From a virus, in the IMG/VR virus record IMGVR_UViG_3300032294_002797, positions 124,001-188,000 of that record: a stretch of 64,000 nucleotides of DNA; one strand, written 5' to 3'. Each line of letters opens with the position of its first letter. The first letter of the stretch is position 1. Positions 1 through 64,000 of this stretch are shown piece by piece. Under the pieces are notes generated by a model. That model made no database searches. It was given only the letters and a program-made list of their open reading frames with translations, and was not told where the DNA came from. A program made the position numbers and the translations under genes.

Positions 1-344
1 TGATAATAGTCGATAGACTCTTGCCCATTTTTTTTATCTATATAGTGGTTAGATACTGTTTTTCCATCTCTAATTGCCTCCAAGCACCCAGGCCTTAATA
101 TGCTGATCAAAGCAGATAGATGTTCTATATTTCGAGGCTTTAGTTTTTTAGCCATAGACCGTCCAAGCCTAGACTCCAATTGAAAGCATCCTTTAGTATT
201 GCCGTCAGATATTAGGTCCCAGGTTTTAGAACAGTCTAGATTTAAACTATGTCTAATTGGATCAAACTCCACCAATAACTGGTTGTTTTCTGATGGAATA
301 ATATCGAATGAGCATCCACAATCGTAATTAAAAGTTTTAGGCAT
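1..344 (-). CDS. dnaE: DNA polymerase III alpha subunit, C-terminal fragment (split DnaE), partial
   Basis: Reading from ATG at 344 to the window edge gives about 114 residues that continue outside. After a short N-terminal leader containing CGC comes the DnaE block TWDLISDGNTKGCFQLES, then KKLKPRNIEHLSAL and ISILRPGCLEA. In family-C polymerases these lie just after the third catalytic aspartate, at the palm/fingers region. The gene is therefore the second half of the replicative polymerase whose first half is at 1228-3102. The exonuclease gene upstream overlaps its start by 8 bases. No intein motif is seen at the junction, so the two halves probably assemble non-covalently (inference). The 3' part is not visible. 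Confidence 0.88.
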   Translation of the reverse strand, partial: MPKTFNYDCGCSFDIIPSENNQLLVEFDPIRHSLNLDCSKTWDLISDGNTKGCFQLESRLGRSMAKKLKPRNIEHLSALISILRPGCLEAIRDGKTVSNHYIDKKNGQESIDYY

Positions 345-1044
345 GTTTATTTGACGACGATACAAATGAATCTTTGAACTTAACCTTTTGAGATACATTA
401 CGATGAAGTTTTAGAAATCTCATCAGTATCTCTGCACAGTCCTTAACATCTTTAAGAGCATCATGAGCACCTTTTTTATCTATGCCTAGATAATCTCTAA
501 GATTATCCATAGAATAGCTTTTAAGATCGTTATTTTGTTCAAACCAATAAAATACTAAGTTCATAATATCTATAACATCTCTTTGAAAGAAAATATTGCT
601 ATTACCTTCTTTATTGGTATCCCCATATTTCTGACTTAATCTATCAATAATTTTTAGATCAAAGCGATTAATATTGTATCCAGCTGGTAGCGGCGCAGAA
701 AATTGATTTTTCTTAGAACTTCTACTATGGTATTTTGTTAAATATTCTGTAAACATTTTCCAGGATTGTTCTTGAGGAGGATACTTGAGCCATTCGTCCA
801 GTACTTCTTTTTTGGAAGAACCCTTAACTTTGGCATGAAAATCCAAGATATCAGTTTCATATACATACTCAGGATTTTTTTCCAAAACTTCGGGCTTGAA
901 GTAAATATTAAATTCTGAATCTGGAATAATCTCTAGAGATATTGGATCAATTATCACCGAGGCTATCTGAACAGGACTACATTGAGTAGGATCGGAGCCG
1001 TCCGTCTCAAAATCAAAGACACATATTTTATTGTAGTTTATCAT
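337..1044 (-). CDS. dnaQ: DnaQ-type 3'-5' proofreading exonuclease (DEDDh)
   Basis: This 235-residue protein has the DEDDh exonuclease signature: Exo I CVFDFETDG (D11, E13), Exo II INRFDL (D129) and Exo III GAHDALKD (H194, D199). The family removes mispaired 3' ends using two metal ions. Its place between the two DnaE halves, with ATGA overlap upstream and 8-base overlap downstream, suggests it is the proofreading (epsilon-like) subunit of the phage polymerase; that role is inferred. A long insert (about residues 50-115) separates Exo I from Exo II, so this is not a minimal epsilon. Confidence 0.87.
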   Translation of the reverse strand: MINYNKICVFDFETDGSDPTQCSPVQIASVIIDPISLEIIPDSEFNIYFKPEVLEKNPEYVYETDILDFHAKVKGSSKKEVLDEWLKYPPQEQSWKMFTEYLTKYHSRSSKKNQFSAPLPAGYNINRFDLKIIDRLSQKYGDTNKEGNSNIFFQRDVIDIMNLVFYWFEQNNDLKSYSMDNLRDYLGIDKKGAHDALKDVKDCAEILMRFLKLHRNVSQKVKFKDSFVSSSNKHA

Positions 1045-1226
1045 GAGTTATTAGATTGAATTACTTCCACCTCTGTAATGGGCACAACTTGTATCTTTTC
1101 TCCCGTAGCAACAGACTGAGCATTAAATACTTTGCAGCAACTCAATCTTTCGTCTGGTATTCTCAGGTATTCTTGTTGATTGTATAAAAATTTATCACCA
1201 TTTTTTAAATCTGCCATTCTTGTCAT
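1041..1226 (-). CDS. Small hypothetical protein in polymerase operon
   Basis: Sixty-one residues. ATG at 1226 follows a GGGAG ribosome-binding site and the stop shares ATGA with the exonuclease start, so the reading frame is credible. It is probably a small beta-rich domain: LKNGDKFLYNQQEYLRI is followed by short strands. The same pattern (LKPGNIFFYRENIF, then a Cys/Tyr strand and a V/E-rich end) appears in the 81-residue protein at 60840-61085, so the two look like diverged paralogues. Function unknown; the position between polymerase halves suggests a replication accessory (inference). Confidence 0.65.
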   Translation of the reverse strand: MTRMADLKNGDKFLYNQQEYLRIPDERLSCCKVFNAQSVATGEKIQVVPITEVEVIQSNNS

Positions 1227-1227
1227 T

Positions 1228-3102
1228 TTATTCTCCCTTTTTTAAAATATCTTGTATAGTCATAATTTTATCTAACATAGCAACTCCCAATATGTCAAAC
1301 TTTATTATACCCAAAGATTCTAAATCTTGCATCTCCATACCGGCTATCGTTTGCTCATTTTTTACATCGTACACCATAGGACATATATCTTTTAAAGCAT
1401 GGGAGCTGATGGCTATGCCGGCGGCATGCTTGGATTGATTAGATTTCGTGCCCTCTAATCTTATAGCCTGTTCGAACCTTTTGGCAAGTGGTCCTTGTAA
1501 TTGTTGATTCTCATCTAAATAGCACCAATCTTTTAATTTATCTCCATTATTTTCTAATGCCCAGCGTATAATAGACGCTTCTCCCGTTTCTTCTTTCATT
1601 TCTTGTAGATCGTCAGCTATTTTAGCTTCATCTGGTATGTGCTTGGTGATATTGTTCATTTCATCGAAAGAAATATTACCATAAACACGCAATACATCTT
1701 TCAAGGCTCCTCTTCCTTTGATTGTATTAAACGTAATCATCTGAGAAACTTTATCATGTCCATATTTCTTTTTAATATATTCGATAATATTTTCTCTTTG
1801 ATTGATAGGAACATCAACATCTATATCTGGCATAGAGATATGTTCTGCAGTATTTCTACCAGCATTATAAAATCTATCAAACATTAGATTATACTTAATT
1901 GGATCTATATTGGTAATACCTATTAAATAGGAGACCAAACAACCAGCAGCACTTCCTCTGCCCGGCCCGGGAAGCCAGTTATTGCTTCTTACATAGTTCA
2001 CTATATCCTGCACTATTAGAAAATAGCTAGATAGGTCAGCACCTTGTAGAACTTCTAGTTCGTATTTGATTCTATCTACATATGCGCCATGTTGTTCTTT
2101 ATCTACTAGTGGAACTATTTTTTCTTTCCATCCTTTTCTACACAACTCTCTGAGATATTCTGCATCATCATAACCCTGAGGACAAGAGAACGGAGGTAAA
2201 TTAGGCTTGCTCAAGATATTGTATTCTTCACATAAAGAATCTATATAATTCGTATTCTCTATTTCTTCTTCGGTATGAAGGGTTCGTATTTCATCTTGTG
2301 ATAGTATATGAAAATTATCAGATAGGAAAAAGGCTGATAAACCTATATCCTCGGAATTTGATAATTTTTTATTGATCTCTGGAAATGTTGTTTTTAAATT
2401 ATTGCATAATAGGATTCTTTGATCTACCGCATCTTCTTTTCTACAATAATGGGCATCTGGTGTGCAGACCACTTTGGTATTTGTAATCTTAGATAATTCC
2501 CTAATACACTCCGTCAAATGTACTTGAATAGTCAAATTATGCTTATCCATCAATTGACTTTCCAAGAAAACATTTTCCTTACCAAATACATCTTGCAACT
2601 TATGTATATTTTGAGATCCAATATTTTTCCAGTCGGATATGATTTTATCACTATCTATCAATTTATCAGACAAAACAGAGCCTAAGTGTCCGCATATAGC
2701 TATCAGATTGCCATTAACTAAATGCCCTAATCTATCAAGATCTAGCCTAGGTCTGTGGTAATATAGGTCTGGCTTGTTTGATTCTGACACTATCTGTATC
2801 AAGTTTTTCCATCCATCATAGTTTTTTGCTAATACTAAAAGATGGCTTAATTTTTTATTCGATTTGTCCTGTATGGCAGCATCTTGTGACGAAATGTATA
2901 ATTCACAGCCCAAAATCGGCTTGATGCCATTTCGTCTCATTTCTGTATAAAATTTAATAGCGCCAGCTATATTACCATGATCGGTAAGAGCACAGGATTT
3001 GGCACCTATCTCCAAACAGCGAGAAGCGATCTGAGACGGTTTGGATAGTCCATCCAATAGGCTGTACATTGAATGCACATGGAGAGGAATGTATTTCTTC
3101 AT
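1228..3102 (-). CDS. dnaE: DNA polymerase III alpha subunit, N-terminal fragment (split DnaE)
   Basis: A 624-residue protein with an N-terminal PHP domain (PLHVHS with H8 and H10, TDHGN at 40-44) and the first part of a family-C polymerase core. The core shows LPGPGRGSAAGCLVSY (377-392), the catalytic pair MPDIDVD (D426, D428) and the third aspartate in IIKFDILG (D603). It stops 21 residues after D603, where ordinary DnaE (about 1,160 residues) continues into the block found at 1-344. All three catalytic carboxylates are therefore on this fragment. It starts in a TAATG overlap with the nuclease gene upstream. A typical N-terminal OB or clamp-binding tail is not expected here and none is visible. 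Confidence 0.92.
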   Translation of the reverse strand: MKKYIPLHVHSMYSLLDGLSKPSQIASRCLEIGAKSCALTDHGNIAGAIKFYTEMRRNGIKPILGCELYISSQDAAIQDKSNKKLSHLLVLAKNYDGWKNLIQIVSESNKPDLYYHRPRLDLDRLGHLVNGNLIAICGHLGSVLSDKLIDSDKIISDWKNIGSQNIHKLQDVFGKENVFLESQLMDKHNLTIQVHLTECIRELSKITNTKVVCTPDAHYCRKEDAVDQRILLCNNLKTTFPEINKKLSNSEDIGLSAFFLSDNFHILSQDEIRTLHTEEEIENTNYIDSLCEEYNILSKPNLPPFSCPQGYDDAEYLRELCRKGWKEKIVPLVDKEQHGAYVDRIKYELEVLQGADLSSYFLIVQDIVNYVRSNNWLPGPGRGSAAGCLVSYLIGITNIDPIKYNLMFDRFYNAGRNTAEHISMPDIDVDVPINQRENIIEYIKKKYGHDKVSQMITFNTIKGRGALKDVLRVYGNISFDEMNNITKHIPDEAKIADDLQEMKEETGEASIIRWALENNGDKLKDWCYLDENQQLQGPLAKRFEQAIRLEGTKSNQSKHAAGIAISSHALKDICPMVYDVKNEQTIAGMEMQDLESLGIIKFDILGVAMLDKIMTIQDILKKGE

Positions 3103-4145
3103 TATTCGGCAGAACCGGGCGCTTTGTATTGACCGATATTATAGCCTTCGCGCTGGTATGTGTCAATGGCATATTCCATTCCGTGTAAGTCTATTTCATG
3201 TTTTATTTGTTCACACTGTGTCATATGTTTGTCAATCGGAGTAACTTGCTTCGATCTGTATTCTATGATCGGTAAATGCTCACTATTCTCGAATGTATTT
3301 TTACCAAAATGACATAATTTAGTGCATTTCCAACTTTTATTGAGTTGTGGATTTGTAGTATTTCTGATACTATCAAATTTATTTTTTAGCATCATTTCTA
3401 CTTGATGAAGATGAGAGTCGTCAAAACAAACAGAAAACATTCCGCCATCATTTATAAAATTAATAGATACAATCACATGCTTAATAGCAGGATACAACTG
3501 CTTAATGGCATAATAATATAACATTAATTGAGCGTCTCTATGTAATTTATCTAGAGTTTTTTCCTCTCCGGTTGCCCAATCTAATCTTTTCCCTGTTTTC
3601 CAGTCGATCACTTCTAGTGTATCGTCGTTAACTTTGGTAATAAGATCGATAGTTCCTTTGATAGCCAAATTACCTGTGAGTCGCCCTTCTTTGGTGAGAT
3701 AGTCATATTTTGCCCAATCTTTTTTTATTTCTATATCGAAATGTTGTTCGGGTTGAACTATATCTCGTTGTCTAGGATCGAACATTCCATTATTATGTTC
3801 TAAAGCTTTATATACCCACTTATAACAATCTTTATAGTCCGTGCTAGACCATGCATGATGAGTAAATAAACTAGTATAATATTGGTAAACCTGTTCTATA
3901 ATAGTGTCTAAATTATAGTTCTTGACATCTACTTGATTAACAATATCATCATAAAAATATGGTCTGCCTTGTTGTGTACACATCTTGATTTCTGCCAAAA
4001 TTTCAAAAACCTTATGGCATATTGTGCCCTTATCTGCTTTTTTATTGGATGGCGATTTTATACCTAGGTTATATTCTATAAAATATTGCATAGGACAAAA
4101 AGAATGAGTTCCATAACTGGAACTGCGTATATATGTAACAATCAT
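3102..4145 (-). CDS. PD-(D/E)XK nuclease, RecB/Cas4-like exonuclease
   Basis: A 347-residue protein with the order of motifs of the PDDEXK_1/RecB family: an N-terminal helix with SFCPMQYF, HKVFE, then GTIDLI (Asp ligand) and VIDWKTG (E/D-x-K core), followed by RDAQLMLYYYAIK (the QxxxY motif). Such enzymes process DNA ends during recombination or recycle host DNA. Cysteines near the N terminus (SFCPM) and C terminus (KCTKLC) could suggest an Fe-S cluster as in Cas4/AddB, but the spacing is not canonical, so I do not claim one. It overlaps dnaE by one base and the dNMP kinase by ATGA. Confidence 0.85.
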   Translation of the reverse strand: MIVTYIRSSSYGTHSFCPMQYFIEYNLGIKSPSNKKADKGTICHKVFEILAEIKMCTQQGRPYFYDDIVNQVDVKNYNLDTIIEQVYQYYTSLFTHHAWSSTDYKDCYKWVYKALEHNNGMFDPRQRDIVQPEQHFDIEIKKDWAKYDYLTKEGRLTGNLAIKGTIDLITKVNDDTLEVIDWKTGKRLDWATGEEKTLDKLHRDAQLMLYYYAIKQLYPAIKHVIVSINFINDGGMFSVCFDDSHLHQVEMMLKNKFDSIRNTTNPQLNKSWKCTKLCHFGKNTFENSEHLPIIEYRSKQVTPIDKHMTQCEQIKHEIDLHGMEYAIDTYQREGYNIGQYKAPGSAE

Positions 4146-4723
4146 ATTTTGTCCTTTAGTAATTGGGTCAAAAATTGAGCTATAATTGTATTTTGCTCTG
4201 GTATTTTAATATCGTGGTTCTCTATTACCAAATCAAATACAGAATGATCGTATCCAGGGGCGTCGAGCGCTATCTCACTCTCATGGTTTGAGCTATAAGG
4301 GTTTCTATTTAATTTGATAATGCAACCACCAGCCTTTTTTATAGCGGACACCTCGTTGGGAAATCGACAATCTGCGATAATGGCCAAATCCACGTTATCT
4401 CTATGAATTTTATTAATAGTAGCATTGGCCCATACATCAGTTTGTATATTTCGAAAAATATCGGTGCCAACAAACTGCATAACTTCTCGTGAGGTCATTT
4501 GTTGTTTTTGCCAGTAACAATCGACTAGCTCATTTTTTTGAGCATCAGAACCGTAGCATTGATCATATGTCAATCCTAAAATATCCATACAAATATTTTT
4601 TTTGAGTGGATCAGCGAAATTATAGATACAACATTTGAGATCGGGATATAAAGATACCACAAACTCAGCGGATGTTGTTTTACCAGATTGTTTTTTACCG
4701 GCGAAAGCTATAATATGTGTCAT
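4142..4723 (-). CDS. Deoxynucleoside monophosphate kinase (T4 gp1-like)
   Basis: A 193-residue P-loop kinase. Walker A is GKKQSGKTT at residues 9-17; NFADPLKKNI, QFVGTDIFR and IIADCRFPNEV match the phage dNMP kinase family that converts dNMPs to dNDPs for phage DNA synthesis. It sits with the primase, helicase and polymerase genes and upstream of the nuclease that would release nucleotides. The length is slightly below T4 gp1 (about 240). Another P-loop NMP kinase is possible but the motifs favour dNMP kinase. Confidence 0.82.
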   Translation of the reverse strand: MTHIIAFAGKKQSGKTTSAEFVVSLYPDLKCCIYNFADPLKKNICMDILGLTYDQCYGSDAQKNELVDCYWQKQQMTSREVMQFVGTDIFRNIQTDVWANATINKIHRDNVDLAIIADCRFPNEVSAIKKAGGCIIKLNRNPYSSNHESEIALDAPGYDHSVFDLVIENHDIKIPEQNTIIAQFLTQLLKDKI

Positions 4724-4728
4724 AAAAA

Positions 4729-5892
4729 TTAGTTAGGCAATAGAGGGAGAATATCTTGTTTAATCTCTTCTATTGTCATTTCTCCTATATCATTTTTTCG
4801 GATATTATCGGGTATAATAACTTTGTATGTATTTTGACATTTTGATCTAATTTGTTCTGCTGCTTTTTTTCCTGCTTCATCATTATCGGCCAAAACGAAC
4901 ACGCTCATCGCTCCTGATCCATCAAGAATCATTTTTTGACGATCACTAATAGATGAGCCGAAAATGGCAACGCTGTGATGAATACCGGCTTCTTCTAGTC
5001 TCCATACATTACCCGGACTCTCTACAATAATAACATATTGATCTTTGTGTATATGATCTTTTGCAAACCAATAGTTATATAAGTGATTTTGACTTTTAAA
5101 ATTTAAGCTGTGTTTCCATTTAGAATACATATATTTGTATTCTTCTTTGGGACACGCTAGTATAGGATCGTGAAACAGATGGCAGTCGTTACACTTCTCA
5201 TATATACTTCTGCCTGAGCATCCAATCATATACTCATGCTTATTATCATATATAGGAGCAACCACTCTATTATACATTTCTTTATTTGGCTTATTACATA
5301 AGCCTATATCATATTTATCTAAAATCTCTTTAGAAAATCCTCTATTAATAAAATACTCGGATGGAATAATCAAATTTTTTCTGACAGTATCTCTATTGGG
5401 ATGATTGGTTTTTTCAGACATGCGAGGATTCGACATCTGGTTAATAATGGATGTAAACTGTTGCTTATTTCTATGAGTAGTAGAGATTTTAATATCTGCT
5501 AAATTTTTATTGAGAAATTTAGAAACAAAATCTATAGTTTCTTTAAAAGAGCATGCTTCATCACCATCTTTTGACCAATCATATTTGGAATGAGATAAAA
5601 TGCCTCTCACAAAACCTAGTATAGAACCTTTAAAAATTTGTTCACAATTATGAGTTCTGCACTTCCAATTACCCCTATAAGAATCTCCTTGCACATAAAG
5701 ATTTATGGCACTTATATTATCTCCTCCATGTATAGGACAAGCCATAGAAATCATTTTAGAGGATGTTTTGTATTCTAAAGAAAAATGATTTAGTAGTTCT
5801 TCTATATTATCACAAAGATTATCGCACAAAATTTTAAGTTTTGCTTGATCATTCAAATGGGATTTCTGATTCGTTTTTTTCATTGTTTTCAT
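4729..5892 (-). CDS. dnaG: DnaG-type DNA primase
   Basis: A 387-residue primase. The N terminus has a CHC2-like zinc site (ACPIHGG and CRTHNCE, residues about 52-84). The middle region carries INRGFSKEILDKYDIG and NRVVAPIYD, typical of the DnaG core, with an extra Cys/His cluster (KCNDCHLFH, ACPKE). The TOPRIM metal sites are VESPGNVWRLEEAG and LADNDEAGKK. There is no obvious C-terminal DnaB-binding domain. It overlaps the helicase gene by 44 bases, and an alternative ATG at 5883 is possible. It would make RNA primers at the phage fork with the DnaB protein encoded just upstream. Confidence 0.9.
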   Translation of the reverse strand: MKTMKKTNQKSHLNDQAKLKILCDNLCDNIEELLNHFSLEYKTSSKMISMACPIHGGDNISAINLYVQGDSYRGNWKCRTHNCEQIFKGSILGFVRGILSHSKYDWSKDGDEACSFKETIDFVSKFLNKNLADIKISTTHRNKQQFTSIINQMSNPRMSEKTNHPNRDTVRKNLIIPSEYFINRGFSKEILDKYDIGLCNKPNKEMYNRVVAPIYDNKHEYMIGCSGRSIYEKCNDCHLFHDPILACPKEEYKYMYSKWKHSLNFKSQNHLYNYWFAKDHIHKDQYVIIVESPGNVWRLEEAGIHHSVAIFGSSISDRQKMILDGSGAMSVFVLADNDEAGKKAAEQIRSKCQNTYKVIIPDNIRKNDIGEMTIEEIKQDILPLLPN

Positions 5893-7315
5893 CGATAATA
5901 AATCCGTTAGAGCGGGATCCGCTGTTCTTCATTAGTTCAAGTTTGGTTTGACCTTCAGTGATCTTGGCGCACCAGCCCTTCATGTGACAATTAATATAAT
6001 CGTTGTCGTCGAGTCCGCCACCATGTCGGCTCACAAGCGGTACGAGCTTCCTATTTCCATTATCCGGACCATCTTCTGCGATTTCCTCTGGTGTTTTTCT
6101 TTTGAATATACTGAAATTGCTACACAACCATATAATTCTATCCGAGCCAGATGCGGTATCTGTGCTTTCTTTAGAGATACCATCTCTATTTAATTGAACA
6201 AAAGCAACAATAGGAATTTTATATTTACTGGCAAAATTATGCAATGATGTCATCATAAAACCAAGAACCTGGTATTCTTTTAAGTCTTGTGACATACCTT
6301 GGGTGTCCATCAATTTAAGATAATCATAAAAAATTACACAATCTTTAGCGGAGCCATCTGGATTAAGGCCAACCTCTTTGACTATCCATCGTCTCATTAT
6401 GGCTAGTTGATCCTCAAAGGGCTTGCCTGCAATAGATTTGTAATACAAAGGAGTTTGTTTAAGATCAGCCGTTGCGACCTTGATTTTTTCTAACTTGCTG
6501 GCAGACTCGGCAAATTTTCCGGTTTCTATATGGTTTATTTCCATCTCTGTCATCATAGCAATAACACGATTAACATGATCTTCCTTGGTCATTTCTGTAT
6601 CCATATTGAGCACAGGAATTTTTAGTTTATTGGCAATATAAAATCCTATATTATCAGACAACAAGGTTTTACCTGTTTTGGGTCGTGCAGCAATAACGTT
6701 TATGGTGCTTTTTCTAAGACCACCACCTATTGCATTATCATATGCAGGAAACCCTGTCGGGATACCCACTTGATCTATGGGATTATTTATGAGTTGATCT
6801 ATATATTCGTCTAAATTAGAGGCTATGCTTTCCGGTCCAGAATCAGAATCATTTAGCAACGACGAAAAATCAAAAATGGCATCCTCTGCTATGCCAAGTA
6901 TCGAACCTACACTCTCCGTTCCTGTAACATCTAAGATTTTATCCTGCGCTTTTTCTAGCTGGTTTCTTAGAAGCCTAGCGATTTCTAGCTTTCTAATTTT
7001 TGCTGCAAATTTTCTAATATTTTCACTATTGACAGGAAAATCTAGAATAGCTTTAAGGTGTTGTGTTTCTTCTTTTTTGTTAAAAAAGTGAGATAAACCC
7101 AGTTCCGAAGAAGCAGATAAAATAGTGGCAACGTCGATCTTAGGACGATGTTCTTGATCAAAAATATGTTTTAAGCATCTATAGATAATCTTATTGCTAT
7201 CTACAGTAAAAGTGCTTTCTTGTATCAGGTCGGCTATCTCTAAATAGCTTTCATCCCCATATACAGATATTCCCGCCAAAACAGCTCTCTCTGCTGCTGT
7301 ATCACAAAGTATCAT
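5849..7315 (-). CDS. dnaB: Replicative DNA helicase, DnaB family
   Basis: A 488-residue hexameric-helicase protein. The N-terminal domain (AAERAVLAGI, then VDSNKIIYRCL) is the DnaB N-terminal fold. The RecA-like C-terminal domain has GIPTGFPAYDNAIGGGLRK, Walker A ARPKTGKT and Walker B CVIFYDYLKLM. I choose ATG at 7315 because it lies 6 bases after AGGAG and in an ATGA overlap with the preceding gene; the longer frame would need a TTG at 7333. It unwinds DNA 5' to 3' ahead of the polymerase. Confidence 0.93.
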   Translation of the reverse strand: MILCDTAAERAVLAGISVYGDESYLEIADLIQESTFTVDSNKIIYRCLKHIFDQEHRPKIDVATILSASSELGLSHFFNKKEETQHLKAILDFPVNSENIRKFAAKIRKLEIARLLRNQLEKAQDKILDVTGTESVGSILGIAEDAIFDFSSLLNDSDSGPESIASNLDEYIDQLINNPIDQVGIPTGFPAYDNAIGGGLRKSTINVIAARPKTGKTLLSDNIGFYIANKLKIPVLNMDTEMTKEDHVNRVIAMMTEMEINHIETGKFAESASKLEKIKVATADLKQTPLYYKSIAGKPFEDQLAIMRRWIVKEVGLNPDGSAKDCVIFYDYLKLMDTQGMSQDLKEYQVLGFMMTSLHNFASKYKIPIVAFVQLNRDGISKESTDTASGSDRIIWLCSNFSIFKRKTPEEIAEDGPDNGNRKLVPLVSRHGGGLDDNDYINCHMKGWCAKITEGQTKLELMKNSGSRSNGFIIDENNEKNESEIPFE

Positions 7316-7695
7316 CCTGGACTCCTGGCACAAGCATTACACTTGTATCTCTCTTTCGCTTCCGATAAAAGATTTGGATTTATTTCCTCTGTTCTGCCAC
7401 AAACCCTGCACTTAACGGATACAGGTTCGAATTTTCTTGATCTAGGAGTTGGGCCATATACAGATAGTGCCTTATCGATTGCAGTATCTGCTTTATGTAG
7501 TTGTGCCTCCATCATACTGTCAAATTTATTGGCAAAATTTCCGGGCGTCCGTCTATTGGTTTTTGTTTTGATAGGACTAGCATCAATTGTTTCTAATTCA
7601 TGGTCACCAGAAGAAACTGGTTCCTTTTGTTGAGGCAACATAGACTGCAACATCGCAATCATTTGAGTAATTTGTTCTGGCGTTAAATTATCCAT
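7312..7695 (-). CDS. Small zinc-ribbon protein upstream of DnaB
   Basis: 127 residues. The N terminus is a short helix (LTPEQITQMIAMLQSML), the middle is low-complexity and basic, and the C terminus carries CRVCGRTEEI and KCNACARS, i.e. two CxxC pairs about 22 residues apart that fit a zinc ribbon. Its ATG overlaps the upstream gene by 8 bases after AAAGGGATGA. Its location beside the helicase suggests a DNA-binding or helicase-loading role, but that is only inference. Confidence 0.65.
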   Translation of the reverse strand: MDNLTPEQITQMIAMLQSMLPQQKEPVSSGDHELETIDASPIKTKTNRRTPGNFANKFDSMMEAQLHKADTAIDKALSVYGPTPRSRKFEPVSVKCRVCGRTEEINPNLLSEAKERYKCNACARSPG

Positions 7696-8179
7696 TATAT
7701 TTCATCCCTTTACTTTTTTGTATTGATATCAAAATGTCGGATAAATTTTTTATAGATGTGGCTAAATATGTGAGCCTATCTGCTCGTTGTTTGGCAAATT
7801 TTTTAATTTTGTTTAGAGAAGATGCTCTGTCATTATGTTTGATAGCCTGCGAAGATTTTTCTACATAGCCATAGCCTTTATAATTATTGATATCATCGGC
7901 TATAACCTCTTTGAGCGTTTCTTCTGCCCAATTAATTCTAGCTATTTCTCGGTTCAATGTTCGCTGCACATGAAAAGCAAATTGTCCAAGCCGATATGCT
8001 ATTTGTCCACAATCTTCTGTGGTTAACTTTTCTAAGATATCTCGTGACATTGTGAGATATTGGTTTAGCTCTGTTTCTGGTAAAGTATCACTAATATATT
8101 TGTTCAGACCTATACTAGATTCATATTCATCCAGAATCTTATCCCATTCTGATACTTCTTCTTTTGATGTTTTATTCAT
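7688..8179 (-). CDS. Hypothetical helical protein
   Basis: 163 residues, no family recognised. It is predicted mostly helical and charged (DRASSLNKIKKFAKQRADRLTYLATSIKNL is one of several amphipathic helices). Overlaps of 8 bases at both ends and its place between a zinc protein and a nuclease in the replication operon support a real gene. A single-strand binding protein or loader would be expected somewhere in this region, but nothing in this sequence identifies it as such. Confidence 0.6.
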   Translation of the reverse strand: MNKTSKEEVSEWDKILDEYESSIGLNKYISDTLPETELNQYLTMSRDILEKLTTEDCGQIAYRLGQFAFHVQRTLNREIARINWAEETLKEVIADDINNYKGYGYVEKSSQAIKHNDRASSLNKIKKFAKQRADRLTYLATSIKNLSDILISIQKSKGMKYNG

Positions 8180-8585
8180 TCAATAGCCTTTGTTTCCATT
8201 CGTCTGGAGTTTCATTATACGGTAGTTCTATATATCTGATATTATTGATTTCGCACCATTCTTTTTTTTCAGCGTCTCTTTTTTTATGCTTAGCAAAGCC
8301 CATTTGGTTAACATGGAAAAAGCCCACAAACTTGTAATGTTGTTCTCCGTGTACTTCTATACATTTTTTAGTTAGCGGTAAGTAAAAATCTAGATATAAA
8401 GTTTCTGATCTTCTGATTGATATCGGAACCTCTTCGAGAATTTGCAAAGTAGGATAACATTCTTTTACTAGGGTCCTAGCGGTTAAATGCAAGTCTGATT
8501 TATTATTATAAGTATGACCATGAGATATGCCTCCAGACAAGCTCCAATTTTGTATATTACCATCAAGATCTATTACTTGCTGCAT
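8172..8585 (-). CDS. EDxHD/Vsr-like PD-(D/E)XK endonuclease
   Basis: 137 residues. The block LYLDFYLPLTKKCIEVHGEQHY followed by KRDAEKKEWCEINNIRYIELPY resembles small Vsr-like nucleases in which a DFYLP aspartate and an E-x-H-G-E-Q-H segment bind metal; a known relative is the catalytic domain of the I-Bth0305I homing endonuclease (EDxHD type). It could be a stand-alone homing nuclease or a repair enzyme. It overlaps recA by 13 bases and the downstream gene by 8, so it is embedded in the operon rather than loosely inserted. Confidence 0.65.
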   Translation of the reverse strand: MQQVIDLDGNIQNWSLSGGISHGHTYNNKSDLHLTARTLVKECYPTLQILEEVPISIRRSETLYLDFYLPLTKKCIEVHGEQHYKFVGFFHVNQMGFAKHKKRDAEKKEWCEINNIRYIELPYNETPDEWKQRLLNE

Positions 8586-9592
8586 TTTATGCCCATTGTT
8601 TGGTATAATTCTGTGGTAAGAGCATCATAAACAGTAGGATTATCTATCACAAATTGACGTAATTTTTCTGTGCCTTGAAATTTAGGCTTATCTTCTGCAG
8701 ATGTTACGGTGTACCATGCTCCTCCCTTTGCTATTATGCCCAGATCTATACAGAGCATAATCAGTTCCATTGCCTTGTCAATACCAGAACCGTACCTGAG
8801 GTAGCTTTTGATAGTTCCTCCTGGTGGCCCAAGAGCCGAACAAAGTACTTGCCAATCTATTTCTTGTCCTATTTGCGGACCATCAGCGGTTGCTCGCCAA
8901 GCAGTAAACATTTTAGCTTTTAATTTTACGTCGGTTTGGTATGCAATTGCCTGTCCAGATTTTTCCTTCCACTCTACATTGCCGTATCCGGGATTACCCA
9001 TTAGATGGGTTATACCTATTACGATATTTTTATTTACTGGTATAACATTAGCAACTTTTCTACAAAACTTTGCTAATAATTTTGCACCATCAGCTCGTTG
9101 CATTTTGTCCATATCAGAAGTAATTTCTGCTTCTGTACACAATGCTGAATATGAATCGATAATGATAATAGATCCTGGTTCTTCATTAATAATTCTTTCT
9201 GCTATTTGAAGATATTCTTCTGCATGTAAAATTTTACCTTGTTGAGAACCTATTACATCAAATCTTTCCAAATCTAAGCCGGGTATACCTTCTAAGTCTC
9301 TTTTCTTAAGACGGCCTTCTATATTCAGGTAATAGACATGTCTGGCCTTTTTAAGATCCCCACGATACTGCTCTTTTTGAGCCGTTGCGGCAAAATCGAG
9401 AGAAGTAGTGGTTTTTCCGCACTTTGGTTGTCCAGTAAAAATAACAAAACTACCTTCTGGTATGCCCCCATTGAGTACTATATCTAGTGCAGGACTGACT
9501 GGGATGGTTATTAATTCTCTATCAACTATCGAAGTAGCAGATAGCATAATATCCGAACCAAAATTTTTCTTAACATCCTCTTTAAGTGTCAT
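8573..9592 (-). CDS. uvsX: RecA/UvsX-type recombinase
   Basis: A 339-residue RecA-fold ATPase. It has IPVSPALDIVLNGGIPEGSF, Walker A GQPKCGKTT and Walker B GSIIIIDSYSAL, followed by a RecA-like core to about residue 270. It forms filaments on single-stranded DNA and promotes strand exchange for recombination-dependent replication and repair. The length is like T4 UvsX (391) and RecA (about 350). It starts within an ATGACACTTAA overlap with the upstream gene. RecA versus UvsX cannot be settled without a tree. Confidence 0.88.
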   Translation of the reverse strand: MTLKEDVKKNFGSDIMLSATSIVDRELITIPVSPALDIVLNGGIPEGSFVIFTGQPKCGKTTTSLDFAATAQKEQYRGDLKKARHVYYLNIEGRLKKRDLEGIPGLDLERFDVIGSQQGKILHAEEYLQIAERIINEEPGSIIIIDSYSALCTEAEITSDMDKMQRADGAKLLAKFCRKVANVIPVNKNIVIGITHLMGNPGYGNVEWKEKSGQAIAYQTDVKLKAKMFTAWRATADGPQIGQEIDWQVLCSALGPPGGTIKSYLRYGSGIDKAMELIMLCIDLGIIAKGGAWYTVTSAEDKPKFQGTEKLRQFVIDNPTVYDALTTELYQTMGIKCSK

Positions 9593-10010
9593 TGTCTATG
9601 TCCTCTAATCTAGATATAATATTTTTTTTATGATGAATCGAATTCGAACAGTCTTTGAATACAATACTATCTTTTCTTTCTATCTGTTTAGTGAGGGTGT
9701 GGTTCTCTTGTGAAATCTGAACCTCGGCTGTTTGTATCATAGCTGGTAAGTGAGGAGCTCGCAAAGAAAAAATTTTTTGACCCTCTGTACTCAGCAGAGC
9801 CTTGATAATAGCTTTAGCACTATATGTTTGCAACAGCTTATTTGCGGTGCCTATCTGGTTTCTGTAAAATAGACTCCATTTTTTATTGGTCCAAAATCTA
9901 TAATGTAAATCTACTTTATCTTTTTTAGCTTTTTGTTCACATATAATTTCTGTAATATATTGTGCTGCTGATACCTCTTTATTATTAGAGTATCGAGATA
10001 TGTATTTCAT
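9582..10010 (-). CDS. Hypothetical protein upstream of recombinase
   Basis: 142 residues, no family recognised. The central region is rich in aromatic and basic residues (HYRFWTNKKWSLFYRNQ, then KAIIKALLSTEG and LRAPHLPAMI), which suggests a folded helical nucleic-acid-associated domain. The C-terminal third is hydrophilic. ATG at 10010 and an 11-base overlap with the recombinase support translation. A recombination mediator or loader is a guess from position only. Confidence 0.6.
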   Translation of the reverse strand: MKYISRYSNNKEVSAAQYITEIICEQKAKKDKVDLHYRFWTNKKWSLFYRNQIGTANKLLQTYSAKAIIKALLSTEGQKIFSLRAPHLPAMIQTAEVQISQENHTLTKQIERKDSIVFKDCSNSIHHKKNIISRLEDIDNDT

Positions 10011-10015
10011 TATAT

Positions 10016-10417
10016 CTATTGATTACTCTCGGTAATTTTCTTTGCGCACTGGCCTATATCTTTTTCAAAAACAGACAAGAATTGATCTAATAAAGGTCTA
10101 TAGTCTGTATCAGGAGGCACTGGTATATGATACAAGTTTTCAAAGCATACGTCTATGTCTTTTAATCTTCCATTATCGTCTATTGTGGAAATCTCAGCCA
10201 GTGTTCTAATTAATATTTCCCTCTGATAATCTGTTATATGTCTGCTGGGTTCTGCCACATTATAGGGTTCGGATGAGTTATTCTTATTAATATCTGTATT
10301 TAATTTGTCTATATTGTCTTCATATATTTTACTTATATGATCTTGATATTTAGTTTGAATCTTATCCAAAAATTTTTGTTCTTCATCATCGAGAATACTC
10401 TTGATGTCAATATGCAT
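10016..10417 (-). CDS. Hypothetical acidic protein
   Basis: 133 residues, acidic, no family recognised. The N-terminal third (DDEEQKFLDKIQTKYQDHI) looks coiled-coil; the C-terminal part has LIRTLAEISTIDDNG and FENLYHIPVPPDTDYR. It lies 5 bases from the next gene in the replication operon. Nothing indicates a function. Confidence 0.55.
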   Translation of the reverse strand: MHIDIKSILDDEEQKFLDKIQTKYQDHISKIYEDNIDKLNTDINKNNSSEPYNVAEPSRHITDYQREILIRTLAEISTIDDNGRLKDIDVCFENLYHIPVPPDTDYRPLLDQFLSVFEKDIGQCAKKITESNQ

Positions 10418-10431
10418 AGTTCGTTATATCC

Positions 10432-10758
10432 TTATGGCTGCTTAAAAATATATGGCTTATCGGTAGAAACAGGAGTATGCTTTTTCTTATGCTCATCACT
10501 AATTTGAGATGCTTCTTTGGTCATAATAGCTACTTTTTGTCTTTTTGCTGTGCTCTCAGTAATCATCATTTGTTTCATGTGAGAATTGACAGGACCATGA
10601 GATTCCTTTTTTATATTAGACTCAGTATGCTCTTGTATAAGATTAACCACCTGCTCTAATGGTAATTTTGTTTCTTTACTTATGTTCTCAGCAGACAAGG
10701 ATTGAAAATTAAGCCACATCACGGCATATTTTTGAATATTATTTAATTTTTTAGACAT
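10432..10758 (-). CDS. Small protein with possible helix-turn-helix
   Basis: 108 residues. Residues 1-40 (NIQKYAVMWLNFQSLSAENI, then KETKLPLEQVVNLI) could form a helix-turn-helix: a short helix, the SAENISKETKLP turn and a second helix. The rest is basic and low complexity, including HMKQMMITESTAKRQK. It ends one base before a neighbouring start region in a tight operon. A DNA-binding role is possible but unproven. Confidence 0.5.
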   Translation of the reverse strand: MSKKLNNIQKYAVMWLNFQSLSAENISKETKLPLEQVVNLIQEHTESNIKKESHGPVNSHMKQMMITESTAKRQKVAIMTKEASQISDEHKKKHTPVSTDKPYIFKQP

Positions 10759-10759
10759 A

Positions 10760-11146
10760 TTAGAAGTCCTCTCTTTCGGAATTATTTAGCAAAGCCATGT
10801 TTTTACTGGCTAAAAATTTGACATAAAGCATAAAAGATTTTTCATTTACTTCTTTGAATTTTTTATCAGACCTACATACGCTTTCTAAGAAAGTCGTGAC
10901 ATTCTCTGAATCATAGATAGAAAAAGGATTAAAAAACTTGGACGCTCTATCTATTTTAATCATATATTTAGCTGTGCCATTATTTCTGACAATTTTTTTT
11001 GCACATACATAGTCGTTGTCTTCATAGCTTTTGGTTAGAGAATTTTCCGTATAGTCTTCGTGTCCAGCTGGTACATAAAATTCTGCTTGTTCTTCGTGAG
11101 AGTTTGTATTTTGAGTAAAAATATTGCTTGGATTAAAAATTGACAT
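10760..11146 (-). CDS. Hypothetical protein
   Basis: 128 residues, no family recognised. The N-terminal third is polar. The rest looks folded (YVCAKKIVRNNGTAKYMIKI, FFNPFSIYDSEN, FMLYVKFLASKNMAL). The gaps to its neighbours are 1 and 4 bases, as expected for an operon member. No catalytic motif is visible. Confidence 0.55.
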   Translation of the reverse strand: MSIFNPSNIFTQNTNSHEEQAEFYVPAGHEDYTENSLTKSYEDNDYVCAKKIVRNNGTAKYMIKIDRASKFFNPFSIYDSENVTTFLESVCRSDKKFKEVNEKSFMLYVKFLASKNMALLNNSEREDF

Positions 11147-11150
11147 ACAA

Positions 11151-11498
11151 TTATCTCCATCTGGGTTTATATTGCGGTTTTTTCATACGAGACATACCTT
11201 TAGGCAGTTCTTTTGTAGATTCTTCTGCCTTGTAAGAATTGTGTTTTTGGTGCAATGCTTGTTTTTGATCTTCTGATAGCTTATCTCTATTTCTATTTGC
11301 TAGATCTCCCAAAGTACTAAGTTCCGAATCATTCTTCTTTATCGAAGCATTTATAGTTGAAACATCATCAATATAATTACGACAAGTTTTGGAAGTATTA
11401 CATTGTGGACATCTCGGACTACTATCATAGTCTCTAATAGAGAAAAAAAGCTCAAAATGATTATTGCATTTTGTACATATATATGAATATGTTGGCAT
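11151..11498 (-). CDS. FmdB-type zinc-ribbon protein
   Basis: 115 residues. The N terminus MPTYSYICTKCNNHFELFFS and the later SPRCPQCNTSKTCR reproduce the FmdB/CxxC zinc-ribbon domain (two CxxC pairs about 21 residues apart). The second half is basic, ends in KKPQYKPRWR and probably binds nucleic acid. FmdB-like proteins are named as putative regulators but their biochemical role is unclear. In this phage it sits between an HNH protein and replication genes. Confidence 0.72.
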   Translation of the reverse strand: MPTYSYICTKCNNHFELFFSIRDYDSSPRCPQCNTSKTCRNYIDDVSTINASIKKNDSELSTLGDLANRNRDKLSEDQKQALHQKHNSYKAEESTKELPKGMSRMKKPQYKPRWR

Positions 11499-11501
11499 AA
11501 G

Positions 11502-12062
11502 TTATCCGAGATATACTAACCAATCCTTAGGAACGCTGTTGTTTATATTAATCACTTGTCGGTGCAGAGGCAAGTACTTAGATGATCTTCTAGGAATATG
11601 TGGCTGATTCATTAATTTCATGCGGGCTTGCGACGGAGTTTTATTTCCCTTTATAGCATTACATTTTCTACAAGATGTGACTATGTTGGTCCAGCACGTG
11701 GGCGTAGTTTGATTCAACCATTGTGATTTAGGTATAACATGATCATATGTTAATTCATTCAGATATAGTTTACGAGCACAGTATTGGCACGTATAGTTAT
11801 CTCTAATAAATAAATTATTTCTAGAGAAATTAACTTTTTGATTTAATTTAAAATATTTTATTGTTTTAATCACAGAAGGAATTAATATTTTTTTATTATT
11901 AATGCCTTGAATAAAATCATTCTCATAAAAATTTAAAACTTCTATATTTTTAGAAATACTATTATCTTTAAATGTTAAAGTAATAGCTTTCTTCCAATCT
12001 ATAATACCCAATGGAGAATAGTCCCCGTTGAGCACTAAGCATCTAGTGTGTTCTGCTTTCAT
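11502..12062 (-). CDS. HNH endonuclease
   Basis: 186 residues. The second half contains DNYTCQYCARKL, ELTYDHVIPKSQW, WTNIVTSCRKCNAIKGNKTP: an HNH core with two zinc-binding CxxC pairs and the DH catalytic motif. The N-terminal 80 residues (RCLVLNGDYSPLGIIDWKKA) match the common bacterial and phage HNH proteins with a LNxxxxPL motif. It overlaps phoH by 20 bases. It may be a homing or DNA-processing nuclease; no intron or intein is seen around it. Confidence 0.85.
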   Translation of the reverse strand: MKAEHTRCLVLNGDYSPLGIIDWKKAITLTFKDNSISKNIEVLNFYENDFIQGINNKKILIPSVIKTIKYFKLNQKVNFSRNNLFIRDNYTCQYCARKLYLNELTYDHVIPKSQWLNQTTPTCWTNIVTSCRKCNAIKGNKTPSQARMKLMNQPHIPRRSSKYLPLHRQVININNSVPKDWLVYLG

Positions 12063-12762
12063 TTTCGTAAGAATCTAATCTATTTATAATTTTGCCTATA
12101 ATTGGATTTCTAACAATATCGCTATTATTCAGTACAGCCAAGCCTATGCCTTCAACTCCATGAAGAGCATCAATCATATTATAAAATCCTCCCTGCATAT
12201 GTCTATGTAGATCAGATTGACTAGTATCTCCAGTTAAAATCATTTTACTATGATTACCTATTCTAGTTAATAGCATTTTTAATTGATCGTATGAAGCGTT
12301 TTGACATTCGTCCGCGACTATAAAAGCATTATGGAAATTACGACCTCTCATTAAGCCTAATGGTACAATTTCAACTCTATTATTAGTCTTCAATGATGTA
12401 TACTCAGCCATAGAGATAAAATGATTAATTTCATCTAATAATGGTAATAAGTAAGGGTGTAATTTTTCTTCTGCTGTTCCTGGTAAATATCCAATTTTTT
12501 CACCCGACTCTACTACTGGTCTAGTGATAATAATTTTCTTAACTTTATTATCCAATAAGTATTCTAGTGCCATGCCTATAGCTATATGACTCTTCCCTGA
12601 TCCTGCAACACCTTGACAAAATGTTATGGTGTTTTCGGCTACTGTTCTGATATACTCTTTTTGATTTTCACTCCTGGGTTTTAATTGATTTCTGTATAAT
12701 TGAGGAACTTGTAATTCTTTTGTAGCATCTATAACCTTCTTCTTCTTATTATTTTTTCTCAA
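12043..12762 (-). CDS. phoH: PhoH-like ATPase
   Basis: A 239-residue PhoH-family P-loop ATPase. Walker A is GVAGSGKSH; IIITRPVVESGEKIGYLPG and FIVADECQNAS (Walker B) are diagnostic, with GDTSQSD following. PhoH proteins are widespread in phages; the related host protein is an RNA helicase/nuclease partner in RNA turnover, and the phage role is unsettled. It is the only gene in the replication block with a late-type motif directly upstream (12809-12818). Confidence 0.9.
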   Translation of the reverse strand: MRKNNKKKKVIDATKELQVPQLYRNQLKPRSENQKEYIRTVAENTITFCQGVAGSGKSHIAIGMALEYLLDNKVKKIIITRPVVESGEKIGYLPGTAEEKLHPYLLPLLDEINHFISMAEYTSLKTNNRVEIVPLGLMRGRNFHNAFIVADECQNASYDQLKMLLTRIGNHSKMILTGDTSQSDLHRHMQGGFYNMIDALHGVEGIGLAVLNNSDIVRNPIIGKIINRLDSYENESRTH

Positions 12763-12808
12763 TTGTTACCCTTTACCTATAGAGTTATGTATACCAATTT
12801 TACATTGA

Positions 12809-12818
12809 TATATACACC
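12809..12818 (-). promoter_or_regulatory. GGTGTATATA promoter-like motif upstream of phoH
   Basis: On the minus strand this reads GGTGTATATA, about 46 bases before the phoH ATG, in the 61-base gap after the MazG-like gene. The same motif occurs before several other genes (29847, 31104, 33717, 50507, 56661), always on the minus strand and in intergenic gaps. It is probably a late or middle promoter read by the phage sigma factor (inference). Confidence 0.55.
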
Positions 12819-12823
12819 ATACT

Positions 12824-13189
12824 CTATATAACATAGGGTTTCAGATTTGGAGATTCCCAATTATCTGGCTTTAAAACTTTTCCATCTGCTCGTTTTTTAA
12901 CCTTACCAGTTTCTGAATCAATTTTTGCAAAGTTTGTTCTCATAACCTCATCCCATGCGGCTTCTCCATCAGCTCCCATACTATTAATAGCACCTGCGGT
13001 AACAACCAAAATATCTATAAGAGCATCTAGAATTTCTATTCTATCATTATTGTCAAAAGCTTCTTGGAGTTCTTGAGCTTCTTCCTTAATTAGATTATGA
13101 TACATATTTAATTGAGATTCATTCCATTCACAAACTGTTTGATCACAAGCAACCATAAATTTTGTCTGATCTTGAAAAACATTTCCCAT
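12824..13189 (-). CDS. MazG-like NTP pyrophosphohydrolase
   Basis: 121 residues. LIKEEAQELQEAF and IEILDALIDILVVTAG form the EExxE ... ExxD metal-binding pattern of the all-alpha NTP-pyrophosphatase (MazG/PRA-PH) superfamily, which hydrolyses (d)NTPs to NMPs or degrades alarmone-type nucleotides. The C-terminal part (FAKIDSETGKVKKRADGKV) is typical of the phage subgroup. It starts 8 bases after AGGAAA and sits directly after nrdA, so it probably shapes the nucleotide pool. Confidence 0.82.
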   Translation of the reverse strand: MGNVFQDQTKFMVACDQTVCEWNESQLNMYHNLIKEEAQELQEAFDNNDRIEILDALIDILVVTAGAINSMGADGEAAWDEVMRTNFAKIDSETGKVKKRADGKVLKPDNWESPNLKPYVI

Positions 13190-13205
13190 ATATTATATTT
13201 CCTTA

Positions 13206-14858
13206 TTAAGATTCACAACTACTACATGTTAAAATACTACGAGCCAACTCTTGAGCGGGGTTTGAGCTTCTTTGGTAATAAAAAGTCTTTATGCCATTTT
13301 CCCAGCCATATATCAATAAGTCACTCACGTCTTTAGCTGCACAATTAGGAGGTATCATAAGATTCAAAGACACCGCTTGGTCGATATATTTTTGTCGCTG
13401 GATATTCTGAATGACAATTTCTTTTTGACTTATTTCTCCAAATGTTTTGAAAATATCCTTTTCTTCCTGTGTTAGACATTCCAAATGCTGTACACTTCCT
13501 CCACGAACCAAGATATCTTTCCATACCTGTTCAGTATCATGATTTTTATCTTTCAGTATCTTTTTTAGATAAGGGTTTTTATATGTGAAACTGCCTTTAG
13601 CTAATTTCTTAACAAAATAATTACTATTCAGAGGCTCTATGCTAGGACTAACCTGGCCAAGTATAAATGAGCTACTAGTGGTTGGTGCTACTGCAAGCGT
13701 TGTAACATTACGACGATTATATCCTTTTAATAATTCTGGTTCTCCAAACAGTTTAGCTAATTCTATAGAAGCCTTATCTGCTCGTGATCTTATTGTTTTC
13801 CATATCTCTACATTTAAACTTTTAGCCATCATAGATTCAAAAGATATCATTTTAGATTGTAGCAAAGAATGCCAGCCTAATACTCCCATTCCTAATGCTC
13901 GTTGATTCTTGGCAAAGTTATGAGCCGCCGACATAAATTTACTATTACTAGTTTTACGAATAAATTCTTCATTAACAGTGTCTAGGAAATAAATTAATAT
14001 TTCTATAGCATCTGTTTCCTTGATCTCGTTCCAATGTAATAAATTTAAAGAGGATAATACACAAACAAAACTATTATCCTTATCAGAGTAAAGTTCTATT
14101 TCACTACATAAATTACTACTTCTTATTTTTAATCGTTTGTCTTTATATGCTTGAGGGGCGTTATTATTCACATTGTCACTAAACATCAAATACGGATAAC
14201 CAGTCTGAAATCTTTTTTGAATAATTTTTGCCCAAATTTTTCTTTTATCTTTATCTCCAGACACCATATCTTTCATCCAATCGTCAGATATAGTAATTCC
14301 TATACTCATATTTTGAATAGGATGTCCTTCTGATCTTATTTGTAAGAATTCTTCTATGTCTGGATGTTCTACTGGTAAATAAGCAGCAAATGATCCTCGT
14401 CTAGCCGATCCCTGAGAAACTACTTCTGCAACCTTATCAAATAACTCCATAAAGTGGACAGGGCCGCTACTTTCTCCACCAACACTTATTTTTGCACCAC
14501 GGGGTCTAAGGTCACCAAAGTAACCGCTAGTACCACCCCCTAGCTTGCTCATCATTCCGACCTCAGCGACTTTATTTAAAATATCGTCCATTGTATCAGG
14601 AATATAAGAATTAAAGCAGGACACCGGCAAACCTCTATCGTTACCAAAGTTTGTCCAGACAGGCGTGGCTAAGGAATAGAATCCTCTAGCCATATAGTCC
14701 TCAAACTTGTCTGCAAAACCATCTATATTTAGAATAGCCTGAGCGGTTTCTGCTATTTGGCGTATTCTAACTTCTGGAGTTATGCCTTCTTTTAGGTATC
14801 CTCTCTCTAAAAATATGCGACTATGAGAATTTAGCCAATAATACTTTTTACTTGTCAT
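13206..14858 (-). CDS. nrdA: Class I ribonucleotide reductase, alpha subunit
   Basis: A 550-residue catalytic subunit. The redox and radical cysteines are recognisable in PVSCFNSYIP, SNLCSEIEL and FVCVLSSLNLLH, and the C-terminal CSSCES supplies the shuttle pair. GGGTSGYFGDLRP, SARRGSFAAYLP and SFILGQVSPSIEPLNSNYFV are also typical. It reduces NDPs to dNDPs with the NrdB radical. It lacks the N-terminal ATP-cone, so overall activity regulation by dATP at that site is not expected. A AAAGGGA ribosome-binding site precedes ATG 14858. Confidence 0.94.
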   Translation of the reverse strand: MTSKKYYWLNSHSRIFLERGYLKEGITPEVRIRQIAETAQAILNIDGFADKFEDYMARGFYSLATPVWTNFGNDRGLPVSCFNSYIPDTMDDILNKVAEVGMMSKLGGGTSGYFGDLRPRGAKISVGGESSGPVHFMELFDKVAEVVSQGSARRGSFAAYLPVEHPDIEEFLQIRSEGHPIQNMSIGITISDDWMKDMVSGDKDKRKIWAKIIQKRFQTGYPYLMFSDNVNNNAPQAYKDKRLKIRSSNLCSEIELYSDKDNSFVCVLSSLNLLHWNEIKETDAIEILIYFLDTVNEEFIRKTSNSKFMSAAHNFAKNQRALGMGVLGWHSLLQSKMISFESMMAKSLNVEIWKTIRSRADKASIELAKLFGEPELLKGYNRRNVTTLAVAPTTSSSFILGQVSPSIEPLNSNYFVKKLAKGSFTYKNPYLKKILKDKNHDTEQVWKDILVRGGSVQHLECLTQEEKDIFKTFGEISQKEIVIQNIQRQKYIDQAVSLNLMIPPNCAAKDVSDLLIYGWENGIKTFYYQRSSNPAQELARSILTCSSCES

Positions 14859-14899
14859 GCTTTCCCTTTTACTTGTCTGATATGTTTCTAATAATAGTA

Positions 14900-15874
14900 T
14901 CAGCTAAACAGATCGTCCACATCAAAACTTTGTGAACATTTAGCATATTCAACAGGACGACTATGAAAGAAGTCGGTCATATTGTTTCCTAATACTTGCT
15001 CATCAAACCAAGACGTCTTGGAAATAATATCTTGGTCGGTGTCAAATATGCCGTTATAGCCTATCTTTATTAAAGATTCGTTCATTCTATTCTTAATAAA
15101 TTCTTTTAATAGTGGAGAACTTAATTTTTCATGATCATAACCATTTACAATCCATTCTATAATCTGACATTCATACTTGACAGCATCTCGGGCTTCGTGT
15201 TCTATTTTGGCTTGTAGTTCATCATCAAATAATTCTGGATACTCTTGTTTGATAGTATTAATGATTTTGATACCGATCATAGCGTGTAAGTTTTCTTCGC
15301 GTGATGTATATTCTACTTGTTTATTTGTATCTTTAAGAACATTTTTATACCGACCAAAAAAGCTAATAGTATAAAACTGAGAAAATAAAGCTATATTTTC
15401 TACAAATAATGTAAAGAGTATCAATGAATAAACAAACTGCTTCTTGTTGTTGTCATGAAATTTATGTAAGTGTTTTCTAAGATAGTTTACACGGCCCTTT
15501 ATAATATCAAGTTCTAATATATTATCAAAAGCATCGTCTATACCAAGCACTTCCAGAAGTCTTTCATAAGCATCACCATGAACAACTTCAACATTAGCCA
15601 TTACATATCCCATATCATTAAGACTTGGATGAGGAAGATTATCACCAAGTTTGGCCCAAAACTTTTTGACACTAATCTCTAGTTGACCGATAGTAGAAAG
15701 GGCTCTAGTAACGATTTGTTGTTCTTGTTCTGAAAGATTAACACGAAAATCTTGAATATCGCTACTAAAATTAAATTCTCTGTGCGTCCAAAAGCCATTA
15801 TGCATAGCCTCTATGAACTCTTGGGTCCAAGGATAATTGTCTGGCTTGCGACTAATTTGTTCATCAAATATCAT
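14900..15874 (-). CDS. nrdB: Class I ribonucleotide reductase, beta subunit
   Basis: A 324-residue di-metal radical subunit. Carboxylate/histidine ligands appear in TIGQLEISVKKFW, NVEVVHGDAY (with a candidate radical tyrosine at the end) and SREENLHAMIG; a late glutamate/histidine pair is in IEHEARDAVKYE. It generates the radical used by NrdA. The C-terminal tail ends SFDVDDLFS, like the interaction peptides of NrdB. The start shares ATGA with a small upstream ORF. Whether the cofactor is Fe-Fe or Mn-Fe cannot be told here. Confidence 0.94.
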   Translation of the reverse strand: MIFDEQISRKPDNYPWTQEFIEAMHNGFWTHREFNFSSDIQDFRVNLSEQEQQIVTRALSTIGQLEISVKKFWAKLGDNLPHPSLNDMGYVMANVEVVHGDAYERLLEVLGIDDAFDNILELDIIKGRVNYLRKHLHKFHDNNKKQFVYSLILFTLFVENIALFSQFYTISFFGRYKNVLKDTNKQVEYTSREENLHAMIGIKIINTIKQEYPELFDDELQAKIEHEARDAVKYECQIIEWIVNGYDHEKLSSPLLKEFIKNRMNESLIKIGYNGIFDTDQDIISKTSWFDEQVLGNNMTDFFHSRPVEYAKCSQSFDVDDLFS

Positions 15875-16020
15875 GTTTTATCTCCATTTTTCATTAGTAG
15901 TGTTAGCAAGCCGAATATAACCAAATTCGCAAACTCTCTACCGACAGGGTTAAAATTGTTAGTCATGTACAACTGATAATAGTAACCAATAGCGAATATA
16001 TAAAACAGCGTGTGCATCAT
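15871..16020 (-). CDS. Small membrane protein between dCMP deaminase and nrdB
   Basis: A 49-residue ORF (48 if ATG 16017 is used) that fills the gap between two metabolic genes exactly. It overlaps the dCMP deaminase stop and its own stop overlaps the nrdB start as ATGA. It begins MMHTLFYIFAIGYYYQLYM and has a second hydrophobic stretch FANLVIFGLLTLLM, so one or two membrane segments are likely. The double coupling argues that it is translated. Function unknown; perhaps it only carries ribosomes across the gap. Confidence 0.6.
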   Translation of the reverse strand: MMHTLFYIFAIGYYYQLYMTNNFNPVGREFANLVIFGLLTLLMKNGDKT

Positions 16021-16517
16021 ATTACACCAGCTAATTGTCTCAGCCACGAAAGATCCGGATCTATTTTAAATATTTTTATACCGCTCATTTCCACAAAAGT
16101 ATCGAATCTTTTTTGAGCCTCCTGGTCAAATAAATGTGTACCATGATCATCTATCATATAAATAGTGGAAATCCCCTCTTGCCACAAAGCTATTGTGCAA
16201 TCATTGCAGCATTGACCGGTAACATATGCTATTCCATTGTCTGGTCTGACAATACAATTAGATAAAGCATTTCTTTCGCTATGTACCATCCAATAATATT
16301 TTTCCGGTCTAGAGGTTGGCAATTCACTATCTTTTAATCCTTTCGGAAAACCATTATATCCTACTCCAAGAATCCTGTGACTTTGATCAGTAATTATACA
16401 ACCATGCTTGGTATGAATATCATGACTTCGTTCTGCCACGACTTTGGCTAATCCTAAAAAATAATCTGTCCAGGTTGGTCTCATGTCATATGATACAGAG
16501 AGGTCCTCTATCCTCAA
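16017..16517 (-). CDS. dCMP deaminase
   Basis: A 166-residue zinc deaminase. The active site is VHSERNALS (H-x-E) with the zinc cysteines in QCCNDCTIA. The N-terminal RSHDIHTKHGCIITD and GVGYNGFP are typical of dCMP deaminases, which turn dCMP into dUMP for dTTP synthesis. It sits next to nrdB/nrdA in the nucleotide block. The first cysteine position reads CC instead of PC, which is tolerated in phage members. Another cytidine deaminase activity is possible. Confidence 0.87.
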   Translation of the reverse strand: MRIEDLSVSYDMRPTWTDYFLGLAKVVAERSHDIHTKHGCIITDQSHRILGVGYNGFPKGLKDSELPTSRPEKYYWMVHSERNALSNCIVRPDNGIAYVTGQCCNDCTIALWQEGISTIYMIDDHGTHLFDQEAQKRFDTFVEMSGIKIFKIDPDLSWLRQLAGVI

Positions 16518-16542
16518 GGAGGCTTTTTACTTTGAAAACCCA

Positions 16543-17721
16543 CTAAAGGACATTTAATGCTTTGCAGAGCCACTCTATTTGTTCTTCTTTTAGAGCTGGA
16601 TATAACCCCACATAGAAACCATTAGTGTGTAAAAACTGTGAATTCGAATACTCTCTATCTATGTTATGTGTTTGATTAAATATGTTTTTATAACATGTTT
16701 GCTTACCTAAAAATCCAGATATGATAGGTCTATACTCTATGCCAGAATCGTTGCAAAATTTCATGGCTTTTTTAGTAATCTCAAGATCCTGTGAAACGAT
16801 AGGTAAACAGAACGGAACGTCTGTACACAGTAATCTTGGATCTGGCAAATAAAATTTATTCTTATCCAATAAAGTTTTGTATAATGCATATAGTTCTATA
16901 CGTCTTTTTTGATAATATGTGGCTCTATCCAGATCTAACATTCCTATAAAAGCATTAAGATCACTATTTCTATAGTTAGAACCAAAACAATAAAAATCAA
17001 AAGATTCATCTACATCATCATTTATAAATTGGTCTTTATTTATACCATATGAGTCTAGGCTTCTGGTCATTCCATGATTGCGCAACATCAAAAAATACTC
17101 GTATTCTTTTAGACTAGAAGTGAACACAAAGCCCCCTTCGATGGATTGTATTTGATGTCCAAAATAGGTGGATGTAGTAGATGTAAAATATGACGAAATG
17201 TTCCTATTATCAAATAGTCCTAAAGTATTTTCACAGTTATCCATCATTACGGGGATTCCGTATTGTTTATGAATATTTTGATAAAAGGTAATATTAGGAA
17301 CAAAACCTATAAGAGATGTGGGAAAGATAGCAGCTATACTATCGCTATATTTGTCTAGTAGACTCATCAGCATATCTTCATTGATGCAAAAATCTTTGAG
17401 TTGAATATCCACAAAAAGAGGCTCATACCCTTCTCTTATCCATGGAGAGCAAGAGGTTTGCCATGTGGTAGATGGAAGCACAATAAATTTTTTATCTGTT
17501 TCGTGCCGATCTTTGAAGTATTGTACCAGTAGAGTATTGGCTGCCGAGCCGCTTGATACAAATAAAGCGTATTTAATTCCAATAAATTTTGACATTTTGT
17601 CTTCAATATCTTGAACTTTGACAGATTGTGTCCATCTATTTTTTTGATCAAGTATAAAATTAGCAATTTGCTCTCTGTCGGATAATGTAAAATTATTTGT
17701 ATTTAATGGCCAACTAATCAT
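16543..17721 (-). CDS. DegT/DnrJ/EryC1-family PLP enzyme with Lys-to-His change (3-dehydratase type)
   Basis: A 392-residue fold-type I PLP protein. VSSGSAANTLLVQ binds the phosphate, VMMDNCENTLG carries the pyridine-nitrogen aspartate (D161), and the internal-aldimine region is TYFGHQIQSIEGGFVF. There the usual lysine (six residues before EGG) is His189. Lys-to-His is the hallmark of the PMP-dependent sugar 3-dehydratases ColD and E1/RfbH rather than aminotransferases. The Cys cluster of E1 is absent, so ColD-like (about 388 residues) fits best. It probably makes a 3-deoxy-4-keto-hexose nucleotide (inference). It is the last gene of the glycan cassette and shares one base with the glycosyltransferase gene. 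Confidence 0.8.
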   Translation of the reverse strand: MISWPLNTNNFTLSDREQIANFILDQKNRWTQSVKVQDIEDKMSKFIGIKYALFVSSGSAANTLLVQYFKDRHETDKKFIVLPSTTWQTSCSPWIREGYEPLFVDIQLKDFCINEDMLMSLLDKYSDSIAAIFPTSLIGFVPNITFYQNIHKQYGIPVMMDNCENTLGLFDNRNISSYFTSTTSTYFGHQIQSIEGGFVFTSSLKEYEYFLMLRNHGMTRSLDSYGINKDQFINDDVDESFDFYCFGSNYRNSDLNAFIGMLDLDRATYYQKRRIELYALYKTLLDKNKFYLPDPRLLCTDVPFCLPIVSQDLEITKKAMKFCNDSGIEYRPIISGFLGKQTCYKNIFNQTHNIDREYSNSQFLHTNGFYVGLYPALKEEQIEWLCKALNVL

Positions 17722-18740
17722 TATCTCAGCTCCTGTAATACTTTTATAAGATTATCGCATGTATTATCCCAGCTAAAATTCTCTCTTATATATTGATGAA
17801 TAGTATCTGGTTTAAATGTTTTATAGTTTGTTAATATAGCTTCTATTTGTTTCGCTATACTAACCTCATCTAGTTCAAATATATATGGTTGATATTTATA
17901 ATGAGTCATGGGTATATAATTATCTATACCTATTGTCTGCATTCTATCAACCATAGCTTGGGTAAAAGGCACCTCTTTTCCTTGAATCAGATATCCAACT
18001 TTCTCCGAAACAATTTCTGGCGGAGCTGAATAGTTAGTAACAATATTGGGTATTCCACAAGACAAAGTTTGTGTTATAGTCATCCCAAAACCCGTACATA
18101 AAATAGGATATATATGAGCATGACACCTATTATAAAGAATTCTCAGTTCTTCATCTGTTGCATCTGATGTGTCATAAATAATATCACTATTATATTGTTT
18201 ATTAATATTTTCTATAAAAGGAGCCAATTTAGAATTTGGTCTATCTTTAATATATAATCGGATATTCTTATTTTGAAAATATTTTCCAAACACTGGAATA
18301 AGAGTATCTAAACCAGATCTACTGTTGGATGTTGTGTGGCACAAAATAGTGAATTTATCGAACTTATTTATATTGTCTAAAGGTTTCCAAAAATCAACAT
18401 CGCAGCCCAATAGAACTGAAGAAGTATTGTTATATCCAGATCTGTTCCAGCAGTCCTCTACCCATTTTGCTGTTCCGATCATCATATCTTTTCCGATCCA
18501 CTGTACAAGATAATCGGGTACTGTAGAAACTTCCCATGCACAATAGTAAAAATTCTTTTTAGTTTTATCAGGATGTTTGTGAGCAACATTAGTAGAAGAA
18601 CATACTCCATAATGAGTCAGTTCATTATCTGTTGAAGCCAATAAGCCTCGTCGTTCCAAGGCCATATTGATATTATCTGATACTATTCTATAAGACCCCT
18701 TGGACCCCGGGGCTTCTGGCGTATCTATATAGATTTTCAT
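17721..18740 (-). CDS. Glycosyltransferase, GT-B fold (GT4-like)
   Basis: 339 residues. The C-terminal Rossmann half has CHTTSNSRSGLDTLIPVF, LRILYNRCHAHIYPILCTGFGMT and QTLSCGIPNIVTNYSAPPE, the E-x7-E-like region of GT4 retaining enzymes. The N terminus GSKGSYRIVSDNINMAL resembles the acceptor half. It would transfer a sugar from a nucleotide donor to a surface or phage glycan. It overlaps the next GT by ATGA. Confidence 0.83.
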   Translation of the reverse strand: MKIYIDTPEAPGSKGSYRIVSDNINMALERRGLLASTDNELTHYGVCSSTNVAHKHPDKTKKNFYYCAWEVSTVPDYLVQWIGKDMMIGTAKWVEDCWNRSGYNNTSSVLLGCDVDFWKPLDNINKFDKFTILCHTTSNSRSGLDTLIPVFGKYFQNKNIRLYIKDRPNSKLAPFIENINKQYNSDIIYDTSDATDEELRILYNRCHAHIYPILCTGFGMTITQTLSCGIPNIVTNYSAPPEIVSEKVGYLIQGKEVPFTQAMVDRMQTIGIDNYIPMTHYKYQPYIFELDEVSIAKQIEAILTNYKTFKPDTIHQYIRENFSWDNTCDNLIKVLQELR

Positions 18741-19660
18741 TGGATATTTCTTTTTACTAAGATATTATCTATAATATCCAAAGGAGCACCGGGAATCAAG
18801 TTTGTGTTGTATTTAGAACATACTTCAATCAGTTGTTGCACATTTGAAATTGGATAATGTAATGGCATTACGCTCCATATAAAAGGATTCCATCTTATAT
18901 ACTGATGAACCGGTAGATTTCCGTACTCTGTGATTTGAGACAAGAAATTAATAGTGGGAGTATTAACCGAATATCCTAAAAATTTCAAGCCACTATCTAA
19001 TGTTAAAAATAGTTCTGAATTTTGTATAATTTTGGCCACATTGGTTATATTATTCACCACTACGGCTGCATACTGAGCACATGAATCATAAAAGTGTTTA
19101 TTGGCATCCGTAGCTAATATTACTAGTGAATATTTTTGTGCTAATTGTTTGATTAGATTTTGTACATACTCTGTATCAAGCCTATTGGCTGCGTTAGAGT
19201 CCGAATATAAGTTGATAGCTATTTGATTTTTTATTACTTTTTTTGGCCCCAAATTTATTTCAATAGGTAAGAATCGATAAAAATATTTATTCCAATTAAA
19301 ATCATAATTCATCCATTTCAGACCATCTATATGTAGATCATACAATGTGTCATAATCATTTAACATTTTGTATCTATATTCATCTGGAATATTATCAAAA
19401 GATGCTATATATTTTTCTGTGCCAAATTGATGAGTAATAATATAGTTTTTATTTTTTTTTGTAGGTATTACTTCTATGTTTTCAAAAAGCGTGGGCCACA
19501 AAGTTTCTATCAAATTTTTTGCAGCATAGTTATTCTCTGTGTCAGAAAATCCATAAAATTCACAATCAGCATATAACTCTTTAATAGCGGGTAAAAATCT
19601 TATAGCGCATAGGTGATCTCCTATGCCTCCTTCTAATCTTAATGCTATTTTTTTTATCAT
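18737..19660 (-). CDS. Glycosyltransferase family 9-like (heptosyltransferase-like)
   Basis: About 307 residues from ATG 19660; the longer frame to 19699 would overlap the preceding gene. IALRLEGGIGDHLCAIRFLP is the GT9 G-G-x-GD-x-L N-terminal motif. Later parts are ILATDANKHFYDS and NSELFLTLDSGLKFLGY, the donor-site D-S-G region of heptosyltransferases. Together with the kinase and nucleotidyltransferase of an ADP-heptose pathway in the same operon, a heptosyl donor is plausible. Confidence 0.78.
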   Translation of the reverse strand: MIKKIALRLEGGIGDHLCAIRFLPAIKELYADCEFYGFSDTENNYAAKNLIETLWPTLFENIEVIPTKKNKNYIITHQFGTEKYIASFDNIPDEYRYKMLNDYDTLYDLHIDGLKWMNYDFNWNKYFYRFLPIEINLGPKKVIKNQIAINLYSDSNAANRLDTEYVQNLIKQLAQKYSLVILATDANKHFYDSCAQYAAVVVNNITNVAKIIQNSELFLTLDSGLKFLGYSVNTPTINFLSQITEYGNLPVHQYIRWNPFIWSVMPLHYPISNVQQLIEVCSKYNTNLIPGAPLDIIDNILVKRNIQ

Positions 19661-19664
19661 TATA

Positions 19665-20222
19665 TTATTTACCACACAGTAAAGAAAGTACTGCTTCACT
19701 TATCTCTAATGGATCAATTTTTTGTATTAGATTATTCGGGTCATTGTACCCATAAGTTGGCTTAATTTGGCTAAAATCTGGCTGTAATATTCTAATATCT
19801 TTGTATGATGAAAAATAGGGGCCAGAGATAGAACTATAATGACAGTATATGGCTACTATCTTTTTATTATAGTGAGATGCAAGATGCACAGGCAAACTAT
19901 CAAAACCTAAATGTAATTCTGAGTGTTTTATCAAATACGCCAAATTATTATAAGAAGTAGCTCCAAGATACTCTGTGTTAATACCATTAAATCTATGGTC
20001 GATCAGTCCGCCGACTTGTACAATCTCATGATCAAATTCTTTATGCTGCAATAGTGTGTCGATAACTATTTGCCAATGTTCGTATTGTCTGGACGAACCC
20101 TTAGGATTGAAGCCATGAAAAGTTATGTACTTATTTTTTGGCAGAGGCATGCTTTCTTCTTTGATAAAACATTTACCAATTTGAGCACCACAAGACACGG
20201 CGTATGTTTCTAATAAATGCAT
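19665..20222 (-). CDS. GT9 heptosyltransferase-like, C-terminal half
   Basis: 185 residues equal to the C-terminal domain of a GT9 enzyme: KYITFHGFNPKGSSRQ, ILQ-type strands and HSELHLGFDSLPVHLASHY, where the S-x-P-x-H-L-A block binds the ADP-sugar. Its ATG begins 2 bases after the stop of the N-terminal half, in a different frame. Together the two make about 314 residues, the normal GT9 length. It is either a split enzyme or a frameshifted gene. Confidence 0.72.
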   Translation of the reverse strand: MHLLETYAVSCGAQIGKCFIKEESMPLPKNKYITFHGFNPKGSSRQYEHWQIVIDTLLQHKEFDHEIVQVGGLIDHRFNGINTEYLGATSYNNLAYLIKHSELHLGFDSLPVHLASHYNKKIVAIYCHYSSISGPYFSSYKDIRILQPDFSQIKPTYGYNDPNNLIQKIDPLEISEAVLSLLCGK

Positions 20223-20223
20223 T

Positions 20224-20610
20224 TTATTTCTTTATATTAAAGGCTATTTTTGTTTGACCATTATTCAAATAGTTTAAGTGTCTTTGAGTAAAAATAGATA
20301 AAATAATGCTTATATCAAAAAGACCTTTCCATAATCCCGACCCCTCCATCGCTATCTGGTTCTCCATGATGGGATAGTATTTGATCACTTTGTATATATG
20401 AGGATTATCCTCTAAAATACGAAAATATTCAGGTTTGCAAGCATAATAAATGTATGATTCAGGATATAGCTCTTTGAATGACTCCAATAAGCTAGTAGAT
20501 AAGAAAATATCACCAGCACTTTCCGGTAAAATGAGTAGTATATTTAATTTATCGGTGGTGTCTACAAGACTATTAATAATATCTATTTGTTCTTGTTCTT
20601 TTGATATCAT
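20224..20610 (-). CDS. GT9 heptosyltransferase-like, N-terminal half
   Basis: About 128 residues from ATG 20610; the longer frame starts at a TTG. It contains NILLILPESAGDIFLSTSLL, the N-terminal GT9 motif (GD-x-L-x-T), then FKELYPESYIYYACKPEY. It ends after TKIAFNIKK with TAA, and the C-terminal half starts 2 bases later. No acceptor can be assigned. The gene overlaps no neighbour, and no clear ribosome-binding site is seen. Confidence 0.68.
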   Translation of the reverse strand: MISKEQEQIDIINSLVDTTDKLNILLILPESAGDIFLSTSLLESFKELYPESYIYYACKPEYFRILEDNPHIYKVIKYYPIMENQIAMEGSGLWKGLFDISIILSIFTQRHLNYLNNGQTKIAFNIKK

Positions 20611-20618
20611 GGTATTTA

Positions 20619-21236
20619 TCAAACAGACTGTCGTGATATAGGAAATTTGTGAATGATACAATAAAATAGGCGATCAATGACTATTTTTTCGTAAAGAATA
20701 TCGCTATTGTCGAAATATTCTAAAATTGCTTTTTCTACTCCCAAACCATGATGTCGTTTATAATGATTGAAAACCATAACGCCTCCCTCTACTAATCTGG
20801 GCCAAAATAAATTGATGGCTGCTTTTGTGGATTCATATAAATCTAAATCTATATGAACCAAGCTAAATTTTTCATCGGTTAAAAATGATGCAGATTCGGG
20901 GAGCCATCCGGGGAAAAAAAGACAGTTGGGTTTGTCGTCCAGATAATCTTTAACTTGTAGTAAGGAGGTATCAGAGAAATCACCTTTTCTATGGTCACTG
21001 GGCAGAACATCGTTTTCATGAATACCGTCAAAAGAATCAAACAAAAATATTTTTTTATTAGGAAAAATAGTAGCTAATAATCTAGCGCTACCCCCTTTAT
21101 ATACTCCGCATTCAGCTATGTCACCAGGAAGATTTTTTTTAAGAATATTAACGGAGGCCCCCTCCAAAACAGACATTTTTGGACCCAGCAAAGAATTATC
21201 GGGCTTCTGACTAAATGCTGATTCTATATAGGACAT
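20619..21236 (-). CDS. TylF/MycF-like O-methyltransferase
   Basis: A 205-residue SAM-dependent methyltransferase. DIAECGVYKGGSARLLA is the SAM loop, LFDSFDG the acidic strand, and LVHIDLDLYEST the metal-binding D-x-D of macrocin O-methyltransferase relatives. VMVFNHYKRHHGLGVEKA lies in the substrate region. It probably methylates a sugar made or transferred by the neighbouring gene products. It overlaps the nucleotidyltransferase gene by 13 bases. Confidence 0.83.
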   Translation of the reverse strand: MSYIESAFSQKPDNSLLGPKMSVLEGASVNILKKNLPGDIAECGVYKGGSARLLATIFPNKKIFLFDSFDGIHENDVLPSDHRKGDFSDTSLLQVKDYLDDKPNCLFFPGWLPESASFLTDEKFSLVHIDLDLYESTKAAINLFWPRLVEGGVMVFNHYKRHHGLGVEKAILEYFDNSDILYEKIVIDRLFYCIIHKFPISRQSV

Positions 21237-21637
21237 ATATTTGCTTTTATGGATAAAAGTATGCTAGATGTAGATACCGATGATATTTTGGGGAACAAAA
21301 TAGTTGCTCTACTATGTTCTGATCCAATCACGGTCTTATCTCTATAATCATCTCCAACCACTATAGTATCAACATCATTATTTTTAATCAAGCCTCTTAG
21401 TGCATCGTCGCTATTAAAAATATAGACACTATCTATATACTTTATAGACTCTAATAACATTTTTCTATTTTGTTCATTATTAATTGGTCTATTGGAACCT
21501 TTGAGTAGTTTTACTCTCTCGTCTCCGTCTATACCAACAATGAGTTTATCTCCTAGTGATTTAGCATATTCAAAGAGTTTGATATGTCCTATGTGTAATA
21601 TATCAAAACATCCATTTGTCCAAATCGTACGACTCAT
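21224..21637 (-). CDS. hldC: D-glycero-D-manno-heptose 1-phosphate nucleotidyltransferase (HldE C-domain-like)
   Basis: A 137-residue cytidylyltransferase-fold protein. The N terminus TNGCFDILHIGH carries the GxFDxxHxGH nucleotide motif, LKGSNRPINNE and VDTIVVGDDYRD follow, and SSVSTSSIL replaces the usual ISTSxI. This corresponds to the second domain of HldE/RfaE, which links heptose 1-phosphate to ADP. It overlaps the kinase gene by ATGA, as expected for a two-gene version of HldE. Substrate is inferred from context. Confidence 0.83.
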   Translation of the reverse strand: MSRTIWTNGCFDILHIGHIKLFEYAKSLGDKLIVGIDGDERVKLLKGSNRPINNEQNRKMLLESIKYIDSVYIFNSDDALRGLIKNNDVDTIVVGDDYRDKTVIGSEHSRATILFPKISSVSTSSILLSIKANICPI

Positions 21638-22392
21638 GGTGTTACTACTCCAAACTGACCTACGACCTTAGAAGCACATTGATTAGCAAACATAATAGCG
21701 TTTTCAATATTAGCATGTTGTACATAGGCTATAACTAATGCTGCTAAAAAAGTATCTCCAGCACCACAAACATCTCTTAATATTACTTTGTCGGTAGGAA
21801 ATTGTCTTTTGGACCCATTTTGATATAATGATGCTCCGTCTTCTCCTTCTGTGACTATTAACGAGCAGTGTTTAATGCTCGTAGCATCCGTTACATTTTG
21901 TTTAAATTCATTGGAGTTAATTTTAATGTAATCTACAGCTTGGGTTAAGATTGAACAGACAGACTTTTTGGTATCTAAAAAGGTCACGCAGGATTCTTTT
22001 TTTTGCGAACAAATTTTACTAATATCATCTGAGCTTAAGAAACCTTTACAATAGTCCGAAAAAACTATCACATCATAATTACTAAAATCATACCCGTCAA
22101 TATCTATGGGCTCACAAACATCATTAATATCTTCTCTAAAAACAATAGTATTATATTTTTTATCTACAAATCGTTTTTTAATTATATTAGATCTGGTAGT
22201 GATTAATTCTATATTATGATTTGTATTCAAAGCTAATAAATTTTGGTAAACATTACCAGCCATACCAGGATTGAATGTTATATCTTCATTGTGCTTGAAA
22301 CACAAGGCTGCCGCTTCTGGACACACCCTGTCGCATGTGCCATACACATACTGATCGGTACAAGATTCTCCTATTACAGCTATTCTGATCAT
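21634..22392 (-). CDS. hldA: PfkB-family heptose 7-phosphate kinase (HldE N-domain-like)
   Basis: 252 residues. The N terminus has GESCTDQYVYGTCDRVCPEAA, FNPGMAGNV and the C-terminal DVCGAGDTFLAALV, the PfkB catalytic motif with the base Asp in GAGD. The DR-x-x-PEA pattern is typical of D-glycero-beta-D-manno-heptose-7-phosphate kinases such as RfaE domain I. It would phosphorylate heptose 7-phosphate at C1. It overlaps both neighbours by ATGA. At 252 residues it is about 60 shorter than HldE domain I, so the substrate is tentative. Confidence 0.8.
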   Translation of the reverse strand: MIRIAVIGESCTDQYVYGTCDRVCPEAAALCFKHNEDITFNPGMAGNVYQNLLALNTNHNIELITTRSNIIKKRFVDKKYNTIVFREDINDVCEPIDIDGYDFSNYDVIVFSDYCKGFLSSDDISKICSQKKESCVTFLDTKKSVCSILTQAVDYIKINSNEFKQNVTDATSIKHCSLIVTEGEDGASLYQNGSKRQFPTDKVILRDVCGAGDTFLAALVIAYVQHANIENAIMFANQCASKVVGQFGVVTP

Positions 22393-22682
22393 GAGAAAAA
22401 TATTTCTGAGTTTATAGACTTGTCATCAATATAAAGATCATAAACTGGTTTATGAAATAATAATGAATGATATAAACAACCCCAGCTATTAAGCTGCTGA
22501 ATAGTTAGTGATTGCCAATCAATGCCACTTTTTGATCCTCTTGCGGTCCAGTATACTATAGTATGACCACTATTATATAACAAGTTAATTTTTTCTATAC
22601 GCGTTTTTATTGGTTGCGAATTAACATAATCACTACCGGATGTTAAGCATATGGTATTGTCTATATCTACTGCGTATATCAT
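22389..22682 (-). CDS. HAD-type sugar phosphatase
   Basis: A 97-residue short HAD protein. VDIDNTIC is the DxDxT nucleophile, YWTARGSKSG the second motif, and YDLYIDDKSI the acidic loop. Small proteins with WTARG plus IDDK are frequent in capsule and LPS loci. In this operon it could do the GmhB step (removing the C7 phosphate of heptose 1,7-bisphosphate). That is inference from context. Confidence 0.78.
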   Translation of the reverse strand: MIYAVDIDNTICLTSGSDYVNSQPIKTRIEKINLLYNSGHTIVYWTARGSKSGIDWQSLTIQQLNSWGCLYHSLLFHKPVYDLYIDDKSINSEIFFS

Positions 22683-23050
22683 GGTATACTAGGTATGATC
22701 CTATATGAATCATTATCATCATGATGAGTAGAAATCTCTATAAAATCGCAAGGAGTATCCGTATTATTACTAGAAAACCTATGTACAGTATATGGTTCTA
22801 TAGTGAAAGATTCCCCCTTTTTTAGTATAATCGTATCTACTAAGTCCAAATTCCATATATCCTCATTCATGTTCTGCGAATACTTGAGAAGCAATTCTCC
22901 GTCGATCACATAAAAAGTCTCTTTTTTATTTTTGTGAAAATGGGCAGAGCACCATTTATTTGGTTTTACATGAAGATGTTTGCCACAATATAGGTCATTA
23001 TTTTCTATCCATATTTCATATCCCCAAACTTTATCTACAAATTTATGCAT
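22679..23050 (-). CDS. Cupin, phosphomannose-isomerase type II-like
   Basis: About 123 residues. KVWGYEIWIENNDLYCGKHL, CSAHFHKNKKETFYVIDGE and FTIEPYTVHRF form the cupin with H-x-H ... E ... H metal ligands, as in type II mannose-6-phosphate isomerase C-domains or sugar-nucleotide isomerases. I place the start at ATG 23050, nine bases after GGAG, rather than at 23059. It is the first gene after a strong sigma70 promoter and probably acts on a sugar phosphate for the heptose/deoxysugar pathway. Confidence 0.78.
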   Translation of the reverse strand: MHKFVDKVWGYEIWIENNDLYCGKHLHVKPNKWCSAHFHKNKKETFYVIDGELLLKYSQNMNEDIWNLDLVDTIILKKGESFTIEPYTVHRFSSNNTDTPCDFIEISTHHDDNDSYRIIPSIP

Positions 23051-23079
23051 ACATAACATCTCCGTGTAATAGATTTAAT

Positions 23080-23108
23080 ATTATAGATTGGATACGTGAT
23101 AACGTCAA
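23080..23108 (-). promoter_or_regulatory. Sigma70-type promoter for the glycan/nucleotide/replication operon
   Basis: On the minus strand TTGACG (23108-23103), a 17-base spacer and TATAAT (23085-23080) form a near-consensus sigma70 promoter. The predicted start is about 23073, some 20 bases before the cupin ATG at 23050. It overlaps the stop codon of the fibre-like gene upstream. It faces about 23 kb of same-strand, tightly packed genes, as an early promoter used by host polymerase would. Confidence 0.82.
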
Positions 23109-25555
23109 GGAGCCAAAAAGCTAAATGATGGAGGCCCGCATATCAACTGATCCAATGACGGATCCCATGTTCCTTCTTCTAGACTAATGCCTGTTTGAGT
23201 CACACTAGGATGGTAATATCCTTTGGTAACGCTACCCAGATTAGACGAACCGATATAAAATCTAGCCTCTCCAAAAATAAATCCGTAGTTTACTGATCCG
23301 GACCCAAATGAAGCTACGCCAATACCTGTGCCTATATTATTGCTATTTTCACAATATGAAATATTATCAGCAGTGATTTTACCTTCATTATTAGAATCAT
23401 ATAATGAAACATTGTTAGCAAATAATTGCGTATTTTTTTTACATGTGCTTCCACCAAAAAAACCAACAGAATTAATATAAGATTGTCCACTTGGGGTTGA
23501 GGCACCATCGACGAATAATGCGGACTGTGAGACAACAGCATAAACCAACTTGGCATTGCCCATAATCAATCCTTGTATGAAAGATTTAGAAAAGAATTGA
23601 CTATTATCACTCAAACTTACTTTAGTTACTGCACCAGAAACTTTAGCATTGTCATAAGCATCAATCATAGTATGAACACCATTACCAGCAGAACTTTGAT
23701 CTCTAAGAGTTATTAATCCCTTGCTGTTTAAGCATATGGATGAGTCATACAAAGTGCCCATTGTATCTAAATTTTCGACTTTAGAATTGTCATATAACTT
23801 AATATTGCCTGATCCTTTGATTGTCTCCACCCAGCTATTGTCATACAATTGAAGTGATCCACTATAGCTGGTCATCGTTATTTCTTTAGCATAACTAGTA
23901 TCGTACATGCTACAGATGCCGCTATTAATAGTAATAGTACCGCTACTCTTAGTATTAGAGTAACAATTCAAAAAGCCACTTGGTAATGTAGCACCAACTA
24001 TACTACTAGTATCATAAAAATTAGTATTTATTAAACTAGCATTCGAGGACATGCCGCTATTATAAAAAGATGCTTCCCAGAGCGGCCCAATGTTTGTGGA
24101 TTTATCGTAGAATAAGTGGCCTGTTCCGGCAACTTTATTAATACTCTCATTCTTAAATATACCATTAGATATAGTGCCGTTATTTTGAGATTGGTCAAAA
24201 AATAAACAAGTCGTCGGTTGACCCATATTCTGAGAATTACAATAAAATTCCGCAGCACCTCCGAAGCCATAATTGAGACTACCACATAAATAATGACCCT
24301 TATTTACTAAACCATAGTTATATGAGCCATCAAAATAAATTTCGCTACCGGAGCCATAATTTATAGACTGTTGATTAAAGCTAATATTATTACCTTTAAT
24401 AGAACCAGAATTTATAGAGTTTTCAAAACTAAATGATCCTTCTATGATTCCTTTTTCTTTATTAAGACTAGATACAAAAGAAGCATTATTGTCAACTAAG
24501 CAGAATGCATTATTAGTTAATTTTAAAGCTCCAGAAGCACTTACAGTCAAACGACCATAATTAGTAATATGTGGCTTAGATAATCCAGATACAGATGATA
24601 AAGATAATACTCCGCTATTACTAATAGAACCCAAGAAATGTGTTGTATTTATTGTACCACTAGCTAGGATCATATTGTCTTGATTTTGAGATTCTAATGT
24701 TTGTGATACAATATTTCCATTAATTGTCACACTGTTCTGTAAATCAAGGGTGTCCGCAGATATACTAGATCCGGCCAGTATACGACTATTTGATATTGAT
24801 AATAGTTTATTATTACTACCTTCTTGAGAAATAGTACTCTTTATGTCGCAGTCTGTTAAAGTGCCTAATTCACAAAAAATACTACAATCAATAAGTGGAG
24901 TATTGGAACAGTCAAAAACTATGGTTTCCAGCGCACACTCAGCAATAGAACTATTTTCTATTTTTATATATTCTGTATTAGCTGCAATACTATCTATTTT
25001 TGTATTATTTTTTATATCTATATCAGAGCATGTAATATTGATATTATAGAGGTAAGCATCGGTAATTTCTAAATTGTTGGTGGATACCACTCCGTCTGCA
25101 TAGGTTGCATTATTAACTTTAGTATTATATGCATTTAATTCTTTATTATTCAAGCCTATATTATCTATTTTGATTTGACTATTGGAAGACAGATAGCCTA
25201 TACTATATGTAGGATCTATAGTATACCATCCATGGGTTGCTCGTAAAGGATTATTGGCCATGATACCGCTAAGGGCTTCTCCAGTAGGGTGTCTAGGATT
25301 ATTATCCCCTTCAGCTGTAAAAACCCCTTTACTAGAACCTTGTATGGTTAAAATTCTATCTTGTTTATCAAAAGTTGTAGTAATAGAGCCTATCCCGCTA
25401 AGACCACAACTTCCCGCATTAACCATATTAATAGTTTCATCGTTCTTAATAACACCTATAATTTCTATGTCCTCAATAGGTCTAGGTACTCTTTTGCTCG
25501 GAATAGATCCGTCTGGATCTAATGAATATTTATTAGTATTACATAAATTAATCAT
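23105..25555 (-). CDS. Beta-solenoid repeat protein, probable tail fibre or adhesin
   Basis: 816 residues of short, imperfect beta repeats: N-rich turns and alternating hydrophobic residues with stretches such as SLQLYDNSWVETIKGSG and NIKLYDNSKVENL. The pattern is like a right-handed beta-helix and similar in style to the 421-residue repeat protein at 45780-47045 (F/Y-x-D/N-x-S, then N-x-G). The N terminus is non-repetitive and Gly/Thr-rich. It overlaps the papain-like pseudoenzyme gene by 8 bases. Likely an exposed virion protein; no enzyme motif is seen. Confidence 0.6.
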   Translation of the reverse strand: MINLCNTNKYSLDPDGSIPSKRVPRPIEDIEIIGVIKNDETINMVNAGSCGLSGIGSITTTFDKQDRILTIQGSSKGVFTAEGDNNPRHPTGEALSGIMANNPLRATHGWYTIDPTYSIGYLSSNSQIKIDNIGLNNKELNAYNTKVNNATYADGVVSTNNLEITDAYLYNINITCSDIDIKNNTKIDSIAANTEYIKIENSSIAECALETIVFDCSNTPLIDCSIFCELGTLTDCDIKSTISQEGSNNKLLSISNSRILAGSSISADTLDLQNSVTINGNIVSQTLESQNQDNMILASGTINTTHFLGSISNSGVLSLSSVSGLSKPHITNYGRLTVSASGALKLTNNAFCLVDNNASFVSSLNKEKGIIEGSFSFENSINSGSIKGNNISFNQQSINYGSGSEIYFDGSYNYGLVNKGHYLCGSLNYGFGGAAEFYCNSQNMGQPTTCLFFDQSQNNGTISNGIFKNESINKVAGTGHLFYDKSTNIGPLWEASFYNSGMSSNASLINTNFYDTSSIVGATLPSGFLNCYSNTKSSGTITINSGICSMYDTSYAKEITMTSYSGSLQLYDNSWVETIKGSGNIKLYDNSKVENLDTMGTLYDSSICLNSKGLITLRDQSSAGNGVHTMIDAYDNAKVSGAVTKVSLSDNSQFFSKSFIQGLIMGNAKLVYAVVSQSALFVDGASTPSGQSYINSVGFFGGSTCKKNTQLFANNVSLYDSNNEGKITADNISYCENSNNIGTGIGVASFGSGSVNYGFIFGEARFYIGSSNLGSVTKGYYHPSVTQTGISLEEGTWDPSLDQLICGPPSFSFLAP

Positions 25556-27431
25556 ATTGAAAATACATAGTTTGTTCTTGCATCAGTTCTTTTATTCTCA
25601 TTACAGGATAATATTTTTGATGTTCTAGCTCTTGTTTTGGAAAGCCTTCAGATAAGGAAACCGCCATAACATATCCCATAGTTCTTTGTTGAGGATTACA
25701 TCTATATGGTTCACACTTATATTCTTCTGTATGTCCTCCACAACCAGCTAATTCTAGGATAACATCTGGGTCTTGGCAATCGTCAAATAAAGGATTACAC
25801 GGACCTTGGTTTTTGCAACCAAGATACTCTCTATCCGGATAGTATGTTAACATACACTTCAAGTGAGATTCTGTAACTAAAAAACACCCATCCGGCAATG
25901 GTCCCCAAGACGGATGTCCCCCATTGATCCATTTACCCCACGGACAGGACAATACATAGACGCATTCATTAAACTCTAATTTTGTATCGTCGTACCCTAT
26001 AATAGTATAAGTATTATAAGAGATTCTATCGGGGTATGATAAGCCACTAGAGTCTCTGGTATTAGGAAATCCTACATTTGAGAATAGTATAACTCCATAT
26101 CCGTTCCATAATAAGTCTTTTATTTCATTCGCCATTTTTTGAGTATCAGAAACAGGAGATCTGCCTGAAGATGCCGTAGCATATAACAATAAAGAAATAG
26201 TTCTAGCTCTCAGGATATAATCAGTAATATTATTTTCTATCGGATCTATATATTCGTTTTCTTCATAATTCCATAAATTTTTTCCTTGAAAATATTCCAG
26301 CAAAGTATCATCCATTATGGCGTAATGATTAGATCCACTATTATCAATTAAATTAATATATCCTCCATATAACTTTCTTTCTAAAAGACCAATGTGTCTT
26401 AATTTATATGAATAAGCTACATATTTACTAACATCTGTTTTATCAGTAGCAAAATTACTATAACCAATATATATCCAAGTAGTATTATCTTTAAAAGCTA
26501 ATCCTGTCCCATTAGTAATCTTTGCCGGAGATGCGCCTATGATTTCTTGTATTTTATTTTTTCTATCAGCAGTTAATGTTGTTGAATTTGTATTGAGATC
26601 TTTAAGAACAGCAAAGTTATCAACATCCCTGAAATCTATAATTTTTGTGGGCCTAATATTTATGCCAATAGTGTCCTCATCAACAGGCATCAAATATCCA
26701 AAATCTAGTCTCGTGGTCATCGGAGCTTTACAACATATGTTTAAGCGCACTAACCCTCCCGCACAACACGGATCATCTGGAGGAGAATTTTCATCACAAA
26801 ATCCACAACTACGACACTGAGGCTCTGGACGACCACTAGTTTGTCCCGGCGGTATCATACAACTTCTTATACCTCCAGCCACACCCCATCCGTCTCCTGG
26901 TAAACAACCCATTCCTTTATATAATTGTGAATCAGACGTTTCATTTGTAGACGGCGCTCGTCCAACATCAGCCACACTTTCTGGTACCAAATCCGGCCCG
27001 GCTACCATTAAACAATCAGGCAATGAATTCTCACCAAAATGCTCTAGATATTCTGAGCCCATTCGGTGAAACCATAGATTTTTAGTATCATCAGCGGTTA
27101 ATTTACAAGATCTTGCTATATCGCACGCATTACGAACAGAATGAGATGTTGTGCTTTTTAAAGCGGCAGCACTTTCTGTAAAAGCTTCTATATCTAAACT
27201 TTGTAAAAATTTAAAGGGTAGTCCTATTTTGCCTAATCCTGTATCTTTGATTAAAGCATAATCCGGAGTATCTCCTATGCATGGATATTTAACATGTTTT
27301 AGAAATTGCACTAATCTTCTAGAATGCCATGGTGTGACTTTACCGTTAGGTCCATCACCTCTTAGTGTGTCATTAACATCTTCACATGGCTGAACAGAAG
27401 CAGATTCGTATAGTTCTTGTGGTGTTAACAT
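25548..27431 (-). CDS. Papain-like pseudopeptidase, probably virion-associated
   Basis: A 627-residue expanded homologue of the papain-like protein at 31134-32060. Shared blocks are LTPQELYES near the start, HSVRNACDIAR, and WGKWINGGHPSWGPLPDGCF near residue 510. The catalytic positions differ: the active cysteine is Thr94, the histidine is Asn and the asparagine of QNSW is Cys (PWGKW). A long insert carries a Cys-rich patch (CRSCGFCDENSPPDDPCC) and other loops. So the fold is kept but the triad is lost. It lies between fibre genes, so a structural or inhibitor-like role is possible. Confidence 0.7.
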   Translation of the reverse strand: MLTPQELYESASVQPCEDVNDTLRGDGPNGKVTPWHSRRLVQFLKHVKYPCIGDTPDYALIKDTGLGKIGLPFKFLQSLDIEAFTESAAALKSTTSHSVRNACDIARSCKLTADDTKNLWFHRMGSEYLEHFGENSLPDCLMVAGPDLVPESVADVGRAPSTNETSDSQLYKGMGCLPGDGWGVAGGIRSCMIPPGQTSGRPEPQCRSCGFCDENSPPDDPCCAGGLVRLNICCKAPMTTRLDFGYLMPVDEDTIGINIRPTKIIDFRDVDNFAVLKDLNTNSTTLTADRKNKIQEIIGASPAKITNGTGLAFKDNTTWIYIGYSNFATDKTDVSKYVAYSYKLRHIGLLERKLYGGYINLIDNSGSNHYAIMDDTLLEYFQGKNLWNYEENEYIDPIENNITDYILRARTISLLLYATASSGRSPVSDTQKMANEIKDLLWNGYGVILFSNVGFPNTRDSSGLSYPDRISYNTYTIIGYDDTKLEFNECVYVLSCPWGKWINGGHPSWGPLPDGCFLVTESHLKCMLTYYPDREYLGCKNQGPCNPLFDDCQDPDVILELAGCGGHTEEYKCEPYRCNPQQRTMGYVMAVSLSEGFPKQELEHQKYYPVMRIKELMQEQTMYFQYD

Positions 27432-27445
27432 AAAAATACTATTTA

Positions 27446-28978
27446 TTAATCTATTGGATCTACTTCCATATGTCTGTGTCCATTTGCTACTACTGCATCT
27501 ATATTGCCAGCAGAAATTGTTGTTGTACTCACGGAAACATTTGACATGGATCCAGCGTTATAATAATAACCAGCCCATCCGATTATACAACTGGGGTAGG
27601 TGCAGCTGGCTATAATCGACCCATAAGCATTTTCTATATTATGATAAAATGCTAAAAAATGGATTTTTTTTTGAAAAACCGTAACAGACCCTATACTTGT
27701 GTGGTTTGTGGTTATAATTTGATCAGTGTAGTCATAGTCTGGAGCAGAATCGAGCATAAGATAGGAAGTAATCACAGGGTGGGGTTTTAGTCTAGCCATG
27801 TTAAGAGACACCACCCCTTGAGTAATATTCCCACTATTAACAGAATATCCTGTCCAATTGATGGGTTCTCCATTAGGTCCTGTCATAGATGGATAGACCA
27901 GCGGAAGAGTGGATGTAATGTATATTTCTTTATAATATCCTTCACATTTAACTTTATTATAGTTTAATCGTTTAATATTATTTGGTAAAAACAATGGAAA
28001 GATAAATTGTTGATCTATATTAGATATAGCAGCTAATAGATTATTAGGAGAGATATTACTGGGGATATGTACTTTTTTAAGCAAACCTATCTCATATGGG
28101 TATGGCCAACTGTTTGTGGGTTTCAAATAAATACCAGATCCTGGGTTTGCATTTAAACCGGTGGTAGAGATCATGCCGCTATTAAATTTACCTCCTAGTC
28201 CACCATATACAGAGCCAGCAGATGATGACGAACTAAAAGATATTTCTATATTATTACCAGCTCTAGCATTTAAACCAGTAGTATATATAATACCACTATA
28301 CGGCCATGTATTTTCGAATTCTACTGATATGAGATTGTCTGTTTTGGTATTCAATCCTGTGGTTGAAATAATACCACTCCAATATTTACCTTCTGTTCCT
28401 CCATACTTATTACTAGCCGGGGAGCCTGATTGAAATTGTACTTCGATATTATTTCCTGGTCTAGCATTTAATCCGGACTGATATAACACACCACTATAAG
28501 GCCATATGGTCTCATGTTCTTTAACAATCAGATTTTCTGTACGAGTATTTAATCCTGTCGTAGAAATGATGCCGCTGTAATATGGCGAACCAACCCCGCC
28601 GTATCTGTTAGCTGCTATAGTACCACTATTAAATTGTATATCTATATTATTGCCATTTTTGGCATTGAGGCCCGTAGTAGATATTACTTGTGGACTATGG
28701 GGATAAACCTCGGGATAATCTAAACGAATTAAATTACCAATACTTTGATGAGTAGTGATATAAAATAAATTTTCTCCAGTATTATAGTATCCAGAAAAAC
28801 CGGATATAAAAAAAATCATTTCATTTAATCGAACTATATCTTTACGAATTCTGTCAAGGCTGATTTTCTTATTTTCTGGATATGAGCCCGGAGAATTATA
28901 GCCCGTTACCACAACCATAAGATCGTGGTCATAAATTTTATCTGCTGATTCTAATTGAGATATTTTTGAATCAGGCAT
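27446..28978 (-). CDS. Tail fibre-like protein with repeats
   Basis: 510 residues. The N terminus PDSKISQLESADKIYDHDLM is shared in pattern with the next gene (28998-29798, ADRKISELNEAGRVF), probably a common attachment domain. Residues 98-296 hold three copies of a unit of about 66 residues (GIISTTGLN, PYSG, YGG ... NNIEI). The C-terminal 200 residues are globular with many Tyr/Ser. It resembles trimeric fibres that bind a receptor. Confidence 0.62.
   Translation of the reverse strand: MPDSKISQLESADKIYDHDLMVVVTGYNSPGSYPENKKISLDRIRKDIVRLNEMIFFISGFSGYYNTGENLFYITTHQSIGNLIRLDYPEVYPHSPQVISTTGLNAKNGNNIDIQFNSGTIAANRYGGVGSPYYSGIISTTGLNTRTENLIVKEHETIWPYSGVLYQSGLNARPGNNIEVQFQSGSPASNKYGGTEGKYWSGIISTTGLNTKTDNLISVEFENTWPYSGIIYTTGLNARAGNNIEISFSSSSSAGSVYGGLGGKFNSGMISTTGLNANPGSGIYLKPTNSWPYPYEIGLLKKVHIPSNISPNNLLAAISNIDQQFIFPLFLPNNIKRLNYNKVKCEGYYKEIYITSTLPLVYPSMTGPNGEPINWTGYSVNSGNITQGVVSLNMARLKPHPVITSYLMLDSAPDYDYTDQIITTNHTSIGSVTVFQKKIHFLAFYHNIENAYGSIIASCTYPSCIIGWAGYYYNAGSMSNVSVSTTTISAGNIDAVVANGHRHMEVDPID
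28091..28687 (-). repeat. Three-copy internal repeat in fibre gene
   Basis: Within the 27446-28978 gene, about 198-base units encode ISTTGLN and the NNI(D/E)I strand, then a SGLN/TTGLNAR strand. Three copies differ at many positions but keep the Gly and Asn residues. Such duplication is common in phage fibres. Confidence 0.55.
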
Positions 28979-28997
28979 AATTAGTATCTACTAAGTT

Positions 28998-29798
28998 TTA
29001 TACGATCTTTTCTGTTTTTAGCCAACTACCAGCTAATACCGCTCCATCTACATTGTTTGCTGCAAATCTAACCAATATTCTATCAGACTCGGTAGCATAG
29101 GTGGATACAGTAAACTTATTTATAGAAGTGGTTAGACTATTATTTACACCATCAGCTATAGTTGACCAGCCGCTCATTGATGACGAGGTATTATAAGTAG
29201 ATTGATTAACAAGATCGTTGGTATTCCAAGTACCATATATATTTAATAGATTATTGTTAGTAGCTAATATACCAGTAGAACTAATTTGACCAGATATTCG
29301 TGTTGAGCTAGTTGTTTGATTCAATATTAATCCAACTTCACAAAGATATTTGGTATTGGGTTTTAAATTTATGCTTAGTTCGTTTAATGCAGTAGGGGCG
29401 CCTGTATACGATACTGGCGTGCCTAAGATTTTAATCTGTTGCTCGATAAGGCCGCTAACAGCATTACCAAAATCAGTAATATCTGCTGATGTATGCTTAT
29501 GTCCAGTATAAGAAACCCCTGTTGTACAAATACTAATTTTATTCATCGATGGTGGAAATAGTCCAGTATTTATATGAGGTATAATCTGAATACCTGTGCA
29601 GCCACTCACCATTTCATTAACCCTAAAAGACCATGCTGCTAGACCGGATACTGGCATTCTAGAAGTAACTAAATCAACAAAGCCCTGACTAGGATCACTA
29701 GGATTCCTATACTGCCCTACTCCTGTTACAACTACTAGATAATCTTTATCAAAAACTCTGCCAGCTTCATTTAGTTCTGAAATTTTACGGTCGGCCAT
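28998..29798 (-). CDS. Tail fibre-like protein with KISEL attachment domain
   Basis: 266 residues. It begins MADRKISELNEAGRVFDKDY with LVVVTG, the same N-terminal pattern as the adjacent 510-residue protein, suggesting that both dock on one virion component. Residues 100-150 include the SYTGHKHTSADITDFGNAVS stretch that recurs in other fibre genes here. The C-terminal part is beta-rich (YNTSSSMSGWSTIADG). It is preceded by a GGTGTATAAG motif. Confidence 0.68.
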   Translation of the reverse strand: MADRKISELNEAGRVFDKDYLVVVTGVGQYRNPSDPSQGFVDLVTSRMPVSGLAAWSFRVNEMVSGCTGIQIIPHINTGLFPPSMNKISICTTGVSYTGHKHTSADITDFGNAVSGLIEQQIKILGTPVSYTGAPTALNELSINLKPNTKYLCEVGLILNQTTSSTRISGQISSTGILATNNNLLNIYGTWNTNDLVNQSTYNTSSSMSGWSTIADGVNNSLTTSINKFTVSTYATESDRILVRFAANNVDGAVLAGSWLKTEKIV

Positions 29799-29846
29799 CG
29801 TGTGTCCTTTCTGAAAGAAAAACGGTCATTATGTTCAGTATACTTA

Positions 29847-29856
29847 CTTATACACC
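29847..29856 (-). promoter_or_regulatory. GGTGTATAAG promoter-like motif upstream of 28998-29798
   Basis: Minus-strand GGTGTATAAG lies about 49 bases before the fibre-gene ATG (29798), in a 104-base gap that has no ORF. It matches the motif found at 12809, 31104, 33717, 50507 and 56661. Confidence 0.55.
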
Positions 29857-29902
29857 TTTGAATCAAAATGAGAGGTATATGATTTGAATCTTGTTTAAGC
29901 GG

Positions 29903-30154
29903 CTATTTTGTTTGTGACAGCTTGTTATATAGTACCAAACTAAGTACTGCTCCGACAGTACCCGCAAACAATCCGGTAGGAGACAGTGATTCATATGAAC
30001 CGATTAGATATAGAATAGCGCCACCCATGTAAGATCCGGCTACACCTAATGCTACAGTTTTGACAAAACCAAAATTTTCATCGCCAGGAACAATACTTTT
30101 AGCGATACTACCCACAAATAAACCATATACGCACCATACTAATAAACTAAACAT
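29903..30154 (-). CDS. GlsB/YeaQ/YmgE-family membrane protein
   Basis: 83 residues with three hydrophobic segments. WCVYGLFVGSIAKSIVPG, then VALGVAGSYMGGAILYLIG and a third TGLFAGTVGAVLSLVLY match the transglycosylase-associated family found in many bacteria. Its function is unknown there too; members sit in the cytoplasmic membrane. In this phage it overlaps the next gene by 8 bases and belongs to a membrane-protein cassette. Confidence 0.82.
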   Translation of the reverse strand: MFSLLVWCVYGLFVGSIAKSIVPGDENFGFVKTVALGVAGSYMGGAILYLIGSYESLSPTGLFAGTVGAVLSLVLYNKLSQTK

Positions 30155-30545
30155 TTGCTGTCTCCACTAGGGTTTGTAATTCTTCATCCGTGAGGGTTTC
30201 TCCATTATCTAAAAGACTGTTAACTATCGACAAAGAATATTTATTATAATCGTCAGGTTTCATTTCACGACGTAAGATTTTTTTGATTCTCATTTTGGTA
30301 AACCATCCTTGGCGCACACTATACTCTTTTACTTGTTGTCCATATAATGAGCATTTGTCGCTTAGTGAGCAATCTTTATTAAGTTTATTTTTATTGCATT
30401 CTTGAAGTATTCTTATTAAAGTTAGTATAACACTAATTATCATCAAGATGGTAAAAGGGTCGAAACTATGATTATCATTCTTAGGAAGATTAGACTTCTC
30501 TAATACTTTTAATGCAATATTTTTAAGTTGTTCTTTATTATCCAT
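30147..30545 (-). CDS. Single-pass membrane protein
   Basis: 132 residues. FDPFTILMIISVILTLIRIL is a single strong membrane helix near residue 35. A Cys-rich loop follows (ECNKNKLNKDCSLSDKC), then a soluble helical tail (DEELQTLVETANV). Family unknown. It sits between two other membrane proteins. Confidence 0.6.
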   Translation of the reverse strand: MDNKEQLKNIALKVLEKSNLPKNDNHSFDPFTILMIISVILTLIRILQECNKNKLNKDCSLSDKCSLYGQQVKEYSVRQGWFTKMRIKKILRREMKPDDYNKYSLSIVNSLLDNGETLTDEELQTLVETANV

Positions 30546-30551
30546 TATTAT

Positions 30552-30872
30552 TTACCTTGTGGTTTTTTTAATAGGACAAACACCATTGGGACAATCGTTT
30601 TTGGCTGGGGCAGTCGGGGCTTGGGTAGACGACCCCTTTTCTGGCTCACAATAATTACATTCTATTTTTTTAATACCATCACCACTCATATACCACCCCT
30701 TGCCTTTGCAAACAGGACAGTCTTTACGCTTATATTTAACAACAGCGTCGTCTGAGTGCTTACTTTTAATAATAGCTCCAGCAAGTGTTACTGGGGCGGT
30801 TGTGGATCCATAATAAGATCCTCCAAACCATAATAATGAAATCCCTAATAAGCAAAGAATAGGCTTGTTCAT
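30552..30872 (-). CDS. Secreted or membrane-anchored protein with DnaJ-like zinc motif
   Basis: 106 residues. The N terminus is a signal/anchor (KPILCLLGISLLWFGGSYYG); Cys7 in that stretch is not a clear lipobox. The middle has DCPVCKGKGWYM and ECNYCE, a CxxCxGxG plus CxxC pair like one DnaJ zinc unit, and the tail has CPNGVCP. It is probably periplasmic and may be a thiol or metal-binding protein. Neighbours are membrane proteins. Confidence 0.6.
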   Translation of the reverse strand: MNKPILCLLGISLLWFGGSYYGSTTAPVTLAGAIIKSKHSDDAVVKYKRKDCPVCKGKGWYMSGDGIKKIECNYCEPEKGSSTQAPTAPAKNDCPNGVCPIKKTTR

Positions 30873-30873
30873 A

Positions 30874-31080
30874 TTATTTTTTTCTCCATGGAAGAGGAAC
30901 TATATTGTCTATAGTATCAACCACTTTTTTAAGAGGTCGTGGACGATCAGGTTTATTAACTGGAGGATTGTCAACTTTAGGCTTTGGAGATAGTTTGATT
31001 ATTAGACTAACCAAACGCTCAAGAACACTTACTATCAGATTTACGAGACCTCGTATTTTTAATCGATCTCTAAGATTCAT
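30874..31080 (-). CDS. Small basic amphipathic protein
   Basis: 68 residues if ATG 31080 is used, which follows AAGGAG; an upstream in-frame start at 31116 would place it across a promoter motif. The first half, LVNLIVSVLERLVSLIIKLS, is one amphipathic or membrane helix; the second half is Pro/Lys-rich (KPKVDNPPVNKPDRPRP). Function unknown; perhaps membrane-active. Confidence 0.55.
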   Translation of the reverse strand: MNLRDRLKIRGLVNLIVSVLERLVSLIIKLSPKPKVDNPPVNKPDRPRPLKKVVDTIDNIVPLPWRKK

Positions 31081-31103
31081 AGAATACTCCTTATGGTATA
31101 TAT

Positions 31104-31114
31104 TATAATACACC
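31104..31114 (-). promoter_or_regulatory. GGTGTATTATA promoter-like motif upstream of 30874-31080
   Basis: Minus-strand GGTGTATTATA is about 23 bases before ATG 31080 and after the papain-like gene. It belongs to the recurring motif set and would drive the membrane cassette downstream. Confidence 0.6.
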
Positions 31115-31133
31115 ATTAATAGTAGTCTAATAA

Positions 31134-32060
31134 TTATAGATAATCATCAAATCCGTAGTCTGGTAGTTTTTGTACAGGAAAGCCGTCAAAATTGCTAAAT
31201 GCGTAGGCCCCGTTTTGAGCTAGCATACCTTTTGCTACATCTGCATGGATTAAAAAAGAACCGTCTGGGATAGGACCCCAATCTGGATGTCCACCATCAT
31301 TCCATTTGCCCCAACTGTTTTGAACCAGAAATGATAGTTCTCCATTAGTATCATCACATGCTGTCCATGCCATAGCATGTGCCCATGAACCGGACTGTTT
31401 GGCAAAACCCTTCTTGTCTCGTGTACTACTAAATCCATAATTGGAACAAACACTTAATCCATAACCATTAGCTAAAGCGTCTCGTGCTTCTTCTACTGTT
31501 CTTACAAGACTGACTGTTTTTATTTGATGGTCATTTGCTAAATCTATAACGGGGTCTGGCAATCCTCGACCACCCCATCCTGCTCCAAGCATACCTTGGT
31601 ACTTAGAAAGATCCACAACACCCTTGTAGTTTTTCCTTACTAAAACACCACCATACTTACTCACAAACTCTGCTGCTCTAGCACAACTCATACCCTGTCC
31701 GCCGTGTCCACGAGCACCGTAAATCCCCTCTGTTGCGCCCCTGGCTATCCAACTCTCTCTATCTGCATGAACATCAATTTCTACTGCTCGACTAATATCA
31801 CAAGCGTTCCGTGTAGCATGTGAAACACAATCTCCAGTAACTTGTCTTTCATTATAAGGATGTTTATCAAACTTTAAAACACTCTTATAGGGCGTTGACA
31901 GCTTGCCTTTTCCTGTGCCGCTTACTCTTCTGCTAGCATCGCCGAATAATGGATATTTAGACACCTCCATTAAATGGTCATATACGTGAGGCTCCCAAAG
32001 GCACCCGCTAAATCCTTGACGATATTGATCGTATAATTCTTTTGGAGTAAAACGTGGCAT
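31134..32060 (-). CDS. Papain-like (C1A) cysteine peptidase
   Basis: 308 residues with a full triad: Cys78 in RQVTGDCVSHATRNACD (Q73 nearby could be the oxyanion residue), His228 in GSWAHAMAW and Asn248 in VQNSWGKWNDGG. The C-terminal GPIPDGSFL is also typical of C1 peptidases. There is no signal peptide, and residues 1-70 could act as a prodomain. Expected activity is cleavage of protein, for example in cell-wall-linked proteins or phage proteins. It overlaps the signal-anchored protein upstream by one base. A longer, inactive relative is at 25548-27431. Confidence 0.88.
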   Translation of the reverse strand: MPRFTPKELYDQYRQGFSGCLWEPHVYDHLMEVSKYPLFGDASRRVSGTGKGKLSTPYKSVLKFDKHPYNERQVTGDCVSHATRNACDISRAVEIDVHADRESWIARGATEGIYGARGHGGQGMSCARAAEFVSKYGGVLVRKNYKGVVDLSKYQGMLGAGWGGRGLPDPVIDLANDHQIKTVSLVRTVEEARDALANGYGLSVCSNYGFSSTRDKKGFAKQSGSWAHAMAWTACDDTNGELSFLVQNSWGKWNDGGHPDWGPIPDGSFLIHADVAKGMLAQNGAYAFSNFDGFPVQKLPDYGFDDYL

Positions 32061-32554
32061 TACTTACTAGCCTCATTATAAGCCCAGGCTAAAGCATTAA
32101 AACCTTCTACTGCTTTCACTCTTAGGTCAGGAGTTAAATTAATATTATCATCACCGATACTTGCTACAATAACTTCTTTAGCTTCTTTAGGCAGATCAGC
32201 ATACTTGCCCTTAATGTCTAATCGTAGCATAACACCGGCTATGCTATTAGCTTGACGAATTTCATCAGTACTTTTAATTACTAAATCTTCACCATCTAAT
32301 TGTACCAATCGCCCTAAATCTAAAGTTAAATCTCGTAATCTTTTGAAATCATTCTTTGAGCCGCTAGAGGCTTTTAACAGATTAATAACATCTTGTGCTT
32401 CTTTCTTAACATTTTCATCTGATGGAGATACCAATTCCATAACATCAACATTGGATGGTGATGGTCGAACAGGATTTAATCGTCCAAGATCAAATTTGGT
32501 CAATCCCAACAAGATTAATAAGCCACCGACTACTAATACTAAATTTTTATTCAT
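32060..32554 (-). CDS. Signal-anchored protein, function unknown
   Basis: 164 residues from ATG 32554, chosen because it makes an ATGA overlap with the upstream gene. The N terminus KNLVLVVGGLLILLGLTKF is a membrane anchor or signal. The remainder is helical and charged (DFKRLRDLTLDLGRLVQLD), like periplasmic helical proteins. It is directly upstream of the papain-like gene and may be its partner or substrate. Confidence 0.62.
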   Translation of the reverse strand: MNKNLVLVVGGLLILLGLTKFDLGRLNPVRPSPSNVDVMELVSPSDENVKKEAQDVINLLKASSGSKNDFKRLRDLTLDLGRLVQLDGEDLVIKSTDEIRQANSIAGVMLRLDIKGKYADLPKEAKEVIVASIGDDNINLTPDLRVKAVEGFNALAWAYNEASK

Positions 32555-32958
32555 GATACAACGTCCTCTTTTTTCGAGCATACTGTTGGGCTAAGATAAG
32601 GAAACATTTGATCAGCAGCCTTTACTGCTTCATCACAATTGCTTTGTAATGCAAGATCCCTTGTTTGTTTCCAGCTTACAACTAACTTAAAAAACAAATC
32701 ATCACTATCCACAACGGGTTGTTGTGTTGATACTGGCAATACCGGAACATTTGGAGTAAATACAGGAAGCGACGGAACTTTTGAGTTAGACCCTAAAAGA
32801 GTTTTAACTTTTTCTACAACAGACAAAACTAAAGATTGTACAGGACTTAGCTTGTCCTTGAATAAAACCCATAGTACTAATCCGGCGCCCGCATATAGGG
32901 CTAAATCTGTGGTTGTTAGTCTGCTAGCAAATTGATCAAAACTTTCTGTGAAATTCAT
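32551..32958 (-). CDS. Single-pass membrane protein
   Basis: 135 residues. LALYAGAGLVLWVLF at residues 18-32 is a short membrane segment. A Pro/Val-rich linker (KVPSLPVFTPNVPVLPVS) leads to a C-terminal region with two Cys (SNCDEAVKAADQ, SPTVCSKK). Function unknown, within the membrane cassette. Confidence 0.58.
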   Translation of the reverse strand: MNFTESFDQFASRLTTTDLALYAGAGLVLWVLFKDKLSPVQSLVLSVVEKVKTLLGSNSKVPSLPVFTPNVPVLPVSTQQPVVDSDDLFFKLVVSWKQTRDLALQSNCDEAVKAADQMFPYLSPTVCSKKEDVVS

Positions 32959-32970
32959 TTTATAACCTCG

Positions 32971-33399
32971 TTATTTGTCTGAAACTCGTGGCTTAGTGTC
33001 CATAAAAGCATTTATTTTTGCGGCGGGATCAACAAAGACTCCGGTATTCCTAAAAGTTGTTACCATAGCATCAATTGTGGAACTGACCAAGATCATAAGA
33101 AATGCTTTAACGTACTTATGTATAATAGGCTCAACCAGATTAGGAACAAACGGAACATCTACTACTATAAAAACATTATCATAGAACTTATTCAATAATT
33201 CCATAGCAATAGCTTTTTTATCTTTTCCAGCTAAATCAACGGCTGTATTTTCTATAATCTGAATTGTGGCCGCTACGGCTAATTGTAGTATTTTCCAAGC
33301 TTGAGCTAGTGCTACTACCTTAACTTCATTTAGGGATTTTTTTGCTTGATTTACTAGTTTTTCTACTTCTAGGCTTACTAGTTCTTTTGTTGTTAACAT
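32971..33399 (-). CDS. Hydrophobic helical protein, possible membrane or holin-like
   Basis: 142 residues with long hydrophobic helices (ALAQAWKILQLAVAATIQII, YVKAFLMILVSSTIDAMV). The central block with FIVVDVPFVPNLVEP could be a loop between two membrane-associated helices. Its start overlaps the next upstream gene by 74 bases in another frame. A holin or spanin role is possible but not supported by a specific motif. Confidence 0.5.
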   Translation of the reverse strand: MLTTKELVSLEVEKLVNQAKKSLNEVKVVALAQAWKILQLAVAATIQIIENTAVDLAGKDKKAIAMELLNKFYDNVFIVVDVPFVPNLVEPIIHKYVKAFLMILVSSTIDAMVTTFRNTGVFVDPAAKINAFMDTKPRVSDK

Positions 33400-33682
33400 C
33401 TTTTTTTCTCCCGTCGTTTATAGAATTTGCTATTTCTCGCTCTGTTCTGTCTGCAGTATCCCACCAAGTTTTCTTAATTTCTTTTCTACTATTAATATAT
33501 TTATATAATATTGCTAATTGACCACCAATAAGAATACAACTTTCTACAGCATGGCTCACATTACCAATCAATTCTTCTTTATGATTATTGTCATTAATTA
33601 TACCTAATAGGTATAAACCACTAAAAATAAAGCTTACGGCGGTAAACCAAAACTCACTTGTGCGATATCCTGGTTTGATCAT
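33326..33682 (-). CDS. Putative holin-like membrane protein
   Basis: 118 residues. TSEFWFTAVSFIFSGLYLLG and CILIGGQLAILYKYI are two membrane helices. The C terminus is strongly basic (KRTSKPRSRKTSKSSKK). N-terminal PGYRTSEFW plus two helices and a basic tail fit class II holins, but no experimental family is identifiable. The final 74 bases overlap the next gene. A GGTGTATATAA motif precedes it by 35 bases. Confidence 0.58.
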   Translation of the reverse strand: MIKPGYRTSEFWFTAVSFIFSGLYLLGIINDNNHKEELIGNVSHAVESCILIGGQLAILYKYINSRKEIKKTWWDTADRTEREIANSINDGRKKDVNNKRTSKPRSRKTSKSSKKIPK

Positions 33683-33716
33683 GTCTGTTCTCCAAAGTAA
33701 GATTTAACGATTATTG

Positions 33717-33727
33717 TTATATACACC
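33717..33727 (-). promoter_or_regulatory. GGTGTATATAA promoter-like motif upstream of holin-like gene
   Basis: Minus-strand GGTGTATATAA in the 83-base gap between the fibre-assembly candidate and the holin-like gene. It is the best match to the consensus and would begin the membrane cassette. Confidence 0.62.
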
Positions 33728-33765
33728 TTCTGAGAATATTTGTATATCAATAGAATTTGACCATA

Positions 33766-34116
33766 TTATGTATTTAATGCGGCTTCTTTTCTATTAGCAT
33801 ACTCCACAGAAAGCTCGGCTCTGTAGTGTCCATAGGCTAACATTAATTGAGTTATTTCTATCAAATTCATAGAGTGAGGAATCCCATCAGTATCAACAAT
33901 TTGTGGAAGAGGTAATCCCATTTCGTCCGCTTGCTTGGCTAATACAAAGGCTCCTGTTAAAAGCGTAACATCAGTATCTTTTAACCCTAACTTCCAAGCA
34001 TAAGAGGTTGTAAAACCTAAAGATATTTGGTCTGAAAACCAATCATCCACAGATTTTAACTCAATTTGTTTATCTATTTCTGCTTTTTTAATAGGATCTA
34101 TAAAAATTTTAGACAT
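33766..34116 (-). CDS. Probable tail-fibre assembly-type protein
   Basis: 116 residues from ATG 34116, which follows AGGAGG; the longer frame to 34140 starts at TTG. The pattern WFSDQISLGFTT ... WKLGLKDTDVTLLTGAFV and SMNLIEITQLMLAYG resembles DUF4376-like proteins that sit next to fibres. It could be a fibre chaperone, with the role inferred from position. Confidence 0.6.
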   Translation of the reverse strand: MSKIFIDPIKKAEIDKQIELKSVDDWFSDQISLGFTTSYAWKLGLKDTDVTLLTGAFVLAKQADEMGLPLPQIVDTDGIPHSMNLIEITQLMLAYGHYRAELSVEYANRKEAALNT

Positions 34117-34372
34117 GATAGTCTGCCTCCTGTTCTGCAAACCATGCGTCGTGTCCTATGCCGTATCCATCAGGATTAGAAAAATCAGCATTCCAAGCTG
34201 ATCTATAGGTTCTATCAGATGGAATATCGTCTACCGAAACAATCAAGAAAGGAACCCCTGATGGAACATCTTTTCTTGCTATTTCAAATATTGGTATTGT
34301 ATCAGTACATGGAATAATAACCGCTATGGTATTATCTGCTGGATAAATAATTCGTTCTGTTATAGAAATCAT
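34109..34372 (-). CDS. Small tail-fibre-associated protein
   Basis: 87 residues. VPSGVPFLIVSVDDIPSDRTYRSAW is typical of small proteins found after phage fibres (a V-P-S-G-x-x-x-x-I-V plus P-x-D-R-T-F-R-x-A-W pattern). It is likely the partner of the 34116 gene in fibre assembly. Overlap with that gene is 8 bases. Confidence 0.65.
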   Translation of the reverse strand: MISITERIIYPADNTIAVIIPCTDTIPIFEIARKDVPSGVPFLIVSVDDIPSDRTYRSAWNADFSNPDGYGIGHDAWFAEQEADYHV

Positions 34373-34375
34373 ATT

Positions 34376-35779
34376 TCACCTAAAAATAGCTACAGAAATA
34401 TTAGAAGTATCAAATAATGTGTTAGTCGCCCCCTGCATAACGACAACAGGAACTGCGGTAGTTGTTTTGGTTCTTTGTGAATTTTGACCTACTACTCCTG
34501 CTCTAGATTGTCCATCCCAATTTGCAGATCCTATAATAGCGTATAGTGTGTCTGGCATACTTACGCCCAAATTCAGAGTATAATCTCCAACACCATTATC
34601 TGTGATAGATGAAAAATTAATTGCCCCAATTATACTTGGTGTTGATGTACCATTAAAAACAACCCAACCTCGACAAAAACAGGCTGGTTTAACCCCAGAT
34701 GCCACTGCTCCAGCTACTGTGCAGTCCCAAAAACCATTAGAGCTTAATACTAATTGGGTGTGTCTACGATCAACAGTTTTACTACCTGCTTCAGTATTAC
34801 TAAAAGTCATTGACGTAGAGCCGTCGGGATTTCTTAATAGTAGAATACTAGAATCTTCTATTCCATTCTGGTTTGCTGAAGAAAGAAACCCTGCTGACTG
34901 AGCTGCTGTGGTATCTAGATTAGATCGTAACCTCATGCCGACAAAAGTTGACGAAGAAGTAACTGTGGCCGTATCTGTGAATGTTGGTGTGACCAATCCT
35001 AGAGTAGATCGAGCGGTGGCCGCGTCGGCATCATCAATTAAACTACGGCCAAATGATGTGCAAGTTATTTCTTGAACCACGCCAGCACCAGCACCAGATC
35101 GTCCCAAGATTCTATCTGTGGCTGAAACGTTTTGTATTTTGGCGTATGTAACGTTAGCATCTACTATTTTAGCTGTTGTTACAGTTCCATCAGTTGGTGT
35201 GCGAGTATCAGATAAACGACTATCATTACCTACACAGAAACTATTAGCGGTATTTCCGAATGATCCTACTGTAATAGCGCCAGCAGTTGTGGTAATAAGG
35301 GGCAAATTAGCAGTTGCTCCAATTGCTCCAGCATTTGTGATATTACCGTGAGTGTGACTAAGCGGAGTACGAGAATCAGATAACCTACTATCATTACCTT
35401 GGCAAAAGGTATTAGCTGTAGTACCAAATGATCCTGTTGTAATAGCGCCAGCTGTTGTTGTGATAAGCGGTAAATTTGCGGTAGATCCTATGGCTCCAGC
35501 ATTAGTAATATTACCATGAGTATGGCCGCTGACACTAACAGCTATGCCACCAACGCTTAAACTAGTAAAATTACCGCTACTACTACTTAATAGGGCTCCG
35601 CTTATAGAAACTCCGCTATTTGGCAAGATAGCATATGGTAAACTATTCCATGTAGAAGTACCATCTCCAAACTTTATGCGTCCGGTATCTGTTTCTAAAA
35701 TCATCTCTCCAGCTAATAGAACGGGATTAACCGAAGCTAAATTAGCTGCTGTACCTCTTAAATTTTGTATTTGTGGCAT
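34376..35779 (-). CDS. Tail fibre with Mtd-like N-terminal domain
   Basis: 467 residues. The N terminus (GTAANLASVNPVLLAGEMIL, then DTGRIKFGDGTSTWNSLPY) is the fibre/Mtd-N-type domain that also begins the 41339 and 47042 genes. HTHGNITNAGAIG occurs twice (residues 86 and 142). The C-terminal 200 residues look like a receptor-binding head. No reverse transcriptase or variable repeat suggests diversification. Confidence 0.75.
   Translation of the reverse strand: MPQIQNLRGTAANLASVNPVLLAGEMILETDTGRIKFGDGTSTWNSLPYAILPNSGVSISGALLSSSSGNFTSLSVGGIAVSVSGHTHGNITNAGAIGSTANLPLITTTAGAITTGSFGTTANTFCQGNDSRLSDSRTPLSHTHGNITNAGAIGATANLPLITTTAGAITVGSFGNTANSFCVGNDSRLSDTRTPTDGTVTTAKIVDANVTYAKIQNVSATDRILGRSGAGAGVVQEITCTSFGRSLIDDADAATARSTLGLVTPTFTDTATVTSSSTFVGMRLRSNLDTTAAQSAGFLSSANQNGIEDSSILLLRNPDGSTSMTFSNTEAGSKTVDRRHTQLVLSSNGFWDCTVAGAVASGVKPACFCRGWVVFNGTSTPSIIGAINFSSITDNGVGDYTLNLGVSMPDTLYAIIGSANWDGQSRAGVVGQNSQRTKTTTAVPVVVMQGATNTLFDTSNISVAIFR
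35195..35524 (-). repeat. Two-copy tandem repeat in fibre gene
   Basis: Residues 86-141 and 142-195 of the fibre protein are near copies, each with HTHGNITNAGAIG and LPLITTTAGAIT and GNDSRLSD. The unit is 168 bases. It looks like a recent duplication in the shaft. Confidence 0.7.
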
Positions 35780-35782
35780 AAT

Positions 35783-36265
35783 TTACTCCTGTAATGATCT
35801 CCACAACTCTATATCTTTAGAATATATGTAGTGTATTTTATCTAGCTCGTCAACAGATAAAGGCGTTATAGATCCGTAAGATTGATTACAAATCTCTAAG
35901 GGTTTATATAAGCCCAACCATTTTGCACAATCTTGTAGCTGGGCTTCAAACAAAAAATACTTATCAAAATGTCCAGTGGGTAGTGGTTGCGGAGGTCTAG
36001 AGAGCCAATAGTCAATATTATAATCTGGCTTATGTCTTAACATAGATACGAATCTATCTATTGGATTTCTAACTATAACGCATGTATTGCTCTGTGATCC
36101 ATCATAAAATTCTTGTGTTGGTAAAAAAACTGCTGGATGAATATCTCTAACCGTAACGGTATTAGGCCAATAGCAATCAATAGCACACTTGGTAAAAGAA
36201 GTAGATGCTGAACGATGAGTTAACACCAAAGATTTACCATTTGGCATTTTTAATATATTACTCAT
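35783..36265 (-). CDS. Sulfotransferase-like protein
   Basis: About 160 residues from ATG 36265, nine bases after AGGAGG. LVLTHRSASTSFTKCAID looks like the 5'-phosphosulfate binding loop and IVRNPIDRFVSMLRH like the 3'-phosphate motif of sulfotransferases (Sulfotransfer_2). The protein is shorter than the usual 250 residues, so it may be minimal or truncated. It lies between two fibre genes in the same direction; a sulfate-modified fibre or glycan is possible (inference). Confidence 0.68.
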   Translation of the reverse strand: MSNILKMPNGKSLVLTHRSASTSFTKCAIDCYWPNTVTVRDIHPAVFLPTQEFYDGSQSNTCVIVRNPIDRFVSMLRHKPDYNIDYWLSRPPQPLPTGHFDKYFLFEAQLQDCAKWLGLYKPLEICNQSYGSITPLSVDELDKIHYIYSKDIELWRSLQE

Positions 36266-36266
36266 A

Positions 36267-38786
36267 TTATGATCCTCCTGCCAATAGAGATATCTCACTA
36301 TCCGTTAATATACTATCATATATTTTTAAATTATCTATTAAGCCATTGAATGATCCGTATTTAACAGATCCTCCTATGACGAAGGATGTAAATGCTGTTT
36401 TAGCACCAGTGGGGCCGGTCATAGACGTTTCAAAAATTCCATCTATATAAATTTTCATTTGTCCAGTAGAAGAATTTCTTGTGCAAGTTACGTGCTTCCA
36501 GGTTCCCGTGTTAATTAAAGAATTAGAAAGCAATGTTGTATCAGGATTGCCTACTCCAAAAGCCACTTTATTATTTAAATAAGTGATACCAAAATCATTG
36601 ACACTTCCGGGTGCCTCTCCGTTCACTAAAGAAACTCCATCATACCAATTGCTATATGAAGGCGAAGAAGAAGACGTATTAACAAAAAATGCTATGGTCC
36701 AATTTGTAGATATAGATCTTGGTATTGTGACATATTTAGCCCCAGTATTTAGTTGTATAGCATTATTAACTCGACCAGTAACAAAAGACGGAGAACCAAA
36801 AGCAGTACCATTATATGATGGATTAGTACTATTCACATTAGAATCAAATGGGTAAGCAGCTAATGGGGTTGTTAAAGACGGACCTGATGGAACAATAACT
36901 CCGCAATCTATTATGCCAATACCTATTGTATAATTATTTCCACTACTAGAAACAATAATACCACTAACCCCTGATATATTAATATTAGATATACCAGAAC
37001 TATTAATAGTAAAAATTCCGCTATTATTATTTATAGATATTCCGCTACCAGCTGTTATATTTTTAACGGCAAGTAGGCCACTAACACTACTATTAAAATT
37101 ACTAATTAACGAAGAATTAATTCCAGAGCTTGATGTTAATGAACCGCCTGTTGTTGTAACAACTAATAATCCGCTAGTAGAGCCAATTTTTCCTGTATAT
37201 GCTGTTTCTTGTACTGTATTATCGCTAAATATAATTGCTTCGGGGGCTAACACCATACCACCATTGGCTATATAATCACCACTAATACCAATGAAAATAC
37301 TAGAGCATTCAAACTGAACATCACTATTTGCAACTAATAATCCACTATCGCTAGTAGTAATAACACGATTAGCAACACTTCCGATTTGACCAGAACTATT
37401 TATGTTTCCGTGGGAATGAACCAAGGGAGAGGCAAATATAGAATCTCGTAATTGAATATGTACATCATTAAGGATAGCTTCTGTACCCCAAACCGGCGTG
37501 GCATCTGAAAAAGATAGAATATCCCAGTTGTTAACCGGATCATAAAGAATTTGCGATTTTGGCGCATAATCTGTTGTTGTAATGACTCCATCGACATCAG
37601 TAATAAGAACCTTATTTCCAGAAGCTCCTATTGTTCCACTGCTTGTGATATTTCCATGGGAGTGTACCTCTAAACCTATAACGCCACCCCCATTATCTGG
37701 AAAAGTAAAAGTACTGTTTGTCGTCATATATGGAGAAGCTACTAGTCTACAATAATTACCATTAGTAGCATTTAAGTCTATCGTGGGTGGCTCGTCTGTA
37801 GGAGCAGGAGAGACATATCCGTTAACTATAAGTTTATTTGTTGTGGTAGAGCCTGGATTAATTGCATTATATATATTTTCTGGGATTATAGAGCCGACAG
37901 CCATAATATCTCTAAAGTTGCCAGTTCCAGCAACATCTAATTTATAGACTGGAGAATCAACACCTATCCCAACATTTCCATCAGAGCCAAATTTCGCAAC
38001 CTCATACTGATAACCAAAACCTCCAGCTTCAAATACAATAGCTGCTTGAGCACCAAAGGCTAGATTACCACCATTATCTCCTTTAACGTAACATTGGGTT
38101 GCGTCTGTTGCGTCAACGAACCCTAAAGGAATTTGACTGCCTTGACTTTTAATATTTAAAATAGTAGTACTAACATCATTGCTAGTTGCTTCGAATACAG
38201 TATGCGTGTGTCCGCTCAAACTAACACCCGTCCCATTAACTAATAAACTTTGAGTAAAATTCCCACTAGGACTAGTAATAGAACCAGTAAAAGAAGCCCC
38301 ACTTAAATTAGCCTTACCAGCCAAACTATTTGTGACCGTTGTGCTAAAGTTAGCATCATTGCCGAGCGCAGTTGCTAATTCATTAAGAGTATCAAGGGTT
38401 GATGGGGCAGATGCCACTAGATTACTGATTTCGGTTCTGACAAATGCTGTGCTGGCAATTTGATTAGTATTAGTACCACTAGATGCTGTGGGAGCTAGCG
38501 GAACTCCTGTCAAGGTTGGGCTGTTTAGTGGAGCATAAATACCGTTGATCAAACCACTGACACTGCTGTTAAAATCAGTAATATTCGCAGAGGTATGGGT
38601 ATGACCACTAGCACTAACCGCAACGCCATTGATTAATAATCCGCTAGACGAACTAATACTTATATTGCCACTAGCGCTAGATAAAACTAAACTATTACCT
38701 GACAAAGCCACACTAGCAGCATTATCACTAATATTTTGGCTAAATCTAATATTACCACTAGATGGTGTTATTAATACATCTGGCAT
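36267..38786 (-). CDS. Large tail fibre with C-terminal LamG-like domain
   Basis: 839 residues. It has repeats with VSASGHTHTSANITDFNSS and ALGNDANFSTTVTNSLAGK in a shaft region, then KLDVAGTGNF. The C-terminal ~190 residues (PFDSNVNSTNPSYNGTAF, NAIQLNTGAKYVTI, LIDNLKIYDSILTDSEIS) form a concanavalin/LamG sandwich that likely binds glycan. A GTGTATAATATA motif precedes it (38811-38823). Confidence 0.75.
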   Translation of the reverse strand: MPDVLITPSSGNIRFSQNISDNAASVALSGNSLVLSSASGNISISSSSGLLINGVAVSASGHTHTSANITDFNSSVSGLINGIYAPLNSPTLTGVPLAPTASSGTNTNQIASTAFVRTEISNLVASAPSTLDTLNELATALGNDANFSTTVTNSLAGKANLSGASFTGSITSPSGNFTQSLLVNGTGVSLSGHTHTVFEATSNDVSTTILNIKSQGSQIPLGFVDATDATQCYVKGDNGGNLAFGAQAAIVFEAGGFGYQYEVAKFGSDGNVGIGVDSPVYKLDVAGTGNFRDIMAVGSIIPENIYNAINPGSTTTNKLIVNGYVSPAPTDEPPTIDLNATNGNYCRLVASPYMTTNSTFTFPDNGGGVIGLEVHSHGNITSSGTIGASGNKVLITDVDGVITTTDYAPKSQILYDPVNNWDILSFSDATPVWGTEAILNDVHIQLRDSIFASPLVHSHGNINSSGQIGSVANRVITTSDSGLLVANSDVQFECSSIFIGISGDYIANGGMVLAPEAIIFSDNTVQETAYTGKIGSTSGLLVVTTTGGSLTSSSGINSSLISNFNSSVSGLLAVKNITAGSGISINNNSGIFTINSSGISNINISGVSGIIVSSSGNNYTIGIGIIDCGVIVPSGPSLTTPLAAYPFDSNVNSTNPSYNGTAFGSPSFVTGRVNNAIQLNTGAKYVTIPRSISTNWTIAFFVNTSSSSPSYSNWYDGVSLVNGEAPGSVNDFGITYLNNKVAFGVGNPDTTLLSNSLINTGTWKHVTCTRNSSTGQMKIYIDGIFETSMTGPTGAKTAFTSFVIGGSVKYGSFNGLIDNLKIYDSILTDSEISLLAGGS

Positions 38787-38810
38787 AAAAATTCCTTAAA
38801 GTTTGAATAA

Positions 38811-38823
38811 TATATTATACACT
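38811..38823 (-). promoter_or_regulatory. Variant promoter-like motif upstream of 36267-38786
   Basis: Minus-strand AGTGTATAATATA overlaps the stop of the 38815 gene and is 25 bases before ATG 38786. It differs from the GGTGTAT consensus only at the first G, so assignment is tentative. Confidence 0.4.
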
Positions 38824-39156
38824 ATCTGGACTTGGCGGTTGATCATCATTATTGGCTATAATACCTTGATTTTGTCCAACCTTCATAATATAGTTCATTA
38901 ATCCAACAATTATACCCCCAAGCTCTGGATCAGTAGCTGCATTAGATAATAAATTATCCATATTCATAAAAACTACTTCATTAGACACTATAGCATTGCC
39001 GTCTGGACCAGTGGCAAATTTAATTAGTGTTACTTGTGCTGAGGCGTCCCCATTGGGATTTGGTGCTCCGATATCAATACGTTGAACCCACCATTTATCG
39101 TATACAATGGCTGGTACTGTCGTTGGATTACTTGCTGATAATATTGGTAAACTCAT
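38815..39156 (-). CDS. Small probable virion protein
   Basis: 113 residues. IVYDKWWVQRIDIGAPNPNG and FMNMDNLLSNAATDPELGG could be a small beta protein with an alpha end. It ends in acidic Pro residues (DDQPPSPDSV). It sits between a LamG protein and a fibre. Function unknown. Confidence 0.55.
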   Translation of the reverse strand: MSLPILSASNPTTVPAIVYDKWWVQRIDIGAPNPNGDASAQVTLIKFATGPDGNAIVSNEVVFMNMDNLLSNAATDPELGGIIVGLMNYIMKVGQNQGIIANNDDQPPSPDSV

Positions 39157-39171
39157 AAAAATTCCTTATTG

Positions 39172-39819
39172 TTAAAGATTGAAACGACCCTTGATAGCAT
39201 TATAATTTTGTAAAATCTCGGAAGAAGATAAAGATCTGCTATAAATAGCTACAGGACCTATCGATCCACTAAAATATGTAGTCCCAGTTCTTCCTATCCT
39301 AAGAGGTTTAGTAGAGCCGGATCCAGTAAACGTCGTTGTTCCAATAAGTGTTCCATTTCTATATATAGGTCCAGTTCTATTCAAAACCAATTGGTTCCAT
39401 TTTTGTAAATATATAGTAGATAATGATCCAATATTTGTTCCACCTCCACCAGGGTTACCCCTGCATAACATACTACCTCCATAAGGGAAAATACTCCAAT
39501 CCCAAACGGCGCTATTATAACTATTGTCTCCCGCGCAAATTAATATTCTGTCTGATATAGAATTTAGATAAAACCATATTTCTATAGTTACAGCATTATT
39601 AAAGATATTATTACTTGGAAAATCAATATAATCATTAGAACCATCTAATACAACTACTCCTCTATTAGATGGAGATAATGTTGCTCCATTAGTTAAATTA
39701 CCATTACATCCATTATTAGTTAAATCAAAAATACTACTAGAAGTAGATGAAGCATATCCTGGATTCATATAAAAAATTAAACTATTTCTAGTAATACCGG
39801 GACCATTTTGATAACTCAT
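39172..39819 (-). CDS. LamG/concanavalin-like adhesin
   Basis: 215 residues. NSLIFYMNPGYAS, GVVVLDGSNDYIDFPS, TIEIWFYLNS and IGPVAIYSRSLSSSEILQNY are LamG_3 signatures: a beta sandwich binding carbohydrate or protein. The N terminus ends at SYQNGPGITRN, similar to the 40638 protein. It would be a small receptor-binding adhesin. Confidence 0.75.
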   Translation of the reverse strand: MSYQNGPGITRNSLIFYMNPGYASSTSSSIFDLTNNGCNGNLTNGATLSPSNRGVVVLDGSNDYIDFPSNNIFNNAVTIEIWFYLNSISDRILICAGDNSYNSAVWDWSIFPYGGSMLCRGNPGGGGTNIGSLSTIYLQKWNQLVLNRTGPIYRNGTLIGTTTFTGSGSTKPLRIGRTGTTYFSGSIGPVAIYSRSLSSSEILQNYNAIKGRFNL

Positions 39820-39846
39820 TAAATTATTCTCTATCTTAATTAATTT

Positions 39847-40638
39847 TTAGTATGTTGGTAATAATAACCTATATCTAATAATAACTATTCCACTACCTCC
39901 ATATCCAGATCTACCACCCCCACCACCACCTAAACCATCAACGCCTCTTTGGGCAGAATTTCCTCCTCCTCCTAATCCCCCGGCACCAGACGTAACAGTA
40001 TTCCCATAACTATTCACCCCACCGGCACCACCACCACCATAATATTGAGATGTACCAGTAATATTCGACATTAATCCGATACCTCCATCTCCAGCTTTAG
40101 AAGTAGTACCATCCTGTCCATTCCCTCCGGCTCCACCACCACCTCCATAGGCATATAACCAAGATCCTATACCTCCACCATATCCCTGTCCCGTAGTTCC
40201 TAGCGTTCTAAAAAGCCCACAGCAACTATGTGCTAATCCTCCACCAGATGCCCCATTAGTCGGTTGCTGAGTATAGTATCCTCCTGGTCCTCCGCCAAGA
40301 GCAACAATATTATTAAAAGATGAATTATCTCCATTATTTGCCATATTAAATGTTGGATTCGAACTATTTGGAGTACCTCCTAGGCCAACTACAGCACCAT
40401 ATCGTCCTTTGGATATATTCATAGACCCTGTTAAAACTCCACCACCTCCTCCTCCCCCACTATCTGCTAGAGGGGTTCCTCCACCACCACCAACTATTAA
40501 ATAATCTATATCTAGATTAGTTGTTGCAATAAAATTTGCAGTATTTTTAAATATATGTACAAAGTAAATATAATTATTTTGAATATATCTATAAAAATCT
40601 CCTCCTAATCCTAAATTTTTTCCATAAACTATTCCCAT
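39847..40638 (-). CDS. Glycine-rich tail protein
   Basis: 263 residues with poly-glycine motifs: LIVGGGGGTPLADSGGGGGG, GGGAGGNGQDGTTSKAG and DGLGGGGGGRSGYGGSG. Similar glycine-rich domains occur in gp38-like adhesins and other phage tip proteins and form polyglycine-II sandwiches. Likely fibre tip or adhesin; host receptor unknown. Confidence 0.75.
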   Translation of the reverse strand: MGIVYGKNLGLGGDFYRYIQNNYIYFVHIFKNTANFIATTNLDIDYLIVGGGGGTPLADSGGGGGGGVLTGSMNISKGRYGAVVGLGGTPNSSNPTFNMANNGDNSSFNNIVALGGGPGGYYTQQPTNGASGGGLAHSCCGLFRTLGTTGQGYGGGIGSWLYAYGGGGGAGGNGQDGTTSKAGDGGIGLMSNITGTSQYYGGGGAGGVNSYGNTVTSGAGGLGGGGNSAQRGVDGLGGGGGGRSGYGGSGIVIIRYRLLLPTY

Positions 40639-41342
40639 TATAATCCAAACCTTCCTTTTGAAGCATTATAATTTTGTAATATTTCGCTAGTACTTAATAA
40701 TTTATTATAAATAGAAAAATTACTAATCAACATATTGCTATAACAATACCCGCAATTAACAGTATATGCCCCAAGTCTTAATAAATTAGTTAAATTAAAT
40801 ACAGCTGGCATAAGATTAGAAAATGTCAATATGCCATTCCTATAAGTATAGATTATTTGAGTAGTATTACTATATGTAATAGTAAGATAGGTCCAAGTAT
40901 TGATAATACTAGTTGCATTAGAACTTATGCTCAAATATTTTGCAGTGGTGCTATTCGATCTGGCGGATACATCTAATCTATTTGTATTTCCATTAGTATA
41001 CATATTAATATAATCTCCATAGCCGCTGCTAATTTCGAAAATCATTCTAGTTGTTGGACATGGACATGAGCCGCCTCCGACTACCAAATTATTTATCCAT
41101 AAATTGATAGAAAAATCTGTATTTATTGTATAATTATTATCCGATGTAATGTATTGATTAGTTCCATTTAAAGTGAATCTTCCATTACTAAAAGAAGGAT
41201 TATTAGATAAAGTAAAATGTCTATTATTACCGCTAATATCGTACCATTTATTCCCACTTCCTGGATAACTACGGTTGTTAGCAGCGTCCAGATGTAGAGT
41301 TAAATTATTTGTAATTATATCTGGGCCGCCATATATGCTCAT
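40638..41342 (-). CDS. LamG/concanavalin-like adhesin
   Basis: About 234 residues from ATG 41342, chosen because it shares ATGA with the upstream fibre stop and matches the start of the 39172 protein; the frame reaches 41399. NNLTLHLDAANNRSYPGSGN, WYDISGNNRHFTL, RFTLNGTNQYIT and SNFSIYNKLLSTSEILQNY define the LamG-type sandwich. Cys pairs (CPCP, CGYC) lie in a loop. Confidence 0.75.
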   Translation of the reverse strand: MSIYGGPDIITNNLTLHLDAANNRSYPGSGNKWYDISGNNRHFTLSNNPSFSNGRFTLNGTNQYITSDNNYTINTDFSINLWINNLVVGGGSCPCPTTRMIFEISSGYGDYINMYTNGNTNRLDVSARSNSTTAKYLSISSNATSIINTWTYLTITYSNTTQIIYTYRNGILTFSNLMPAVFNLTNLLRLGAYTVNCGYCYSNMLISNFSIYNKLLSTSEILQNYNASKGRFGL

Positions 41343-44257
41343 AAGGAGTATTCTGTAACTATTTGAGGAATATCTTTTCTTAATCCGGTAAATGTCCAAA
41401 AGAAATCATATAGTCCATTAGTATCACAACCAACAGTAAACGTATTGTGTGGTATCTTAATGTCTTGTATATAAAGAATCTTATTGTGTTTATAGTTAGT
41501 AATTTGTATATTAATACTATCGTCATCCAAAACTAAATCTTTAATATAGTCTGGTAAATTTACTACACAAACTCCATTTACAACAGTATCTTTTCCTGTT
41601 AATCGTACTCCGTGATATGGGCTTTCTAATGAGCCGTATTCTAAAACATATCCAGGTTTTGATGGATGGCTTATTTTAAAGCTTTTAGTTGTAGCAGAAA
41701 AGGCTCCCGATACTGCCACATCTCCTACTACATCTAGTTTAACGGCTGGATTATTTTTACCAATTCCTACATTTCCTATATTATCTATTCTTAATCTTTC
41801 GGTGCCGCTAGTACTAATAGACAAGGTATTGGCTGATGGAGAAAATAAGCCTGTATCTGGATCATTGATAAATTCGAATGATGGTAAAGAAGAGGTACCC
41901 GATCCTGCTATAAATGATCCTGTACAACTAACGTCTCCATTAAATGTACTGTTTCCAACTACATGAAATTTAGTTGAGGGTACTCCTGTTCCTATTCCAA
42001 TATTGCCGCCACTAGAAATCACAAAATCATTTTGATTAAATCTTCCTCCAATTATACTATCGTCACTAAATACTTCAAATATTGGCAAACCAGCATTATT
42101 ATTAACGCTCATTAAGCTACCGCTAAGACTGTCTACAACGCTGAATAGACTACCATTAGTACCTTCAACATTAAATACCAATTCTCCGCTAGTAGTAGAA
42201 TAAACGTCTAATAAAGCATTAGGGACTAATCCAGTGGTTGAGGCAAATAATCCTGTTCCCACAACATGTAAACGTCCACTAGGAGCTGTTGTTCCTACTC
42301 CTAAATTACCAACCGACGTTAATCTCATTCTTTCGGTAGCAGCCGGAGAAAATCTGATATGTTGGTTAGCCGTTCCTGCATTATAACTATTTCCTATTTC
42401 AACCTCTTGACTAAATGCTAAAACTCTTATTCTTCCAGCTTGACCTTCTAAATTAATTGTATTATCTCCACCCCTAACTATTAAACTATCACTAGTATCA
42501 TTATATAACCTATTATATGTTAGCGGTACTGCCGTACCTGATCGTGATATGTATAAAGAACCTTGAGAATAAGAATCTCCAAAAATATGTAAAAGACCAC
42601 TTGGCGTTAATGTATTTATCCCAACAGCTCCAGCAAAATAGGCTCCTCCAGACGCATTAATATTAGAAAACATTATAGACCCATCTGCATTTCTGGTTTC
42701 TATAGCGTTAGCAGTTTGACTGGCTACCTGTGATATGTAGATTCCTCTTCGACTAGGAATAACTGTGCTTACCTCCAATGAGGCGAGTCCGTTCCATGTT
42801 GTTTTAGAAACAGCTAATGTTGTATTATTAATAAATCCAGTTGAACCAAAAGATAAAAATCTTGTACCGCTTCCTTGACTAACATAAAAAGCATTCACGC
42901 TGTCTGTTCTAACATCTAAATCAAACGTTGGATTATTAGTGCCTATTCCTATTCTAGATGATACTATCCCGGTACCCAAAACATGTAGTTGTCCACTTGG
43001 TGTTGATGTTCCTATGCCAAAACTACCAGACGGTGTAATTCTAGCTTTTTCGCTACCGCCGGGATTAAACATAACATAAGCATTAGCAAATGCTGATCCT
43101 ATTTCGACTCCAACGCTTGATGATGACAGAACAAGTTTACCTCCATCTCCTTGTAGCTGTAAAGAATTACTTCCTCCAGCTAAAGTAAGATTTTGAGCAC
43201 CAGCTCTTTGAATACTGCATCTATTTCTACTAGTGTCGGCGTAGTCTGTATCGTTTTGATTAAAATATAAAATTCCTTGAATTCTAGATTCTCCATTAAT
43301 ATCCAAAACAGAGGATGGAGCAACCCGATTAACGGCTATGCCTGAAGAAAATATTCCCGTTCCTATAACATGTAATTGGCTACTAGGACTAGTTGTTCCT
43401 ATGCCCATATGTCCATTATTTCTGTTTATATGCAAAACATCAGACCAGCTTGTAGATCCTGCTCTGCGAGCAAGTCTAAGATTACCGTCAGTTGCTCTAT
43501 CAAAAAATCCCCATCCATTATTTCCACTAGACAATTGAATATTATTGGTACTAGCTAAGAATGGAACTGAATCGTTATTGCCGACTCCGATGTGGGTCTT
43601 TACTACATTGCTTGGATTACTTAAGAGTACGTAGCTATTATTAGCTACAATTCTTTCTATATGAAGTGCCCCGCTAGGATTAGTCGTTCCTATACCAACA
43701 CTAGTATCATTATCAAAAATAACTCCACTAGTTAAACTATTACTTCCATTCCATCGTGAAACATAACCACTAATTCCAATTCCGGTAGTTAAATTAGCTG
43801 GAAATAGTCCACTTACGCTAGAGTTAAAATTAGTAATATTTGATGACGTATGAGTATGGCCGCTGACACTAATAGGAATATTGTTTAATAACCATGGTCC
43901 GCTAAAATTTAAAACTTCGTCGCCTTCGCTTGCTTCTATCGAGCCAGAAACATTATTACCATTAAAATATATTCTATGTATTCCATTAGAATTTATGGCT
44001 GGATTTATTTCTATTCCACCTTCATAATAAGAAGGAGCATAAATCGATAAATTTTGAAATTGACCACTAGCTGGAGATATCAAACCAGAGGAACTAGCAA
44101 CATTTTTTAAACTATTCCAATTAGATACTCCGTCACCAATCTTTAAAATATTATTGGATAGATCATATCCTGGCTCTCCACTAGCTAGTATAGGATTGGT
44201 ACTGCTCCACTGAGATCCTGTTCCTTTTCGTATTGTAATGGCCGTATTAACTGGCAT
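41339..44257 (-). CDS. Large tail fibre with GIGTxxPSxxLHV repeats
   Basis: 972 residues. It begins with a Mtd-N-like domain (ITIRKGTGSQW, SGEPGYDLSNNILKIGDG). The shaft has many VGIGTTxPSGxLHxxG units. The C terminus (ISHPSKPGYVLEYGSLESPYHGVRL) is a conserved end of T4-like and cyanophage fibres. Probably a long trimeric fibre. Confidence 0.78.
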   Translation of the reverse strand: MPVNTAITIRKGTGSQWSSTNPILASGEPGYDLSNNILKIGDGVSNWNSLKNVASSSGLISPASGQFQNLSIYAPSYYEGGIEINPAINSNGIHRIYFNGNNVSGSIEASEGDEVLNFSGPWLLNNIPISVSGHTHTSSNITNFNSSVSGLFPANLTTGIGISGYVSRWNGSNSLTSGVIFDNDTSVGIGTTNPSGALHIERIVANNSYVLLSNPSNVVKTHIGVGNNDSVPFLASTNNIQLSSGNNGWGFFDRATDGNLRLARRAGSTSWSDVLHINRNNGHMGIGTTSPSSQLHVIGTGIFSSGIAVNRVAPSSVLDINGESRIQGILYFNQNDTDYADTSRNRCSIQRAGAQNLTLAGGSNSLQLQGDGGKLVLSSSSVGVEIGSAFANAYVMFNPGGSEKARITPSGSFGIGTSTPSGQLHVLGTGIVSSRIGIGTNNPTFDLDVRTDSVNAFYVSQGSGTRFLSFGSTGFINNTTLAVSKTTWNGLASLEVSTVIPSRRGIYISQVASQTANAIETRNADGSIMFSNINASGGAYFAGAVGINTLTPSGLLHIFGDSYSQGSLYISRSGTAVPLTYNRLYNDTSDSLIVRGGDNTINLEGQAGRIRVLAFSQEVEIGNSYNAGTANQHIRFSPAATERMRLTSVGNLGVGTTAPSGRLHVVGTGLFASTTGLVPNALLDVYSTTSGELVFNVEGTNGSLFSVVDSLSGSLMSVNNNAGLPIFEVFSDDSIIGGRFNQNDFVISSGGNIGIGTGVPSTKFHVVGNSTFNGDVSCTGSFIAGSGTSSLPSFEFINDPDTGLFSPSANTLSISTSGTERLRIDNIGNVGIGKNNPAVKLDVVGDVAVSGAFSATTKSFKISHPSKPGYVLEYGSLESPYHGVRLTGKDTVVNGVCVVNLPDYIKDLVLDDDSINIQITNYKHNKILYIQDIKIPHNTFTVGCDTNGLYDFFWTFTGLRKDIPQIVTEYSL

Positions 44258-44294
44258 AAGAATAATCCATAGTAATTTACTTTATAATAATCAA

Positions 44295-44591
44295 CTATCT
44301 AATAGCTAGCAAACTATTTAATTTATTTTCTAAATCATTACCAAACCTATTCAAAATCTCTTGGGTTATCTGCTCGTCTGTTAAACTATCCAAAGATTGA
44401 TAATTAGTTCCTGAGTATAAAAATATGGGTATTTTAGCCGGTTTTACCCAAACTTTAATAATACTATTTTCACTATCGTCTACCAATAATACATTTAATA
44501 TTGAAGATATTTGTTCGGTATATCCACCGGAGCTATTTTGAACTTGTAGAGTAATACTTTGTTCTAAATTAATAATTAAATTTTTATTCAT
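44295..44591 (-). CDS. Small fibre-linked protein
   Basis: 98 residues from ATG 44591. The second half, KVWVKPAKIPIFLYSGTNYQ plus TDEQITQEILNRFGND, matches the 45466 protein (VLWKDTDYTN ... QVEDRINELLGDN), so the two are paralogues. Each lies next to fibre or repeat genes. They could be fibre chaperones or connector proteins (inference). Confidence 0.6.
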   Translation of the reverse strand: MNKNLIINLEQSITLQVQNSSGGYTEQISSILNVLLVDDSENSIIKVWVKPAKIPIFLYSGTNYQSLDSLTDEQITQEILNRFGNDLENKLNSLLAIR

Positions 44592-44592
44592 G

Positions 44593-45462
44593 TTAATATG
44601 TACAACTCCCATCATTCACATTAGCATTAGGATCATAATTGGTGGCGAATGAATCAGTACAACCATAATATAAACACCCATAAGTATAATCTGCAACAGA
44701 ATCATAGACTGGGTTACCAATCACATTACAGCCAACTCTGTATACTGATACTAAGTCGTTCGTGAAGCCATAGGTTCTTTTAGTTTTGTAATAAATTTTA
44801 CTTATTTCATCAACTGATAGTGCTCTATTATAAAGGGCCGTTCGACCTATGCTCATGCTAAAGCCGGTATCTCCTATTTGTATATTATATTCATTATCAA
44901 CTATTGTTCCTGTAGCAGCTGTTCTATAAATATACAACTTATTATCATATCCAATATATAAATAGTGATTAAAACCCGATACAGAAGAATCGTAAGAATG
45001 ACCAATAAAATTCCAACCCAACACACTAGGATGAAAGCCCATACCATTTCTCTGATCAGTATTAAAGTCTGCTAAGATAAAATTTCCTCCCATCCATTCT
45101 ACTATAAGTCCATAGTCATAGAAAGCTGGCTTGCCAAATAACGTCTTAAACGAACCGGTAAGTTCATAATCGAATTTAGCCCAAATAATTTGAGTAAAAC
45201 TATCACTCATAACTAATGAGCTATTATGATTTACAGTAATATTATTCGACTGTAGGGGTAGTGCTGGACCATTCGTAGAAACTGAGCTAGAAATAGTTCC
45301 ATGATTATTAAGTCCACTCAAATCATAAATAGTATCTGATCCATTACTATTAAAACTATTACTATTAGCAGGATCAAAATAAAGCACAAGCCCGTTACTA
45401 TTAGTTAGTATGGGGTCATATAAATTACACTGATTAGCTTTAGTTTTAATTCCATTTAACAT
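44593..45462 (-). CDS. LamG-like adhesin with EF-type C terminus
   Basis: 289 residues. GLVLYFDPANSNSFNSNGSD, TIYDLSGLNNHG and IGRTALYNRALSVDEIS define a LamG-like sandwich. The end, CTDSFATNYDPNANVNDGSC, is a C-x-N-Y-D-x-x-A-N-x-N-D-G-S-C motif found on secreted bacterial surface proteins. It is a probable receptor-binding protein. Confidence 0.73.
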   Translation of the reverse strand: MLNGIKTKANQCNLYDPILTNSNGLVLYFDPANSNSFNSNGSDTIYDLSGLNNHGTISSSVSTNGPALPLQSNNITVNHNSSLVMSDSFTQIIWAKFDYELTGSFKTLFGKPAFYDYGLIVEWMGGNFILADFNTDQRNGMGFHPSVLGWNFIGHSYDSSVSGFNHYLYIGYDNKLYIYRTAATGTIVDNEYNIQIGDTGFSMSIGRTALYNRALSVDEISKIYYKTKRTYGFTNDLVSVYRVGCNVIGNPVYDSVADYTYGCLYYGCTDSFATNYDPNANVNDGSCTY

Positions 45463-45465
45463 TAT

Positions 45466-45768
45466 TTATCTCTGTGGTGGAACAAATAAACCTTCTAATA
45501 CTCCCACAGGATTGTCTCCTAATAATTCATTTATTCGATCTTCTACCTGAGCTGTAGTATAATCGCCAATGTTGGTATAGTCGGTATCTTTCCATAAAAC
45601 TAAAGGATAAGGACAAGGAACTATTCTAACCATACAGGTTTTACGCTTAATATTATCAAATATAGTATAATCTAGTTCATTAATAGTGATAGGTTTTTGA
45701 ACTCTTACTTCTCCATTAGAGCGAGTGATGGTTGGAGGTTGTATAGTTATTGGGTTGTTTAGATTCAT
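45466..45768 (-). CDS. Small fibre-linked protein, paralogue of 44295-44591
   Basis: 100 residues from ATG 45768, with AAAGGA upstream. KTCMVRIVPCPYPLVLWKD plus TTAQVEDRINELLGDN parallels the 44295 protein. It is between a LamG gene and the repeat protein gene. Function unknown. Confidence 0.6.
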   Translation of the reverse strand: MNLNNPITIQPPTITRSNGEVRVQKPITINELDYTIFDNIKRKTCMVRIVPCPYPLVLWKDTDYTNIGDYTTAQVEDRINELLGDNPVGVLEGLFVPPQR

Positions 45769-45779
45769 TTTTGATTCCT

Positions 45780-47045
45780 TTATGGACAAGATGGTGGTGG
45801 GTTGGGAACAAAGGTTATGGCCGTGCCGAAGCCGGTTACGTTGCAGGCAGAGCCTGTGAAGGTGGCGGTGCCGGTCACTGTGGCTTCGTTGTACGAACTG
45901 TCGTTGAAATTCGCGTCTCCGGTGACGGTGCTGGGGTTGCCGTTGTACGAACTGTCATTAAACGTCGCGTCTCCGGTGCCGCCGCTGTAGTTGTACGCGG
46001 TGTCGTTGAATGTCGCGTCTCCGGTGACGGTGCCGTCGTTGTACGAACTGTTGTTGAACGTCGCATTGCCACTGACGGTGCCGCTGTAGTAGTTGTACGC
46101 GGTGTCGTTGAACGTCGCGTTGCCGGCGACGATCAAGGTGTTGCTCGAACTGTTGTTGAACGTAGCGTTGCCAGTGACGGTGCCGTTGTTGGACGCATTA
46201 TCGTTGAACGTCGCGTCTACATTGACGGTGCTAAAGTTGCCCGAACTGTCGTTGAAATTACCGTCGCCAGATACGGTGTCGTAGTTACTCGAACTGTCGT
46301 TGAAAGTACCGTTGCCAGTGATCGTGCCGTCATTATTAGAACTTCCATTAAACGTTGCGTTGCCGTTGATAGTGCCAAAGAAGATGCTCGAATTGTCGTT
46401 AAAAGTAGCGTCTCCATTAATGGTACTGAAGTTAATAGAATTGTTGTTAAAAGTCGCATCTCCATTGACCGTACCACCATTGTTCTGCGAGTTATCATTG
46501 AAAATAGCGTTTCCATTGACCGTGGCGGTGTTGTACGAATAATCGTTGAATGTCACTTCCCCATAAGCGTAACTGAAGTTACGCGAAATATCGTTAAATG
46601 TCGGGTTGTTAGCGTCGCCTTGGTTGGACGAATAACTATTGAAAGCAGCATTACTGACGCTTCCGAAGTTTTGTGAGCTGTTGTTAAAATGCGCATCGCC
46701 AGTGATGGTGCCGACGTTGATCGAATTGTCATTGAAATTAGCGTTGCCAGTAACGGTAATGGATACGAAAAAGAAAAAGTTGCCATTAATAGTAAAGTTC
46801 ACCAGTGTCGGCTCGCTGGCACTATTGGTATTAACAGAGGCGCTCGCAATTACACTATCTATACTTCGTGGTAAATGAGTGGCAGGAACACTAAATTGAT
46901 CATCCAACCACCAATTACCCAAAGTATTCCAATCATTATCAACAGCACCATTAAAGTACAAAACCTTACTCGTTGCTACTCTTACCTTAGCAGCGCCGTT
47001 GACTATTTTGAATTTATTTCCCCCTACAGCTCGGAAAAAGCTCAT
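45780..47045 (-). CDS. Beta-solenoid repeat protein, probable tail fibre
   Basis: 421 residues. After a non-repeat head (residues 1-97) there are about 20 units of 16 residues with the pattern G-(N/D)-A-T-F-N-(D/N)-x-S-x-N-x-G-T-V-x (residues 98-405). Such strict periodicity suits a beta-solenoid, with Phe and Val stacking inside and Asn ladders at the turns. The DNA of the first 500 bases (45800-46350) is much richer in G+C than its surroundings. Host-binding or spacer function is likely. Confidence 0.72.
   Translation of the reverse strand: MSFFRAVGGNKFKIVNGAAKVRVATSKVLYFNGAVDNDWNTLGNWWLDDQFSVPATHLPRSIDSVIASASVNTNSASEPTLVNFTINGNFFFFVSITVTGNANFNDNSINVGTITGDAHFNNSSQNFGSVSNAAFNSYSSNQGDANNPTFNDISRNFSYAYGEVTFNDYSYNTATVNGNAIFNDNSQNNGGTVNGDATFNNNSINFSTINGDATFNDNSSIFFGTINGNATFNGSSNNDGTITGNGTFNDSSSNYDTVSGDGNFNDSSGNFSTVNVDATFNDNASNNGTVTGNATFNNSSSNTLIVAGNATFNDTAYNYYSGTVSGNATFNNSSYNDGTVTGDATFNDTAYNYSGGTGDATFNDSSYNGNPSTVTGDANFNDSSYNEATVTGTATFTGSACNVTGFGTAITFVPNPPPSCP
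45800..46754 (-). repeat. Tandem 48-base repeats in beta-solenoid gene
   Basis: Units of 48 bases (some 51 or 54) encode the 16-residue motif; on the plus strand they read like gtcgttgaacgtcgcgtc. The copies nearest 45800 are more alike and GC-rich, and those near 46700 are more diverged. This suggests recent expansion from one end. Confidence 0.75.
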
Positions 47046-49084
47046 GGGGTACCTCCATCAACAAACTGAATAATAATATTAGCAGACCCATCAAAATTAG
47101 TGCCGTTAATAGTACGAGGAGTTTGTAGTGCTGTTGCTGTACTAGCATTACCAGTTAAGGCGCCCACAAAAGTTGTACTAGATACACTAGTTAAACCGCT
47201 CACACTAACTACCGTATCACCAAGATTAATAGCAGTTGATCCGATAGTCACACGACTATTTTCTAGTTGAGAGTTACCAACACCAGATGCTCTGATACTA
47301 ACAGCACCGCTTGTTACACTAAAGTCACCACTATCAAAACTAGCTATACCTTTGACAGTTGTACTAGCATCAGGAATTAAACCAGAAGCAACGCTGGTAA
47401 CTCGTCCATAACTATCAGTGGTTACTCCAACAACCACATTACCAGAACCACTATCAGTTCTACTAACTGTAGCAAGGTCAATATTGTCAGCATTTACAAC
47501 GATTCGACTACTACTAGCTGTTCCAACATTAAGAGTATTTCCACTCTTAACCATACCATCGCCCGCTGTAATTTGACCAGCACCGCTAAACTGAGCAAAA
47601 TTCAAAGCGGTTCCAACAATGCCGTTAATAGTAATAGGATCGTTTGTAGTTAAAACCCAACCGCTATCAGCATTGACAGTACCTTCTGTTACAAAAACAA
47701 ACATACCAGCCGTAACCTCTTCGCTACTATTTGCATCAGCAGCTCTGCTCCAAGATCCACTTGCGGCTACCCAGATACCGTTAATTCTTGGTTCTGCATG
47801 ATTTTTTACCAGTACTCTATCGCCTGCTACTAATGTGACTCCATCTATAGTTTGCAAACCGCTAACACTTAAAGAGCTATCAGCTGATGTTGTAGCAACC
47901 CTAACACTTTGCTTAACGTCTAATCCTGCTCTTGCAGCATCAACATACGCTTTTGTTGCAGCATCACTATCATCTGTTGGTGTTGCTAAATTAGTGATCT
48001 TTTGGCTATTTAACGACACACTACCTGTTGGAGCTGCCATTTGATCCAAACGAGATGTTCTTACCTGAGAGTCAAAGTTATTAATATTACTAGCAACTAA
48101 ACCACTACCTACTAAAGTAAGATTACCGCTAATGCTTGCATTATTACGAACTATTAAATTATTAGTATTAATAGTTTGCGCAGCATATACTTCTCCTAAA
48201 GAGCTAACAGAAAAAACGCCATCTCCAACATCAACAGCATTAACTCGAAGTAGACCCGTGGCGTTGATACCTGTTGCACCCAGATTCCCAATATACAATC
48301 CAGATGCCCTAACTTCTCCAACGTCTCCATAAATTACTGCTTTATTGGCAACAATAGTTTCGGGAGCGGACCCATCTAGCAAATTAAGTTCGCTAGCGCT
48401 AGAAGTCAAGTCTGTAATATCCGACACTTGAATAGTTGGATCACTTAAACTTACAATATAATTACCACCAGAGTGAGACAAACTAATACCACTACCAGCA
48501 GTTAATGGACTACTAACAGTAAGAGTATTATTTCCACTATTATATACAATATCAACACCAGATCCGGCCACAATACTAGTACTAACAGCACTATCAATCA
48601 GACTGTTAACCCCACTAGCAAAATTTGTAATATCAGACACTTGAATGGTAGGATCACTAAGACTAATGGTTGTATAACCAGTAGTATCATTATAACTAAC
48701 GGCAATACCACTAACGCCAGTAACCGATACCCCAATAATATCTTGTATAGTTTCACTATTAATAAGAGTATTAACAGCGCTAGCAAAATCATTAACTTGG
48801 CTAGATTGAATACCTGTTACACTAATAGTAATAGGCACTCCGGTTACAGAAGAAAATGATAATCCAATACCACTAGCTCCTATTAAGTCTGTATTACTAG
48901 GTAATATGGATGAGTATGCTAAACTATTCCATGGAGTTAGTCCATCTCCAATTTTATATCTTTTTGTGGTGGTATCTAGTCCCCATTCACCGGCGCTTAA
49001 TGTAGGATTAAGTTGGCTCCAACCACTACCATTAGGAAGAGTAAGTTCTCCTCTACGCATTTGAATTCTTGTTTGAACAGCCAT
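47042..49084 (-). CDS. Tail fibre with Mtd-N-like head
   Basis: 680 residues. It begins VQTRIQMRRGELTLPNGSGW, then LSAGEWGLDTTTKRYKIGDG, a fibre N-terminal domain. The shaft has repeated VSDITNFASGVNSL and GSGISL units. A later block NLATPTDDSDAATKAYVDA matches the phage fibre repeat family (DUF/phage_fiber_2). The C-terminal end is short. Confidence 0.75.
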   Translation of the reverse strand: MAVQTRIQMRRGELTLPNGSGWSQLNPTLSAGEWGLDTTTKRYKIGDGLTPWNSLAYSSILPSNTDLIGASGIGLSFSSVTGVPITISVTGIQSSQVNDFASAVNTLINSETIQDIIGVSVTGVSGIAVSYNDTTGYTTISLSDPTIQVSDITNFASGVNSLIDSAVSTSIVAGSGVDIVYNSGNNTLTVSSPLTAGSGISLSHSGGNYIVSLSDPTIQVSDITDLTSSASELNLLDGSAPETIVANKAVIYGDVGEVRASGLYIGNLGATGINATGLLRVNAVDVGDGVFSVSSLGEVYAAQTINTNNLIVRNNASISGNLTLVGSGLVASNINNFDSQVRTSRLDQMAAPTGSVSLNSQKITNLATPTDDSDAATKAYVDAARAGLDVKQSVRVATTSADSSLSVSGLQTIDGVTLVAGDRVLVKNHAEPRINGIWVAASGSWSRAADANSSEEVTAGMFVFVTEGTVNADSGWVLTTNDPITINGIVGTALNFAQFSGAGQITAGDGMVKSGNTLNVGTASSSRIVVNADNIDLATVSRTDSGSGNVVVGVTTDSYGRVTSVASGLIPDASTTVKGIASFDSGDFSVTSGAVSIRASGVGNSQLENSRVTIGSTAINLGDTVVSVSGLTSVSSTTFVGALTGNASTATALQTPRTINGTNFDGSANIIIQFVDGGTP

Positions 49085-49121
49085 GATCGGTGCCTTTCTT
49101 TGGGAAATTATTTATTTAACA

Positions 49122-49385
49122 TTATGGGGATCCACAATCAAATTCATATTCGTCTAAGTATTCATCTAAGCCTTCTATTCTAGCCACATCTAAATTACCA
49201 ACTATTTTACTCATAGGAATATTGTCTGGTAAGTCACTAACTAATATTTTTTCAGTATTAACTATTTCCAAATTAAAACTATCAAAAAGTTCAATTTCAA
49301 TATTATTAACAATACTACCAAAAGAAGTTTCAACTTCTAATATATTTGTTGTAGGCTCCAATATTTCTAAGATAAAATCACTCAT
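49122..49385 (-). CDS. Small acidic probable virion protein
   Basis: About 87 residues from ATG 49385, because the longer frame begins with TTG. ILEPTTNILEVETSFGSI and EIVNTEKILVSDLPDNIP, then VARIEGLDEYLDEYEF, form an acidic beta/alpha protein. It lies between two virion-type genes. Function unknown. Confidence 0.55.
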   Translation of the reverse strand: MSDFILEILEPTTNILEVETSFGSIVNNIEIELFDSFNLEIVNTEKILVSDLPDNIPMSKIVGNLDVARIEGLDEYLDEYEFDCGSP

Positions 49386-49390
49386 ATGAT

Positions 49391-49792
49391 TTATACACAA
49401 TTAAGAGGTTGTTGAGCTTGACTAAAGCGTTTTACTATATTAACTGTGCCAAATAATAATCGCGTGGTATATTTACCACCACCAGCATACAAATCATCAG
49501 GACTTTGTAATTCAAGATCATATTTAGCTGTATTAAAATTAAAAGAGTTTGTTGTACTTGATGGCATCATTAAGGTTAATTTGCCATTAGGATCATCTAT
49601 AGTAAACTTATAAACATTATGATCAATATTGTCACTACTAAATATTTGAGTAATATTAGTATTAGTTTTCCATATTAATCTAGCACACCACCCTGTTAAA
49701 TTTACTGGATTTCCACCATTGTCCTTATAAATTAATGATATTTTAAAAGATGTTCCTTGTTCGATAGTAAAATCGTATTTGCTAGCTGCCAT
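49391..49792 (-). CDS. Small beta-sandwich virion protein
   Basis: 133 residues. FTIEQGTSFKISLIYKDN, NLTGWCARLIWK and YDLELQSPDDLYAGG are typical of a beta-sandwich domain seen in phage baseplate or fibre-region proteins (BppU-like N-terminal pattern). Probable tail component. Confidence 0.6.
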   Translation of the reverse strand: MAASKYDFTIEQGTSFKISLIYKDNGGNPVNLTGWCARLIWKTNTNITQIFSSDNIDHNVYKFTIDDPNGKLTLMMPSSTTNSFNFNTAKYDLELQSPDDLYAGGGKYTTRLLFGTVNIVKRFSQAQQPLNCV

Positions 49793-49834
49793 AATTTGGC
49801 CTTATTATATATAATAATACGAATGAGACAATAA

Positions 49835-49847
49835 CTATAGATACACT
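49835..49847 (-). promoter_or_regulatory. Variant promoter-like motif upstream of 49391-49792
   Basis: Minus-strand AGTGTATCTATAG, about 43 bases before ATG 49792. It lies in the 131-base gap 49793-49923, which holds no ORF. It is a weaker match to the GGTGTATATAA set. Confidence 0.35.
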
Positions 49848-49923
49848 AAATAGTATTAGTATTAATATGTCTGCAAACAATAGTAAAATTCAGTCGTTAC
49901 TTTTTCTTTGCTATCAAAATAAT

Positions 49924-50136
49924 TTAGCCACCAACTACTGTTTGATTGCCTACTAATTGTACAAAAATACCATTATAGAATCTGTTGTCATATTTAGCTT
50001 CAATACTACTCATAGCTGGAGTAGTTTTAACATCACGATTATATGTTTGGTATGCTCCGGTAAAAGAGGTTGATGTTACTACGGATCCATTTTTAACTGG
50101 ATTAGACGATATTGCTTTATTTATGTCATTAGCCAT
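49924..50136 (-). CDS. Small probable virion protein
   Basis: 70 residues. VKNGSVVTSTSFTGAYQTYNR and FVQLVGNQTVVGG look like short beta strands. AGAAAGG precedes ATG 50136. Neighbours are a coiled-coil membrane protein and fibre components. Function unknown. Confidence 0.55.
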   Translation of the reverse strand: MANDINKAISSNPVKNGSVVTSTSFTGAYQTYNRDVKTTPAMSSIEAKYDNRFYNGIFVQLVGNQTVVGG

Positions 50137-50145
50137 AATATTTTA

Positions 50146-50463
50146 TTACCTTTCTATTCTAGATTCTAAAGTTTCTAATGTTTTTGCTAGCATAGCTATT
50201 TGTACTTTCAGCTCATTCATAACATCACTATTTCTTTGAAGCGCAGAGGCAAAAGCCGCCTGGTTTTCTTTATTACTATTTAATCTTTCCATAATAAATT
50301 GCTTGTCATGTAAATAAGGACTTTGTGTTTCTATCATATGCAAAACTTCGGTTTTAGATGCCATATTACGTCCTATGGCTACCCAAAATCCCATCATAGT
50401 CACTATTATTCCTACGCAGGTAGTTGCTAAATTTTCCCAGAAATGAATAATAGTATCACTCAT
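50146..50463 (-). CDS. Membrane protein with coiled coil
   Basis: 105 residues from ATG 50463, just after GAGGT. TTCVGIIVTMMGFWVAIG is one membrane helix; the rest is a coiled coil (NKENQAAFASALQRNSDVMN, AMLAKTLETLESRIE). It could be a spanin-like or baseplate-linked factor. It is the first gene after the 50507 motif. Confidence 0.6.
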   Translation of the reverse strand: MSDTIIHFWENLATTCVGIIVTMMGFWVAIGRNMASKTEVLHMIETQSPYLHDKQFIMERLNSNKENQAAFASALQRNSDVMNELKVQIAMLAKTLETLESRIER

Positions 50464-50506
50464 AATAAATACCTCGTGGATGATCAATATGACAAAGCAA
50501 GAGTCT

Positions 50507-50517
50507 TTATATACACC
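50507..50517 (-). promoter_or_regulatory. GGTGTATATAA promoter-like motif upstream of 50146-50463
   Basis: Minus-strand GGTGTATATAA, 44 bases before ATG 50463 and directly downstream of the terminator at 50520-50551. The arrangement terminator then promoter marks a transcription-unit boundary. Confidence 0.65.
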
Positions 50518-50519
50518 TT

Positions 50520-50551
50520 ATACAAAAAGAACCAGGACAACGCCTGGTTCT
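50520..50551 (-). terminator. Intrinsic terminator after 50584-51156
   Basis: On the minus strand AGAACCAGG and CCTGGTTCT form a 9-bp stem with a 6-base loop (50551-50528), followed by TTTTTGTA. It lies 33 bases after the stop of the gene at 50584. It is a classic rho-independent terminator. Confidence 0.82.
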
Positions 50552-50583
50552 CTATGTATACTCGATAGTAGTAAAACACTATA

Positions 50584-51156
50584 TTAGGTAGTTTTCCCAG
50601 AATACCCTACGGATACCGGAGTTTTGCTGCCTAGCTTGTAGGTCAAATCACCAGGAGCCGTTCTGGTTACACTAGCAGCAACATCTGTAGAAGTTGTTGA
50701 TGTACCGGTAGTGGCGCCCCAAAAATTATCTACTGCTGTAGTAGGAGGTGTAGTATATTGGCCAGTATATATGTTCCAGTATCCAGCCCTATATGCAGTA
50801 GTAAATCTGGTGCTTCTGACTTTTTCTTGGCGATGAATACTACGACGAGAAGCTAGGTCAGATGCACCACCCTTAAGAAAAGAATTGCTAACTGTACCAG
50901 CTAATACTGAAGTATATTTGATACTAATAGGTTTTTGATTATTATTAGCAAAAACACCACCACTTAATGCCGGATCGGCGTAGTCACTATTGGCATTAGA
51001 AATTACTTTAGAGCCAAAAACGCCCAGGTCTTTTGTGCCAAGAGCGTTGTTCTGTAATACCGAAGACTTTGAACCCGCATTAGTTGCTACTCCGCGATTA
51101 TTACGGGTAGATGATTTGGTTGTCGCTGACGAACCGTCTGTTTGTACTGTAGCCAT
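50584..51156 (-). CDS. Probable virion structural protein
   Basis: 190 residues from ATG 51156 (GGAG six bases upstream). The first 60 residues are low-complexity Ser/Thr/Asn, then a folded part with AGTVSNSFLKGGASDLASR and FTTAYRAGYWNIYTGQYT. It is the last gene before an intrinsic terminator and is unlike the other genes. A head decoration or tail protein is possible; no family recognised. Confidence 0.55.
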   Translation of the reverse strand: MATVQTDGSSATTKSSTRNNRGVATNAGSKSSVLQNNALGTKDLGVFGSKVISNANSDYADPALSGGVFANNNQKPISIKYTSVLAGTVSNSFLKGGASDLASRRSIHRQEKVRSTRFTTAYRAGYWNIYTGQYTTPPTTAVDNFWGATTGTSTTSTDVAASVTRTAPGDLTYKLGSKTPVSVGYSGKTT

Positions 51157-51212
51157 TTTAGTCTCCATAAAAAGTGGGATAGGTATTAATTACTTACCCC
51201 AAAATTTGCAGA

Positions 51213-51878
51213 TTAATGGTAATTTTGACTTTTTTTAGTAATTTTTTCTAAAGTATATATATTAGAGGTTTTGTATCCATAGATTTTGGTACTATTTAGT
51301 ATATTATTGATTTGATCATCAGTCCATGCACTACCATTGACTATTATATTCATATTGGTATTTTTTTGACTAATTAACATAGCAGCTAGGATATTATCAG
51401 AGATATTATCCATTAAAAAATTAGCAGATGGATAGATGGTATTAATGCCAAATTCGGTCAAAATACTAGCTGTTTTATATAGAAGTTCTGGAACAAAAAT
51501 CTTATATTCTAGCACATATCTCAAATCCACTGATGATCGCTTGCATAGTTCGGTTTGCGCCTCTAGCTCTTTTCGAAATTTATCATATTTTCTATTGCAT
51601 AGAATGTTTGATGGAGCTACCATCTCAATAATGTCAGTCCCATTTTGTATTGCATTTTCAATTAGTTTGTATCTAGAATCGCTGTCAGATAGTCCAAAAG
51701 GATAATCTAAAATGGTACTTATGGGAATTTGATTTTTTAATAGAGGTTTTATTACTTTTACATAGTAAGGAAATACAGAAATAACAGTAGGATTGTAATA
51801 AAGAGATTTACTAATATTCTCTTTTGTCTCGTTTTCATTACTAGCTATATCATAGTAGCCATATTCTATAATATTCAT
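51213..51878 (-). CDS. DeoC-fold (deoxyribose-phosphate aldolase-like) protein without catalytic lysines
   Basis: 221 residues, full DeoC length. VISVFPYYVKVIKPLL, STILDYPFGLSDSD, NGTDIIEMVAPSN and LRYVLEYKIF follow the DeoC order. The Schiff-base Lys region (normally K-T-S-T-G-F) reads IYPSANF, with Tyr149 in its place. The second Lys site (K-A-S-G-G) reads VNGSAW, with Val180. So aldolase activity is unlikely. It is one base from the ClpP-like gene and may be a structural or sugar-phosphate-binding protein (inference). Confidence 0.68.
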   Translation of the reverse strand: MNIIEYGYYDIASNENETKENISKSLYYNPTVISVFPYYVKVIKPLLKNQIPISTILDYPFGLSDSDSRYKLIENAIQNGTDIIEMVAPSNILCNRKYDKFRKELEAQTELCKRSSVDLRYVLEYKIFVPELLYKTASILTEFGINTIYPSANFLMDNISDNILAAMLISQKNTNMNIIVNGSAWTDDQINNILNSTKIYGYKTSNIYTLEKITKKSQNYH

Positions 51879-52549
51879 TATTTAATTTTATTTTTGAGTA
51901 TATCGATATTAGGAAACTTTCTATCTCCAAGTACACCATCAGCAAACCCATACTCTACTGCTTCATTAGATTTTAAAATCCAATCACACTTATTTGCTAA
52001 TTGAGAAGTAATATGTTTTCTTGCCATCATCTTTTTCCAATTTTTATTTTTAGCCATTTCACTTTCCATGCATCTATCCGTAAAAATATCTATCATTTTA
52101 TCACACTCATCTTCGTTCCATTTTACAGAACTAACGGCGGCTTTTGAGTGTTCTCCATCCAAACTAAAAGAACCGTAGTGTATCAACATTGTAGTATTGG
52201 GCATCAAGATTCTTAAGCATGGAGATTGGAAGAGTACGCTACTAGATGATTCTACTTTGGCATAAGCTAAAATAGCAATTTTAGATTTGGAAAAACGCAC
52301 TGTATCATACATACCTAAACAATCTTGCCAGTATCCGCCGGGTAGATGCATATGTACTAGAATCGGATCGTGAGACAATGTATTGAGATATCTAATATTC
52401 TTCTCAAATAAAACAGCTGACCTATAATCAACTCCGCTTTCTTCTTCTCCATCAATATATGAATGTAGATATACTTCTCTATTTTTTAGATCTAAACCAA
52501 AATTATGAATATGGTTCAGCTCAGAGTCCGTGTTCAATGAATGATTCAT
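51878..52549 (-). CDS. ClpP-like serine protease (possible prohead protease)
   Basis: 223 residues of ClpP/crotonase-type fold. ILVHMHLPGGYWQDC is the oxyanion loop, VESSSSVLFQ the nucleophile region (about Ser102), MPNTTMLIHYG the His (124), and AVEYGFADGVL the Asp. In phages such proteases mature the prohead; the sigma factor and virion-type genes nearby suit this. Alternatively it degrades host proteins. Confidence 0.8.
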   Translation of the reverse strand: MNHSLNTDSELNHIHNFGLDLKNREVYLHSYIDGEEESGVDYRSAVLFEKNIRYLNTLSHDPILVHMHLPGGYWQDCLGMYDTVRFSKSKIAILAYAKVESSSSVLFQSPCLRILMPNTTMLIHYGSFSLDGEHSKAAVSSVKWNEDECDKMIDIFTDRCMESEMAKNKNWKKMMARKHITSQLANKCDWILKSNEAVEYGFADGVLGDRKFPNIDILKNKIK

Positions 52550-53004
52550 AATAATAATCCAGATAGGTAAGAATATATTGTTTGATTGATATTAGATAGT
52601 GTATCGCTAGAGTTAAATAACTGGCCTATTCCTATGCGGAATCTATATCTTGTATACACATCTAAAACTTCCACCCCTTCATTATTCTCTATGATAGCGG
52701 CTATTTTTGGCGTTAAATCGAAATTGGTATGCCCTATCCAAAAATTAAAAGAAGACCCTATATTATATTGATCATTATATGGCATCAGACCAAATGGCGT
52801 GATAATAGCCTTAATATGTTTTTTTGCAAAGCTGTTTTCAGGCTCATCACTATGATCATTTGGATAGTGATCATCTTCGTTTATATCATCTATAAAGTCG
52901 GGAGATTTGACAAAATCTTCTGGAGATGAATATACAGACTCATCAGAAAATGGATCCTGCCACTTCTGCCAAACTATTTTAGGCGAAACTATTTTTGCAT
53001 CCAT
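52546..53004 (-). CDS. Hypothetical protein
   Basis: 152 residues. The first 60 are acidic (DDINEDDHYPNDHSDEPE). The rest, HIKAIITPFGLMPYNDQYN and YRFRIGIGQLFNSS, looks like an alpha/beta domain. The next gene overlaps its end by 4 bases. No family recognised. Confidence 0.58.
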   Translation of the reverse strand: MDAKIVSPKIVWQKWQDPFSDESVYSSPEDFVKSPDFIDDINEDDHYPNDHSDEPENSFAKKHIKAIITPFGLMPYNDQYNIGSSFNFWIGHTNFDLTPKIAAIIENNEGVEVLDVYTRYRFRIGIGQLFNSSDTLSNINQTIYSYLSGLLL

Positions 53005-53011
53005 TATTGGT

Positions 53012-53416
53012 TTATGACGGTAAAAAACTTTTAAATACTTGTGATGGTCTAACTACCGGCATATTTTTCTCTGTGTTAGATTTTTGTTTTAGATAAGAAA
53101 GCTCCGTCAATTTATAATAAACATTCTGTGCAAAAAGTATATCATATGATTTATAACTTTTATAATTTTTGATAGTTGATATAATCTCTGATTCTAATAA
53201 ACCCTCATTAATAGCATCAAGCATTAAAGCATAATTATTAGATAGAGATAGTATTTGATCTTTATTATTTTCATTAAACTCTGGCCAATAGCATATTATA
53301 TTGATAGTACCATCAATATTCATTTGTATATTTAAAGAACATGCTATATTTTTATTGGTTTTTTTATTATTCTGTTGTGAAAAGTGACCGAACAAATTTT
53401 GCAGAAATTTATACAT
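53012..53416 (-). CDS. Hypothetical protein
   Basis: 134 residues from ATG 53416 with GGAAGG upstream. INIDGTINIICYWPEF-like strands (MNIDGTINIICYWPEF) followed by helices with LSNNYALMLDAINEGLL. Short C-terminal basic tail. No family recognised; lies between virion-type genes. Confidence 0.55.
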   Translation of the reverse strand: MYKFLQNLFGHFSQQNNKKTNKNIACSLNIQMNIDGTINIICYWPEFNENNKDQILSLSNNYALMLDAINEGLLESEIISTIKNYKSYKSYDILFAQNVYYKLTELSYLKQKSNTEKNMPVVRPSQVFKSFLPS

Positions 53417-53786
53417 ACGCCATAGCCTTCCTTGCAACAGGATTTATAACTGCTAAATTCGGACTAATCAAGAAAGCGTTTTTTACTTTGGTGTCTGATG
53501 GTAGAATAGTTGTATAATTAATTTCTAATATACTTCCATTCTTTTTAACCCCCAATAAATTATAATAAGGAGTATATTTCTCTGGACTAGTAGTTATATT
53601 TTTTTCTATATGATCATATAAAAAATTAGTTAGATGATCATCTAAAGTTAGGTTGTGTGTATCTTTATCAAGATTCAAGAAAAAAGATAAAGGCATATAG
53701 TGTCCATCGGTAGATGAGACAAAATATCTATTGCTTTTATCTTTTATATAGATAGCTGCCACTAGATTACATTTAACTTCAGGCAT
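53409..53786 (-). CDS. Hypothetical protein
   Basis: 125 residues. CNLVAAIYIKDKSNRYFVSS, MPLSFFLNLDKDTHNLTL and NAFLISPNLAVINPVA suggest a mixed alpha/beta fold. The overlap with the sigma-factor gene is 8 bases. Function unknown. Confidence 0.55.
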   Translation of the reverse strand: MPEVKCNLVAAIYIKDKSNRYFVSSTDGHYMPLSFFLNLDKDTHNLTLDDHLTNFLYDHIEKNITTSPEKYTPYYNLLGVKKNGSILEINYTTILPSDTKVKNAFLISPNLAVINPVARKAMAYV

Positions 53787-54369
53787 ATTGTCTGATCCTG
53801 GATAGACCCTTTTGAATATTTTGTCTAATTGCTTCTCTAGTGACGCTGTATTTATTACCTATCTCTAGTAATGTCTTATTATTAAAATAATATTCATAGA
53901 TTTGATCTTTTTGCTTATCAGACAAGATATCTGAATTCAAAATACATTCTATATATTTTGCTATCATATCTTTCTCTTCTTGTTCGGATACAATTTCAAA
54001 GGGATCAGACACTCCCTTGGTCTCTATATTTGATATATAGCTACGATTTTCCTTGTTATCGGAGGCATATTGATCCAGAGAATAATTGGTATTTTTCTTT
54101 TTATAACGATTAGATAAATATGTTTTAATAGCCCATAAACCGCACTGATTACGATAAGAATACTTGGTTTTCGATTTACCATTGTATCCCGTGCGAGTCT
54201 TGTCCCATTTCCAATCTGCTATCATTATAGCTTCTGCAATTTCTGATATTGCTTCTTCATTAGATAATAATTCTTGTCTTAAATTATTGTAAAATGACGG
54301 AGCAAACTTAGAAATAATTTTTTTAGCTAAATTTATATAGGTATCCAGAGTCTCAAATTGCTGTTCCAT
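53779..54369 (-). CDS. Sigma70-family factor, phage late-type (gp55-like)
   Basis: A 196-residue sigma-like protein. Residues 35-90 match sigma region 2 (AISEIAEAIMIADWKWDK, CGLWAIKTYLSNRY). The end, LSDKQKDQIYEYYF and LLEIGNKYSVTREAIRQNI, then GLSRIRQYA, is region 4 with its helix-turn-helix. It lacks regions 1 and 3, as in T4 gp55. It could direct RNA polymerase to the GGTGTATATAA motifs (inference). One of those motifs (56661) heads its own block. Confidence 0.85.
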   Translation of the reverse strand: MEQQFETLDTYINLAKKIISKFAPSFYNNLRQELLSNEEAISEIAEAIMIADWKWDKTRTGYNGKSKTKYSYRNQCGLWAIKTYLSNRYKKKNTNYSLDQYASDNKENRSYISNIETKGVSDPFEIVSEQEEKDMIAKYIECILNSDILSDKQKDQIYEYYFNNKTLLEIGNKYSVTREAIRQNIQKGLSRIRQYA

Positions 54370-54398
54370 TTAATGTCCTTATAAAAGTAAATTTTGGC

Positions 54399-54830
54399 TT
54401 ATTTTTTCTGAGTCTTTTTTGTCAGTTCTTCCCATTGTTTGGGATTAGGTCTATCTTTATCTCCGGGCTTGGCTGGTCTGTATTTTTTACCCTCTCTTTC
54501 TCTTTTTTTACGGATGTTTTCCCACAGACCCGGGCGAGAACTACCAGTAGATTCATCGTCACTTTCTGTGACATACATCACAAAATCATGGATGGTTCTA
54601 ACATAATCCTCAGTTATGGCAATTTTACCCTGAAGCCAGCTCTCTGTCAAGTTTTCTTTTACGTGCGGAGAGTCAATAGAATTTATTATATTATTGATAT
54701 TAGCCACCATGGCTTTTAAAGATCCTAGACTCATTTCATAGAAATCTTCTTTGTATTCTTGTAGATCATCATTAGTCGAAGACAGTACCTGATCGATATG
54801 TGATAGAATTTCATTCTTACGATTGGTCAT
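54399..54830 (-). CDS. Protein with RPGLWENIRKKR phage C-terminal motif
   Basis: 143 residues from ATG 54830 after AAAGGTGA. The first 90 residues are helical and acidic. The end, SRPGLWENIRKKREREGKK, RPAKPGDKDRPNPKQWEEL, is a motif repeated on many unrelated phage proteins. Its role is unknown, perhaps virion interaction. Confidence 0.62.
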   Translation of the reverse strand: MTNRKNEILSHIDQVLSSTNDDLQEYKEDFYEMSLGSLKAMVANINNIINSIDSPHVKENLTESWLQGKIAITEDYVRTIHDFVMYVTESDDESTGSSRPGLWENIRKKREREGKKYRPAKPGDKDRPNPKQWEELTKKTQKK

Positions 54831-55509
54831 TATTATCACCTTTAGTATATTGTATTAAGTCGTTAAAAAGATTTTTTACTAATAGCACTGATGCGTCATT
54901 ATCGCTAGGAAAATGAACTCCTTGCTTAACTCTAGCTAACATTACTTTGCGAGTAGCTTCTGCTAATTCATCTTTCAAATGAGGGAATTCGACAGTTAAT
55001 AGTTGTTCGGCAAGTGCCGCGTATGCTACATGACCCGAGGGATAAGCTGGCGTATGATGAGTTCCAGTGTGTATTACATCTATATTAAGATTATAGAATT
55101 CAGCTATTTGATTAGGTCTGGGTCTATTAAATAGTATTTTTAAATCAGACACAATCTCATACAATAAAGCATATAGTGTATCAAATTTGTTTTGGGGAAA
55201 AGGTAGACTATATTTTTTAAGTATCGTCTTATAAATAATTAATGGATCCTCATCTATTAAGAGAATAGTTTCTTTGATATTAAGAGGGATATTTGAAGTT
55301 TCTTTAATAAGATGCTGAATTTCTGCCTTAGTAATATCACTAGAATTACTTGGAGGACAATCTATTAGATCTATATATTTAAAAGGTAAATAAGATTCTA
55401 ATTCTGTAGGTCTACTCTTATGTATATAATTTTTATATACTAAATTATCTAAATTGGATTGTTTTTTATTAACAATAATATCTTGTATTTTTTTGATTAA
55501 ACTGAACAT
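54817..55509 (-). CDS. PAP2-superfamily acid phosphatase
   Basis: 230 residues. The three PAP2 motifs are present: KILFNRPRPNQ, AYPSGHVAYAA and ARVKQGVHFPSDND. No membrane helices are seen, so it is a soluble class A acid phosphatase or haloperoxidase-like form. It could remove phosphate from nucleotides, sugar phosphates or lipid head groups. It overlaps the next gene by 14 bases. Confidence 0.82.
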   Translation of the reverse strand: MFSLIKKIQDIIVNKKQSNLDNLVYKNYIHKSRPTELESYLPFKYIDLIDCPPSNSSDITKAEIQHLIKETSNIPLNIKETILLIDEDPLIIYKTILKKYSLPFPQNKFDTLYALLYEIVSDLKILFNRPRPNQIAEFYNLNIDVIHTGTHHTPAYPSGHVAYAALAEQLLTVEFPHLKDELAEATRKVMLARVKQGVHFPSDNDASVLLVKNLFNDLIQYTKGDNNDQS

Positions 55510-55514
55510 ATTTA

Positions 55515-56075
55515 TTATACTTGTAATGTTAAAAAATTATCTATTCCCATTTGTTCTATCAATTTAAGATATCCTTCATATAGTTTAATGCCATCTTCAC
55601 TACCTTGAAGTAGCGGGATCATAGTATTGGCCGTAAGTTCGTCTCCTACGGCTCGTGCAGCAACAATAGTGGCTCGTTCTGCTGTCGATGCTTCTCTAAC
55701 TGAGGCTAGATTGTAATTAATCATTGCCACCATATCATGTCTTGTCCATCTTGGTAGAGATACATTAAGTGGCTGGTAATCAACATCAAAAAACTCTAAA
55801 CGTGTTAAGTTTATCATAGCATGTTCATGTTCTTCCAAAGCATCAGCTTTAATAATTGCTGCTAATTTTTTATAGCCCCATCTTTCAAGATGCACTGCTT
55901 GTGCCGATAATACTGTTGTTTGTTGCCAGTGAATATTAAGAGATTTTTTAAGAAGTTCTATCACCGTTTCTGTAGAATATTTTGTGACTTCTTGAGCTTG
56001 TGTGTTTTCTGATTTGTTGTCCATATTAGATATTTTGCTTTCTTGATCTTGTAATAGTTCTGATATAGGTTTCAT
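55515..56075 (-). CDS. Ferritin/DPS-like protein with divergent metal site
   Basis: 186 residues. Residues 35-175 follow the four-helix pattern of bacterioferritin (LERWGYKKLAAIIKADALEE, EHEHAMINLTRLEF). The helix-B E-x-x-H site is kept, but the equivalent of bacterioferritin Glu18 appears to be His and the helix-D His appears to be Gly. Iron oxidation may therefore be altered. It could be a capsid or host-protection protein. Confidence 0.65.
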   Translation of the reverse strand: MKPISELLQDQESKISNMDNKSENTQAQEVTKYSTETVIELLKKSLNIHWQQTTVLSAQAVHLERWGYKKLAAIIKADALEEHEHAMINLTRLEFFDVDYQPLNVSLPRWTRHDMVAMINYNLASVREASTAERATIVAARAVGDELTANTMIPLLQGSEDGIKLYEGYLKLIEQMGIDNFLTLQV

Positions 56076-56079
56076 ATTA

Positions 56080-56640
56080 TCACCAAGCTTTGCATGACCA
56101 GTATCGGGCTTTATACTTAGGTCCAGGATTATCGCAGTTGTGTCGTGCTCTAAAACTTTTACGTCTTTCGGGAATATTTTTTTTAATTTTCATATTAGGA
56201 TCACCAAATCTAACTATTATAACCTTGCCTTTTTCATTTTTAACATAAACCGCAGATTTTTTAGGTCCATCAGGAGTTCTGAAAGGTTTATTAAGAGTTA
56301 CTTTCCGTCCTTGATATTCTGATGCTATCAGATGAGAAATATCATATTCTTCTATTTCTTCACCAAAGTCAATATAGTCTTCTTCTTTAGGAATCAATAG
56401 ATTTGATAATGTAAGAAGTTCTTCTGGATCATCACAATCCTCACAATCATAGGCTAGGCTGAAACCTAATATCTCCATGACCTGATCAATCAAACTACTC
56501 TTAGATTTTTTGGTTTGACCCAAACATACGGACACTCTTTGTTTGGTGTCTTTATAGTCTTTTTTCATTGTTTCGTCACTCATGCAACGACTAACAAATT
56601 TTTGACTATCTTCATCTTTTCTTGGCTTTGGAATTGGCAT
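56080..56640 (-). CDS. Conserved phage protein with RARHNC-type C-terminal domain
   Basis: 186 residues. The N terminus PIPKPRKDEDSQKFVSRCM and the end SFRARHNCDNPGPKYKARYW with VIIVRFGDPNMKIKK are segments I recognise from metagenomic myovirus proteins (often near head genes). The Cys/His set may bind zinc. AGGAG precedes ATG 56640. A scaffold or head-linked role is likely (inference). Confidence 0.65.
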   Translation of the reverse strand: MPIPKPRKDEDSQKFVSRCMSDETMKKDYKDTKQRVSVCLGQTKKSKSSLIDQVMEILGFSLAYDCEDCDDPEELLTLSNLLIPKEEDYIDFGEEIEEYDISHLIASEYQGRKVTLNKPFRTPDGPKKSAVYVKNEKGKVIIVRFGDPNMKIKKNIPERRKSFRARHNCDNPGPKYKARYWSCKAW

Positions 56641-56660
56641 AGAGTATCTCCTAGATAAAT

Positions 56661-56671
56661 ATTAATACACC
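56661..56671 (-). promoter_or_regulatory. GGTGTATTAAT promoter-like motif upstream of 56080-56640
   Basis: Minus-strand GGTGTATTAAT, 20 bases before ATG 56640. It starts the block that includes the sigma factor. If the TATTAAT is the -10, the leader would be about 12 bases. Confidence 0.6.
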
Positions 56672-56694
56672 AATAAAATAACTGAATTTGACCA

Positions 56695-57765
56695 CTAAAT
56701 GTGGTTTTTTAAACAGTCTATGGTGCTGGACCAGCTAAGTTTTTTAGCAGTTTCTAAGCCATTGCTATTTGTTCTGATATTATTCTTATACACGTGTTGC
56801 ATATAACCTATAGTCTGATCTATTTGTGATTGTCCTAATTTCGCCCAATTTCCATTACCAAAAAACCATTTATTATCTATCGCAGGTTCTTTATCTTCGA
56901 TTTGCACAAGATAACTATTGTTTTCATTACAATATTCTGTATGAGCAGAATAATTCGATGCTATAACAGGTTTATTCATAGCCATAGTTTCTAATAATTC
57001 CATATTCCAGCCTTCTCCTCTGGAGATATAGACACCACAATCTGTATAAGAAATAATTTTTGCTACATCTTTTTGTGATGGTACTCTAGGGAAAATTTTA
57101 ATTTTATCTTTTAGTTTGCATTCCATGACTTTGGTAATCCAGACATTTTCTTCTTCAGGAGTAAGAAAGCCGTTATGAGTCAACATCCATAATTCTACAT
57201 TATCATTTGTATTAAAAGCTTTATTAAAACAATCTATAATAGTATCATGTGCTTTTCTTTTTTCCCATTTTCCTATAGTAATAAAAATGTATTTATCTCG
57301 TGGTATGGCTTGATGAGTATTTAGAGCGTTGTCAAAAATAGATCTATCTACTCCTAGTTTTACTATATCAATTTTAGTTTTAATATCATTATCTATCAAT
57401 ACTTGTTTGGCCCAAGATGAGGAAACTATGATTTGATCTGGAAAATTTAGATTAATTTTATCTTTATTAGACAGAGAATCCGTCTCAAAAAATGGCATAG
57501 CCATATATTTCCCCTTGCCTATACGAGACATAAGATCAAACTGGTGCCATATTTTCAGACATGTTGCATTGTATTCTATACTGTCTAGGTTAGACATATA
57601 TTTTTTTACAATGGACGCATCGTCTTCATGATCTATACTAGGATTTCCTATGGGGTATAAGCCAATATTATCTAAATTATGATCTATATAAAATCCCTTA
57701 AGAATATTTAACCCGACATAACCATATCCAGTATATCCTATTGGACTCATAATTGTAGTTTGCAT
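56695..57765 (-). CDS. Glycosyltransferase, GT4-like
   Basis: 356 residues. FITIGKWEKRKAHDTIIDCF starts the C-terminal domain, and GVYISRGEGWNMELLETMAM with PVIASNYSAHTEY is the GT4 donor site. The N-terminal half has YTGYGYVGLNIL. Its acceptor is unknown. It is the last gene of the accessory island and not linked to the GT cluster at 17-20 kb. Confidence 0.85.
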   Translation of the reverse strand: MQTTIMSPIGYTGYGYVGLNILKGFYIDHNLDNIGLYPIGNPSIDHEDDASIVKKYMSNLDSIEYNATCLKIWHQFDLMSRIGKGKYMAMPFFETDSLSNKDKINLNFPDQIIVSSSWAKQVLIDNDIKTKIDIVKLGVDRSIFDNALNTHQAIPRDKYIFITIGKWEKRKAHDTIIDCFNKAFNTNDNVELWMLTHNGFLTPEEENVWITKVMECKLKDKIKIFPRVPSQKDVAKIISYTDCGVYISRGEGWNMELLETMAMNKPVIASNYSAHTEYCNENNSYLVQIEDKEPAIDNKWFFGNGNWAKLGQSQIDQTIGYMQHVYKNNIRTNSNGLETAKKLSWSSTIDCLKNHI

Positions 57766-57771
57766 AGTAAC

Positions 57772-58896
57772 TTATATTCCTAATAATGGATTTTTATTAT
57801 TGTGTATTGTATTCGCTTTACAAAATTGGCTGCACTTTGACATGTATTTAATCTGAGAAGCCCCTATGTAACAACAGCAGGAGCGTATGCCTCCTAACAG
57901 TTCTTGTATTACTTTGTCTAAAGAACCTTTATATTTAACTATTATTTTTGTGCCTTCACTTGCTCTATACTCTTTCACTGTATCTTCGTATAGTTGTTGA
58001 GAGTGGTGTGTGCTCATACCATAATAAGAAAATTTAACTTTACGTTTTTCTGTTGGGTATCCAGGATCATTTGGTTGATAAAAATTGCCATGACGAACTA
58101 GATATTCATATTCCCATTCTCCGTCGCACGGATCACTTCCAGCAAAATAACCACCCAACATAACAAAATCTGCCCCAGCACATAGAGCCTTAGAAACATC
58201 TCCAGAAGTCTTATGTCCTCCATCAGAAACGATTAAGCCGAGTTTCTTGGGTCCATTTTGAAGACCATGAGCGACATAAGCATTTTCTAAACAGGCGGAT
58301 AACTGAGGCATTCCGCAGCCGGTTAGGAATCTTGTGGTACAGGCCGATCCCCCGCCTATTCCGACTTTTACTATGTCTACGCCGCCATAAATCAAAAGTT
58401 CTTGAGTAGATGATGTATTAGTGACATTTCCTGCAATAATAATTGATTCTGGAAAATGCTCTCTAACCTTATGACAATACTTAACAAAAACATCCATATG
58501 ACCATTGGGAACATCAATGCAGATATTTGGTTGTTTGCCTAGTTTTTGTTTAAGTTCTAGCAAATGAGCTAGGTCACTCTTTTTATATCCTATAGATACG
58601 AAAGTATAGTCAATATTGTTCGGATGTTTTATAAAATAATTTACTAATTCATCTACACTATGGTATTTATGTAAACATGCTATTATCTTATGATTAGCTA
58701 AGTCTTTAGCCATATCAAAACTACAAAAACTCATATTAGCACACATGATAGGTATACCAGTCCAAGTTCTTGGACTATGGTAAAAACTAAATGTTCTTTC
58801 TAAATGAATTTCTGATCGACTAGTTAGAGTGGATCGTTGAGGTACTATAAGAATATCATCAAAATCCAATTTGGTTTCATCAATAATTTTTTGCAT
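57772..58896 (-). CDS. guaC: GMP reductase/IMP dehydrogenase-family protein
   Basis: 374 residues of TIM-barrel. LDFDDILIVPQRSTLTSR at the start, KVGIGGGSACTTRFLTG with the catalytic Cys and LLGGIRSCCCYIGASQI are typical of GuaC (GMP to IMP with NADPH). No CBS domains, as in GuaC. Gly-Gly-Gly replaces the more usual GPGS. It would shift purine pools or remove GMP. Confidence 0.85.
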   Translation of the reverse strand: MQKIIDETKLDFDDILIVPQRSTLTSRSEIHLERTFSFYHSPRTWTGIPIMCANMSFCSFDMAKDLANHKIIACLHKYHSVDELVNYFIKHPNNIDYTFVSIGYKKSDLAHLLELKQKLGKQPNICIDVPNGHMDVFVKYCHKVREHFPESIIIAGNVTNTSSTQELLIYGGVDIVKVGIGGGSACTTRFLTGCGMPQLSACLENAYVAHGLQNGPKKLGLIVSDGGHKTSGDVSKALCAGADFVMLGGYFAGSDPCDGEWEYEYLVRHGNFYQPNDPGYPTEKRKVKFSYYGMSTHHSQQLYEDTVKEYRASEGTKIIVKYKGSLDKVIQELLGGIRSCCCYIGASQIKYMSKCSQFCKANTIHNNKNPLLGI

Positions 58897-58902
58897 ATAA
58901 TA

Positions 58903-59382
58903 TTACTTATCTTCCTTGTGAATAGTATTCTTTCCTTCTGGAAATTGATATAATACTCCGTAACTTATAAAAATTTCTTGGTTTTCTCGTATTGGTTGAG
59001 TTGCTTTACATCTACCTATAAGTTGTGTGTAATCTATTACAATCTCTGCATTGGGGTCGTCTTGATGATTATATATTCCTCCATACCCTAATCTTAGACA
59101 TAAAACTTCTCCGTGTCTTTTGCATTCCTCACACTCGCATTTTTTTGCAACAGAGTACTCTAGGACTCTGGTATCTCCTTGGTAATGTGTGCGGAAATAC
59201 AACGGCACCAAAGGAAATATTTCTATCACATCGCCTATAGAAAAATTTTTCTTTGCAAAAACCCCTATACCATGAACATCCGAAGCTTTAACATAAACTA
59301 ATTCTGAGGAGCATGCTATTTCAGGTAGTTTTGTAGACTCTGGTATATTTGGTATGGCTTTGGTTTTTGTTGTATCTAGCAT
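58903..59382 (-). CDS. SET-domain protein methyltransferase
   Basis: 159 residues. DVHGIGVFAKKNFSIGDVIE is the SET N-terminal SAM loop, GGIYNHQDDPNAEI the N-H-x-x-x-P-N pseudoknot and EIFISYG the catalytic Tyr end. A Cys cluster KKCECEECK is inserted. It is similar in size to the viral vSET enzyme. Targets in a bacterial host or virion are unknown. Confidence 0.83.
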   Translation of the reverse strand: MLDTTKTKAIPNIPESTKLPEIACSSELVYVKASDVHGIGVFAKKNFSIGDVIEIFPLVPLYFRTHYQGDTRVLEYSVAKKCECEECKRHGEVLCLRLGYGGIYNHQDDPNAEIVIDYTQLIGRCKATQPIRENQEIFISYGVLYQFPEGKNTIHKEDK

Positions 59383-59392
59383 TATGACTTCC

Positions 59393-59926
59393 TTATTTTA
59401 AGTTGAAAAAGCACCATCTTTTATTATGATAATCGGAATTAGTATTATTTATTTTATCTAGATATAGGATCATTTCATCCCAGTGACTAAAAATAAATTC
59501 ATGTGGCAATGTACCGAATAGCCAATCTGGCGCGTGATGTTTGCCTTGTTCCATCCTAACAAGAATCGGTTTTTTTTGTCTATTAGCCCAAAAAATTTCT
59601 TCCAAGGTTCCGCAAGGATGGGTATTGAGATCTAGATTAACTATCAAGAAATCACTGATATCCACCATCCTCAAATCTATAGATCTAATCTCTTTCATTA
59701 ATATAGATAATTCATCGAAAGACCCTTGCTCTTTAAGAGATTTCTTTTTTGCTACGACATTCTCATTTTCGACACCAGCACCTATAGGCTTATGTATAGG
59801 ATTAAGAACATGTACTCCATAACCTACTAATATGGGACTGATATAATCTCTCCATCCTACTCCTCTGTCGGGCACTCTGTCCATAGCACCAGCCAAGTAA
59901 CATCTTTGATTAGAAAGTTTATTCAT
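59393..59926 (-). CDS. Nucleoside 2-deoxyribosyltransferase-like protein
   Basis: 177 residues. CYLAGAMDRVPDRGVGWRDY is the start pattern of the DRT superfamily; DLRMVDISDFLIVNLDLN holds the acidic substrate residues and THPCGTLEEIFWA the catalytic glutamate. The family exchanges bases on deoxyribonucleosides or cleaves nucleotides; the fold is related to TIR-like/NAD-type enzymes. Activity here is uncertain. Confidence 0.77.
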   Translation of the reverse strand: MNKLSNQRCYLAGAMDRVPDRGVGWRDYISPILVGYGVHVLNPIHKPIGAGVENENVVAKKKSLKEQGSFDELSILMKEIRSIDLRMVDISDFLIVNLDLNTHPCGTLEEIFWANRQKKPILVRMEQGKHHAPDWLFGTLPHEFIFSHWDEMILYLDKINNTNSDYHNKRWCFFNLK

Positions 59927-59932
59927 GAAATA

Positions 59933-60064
59933 TTATTTTCCTAAGAAAAAATCTATCACTGATCTATCTGAATTCTTTACAGTTTTAAAATTTGGAGAAT
60001 ATAATTTTACTAAGCCGTCTATAAAACCACATATGATCATTAACAAAAAAGCAAAATAAAGCAT
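59933..60064 (-). CDS. Small membrane protein
   Basis: 43 residues from ATG 60064. The first half, YFAFLLMIICGFIDGLVKLY, is one membrane helix. A longer frame begins at 60124 but overlaps the macro-domain gene by 56 bases. Function unknown. The neighbouring genes are all in the same operon. Confidence 0.5.
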   Translation of the reverse strand: MLYFAFLLMIICGFIDGLVKLYSPNFKTVKNSDRSVIDFFLGK

Positions 60065-60068
60065 ATTT

Positions 60069-60614
60069 TTATTTCGAAGAGATAGGATTGTAAATAAATA
60101 CAGGAATGTCATTCCATATGTCATGTATCAAACATTCGATAAATTTCCATTGACCACCAGCAAGTCCGCTGCCAAATTTGGGAGCATGAATCTCTACGGT
60201 TGATGTGTCTGATTGAGAATTAAGATTTTTAACAAGATGCTTGATATTTAACATACACATAGACAATGCTCCGTAATTTAATGGTCTTATATTTTGTTTA
60301 TTAATTAAACCATTTTGAGCAATCATATTAATTACTATCAATTCATGTCCATATTGTTTATTTTTCATGACTAATATATTTTGATTCTGACCAAGTACAG
60401 GCTTGCGTAAAAGATGAAAATTTTCTTTGACTATAGGAAATGTATGAGCAATAGCATCAGCAAATCCAGCCCCAAAAGCATTAACATTATTACATACATG
60501 AGGTATAATAACTGTCGCTCCTGTAGAAGCGGATTCTACTCGGTCTTTGGTTATGGTAAAGATATTTTTGTTTAGATAGTGCAGCTTAGAAGATGAATCG
60601 GTTTGAATGGTCAT
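60069..60614 (-). CDS. Macro-domain protein (ADP-ribose binding/hydrolase)
   Basis: 181 residues from ATG 60614, in an ATGA overlap with a GGAG site. VIIPHVCNNVNAFGAGFADA and EIHAPKFGSGLAGGQWKFIE are the macro-domain ADP-ribose loops, closest in form to Poa1-like or ALC1-like types. It may remove ADP-ribose from proteins or degrade ADP-ribose 1''-phosphate, perhaps to counter host ADP-ribosylation (inference). Confidence 0.82.
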   Translation of the reverse strand: MTIQTDSSSKLHYLNKNIFTITKDRVESASTGATVIIPHVCNNVNAFGAGFADAIAHTFPIVKENFHLLRKPVLGQNQNILVMKNKQYGHELIVINMIAQNGLINKQNIRPLNYGALSMCMLNIKHLVKNLNSQSDTSTVEIHAPKFGSGLAGGQWKFIECLIHDIWNDIPVFIYNPISSK

Positions 60615-60859
60615 TTTTTGCTCCATTTACCTAAAGGACATTCTTGATCCGCCCAGGCTAATTTATTTAAGAATACTTTCTTTCGATTCACATTACATCC
60701 ACAGACCATACAAGTAGAATCTTTTGTATTATACATGTCACATCCTCCTGAACAAATAGCAAATCGTTCAAAAATTTCTTGCTTAGAACACTTGGGAAAT
60801 CCTGCATAAATATGAAAAAACAAGGATTTCAAAAAAGTCTTAATTTTTAGTATGGTCAT
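60611..60859 (-). CDS. Cys-rich small protein, zinc-binding candidate
   Basis: 82 residues. CSGGCDMYNTKDSTCMVCGC plus the C-terminal NKLAWADQECPLGKW resemble a small Cys-rich family found in phages and bacteria. Eight or nine cysteines could hold two zinc ions. The stop overlaps the macro gene start. Function unknown. Confidence 0.68.
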   Translation of the reverse strand: MTILKIKTFLKSLFFHIYAGFPKCSKQEIFERFAICSGGCDMYNTKDSTCMVCGCNVNRKKVFLNKLAWADQECPLGKWSKK

Positions 60860-61085
60860 TGCTATTATCTTGTATTGGTATTATATTCTTATCTTTATCA
60901 ATATAATAAATTTCTGTAGATTCTACCGTAGTGTTTTCTGGTAGCCATATTCCGGCTCCGCTAGTTATGTTGATAGCATAACAATATTTATTTTTATCTC
61001 TAAACTTAAAGTCTATAGTCAAGACAAATATATTCTCTCTATAAAAGAATATGTTCCCGGGTTTTAGTTCCTCAAGATATTTCAT
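60840..61085 (-). CDS. Small hypothetical protein, paralogue of 1041-1226
   Basis: 81 residues. It begins EELKPGNIFFYRENIFVL and ends TEIYYIDKDKN, with the same strand pattern as the 61-residue protein in the polymerase operon. The two are in separate operons. Function unknown. Confidence 0.6.
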   Translation of the reverse strand: MKYLEELKPGNIFFYRENIFVLTIDFKFRDKNKYCYAINITSGAGIWLPENTTVESTEIYYIDKDKNIIPIQDNSNDHTKN

Positions 61086-61257
61086 TCTCCCAGTCTTCCC
61101 AAAGTTCTTCTGCTCTTAGTTGTTGTTTTTTTTGTTTGAACTGTTTTTTAAGTTTATTGCGATCTTTAGATTCTACAATACCGTCATCTCTAGCATCGAG
61201 ATGCTTTTTCTTAAAACTGTCTCTTCTCTGAATTTTTCTATCGTTTTCTTCGTTCAT
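61072..61257 (-). CDS. Small charged helical protein
   Basis: 61 residues, nearly all charged (NKLKKQFKQKKQQLRAEELW). A short coiled coil is likely. It is the first gene after the sigma70-like promoter and overlaps the next by 14 bases. Function unknown; possibly an early small protein. Confidence 0.55.
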   Translation of the reverse strand: MNEENDRKIQRRDSFKKKHLDARDDGIVESKDRNKLKKQFKQKKQQLRAEELWEDWENEIS

Positions 61258-61273
61258 ATCGATCTTTCATATA

Positions 61274-61301
61274 ATTATACAACAACCGGGGAATGGGTCA
61301 A
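61274..61301 (-). promoter_or_regulatory. Sigma70-type promoter for accessory island
   Basis: On the minus strand TTGACC (61301-61296), a 16-base spacer and TATAAT (61279-61274). It lies in the 54-base gap after the subtilase gene, and the start would be about 61267, ten bases before ATG 61257. Together with the 23.08 kb promoter this is the only clear host-type promoter I find. Confidence 0.7.
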
Positions 61302-61311
61302 GAATCGTTTT

Positions 61312-62232
61312 TTACATAGTTGGTCTAATAATACCATTACCTTCGTATCTCCTTAATCCTCTATATTTAGCATTATTTAATGGCATAGTATTTTTTTTAA
61401 AATGATCTATGTATTCTTTTTGTTGAGGTTTTGCTAAGGGATCTTTTTTTCTCAATAAGGAAAGCCATAAAGCTGCACACCCCACAGCAAAAGGAGTAGA
61501 CATACTAGTACCAGACATTACGGCATAACTATTGCCTGGTGCTGCGCTAATAATATCTGCTCCTGGGGCTAGGAAATCCAAAGAATCACCAGTACAACTA
61601 AATTGACAAATATCTAGACTCCGATCAATTGCTCCTATACTTATAGTCTCATCATATTTAGCAGGAAAATTTATTTCATGTTTTAATCCACTATTACCGG
61701 CGGCACAAAAAATAATCACTCCCTTACCTGTAGCATATAGCAATGCTCTTTCAATGGCTAAAGAAGGATAAGTTGATCCAAGTGACATTGTTATTATATC
61801 TGCCCCATGATCTGTCGCCCATACTATAGCAGAACCGACGTTGTTATTGGAACCCATACCACTATCATCAAGTGCTTTTATAGGCATAATTTTAACTGAT
61901 GGAGCCACCCCTACTATTCCTCTATTATTATTGATAGCGGCGATAGTTCCTGCAACATGAGTTCCGTGTCCATTAACATCTATGGGATCTGTATTCGGTT
62001 GAATAATATTGTACCCGTCAACTAGATTATCTTTAATATCATCATGATTGATATCACAACCGGTATCTATTACAGCAACAGTAACTCCTACCCCATTTGT
62101 TTTAGACCAACATGTTGGAACATCGAATAATGATATAGACCAAGGGAATATTTGTCCTGCAGAAGCTGATAATCCGTATATAGGCTCTTTAATATGCGGT
62201 AACAGTCTACATTCTTTACGATTTCTATTCAT
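61312..62232 (-). CDS. Subtilisin-like serine protease (S8)
   Basis: 306 residues, triad Asp56 (VAVIDTGCD), His89 (NGHGTHVAG) and Ser243 (SGTSMSTP), oxyanion Asn180 (CAAGNSG). It has no signal peptide and only a short N-terminal stretch (about 45 residues) instead of a typical prodomain, so it may act inside the cell or be a virion enzyme. It overlaps the S1 gene by 8 bases. Confidence 0.92.
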   Translation of the reverse strand: MNRNRKECRLLPHIKEPIYGLSASAGQIFPWSISLFDVPTCWSKTNGVGVTVAVIDTGCDINHDDIKDNLVDGYNIIQPNTDPIDVNGHGTHVAGTIAAINNNRGIVGVAPSVKIMPIKALDDSGMGSNNNVGSAIVWATDHGADIITMSLGSTYPSLAIERALLYATGKGVIIFCAAGNSGLKHEINFPAKYDETISIGAIDRSLDICQFSCTGDSLDFLAPGADIISAAPGNSYAVMSGTSMSTPFAVGCAALWLSLLRKKDPLAKPQQKEYIDHFKKNTMPLNNAKYRGLRRYEGNGIIRPTM

Positions 62233-63010
62233 GGGGAGACACTTTCTCTAATAGTTGTTTATTTGTATCAATCCAATCTATATAATAGCTGATTCTTGTG
62301 TGTCCACTCTCATCTCCATAATTAGAGTCTGTTAATCTATCTGAGGCAAATACGCACGAGTGAATACCAGCTAATTTTTTATCTATAAATAATCCACCTC
62401 CACTATCACCAGGAGTGATTAAACACTCTAATGAGGTTTTTGGTTTGTCATCATTAGTACAAATAAGTAAATGATTTTCTATCCTATTGATTATATTGGA
62501 GCCTGCTCTTTTTTTATTTGCTGGTATATTTTTATCAAACCCTGTAATAAAATTGCCGGGGGATCCGAAACCGGCCTGACTACTAACTTTTCCTACCTCG
62601 TTAGTCTCATTATAAAGATTAGGATAAAAATTAAGCTTAATAGGGATTTCTAATTTGCCGATTGCTATGTCATAAAAACCTATCTTTCCACGCAAAAATT
62701 TGTCATGTATTATAAAAGAAGAGCAGGGATAAATATTTTTATCAAATAAAACCATAGGCTTATCTGAACCATCCAAGATGTGTGCGGCGGTTAAAAAATA
62801 ATAATCTCCAATTAACACACAAGATCCACGATAAGGAGTATGTAATTCATCTTTATAATTACCGATTATAGATAATACGCATTCATGTTGCGCCCCATAA
62901 TTAAGATATTCATCGTCTGATCGCACAGGATCCATAGTAATACTATAACTAGTAGTACTATATAATAAAATAGAAATACAAATAATAATTTTTAAAATAT
63001 ATGTAAACAT
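62225..63010 (-). CDS. Secreted trypsin-like serine protease (S1)
   Basis: 261 residues. A signal peptide (TYILKIIICISILLYSTTSY) is followed by the chymotrypsin fold: His77 in LTAAHIL, Asp114 in FYDIAIG and Ser203 in TPGDSGGGL. Cys pairs at C64/C96 and others could form disulfides. It is likely exported to the periplasm or beyond. S1 enzymes are rare in phages. It shares a base with the HNH gene. Confidence 0.88.
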   Translation of the reverse strand: MFTYILKIIICISILLYSTTSYSITMDPVRSDDEYLNYGAQHECVLSIIGNYKDELHTPYRGSCVLIGDYYFLTAAHILDGSDKPMVLFDKNIYPCSSFIIHDKFLRGKIGFYDIAIGKLEIPIKLNFYPNLYNETNEVGKVSSQAGFGSPGNFITGFDKNIPANKKRAGSNIINRIENHLLICTNDDKPKTSLECLITPGDSGGGLFIDKKLAGIHSCVFASDRLTDSNYGDESGHTRISYYIDWIDTNKQLLEKVSPHE

Positions 63011-63321
63011 TATTTACTCTTTTTAAGCTTAGCATTATATGCTAGACTATCAGATACAATATCAGGATTCCAGCTTTTCCAGTTCATTAAGTGTCCAAAT
63101 ATAAAATGACAATATTTATCACAAAGAGTAATTAAATTATTAGAATCTAATTCTTTGTCACTATCTATATGAACAGGAATGATATGATGAACTTCTGGAT
63201 TTTTTTTCGAACCACAAGCCATGCAATTAGGATATATTTTTAGATGCTCGTTTCTGATAGATTTCCATTTAGGGGATCTATATGCTTCACGAATACGAGT
63301 ATTTAATGGCCAAATTCTCAT
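63010..63321 (-). CDS. HNH endonuclease
   Basis: 103 residues. NCMACGSKKNPEVHHIIPVH and LITLCDKYCHFIFGH are the HNH core with zinc cysteines. The N terminus REAYRSPKWKSIRNEHLK is typical of small phage HNH proteins next to terminase or in mobile sites. It is 5 bases from the actin-like gene. Could be packaging- or homing-related. Confidence 0.8.
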   Translation of the reverse strand: MRIWPLNTRIREAYRSPKWKSIRNEHLKIYPNCMACGSKKNPEVHHIIPVHIDSDKELDSNNLITLCDKYCHFIFGHLMNWKSWNPDIVSDSLAYNAKLKKSK

Positions 63322-63325
63322 TGTA

Positions 63326-64000
63326 TTATAATGATGCGGCTATTAGGCATCCTTTAGCTACAGCGTGTAACGGATTAGTAGACATACTGATTTCGGATAT
63401 TGCTAGTGGAAAATTACATTCTGTTAATTTTTGAGATAAACTTTCTATATAACCATCGGCTTGGGAAGTGCCTCCAGCAACTATAATTTTAATTGGTTTT
63501 TTAAACTTAGGCAAAGATTTATGATTACTTAATGCATAAGATAACTGTTTTGCTGTATATTCAACCAATCTTTCATAGTATGATGACACCGCGTTTAAAA
63601 CCGGATTGTCATTGGGGTGTCCGACTTTAAATCCGCCCGCCTCCTTCTCGATCTGAACTACGCTATCGGGTTCCCCTGTGGCAACAGAACTCATTCTATC
63701 AATCCAATCGCCGGATTTTGTTGTGGAGAATACAACGGTGGGCTCGCCGTTTAACATAACACATACATTAGTCATCCCGGCACCACAACTTATACCAATA
63801 CCAGTATAATCATCTCTTTCTAATTCTGCATAACATAAAGCTTCGGCTTCGTTGATAGATTTAGCATCATATCCCACCTCTGATAGTATAGTTTTAACGA
63901 CATCTTCATGATATCCTACATCAAAATCATCATCTTCTTGATCTATCGGCTGTGCAGGAACGCAGAATACTAATTTTTCATTTGCTTCTGTGGCTTTTCC
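63326..64000 (-). CDS. Actin-like ATPase (ParM/Hsp70 superfamily), C-terminal part
   Basis: 225 residues and still open at the window edge; an in-frame GTG at 63877 is not a convincing start because the frame continues upstream with VFCVPAQPIDQED and similar. GIGISCGAGMTNVCVML is the phosphate-2 loop and IIVAGGTSQADGYIE the adenosine loop, with ISMSTNPLHAVAKG after it. It may form filaments that move or segregate phage DNA or position the phage nucleus-like centre (inference). Confidence 0.8.
   Translation of the reverse strand, partial: GKATEANEKLVFCVPAQPIDQEDDDFDVGYHEDVVKTILSEVGYDAKSINEAEALCYAELERDDYTGIGISCGAGMTNVCVMLNGEPTVVFSTTKSGDWIDRMSSVATGEPDSVVQIEKEAGGFKVGHPNDNPVLNAVSSYYERLVEYTAKQLSYALSNHKSLPKFKKPIKIIVAGGTSQADGYIESLSQKLTECNFPLAISEISMSTNPLHAVAKGCLIAASL

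Follow-up and report, generated by a model that had tools for sequence, protein, structure and literature searches.

A phage family-C DNA polymerase encoded as two chains on either side of an exonuclease gene

In a viral DNA stretch of 64,000 nucleotides (hereafter the window, record positions 124001-188000 of the 223,302-bp virus record IMGVR_UViG_3300032294_002797) we encountered a DNA polymerase III alpha subunit (DnaE) that is divided between two genes, here termed N and C, which are separated by genes for a small protein (S) and a DnaQ-type exonuclease (E). The same two-gene arrangement is found throughout the relatives of this virus and is a real, old and conserved trait of the family. 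On the sequence evidence it is very probable that the replicative polymerase of these phages is a family-C (DnaE-type) enzyme composed of two non-covalently joined chains and accompanied by a DnaQ-type proofreader.

The split locus and its products

The genes at the start of the window are all encoded on the minus strand.

1..344, continuing to record position 122719 (minus strand): start portion of the DnaE C chain (total 541 aa), with CGC extension, fingers, HhH and OB fold
337..1044 (minus strand): E, DnaQ-type DEDDh exonuclease (235 aa; PF00929, phrog_192)
1041..1226 (minus strand): S, small beta-barrel (KOW/SH3-like) protein (61 aa)
1228..3102 (minus strand): N chain of DnaE, with PHP, palm and thumb (624 aa; PF02811 4.6e-36, PF07733 5.6e-73)
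3102..4145 (minus strand): PD-(D/E)XK (Cas4/RecB-like) nuclease, immediately upstream of N (PF12705 3e-19)
4142..4723 (minus strand): dNMP kinase-like protein in the gene run shared with N (ORF named by eye from its sequence, with no profile)
4729..5892 (minus strand): DnaG-like primase (Toprim; PF13662 3.3e-09)
5849..7333 (minus strand): DnaB-like replicative helicase (PF03796 4.7e-27)

The reading order is thus PD-(D/E)XK nuclease, N, S, E and C, and both the ORFs and the Pfam matches bear out the initial annotation, which had described a DnaE split into two genes around a 61-residue protein and a DEDDh exonuclease. Replication genes (DnaB, primase, SSB and RecA-like) adjoin the split polymerase. 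The dNMP kinase-like gene (a homolog of which also lies upstream of N in loci L085 and L112), the primase, the DnaB helicase and a RecA-like gene are located upstream of the nuclease, and genes for SSB and a glycosyltransferase follow C. Elsewhere the window encodes ribonucleotide reductase, tail and head-decoration-like proteins, as well as an IMP dehydrogenase/GMP reductase (57772-58896) adjoining a glycosyltransferase gene. The source record is classed as linear, so a portion of the genome may be absent from it.

The genes between the two halves had been described as all overlapping, which is correct for S and E (4 nt) and for E and C (8 nt) but not for N and S, which are 1 nt apart, base 1227 being free; the nuclease gene overlaps N by 1 nt. 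The stop codon of N and the start of C are 884 nt apart. S is preceded by a good ribosome-binding site (AAGGGAG), and no clear Shine-Dalgarno sequence is apparent in the stretch before C. Together with the gene overlap, this suggests that translation of C is coupled to that of E, and that the products are synthesised in matched amounts.

The N chain contains the full PF07733 model (positions 1-260, 260/260), which ends at residue 606, and carries the GS motif at residue 380, PDIDVD at residue 425 and a KFD motif that provides the third catalytic aspartate, D603. All three catalytic Asp residues are present, alignment to solved DnaE structures confirms that the catalytic motifs are retained, and the chain ends 21 residues past D603, as noted initially. 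The ORF of C begins at position 344 with MPKTFNYDCGCSFDI and reaches the conserved block TKGCFQLES, with which the polymerase had been said to resume, at residue 50. When followed past base 1 of the window, as the initial annotation had proposed, C extends over 541 residues and comprises a fingers domain (PF17657, from residue 33, 1.9e-45) followed by HHH_6 and an OB fold, of which HHH_6 falls slightly under the curated cut-off by sequence and OB lies at the cut-off, both being supported by fold. C keeps the fingers motifs GKKKPEEM and YSFNKSH, and a Foldseek search with its AlphaFold (AF2) model (pLDDT 90) aligns ~520 columns, from the fingers to the OB fold, with structures of Pol III alpha (E down to 1.9e-24). 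N and C match consecutive stretches of phrog_405 (positions 41-616 and 624-1076, respectively), so that, placed one after the other, the two account for most of a DnaE; in alignments with E. coli alpha, N reaches ~566 and C begins at ~589. The cut therefore falls in the short linker between the Pfam palm and fingers domains. The pair possesses the domains of family C, namely PHP, PF07733 with the GS motif and three Asp residues, PF17657 fingers, HhH and OB, but not the single polypeptide that is usual, although not strictly defining, for family-C DnaE. At its head, C carries a CGC motif that is present in 95 of 100 distinct C heads; C9, C11 and C38 are invariant in an alignment of 56 heads, mostly ones already having CGC.

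E matches PF00929 (E=2.9e-13) and phrog_192 ("DNA polymerase exonuclease subunit", 1.3e-23) and contains the motifs DFETD, RFD and HDALKD, as expected of an RNase_T/DEDDh exonuclease. S has no Pfam match and no PDB sequence match, but is confidently modelled as a small barrel (AF2 pLDDT 95) with a fold weakly resembling domain I of EF-P/eIF5A, and its Cys-Cys pair (C30 and C31) is invariant in an alignment of 84 members. Similar small proteins are found in many unrelated phages, presumably including some that are not DnaE phages; S is thus not specific to the split.

Conservation among relatives

Relatives were collected as best matches only, the best 80 of 144 viral relatives being kept in the search with N (66-100% identity) and the best 80 of 514 in the search with the C alignment, so that rarer fused relatives could be missed. 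Both halves are present in 150 loci. The order N-S-E-C occurs in 146 of these (105 distinct N genes) and N-E-C, as judged by profile, in three (one distinct N gene); in one representative of the latter, L165, an S-like ORF with a Cys-Cys pair directly follows N. The single locus with an intact DnaE (L114; one distinct N gene) lies outside the window family and was fetched through a different query. The split is therefore found at the identical junction in 149 of the 150 loci, representing 106 distinct N genes, with identities down to ~36%. The deepest member (L112, ~36% identical) keeps the order N, S, E, C despite inserted HNH-like genes, and in L089 (49% over the fingers), a contig from which N is absent, the C chain starts at the identical position. 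The window family forms one clade (SH-aLRT 100), and median dN/dS values of 0.034 for N, 0.041 for C, 0.030 for E and 0.072 for S reveal strong purifying selection on all four genes. Insertions are observed at several places: L047 and L048 contain ~1 kb with two additional ORFs between E and C, and in the N half of L087 an insertion of ~1.1 kb that includes an endonuclease-like ORF lies near residue 430, just before PDIDID.

No isolate shows near DNA similarity to the first 25 kb of the window. We read the family as a large group of uncultured phages whose genomes measure about 230 kb, which some sample names and marine or lake MAGs, surveyed non-systematically, indicate to be aquatic. The MAGs with which relatives were binned belong to Flavobacteriales, Chitinophagia and Alphaproteobacteria; such binning does not prove a host.

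A probable two-chain polymerase and alternative readings

Since the cut separates whole domains cleanly, copying most likely requires that two unspliced chains meet. N would supply the PHP, palm and thumb domains, including the GS motif and the three Asp residues that bind metal, and the fingers, helix-hairpin-helix module and OB fold would come from C; with an active site common to the two chains, neither half should polymerise alone. E. coli epsilon is bound by residues 1-270 of alpha (PMC3642679), and by analogy E, encoded between the halves, is most likely a proofreader that docks on the PHP domain of N. We regard as doubtful the more elaborate proposal that the core polymerase is an obligate complex of four subunits (N, C, E and S), with the CGC extension and third Cys of C, together with the Cys-Cys barrel S, serving to dock the chains and the proofreader to each other, perhaps around a metal ion.

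It is improbable that the halves have separate functions (N might be a PHP nuclease and C a DNA-binding protein) and that a host polymerase copies the phage. The C model does fold confidently alone and no phage clamp was found, but both halves keep the catalytic and fingers residues of a polymerase under strong selection, N, C and the exonuclease stay linked across more than 100 distinct genes, and their neighbours are replication genes. The whole 223,302-bp record contains a single PF07733 and a single PF17657 match, with no second palm or fingers match, and each of 12 relatives has a single PF07733. A full-length DnaE elsewhere in the genome, which would have undermined the split reading, was not found in the record, and no second palm was found in the 12 relatives. 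Family B and family A polymerases (PF00136 and PF00476) were not detected in five records of 223-244 kb, although control genomes gave matches. These profile searches of the record and its relatives found no second DnaE or other polymerase, with the limitation that the profiles could miss a polymerase of some other family that has diverged fast. The same five records gave no beta clamp in a search confined to the domain 3 profile PF02768; a host clamp is assumed to provide processivity.

Still less probable is that a cryptic split intein, or else RNA splicing, joins the halves covalently into a one-chain DnaE. Cyanobacterial DnaE offers a precedent, and relatives in the window family carry inteins at other sites, one type of which is apparently split. 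However, no Pfam intein domain is present in N or C, in agreement with the initial observation that the junction lacks intein residues, whereas the same search detected Intein_splicing in L031, L168, L188 and L089, away from the split junction, which served as positive controls. The intein N and C segments that define a split-intein DnaE are missing from the junction, whose ends are unlike intein borders and variable among relatives. Nine loci, including that of the window, contain no Rfam intron, and the DNA between the halves consists of two genes under purifying selection. An intein or intron at the junction was rejected on the basis of these Pfam and Rfam searches.

The family meets inteins often, yet none lies at the N/C junction. 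In the N half of L168, L188, L189 and L193, an intein interrupts the catalytic PGRG/S motif at ~residue 384; those of L168 and L188 have the borders PGRG/C...HN/S, and an endonuclease-like ORF separates the intein parts. Here a phage DnaE seems to carry a naturally split intein. L031 (L031:10738-13086) contains a ~245-aa intein with an HNH endonuclease in the fingers (RPG/CISGD...VVHN/CLEA), and L089 (L089:4293-6581), a contig binned with a Phycisphaerales MAG, has an intein in the FNKSH motif of the C chain.

The remaining explanations are highly unlikely. A sequencing or assembly error, which the initial annotation had recognised as a threat to its reading, or a decaying gene is incompatible with a junction common to contigs from many metagenomes and with dN/dS values far under 1; recurrence of the same split and order in 149 loci, with 106 distinct N genes, argues against both chance and misassembly. 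Stop-codon readthrough or frameshifting to give a fused N-C protein can be dismissed with similar assurance, since recoding would need to bypass two selected genes across the 884 nt that separate the N stop from the C start.

The two-chain reading implies that the sole recognisable replicative polymerase of widespread, uncultured large phages can persist long-term as a pair of chains divided between palm and fingers. It would offer a natural two-part DnaE for testing the assembly and movement of palm and fingers, and might serve as a starting point for split-polymerase tools. For annotation it carries a warning, as split polymerases may be missed, double-counted or dismissed as broken genes.

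Comparison with known split and intact polymerases

Division of a replicative polymerase between two genes has several parallels. Cyanobacterial dnaE likewise occupies two genes, but its product is rebuilt by a split intein through protein trans-splicing, in contrast to the window, which has no intein, and the cut lies later than the palm-fingers linker, in the fingers near the FNKSH motif. In some T4-like phages and some archaea, split family B polymerases assemble the replicative enzyme from two chains as proposed here, although the polymerase family is unrelated.

Intact phage DnaE proteins (phrog_405; gut phage MT836213, Streptomyces phage Sujidade and Bacillus phage Eoghan) have the same domains in the same order as the window, but are encoded by one gene and are at best ~34% identical. 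In almost every one of 60 phage records, sampled evenly, a fused palm-fingers query spans the junction unbroken. Other types of division are seen in the DnaE of Bacillus phage vB_BauM_KLEB27-3 (L110:3887-8284), which is cut inside the fingers and adjoins an HNH gene, and in phiST and Jayan, where the cut is near PDIDVD. The DnaE of Cellulophaga phage phiST (L109:2813-6413) is unannotated, with no CDS marked at that place, and consists of two ORFs meeting near PDIDTD whose ends resemble intein tails by eye, without a Pfam intein call.

The cultured Rossellomorea phage phiT1 (PV767480, L200:3986-7268) encodes gp20 and gp18, each deposited under the name "DNA polymerase III subunit alpha", and we found no paper discussing this split in our literature search. 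As in the window, the cut is at the palm-fingers linker, the genes are adjacent with one small ORF (gp19) between them, the PHP and OB parts are present and there is no intein. In contrast, phiT1 is only ~31% identical, has neither an exonuclease between the halves nor a CGC extension, and the S profile finds no match in its gp19 (49 aa). The placement of phiT1 relative to the window family has support of 68/64 in a careful tree; AU tests reject neither one clade for both (p 0.65, first tree) nor a grouping of phiT1 with the intact Moorella phage (p 0.42, second tree), so that the trees are compatible with a shared as well as with a separate split event. Being cultured and split at the same linker, phiT1 is a handy test system.

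The one related study that our literature search found is that of Iyer et al. (2021, PMC7824862), who described a minimal split form of DNA polymerase III alpha in jumbo phages of group 2.2; the search gave no paper on the present split. In group 2.2 a family-C catalytic module is also divided over two proteins, but these represent the minimal core only and are encoded by distant genes beside a family B polymerase (PMC7824862), whereas the window has full domains, adjacent genes and a sole detected polymerase, and so does not belong to that group. Atu_ph07, placed in group 2.2 by the same study (PMC7824862), matches only positions 18-98 of PF07733 and has a weak fingers match ~180 kb off. The split in the window adds a further form to the polymerases known to be split in nature, without constituting a kind apart.

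Follow-up and report, generated by a model that had tools for sequence, protein, structure and literature searches.

The nine minus-strand genes that run from 61257 down to 56695 of the window, by which we mean the whole 64,000-nucleotide stretch analysed in this study (124001-188000 of a virus record 223,302 bases long, GC about 34%), form a promoter-driven core operon, consisting of known enzyme kinds in an order that is kept in nearly all relatives, and not an optional island. An enzyme set resembling anti-defence cargo thereby belongs to the backbone common to a large family of uncultivated jumbo phages. For the function of this core operon of an AT-rich phage family, the explanation we favor, with slightly better than even confidence, is that GuaC and an NDT-like protein steer purines toward adenine and that a macrodomain protein removes ADP-ribose marks or signals.

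Organization of the operon and its promoter

The promoter, the nine genes and the gene that follows them are arranged as below (all on the minus strand).

61274-61301, minus strand: sigma70-type promoter, TTGACC-16-TATAAT (score 11/12), preceding the first gene and conserved in relatives
61072-61257, minus strand: charged 61-aa protein with the motif EELWEDWE, conserved in the first position
60840-61085, minus strand: conserved 81-aa small protein, weak match to phrog_8365
60611-60859, minus strand: conserved 82-aa Cys-rich small protein, phrog_13558
60069-60626, minus strand: SCO6735/TARG1-type macrodomain protein (macro), active-site residues V44, N46 and Q104
59933-60124, minus strand: 63-aa hydrophobic small ORF, with homologues in three relatives (L098, L107 and L135)
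59393-59926, minus strand: NDT/DNPH1-fold N-glycosidase or transferase (NDT), with conserved nucleophile E110, Y10 and D92
58903-59382, minus strand: SET-domain protein, patchy, between NDT and GuaC, a tandem duplicate in some relatives
57772-58896, minus strand: GuaC, GMP reductase of allelic type A, with conserved triad C186, T188 and E314 plus D225
56695-57765, minus strand: GT4-like glycosyltransferase (GT), conserved directly after GuaC
56080-56640, minus strand: conserved next gene on the same strand, the unit having no visible end at the island boundary

The nine genes and the promoter proposed in the first-pass annotation are both in place, and the gene identities given there (macro, deoxyribosyltransferase-like, SET and GuaC) hold after analysis of profiles, PHROG matches, folds and active-site residues. 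Neighboring ORFs overlap or are separated by gaps of 6-10 nt, a spacing that is consistent with a single transcript. The promoter at 61301-61274 carries the top listed score for this region (11/12), which is equaled by three other sites. The occurrence of a promoter upstream of the first gene exceeds chance: 22 of 29 distinct sequences (an approximate count, as some relatives are close kin) have the same kind of promoter, scoring at least 10/12, in front of the gene equivalent to the first one, mostly with the -10 end located 9-40 nt before the start codon, while about 1.2 were expected from base-shuffled sequences that keep the base but not the dinucleotide content. Transcription would start from this host-type sigma70 promoter and would probably take place early in infection.

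The downstream end of the unit, placed at 56695 in the same annotation, was not confirmed. No terminator-like site was detected in the 54-nt gap between the 56695 gene and the next gene on the same strand, so that 56695 cannot be taken as an established boundary; the conserved gene order runs further, into the genes of the prohead-protease region. A gene for a sigma-70-like factor, which could switch transcription to late genes, is located downstream on the strand of the operon (window 53779-54369). Two protease genes lie directly upstream of the operon (window 61312-63010), one for a subtilase (S8), which is patchy in relatives, and one for a trypsin-like enzyme.

Conservation within an uncultivated jumbo-phage family

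The region gave no match to cultured phages by megablast, and the matches of its terminase to Bacillus phages, Slash and Stahl among them, reached only about 25%. At least 599 terminase stretches related to that of the window phage are present in IMG/VR, and more than 500 related contigs at least were found via NDT or terminase. The window phage belongs to a large family of uncultivated, AT-rich jumbo phages.

The terminase served to pick relatives, which were then searched over the whole record, a design meant to remove selection bias. Macro, NDT and GuaC were all present, in order, in 7/7 terminase-selected records of at least 150 kb. Three terminase-selected records of 107-122 kb lacked all three genes, an absence that is expected for fragments of this length because terminase and GuaC are about 140 kb apart in the window record. 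Among 16 long records (the window record plus 15 relatives, a set partly selected on GuaC and NDT), each of the three genes was identified in 16/16. The block had been described as an accessory island, for which a conserved core position in relatives was named as the refuting observation; such a position, with the three genes in order, is what both sets of records revealed. The recurring order, as recovered by searches anchored on GuaC or NDT, is small genes, macro, NDT, (SET), GuaC, GT, next gene, and genes for ferritin-like, PAP2, sigma-like and ClpP-like protease proteins.

The only clearly accessory gene of the block is that for the SET protein, identified in 10/16 records and perhaps a later, optional addition. 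The domain was recognized with PF00856 (1.1e-8, 35.9 bits against a cut-off of 22.4), and its core motifs (NH and C-terminal Tyr) are present, N105, H106 and Y141 being invariant in 9 sequences. From its family membership, the predicted activity is protein lysine methylation.

GuaC, a GMP reductase with alleles apparently swapped

GuaC matched the IMPDH/GMPR profile PF00478 (6.8e-55) and the NCBIfam GMP reductase family NF003470 (1.7e-106), the latter below the equivalog cut-off (356 against 397 bits) but still the best family by far; among solved structures, human GMPR1 and GMPR2 are the closest. Among 105 phage sequences, C186, R189, D225 and E314 are conserved in 105/105 and T188 in 104/105. 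Alignment to the solved relatives mapped E314 to Glu289 in hGMPR2 numbering, the catalytic residues being Cys186, Thr188 and Glu289. Replacement of the catalytic Glu by His, which had been suspected from the motif GMSTHH, was rejected after Glu289 was mapped to the motif RASEG. With its active site fully conserved, GuaC is predicted to convert GMP to IMP. The window protein resembles the cellular GMP reductases (E. coli GuaC, human GMPR1/2) in full-length match, the catalytic residues Cys-Thr-Glu and the ribose-binding Asp, but differs in an insertion before the GMS motif, in its score below the NCBIfam cut-off, and in alteration of the type A allele at the neighbors of ANM, GxGS, DGG and GMS.

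Type A, as in the window, carries ANMSF, GGSAC, SDGGH and GMSTHH, whereas type B carries ANMT, SGSVC, SDGGC and GMSSK. These two types share one locus, the loci carrying them having a GC content of 28-41%, and type C is found in distant phages. Along loci L002-L151, the type changed 3 times on the GuaC tree against 17 times on the NDT tree, which suggests that GuaC alleles have repeatedly been swapped at one locus (both are quick single-gene FastTree trees, and the exact counts of changes are soft).

In the explanation favored above, GuaC would reduce GMP to IMP, so that host guanine nucleotides would shift to the adenine branch, and the supply from this branch may serve the DNA of about 34% GC. 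The residues remodeled beside the active site of type A (ANMSFC, GGSAC, SDGGH and GMSTHH) raise another thought, that its substrate might differ from GMP. An extension of it, in which a type A GuaC of changed substrate and the viral NDT subfamily make up a dedicated two-enzyme pathway dismantling guanine nucleotides, either for starvation of guanine-based host signals in alarm or immunity (ppGpp, cGMP- or cGAMP-type) or for production of a non-canonical purine nucleotide, is in our judgment improbable.

The NDT-like protein and its link to GuaC

NDT matched PF05014 with 2.3e-4 and 21.7 bits, below the gathering score of 28.8, and a sequence search of PDB with this protein gave no match. The AlphaFold model from 12 relatives reached a pLDDT of 85.5 (the other four models, 56-76), and its fold matches NDTs and human DNPH1 (Foldseek, 2a0k 5e-6 and DNPH1 4e-4). 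Y10, G106, E109 and E110 were found in 102/102 homologues, Asp92 is near-invariant, and the nucleophilic Glu sits in a GTxxE motif. This combination of fold and residues points to a protein that removes the base from a (deoxy)nucleoside or nucleotide, or swaps it for another; as the usual partner of GuaC, the protein would act on the same nucleoside and nucleotide pool. Within the NDT/DNPH1 (RCL)/YtoQ superfamily (DrHyd), the window subfamily shares the fold, Tyr10, Asp92 and the nucleophile Glu110, but is set apart by an identity of about 15%, its own C-terminal RW motif and a nearly exclusively viral distribution. In cellular genomes it was detected at 20 loci in 84,980 species, all of them metagenome-assembled genomes, and at least 2 of these loci plainly belong to the phage family of the window. 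At another locus (L253:5983-9093), a bacterial cousin of NDT adjoins an ATPase and an HNH protein that, as judged by eye, resemble a Septu-like pair.

The GuaC-NDT pair is recurrent across several phage lineages. In a distant marine lineage both genes lie within 14 kb in 9/11 records, and contigs L251 and L252 also hold close pairs. The pairing is not obligatory, since other phage lineages carry GuaC without NDT, and GuaC is missing within reach of about 15 NDT loci. The phage GMP reductases of Caulobacter phage Cr30, Xanthomonas phage XacN1 and Stenotrophomonas phage RAS14 (phrog_9582; 33-36% identity) are likewise encoded by large phages as stand-alone GuaC, but no NDT is annotated in the 5-6 kb flanks examined, unlike in the window.

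This recurrence bears on the view that the genes are neighbors without shared purpose, i.e., phage genes of a housekeeping type (nucleotide, ADP-ribose, glycan and virion), independent of one another, that merely stay in order. The functions are indeed mixed, the conservation runs on into virion genes, and in relatives the distance from macro to NDT reaches about 12 kb; the proximity of GuaC and NDT, however, recurs in lineages of otherwise reshuffled order, and we consider this view rather unlikely, though it deserves some weight. The parts worth follow-up are the pairing, which recurs in unrelated phages, and the swapping of GuaC alleles; together they offer a concrete and cheap test of purine-pool reshaping by AT-rich phages.

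Glycosyltransferase and the glycan cassette of relatives

The product of 56695-57765 belongs to GT group 1 by Pfam (PF00534, 1.4e-14). The variable region in relatives is the macro-NDT gap, ranging from 0 to about 12 kb and holding cassette genes for glycosyltransferases, epimerase, UDP-galactopyranose mutase (GLF), aminotransferase and methyltransferases; in the window its sole content is the 63-aa ORF. This position (occupied, for instance, in L034, L036 and L040) is a recurrent insertion hotspot for a sugar/glycosyltransferase cassette, empty in the window. GT would be part of a glycan function that grows into this cassette in relatives.

With GT nearly always following GuaC in close relatives, and with glycosyltransferases, epimerase, GLF and aminotransferase inserted beside NDT, GuaC and NDT might be thought to supply nucleotide sugars (GDP-sugars) for the adjacent glycosyltransferases. 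We regard this as very improbable: both genes are kept where the cassette is absent, as in the window, the flanks in the distant marine lineage yielded no GT homologue, and GuaC would lower, not raise, the precursors of GDP-sugars.

The macrodomain protein and the question of counter-defence

No Pfam profile, including PF01661 (Macro), matched the window macro protein, and sequence matches were obtained with phrog_335 (6.8e-19) and the solved macrodomains 2afc, 2fg1 and 5e3b (1e-13 to 1e-11). Its model (pLDDT 89) is nearest in fold to 2fg1/2afc and SCO6735 (5e3b), and then to Poa1p, TARG1 and DarG (Foldseek, 2fg1 3.7e-13, 5e3b 4.8e-11, TARG1 7e-9 and DarG 3e-8). SCO6735 cleaves thymidine-linked ADP-ribose from DNA via Val25, Asn27 and Gln85, and its Lys34 and Lys89 help on the DNA substrate (PMC9411070). 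V44, N46 and Q104 of the window protein are equivalents of the former three residues, but by alignment A53 and I108 stand in place of the two lysines. Among 67 macro sequences, N46 is kept in 58/67 and lost in 9/67, and Q104 is kept in 62/67. The protein is similar to the SCO6735/TARG1/DarG-type (ALC1-like) hydrolases in fold, Val-x-Asn, the Gln85 equivalent and the motif G-L-A-G-G-x-W; unlike the DarG type, it has no coupled DarT-like toxin in the gene neighborhoods examined. From these features it is likely an ADP-ribose hydrolase, and within the favored explanation it may strip ADP-ribose from a target or degrade a host-made ADP-ribose signal. RNA repair linked to KptA (PF01885) was rejected as its partner function, KptA being detected in 0/16 records (which may be incomplete).

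Macro domains are reported in 56% of jumbo phages and have been proposed to counter ADP-ribose signals (PMC9503650), so that the presence of macro alone is unsurprising. They are what the window has in common with the phage NAD+/ADP-ribose gene networks of that survey, which makes no mention of GMP reductase, and the window module is without KptA. Together with the DNA-directed activity of SCO6735 (PMC9411070) and the conserved promoter, the proposed role of phage macro domains speaks for a block that works as a single module of counter-defence, directed at NAD- or ADP-ribose-based immunity, in which macro would clear signals or DNA marks, NDT would degrade signals, and GuaC and SET would aid takeover. 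The genes are core, however, and the block gave no match to PADLOC defence families. No genes for NAD synthesis, salvage or repair, or for DNA modification, were recognized when the ORF starts in the rest of the record were read by eye. Moreover, the lysines important on DNA are not kept, and GuaC-NDT pairs also occur where the 8-kb flanks gave no macro homologue. Such a module therefore appears unlikely. GuaC and NDT are more simply read as nucleotide metabolism than as anti-defence, and an anti-ADP-ribose or anti-defence role is plausible, from model and motifs, for the macro protein alone of the block, which adds a testable candidate ADP-ribose hydrolase. In the macro genes of three relatives (L016, L026 and L045) the NN..GAGF loop is lost, and these are perhaps binding-only or decaying versions.
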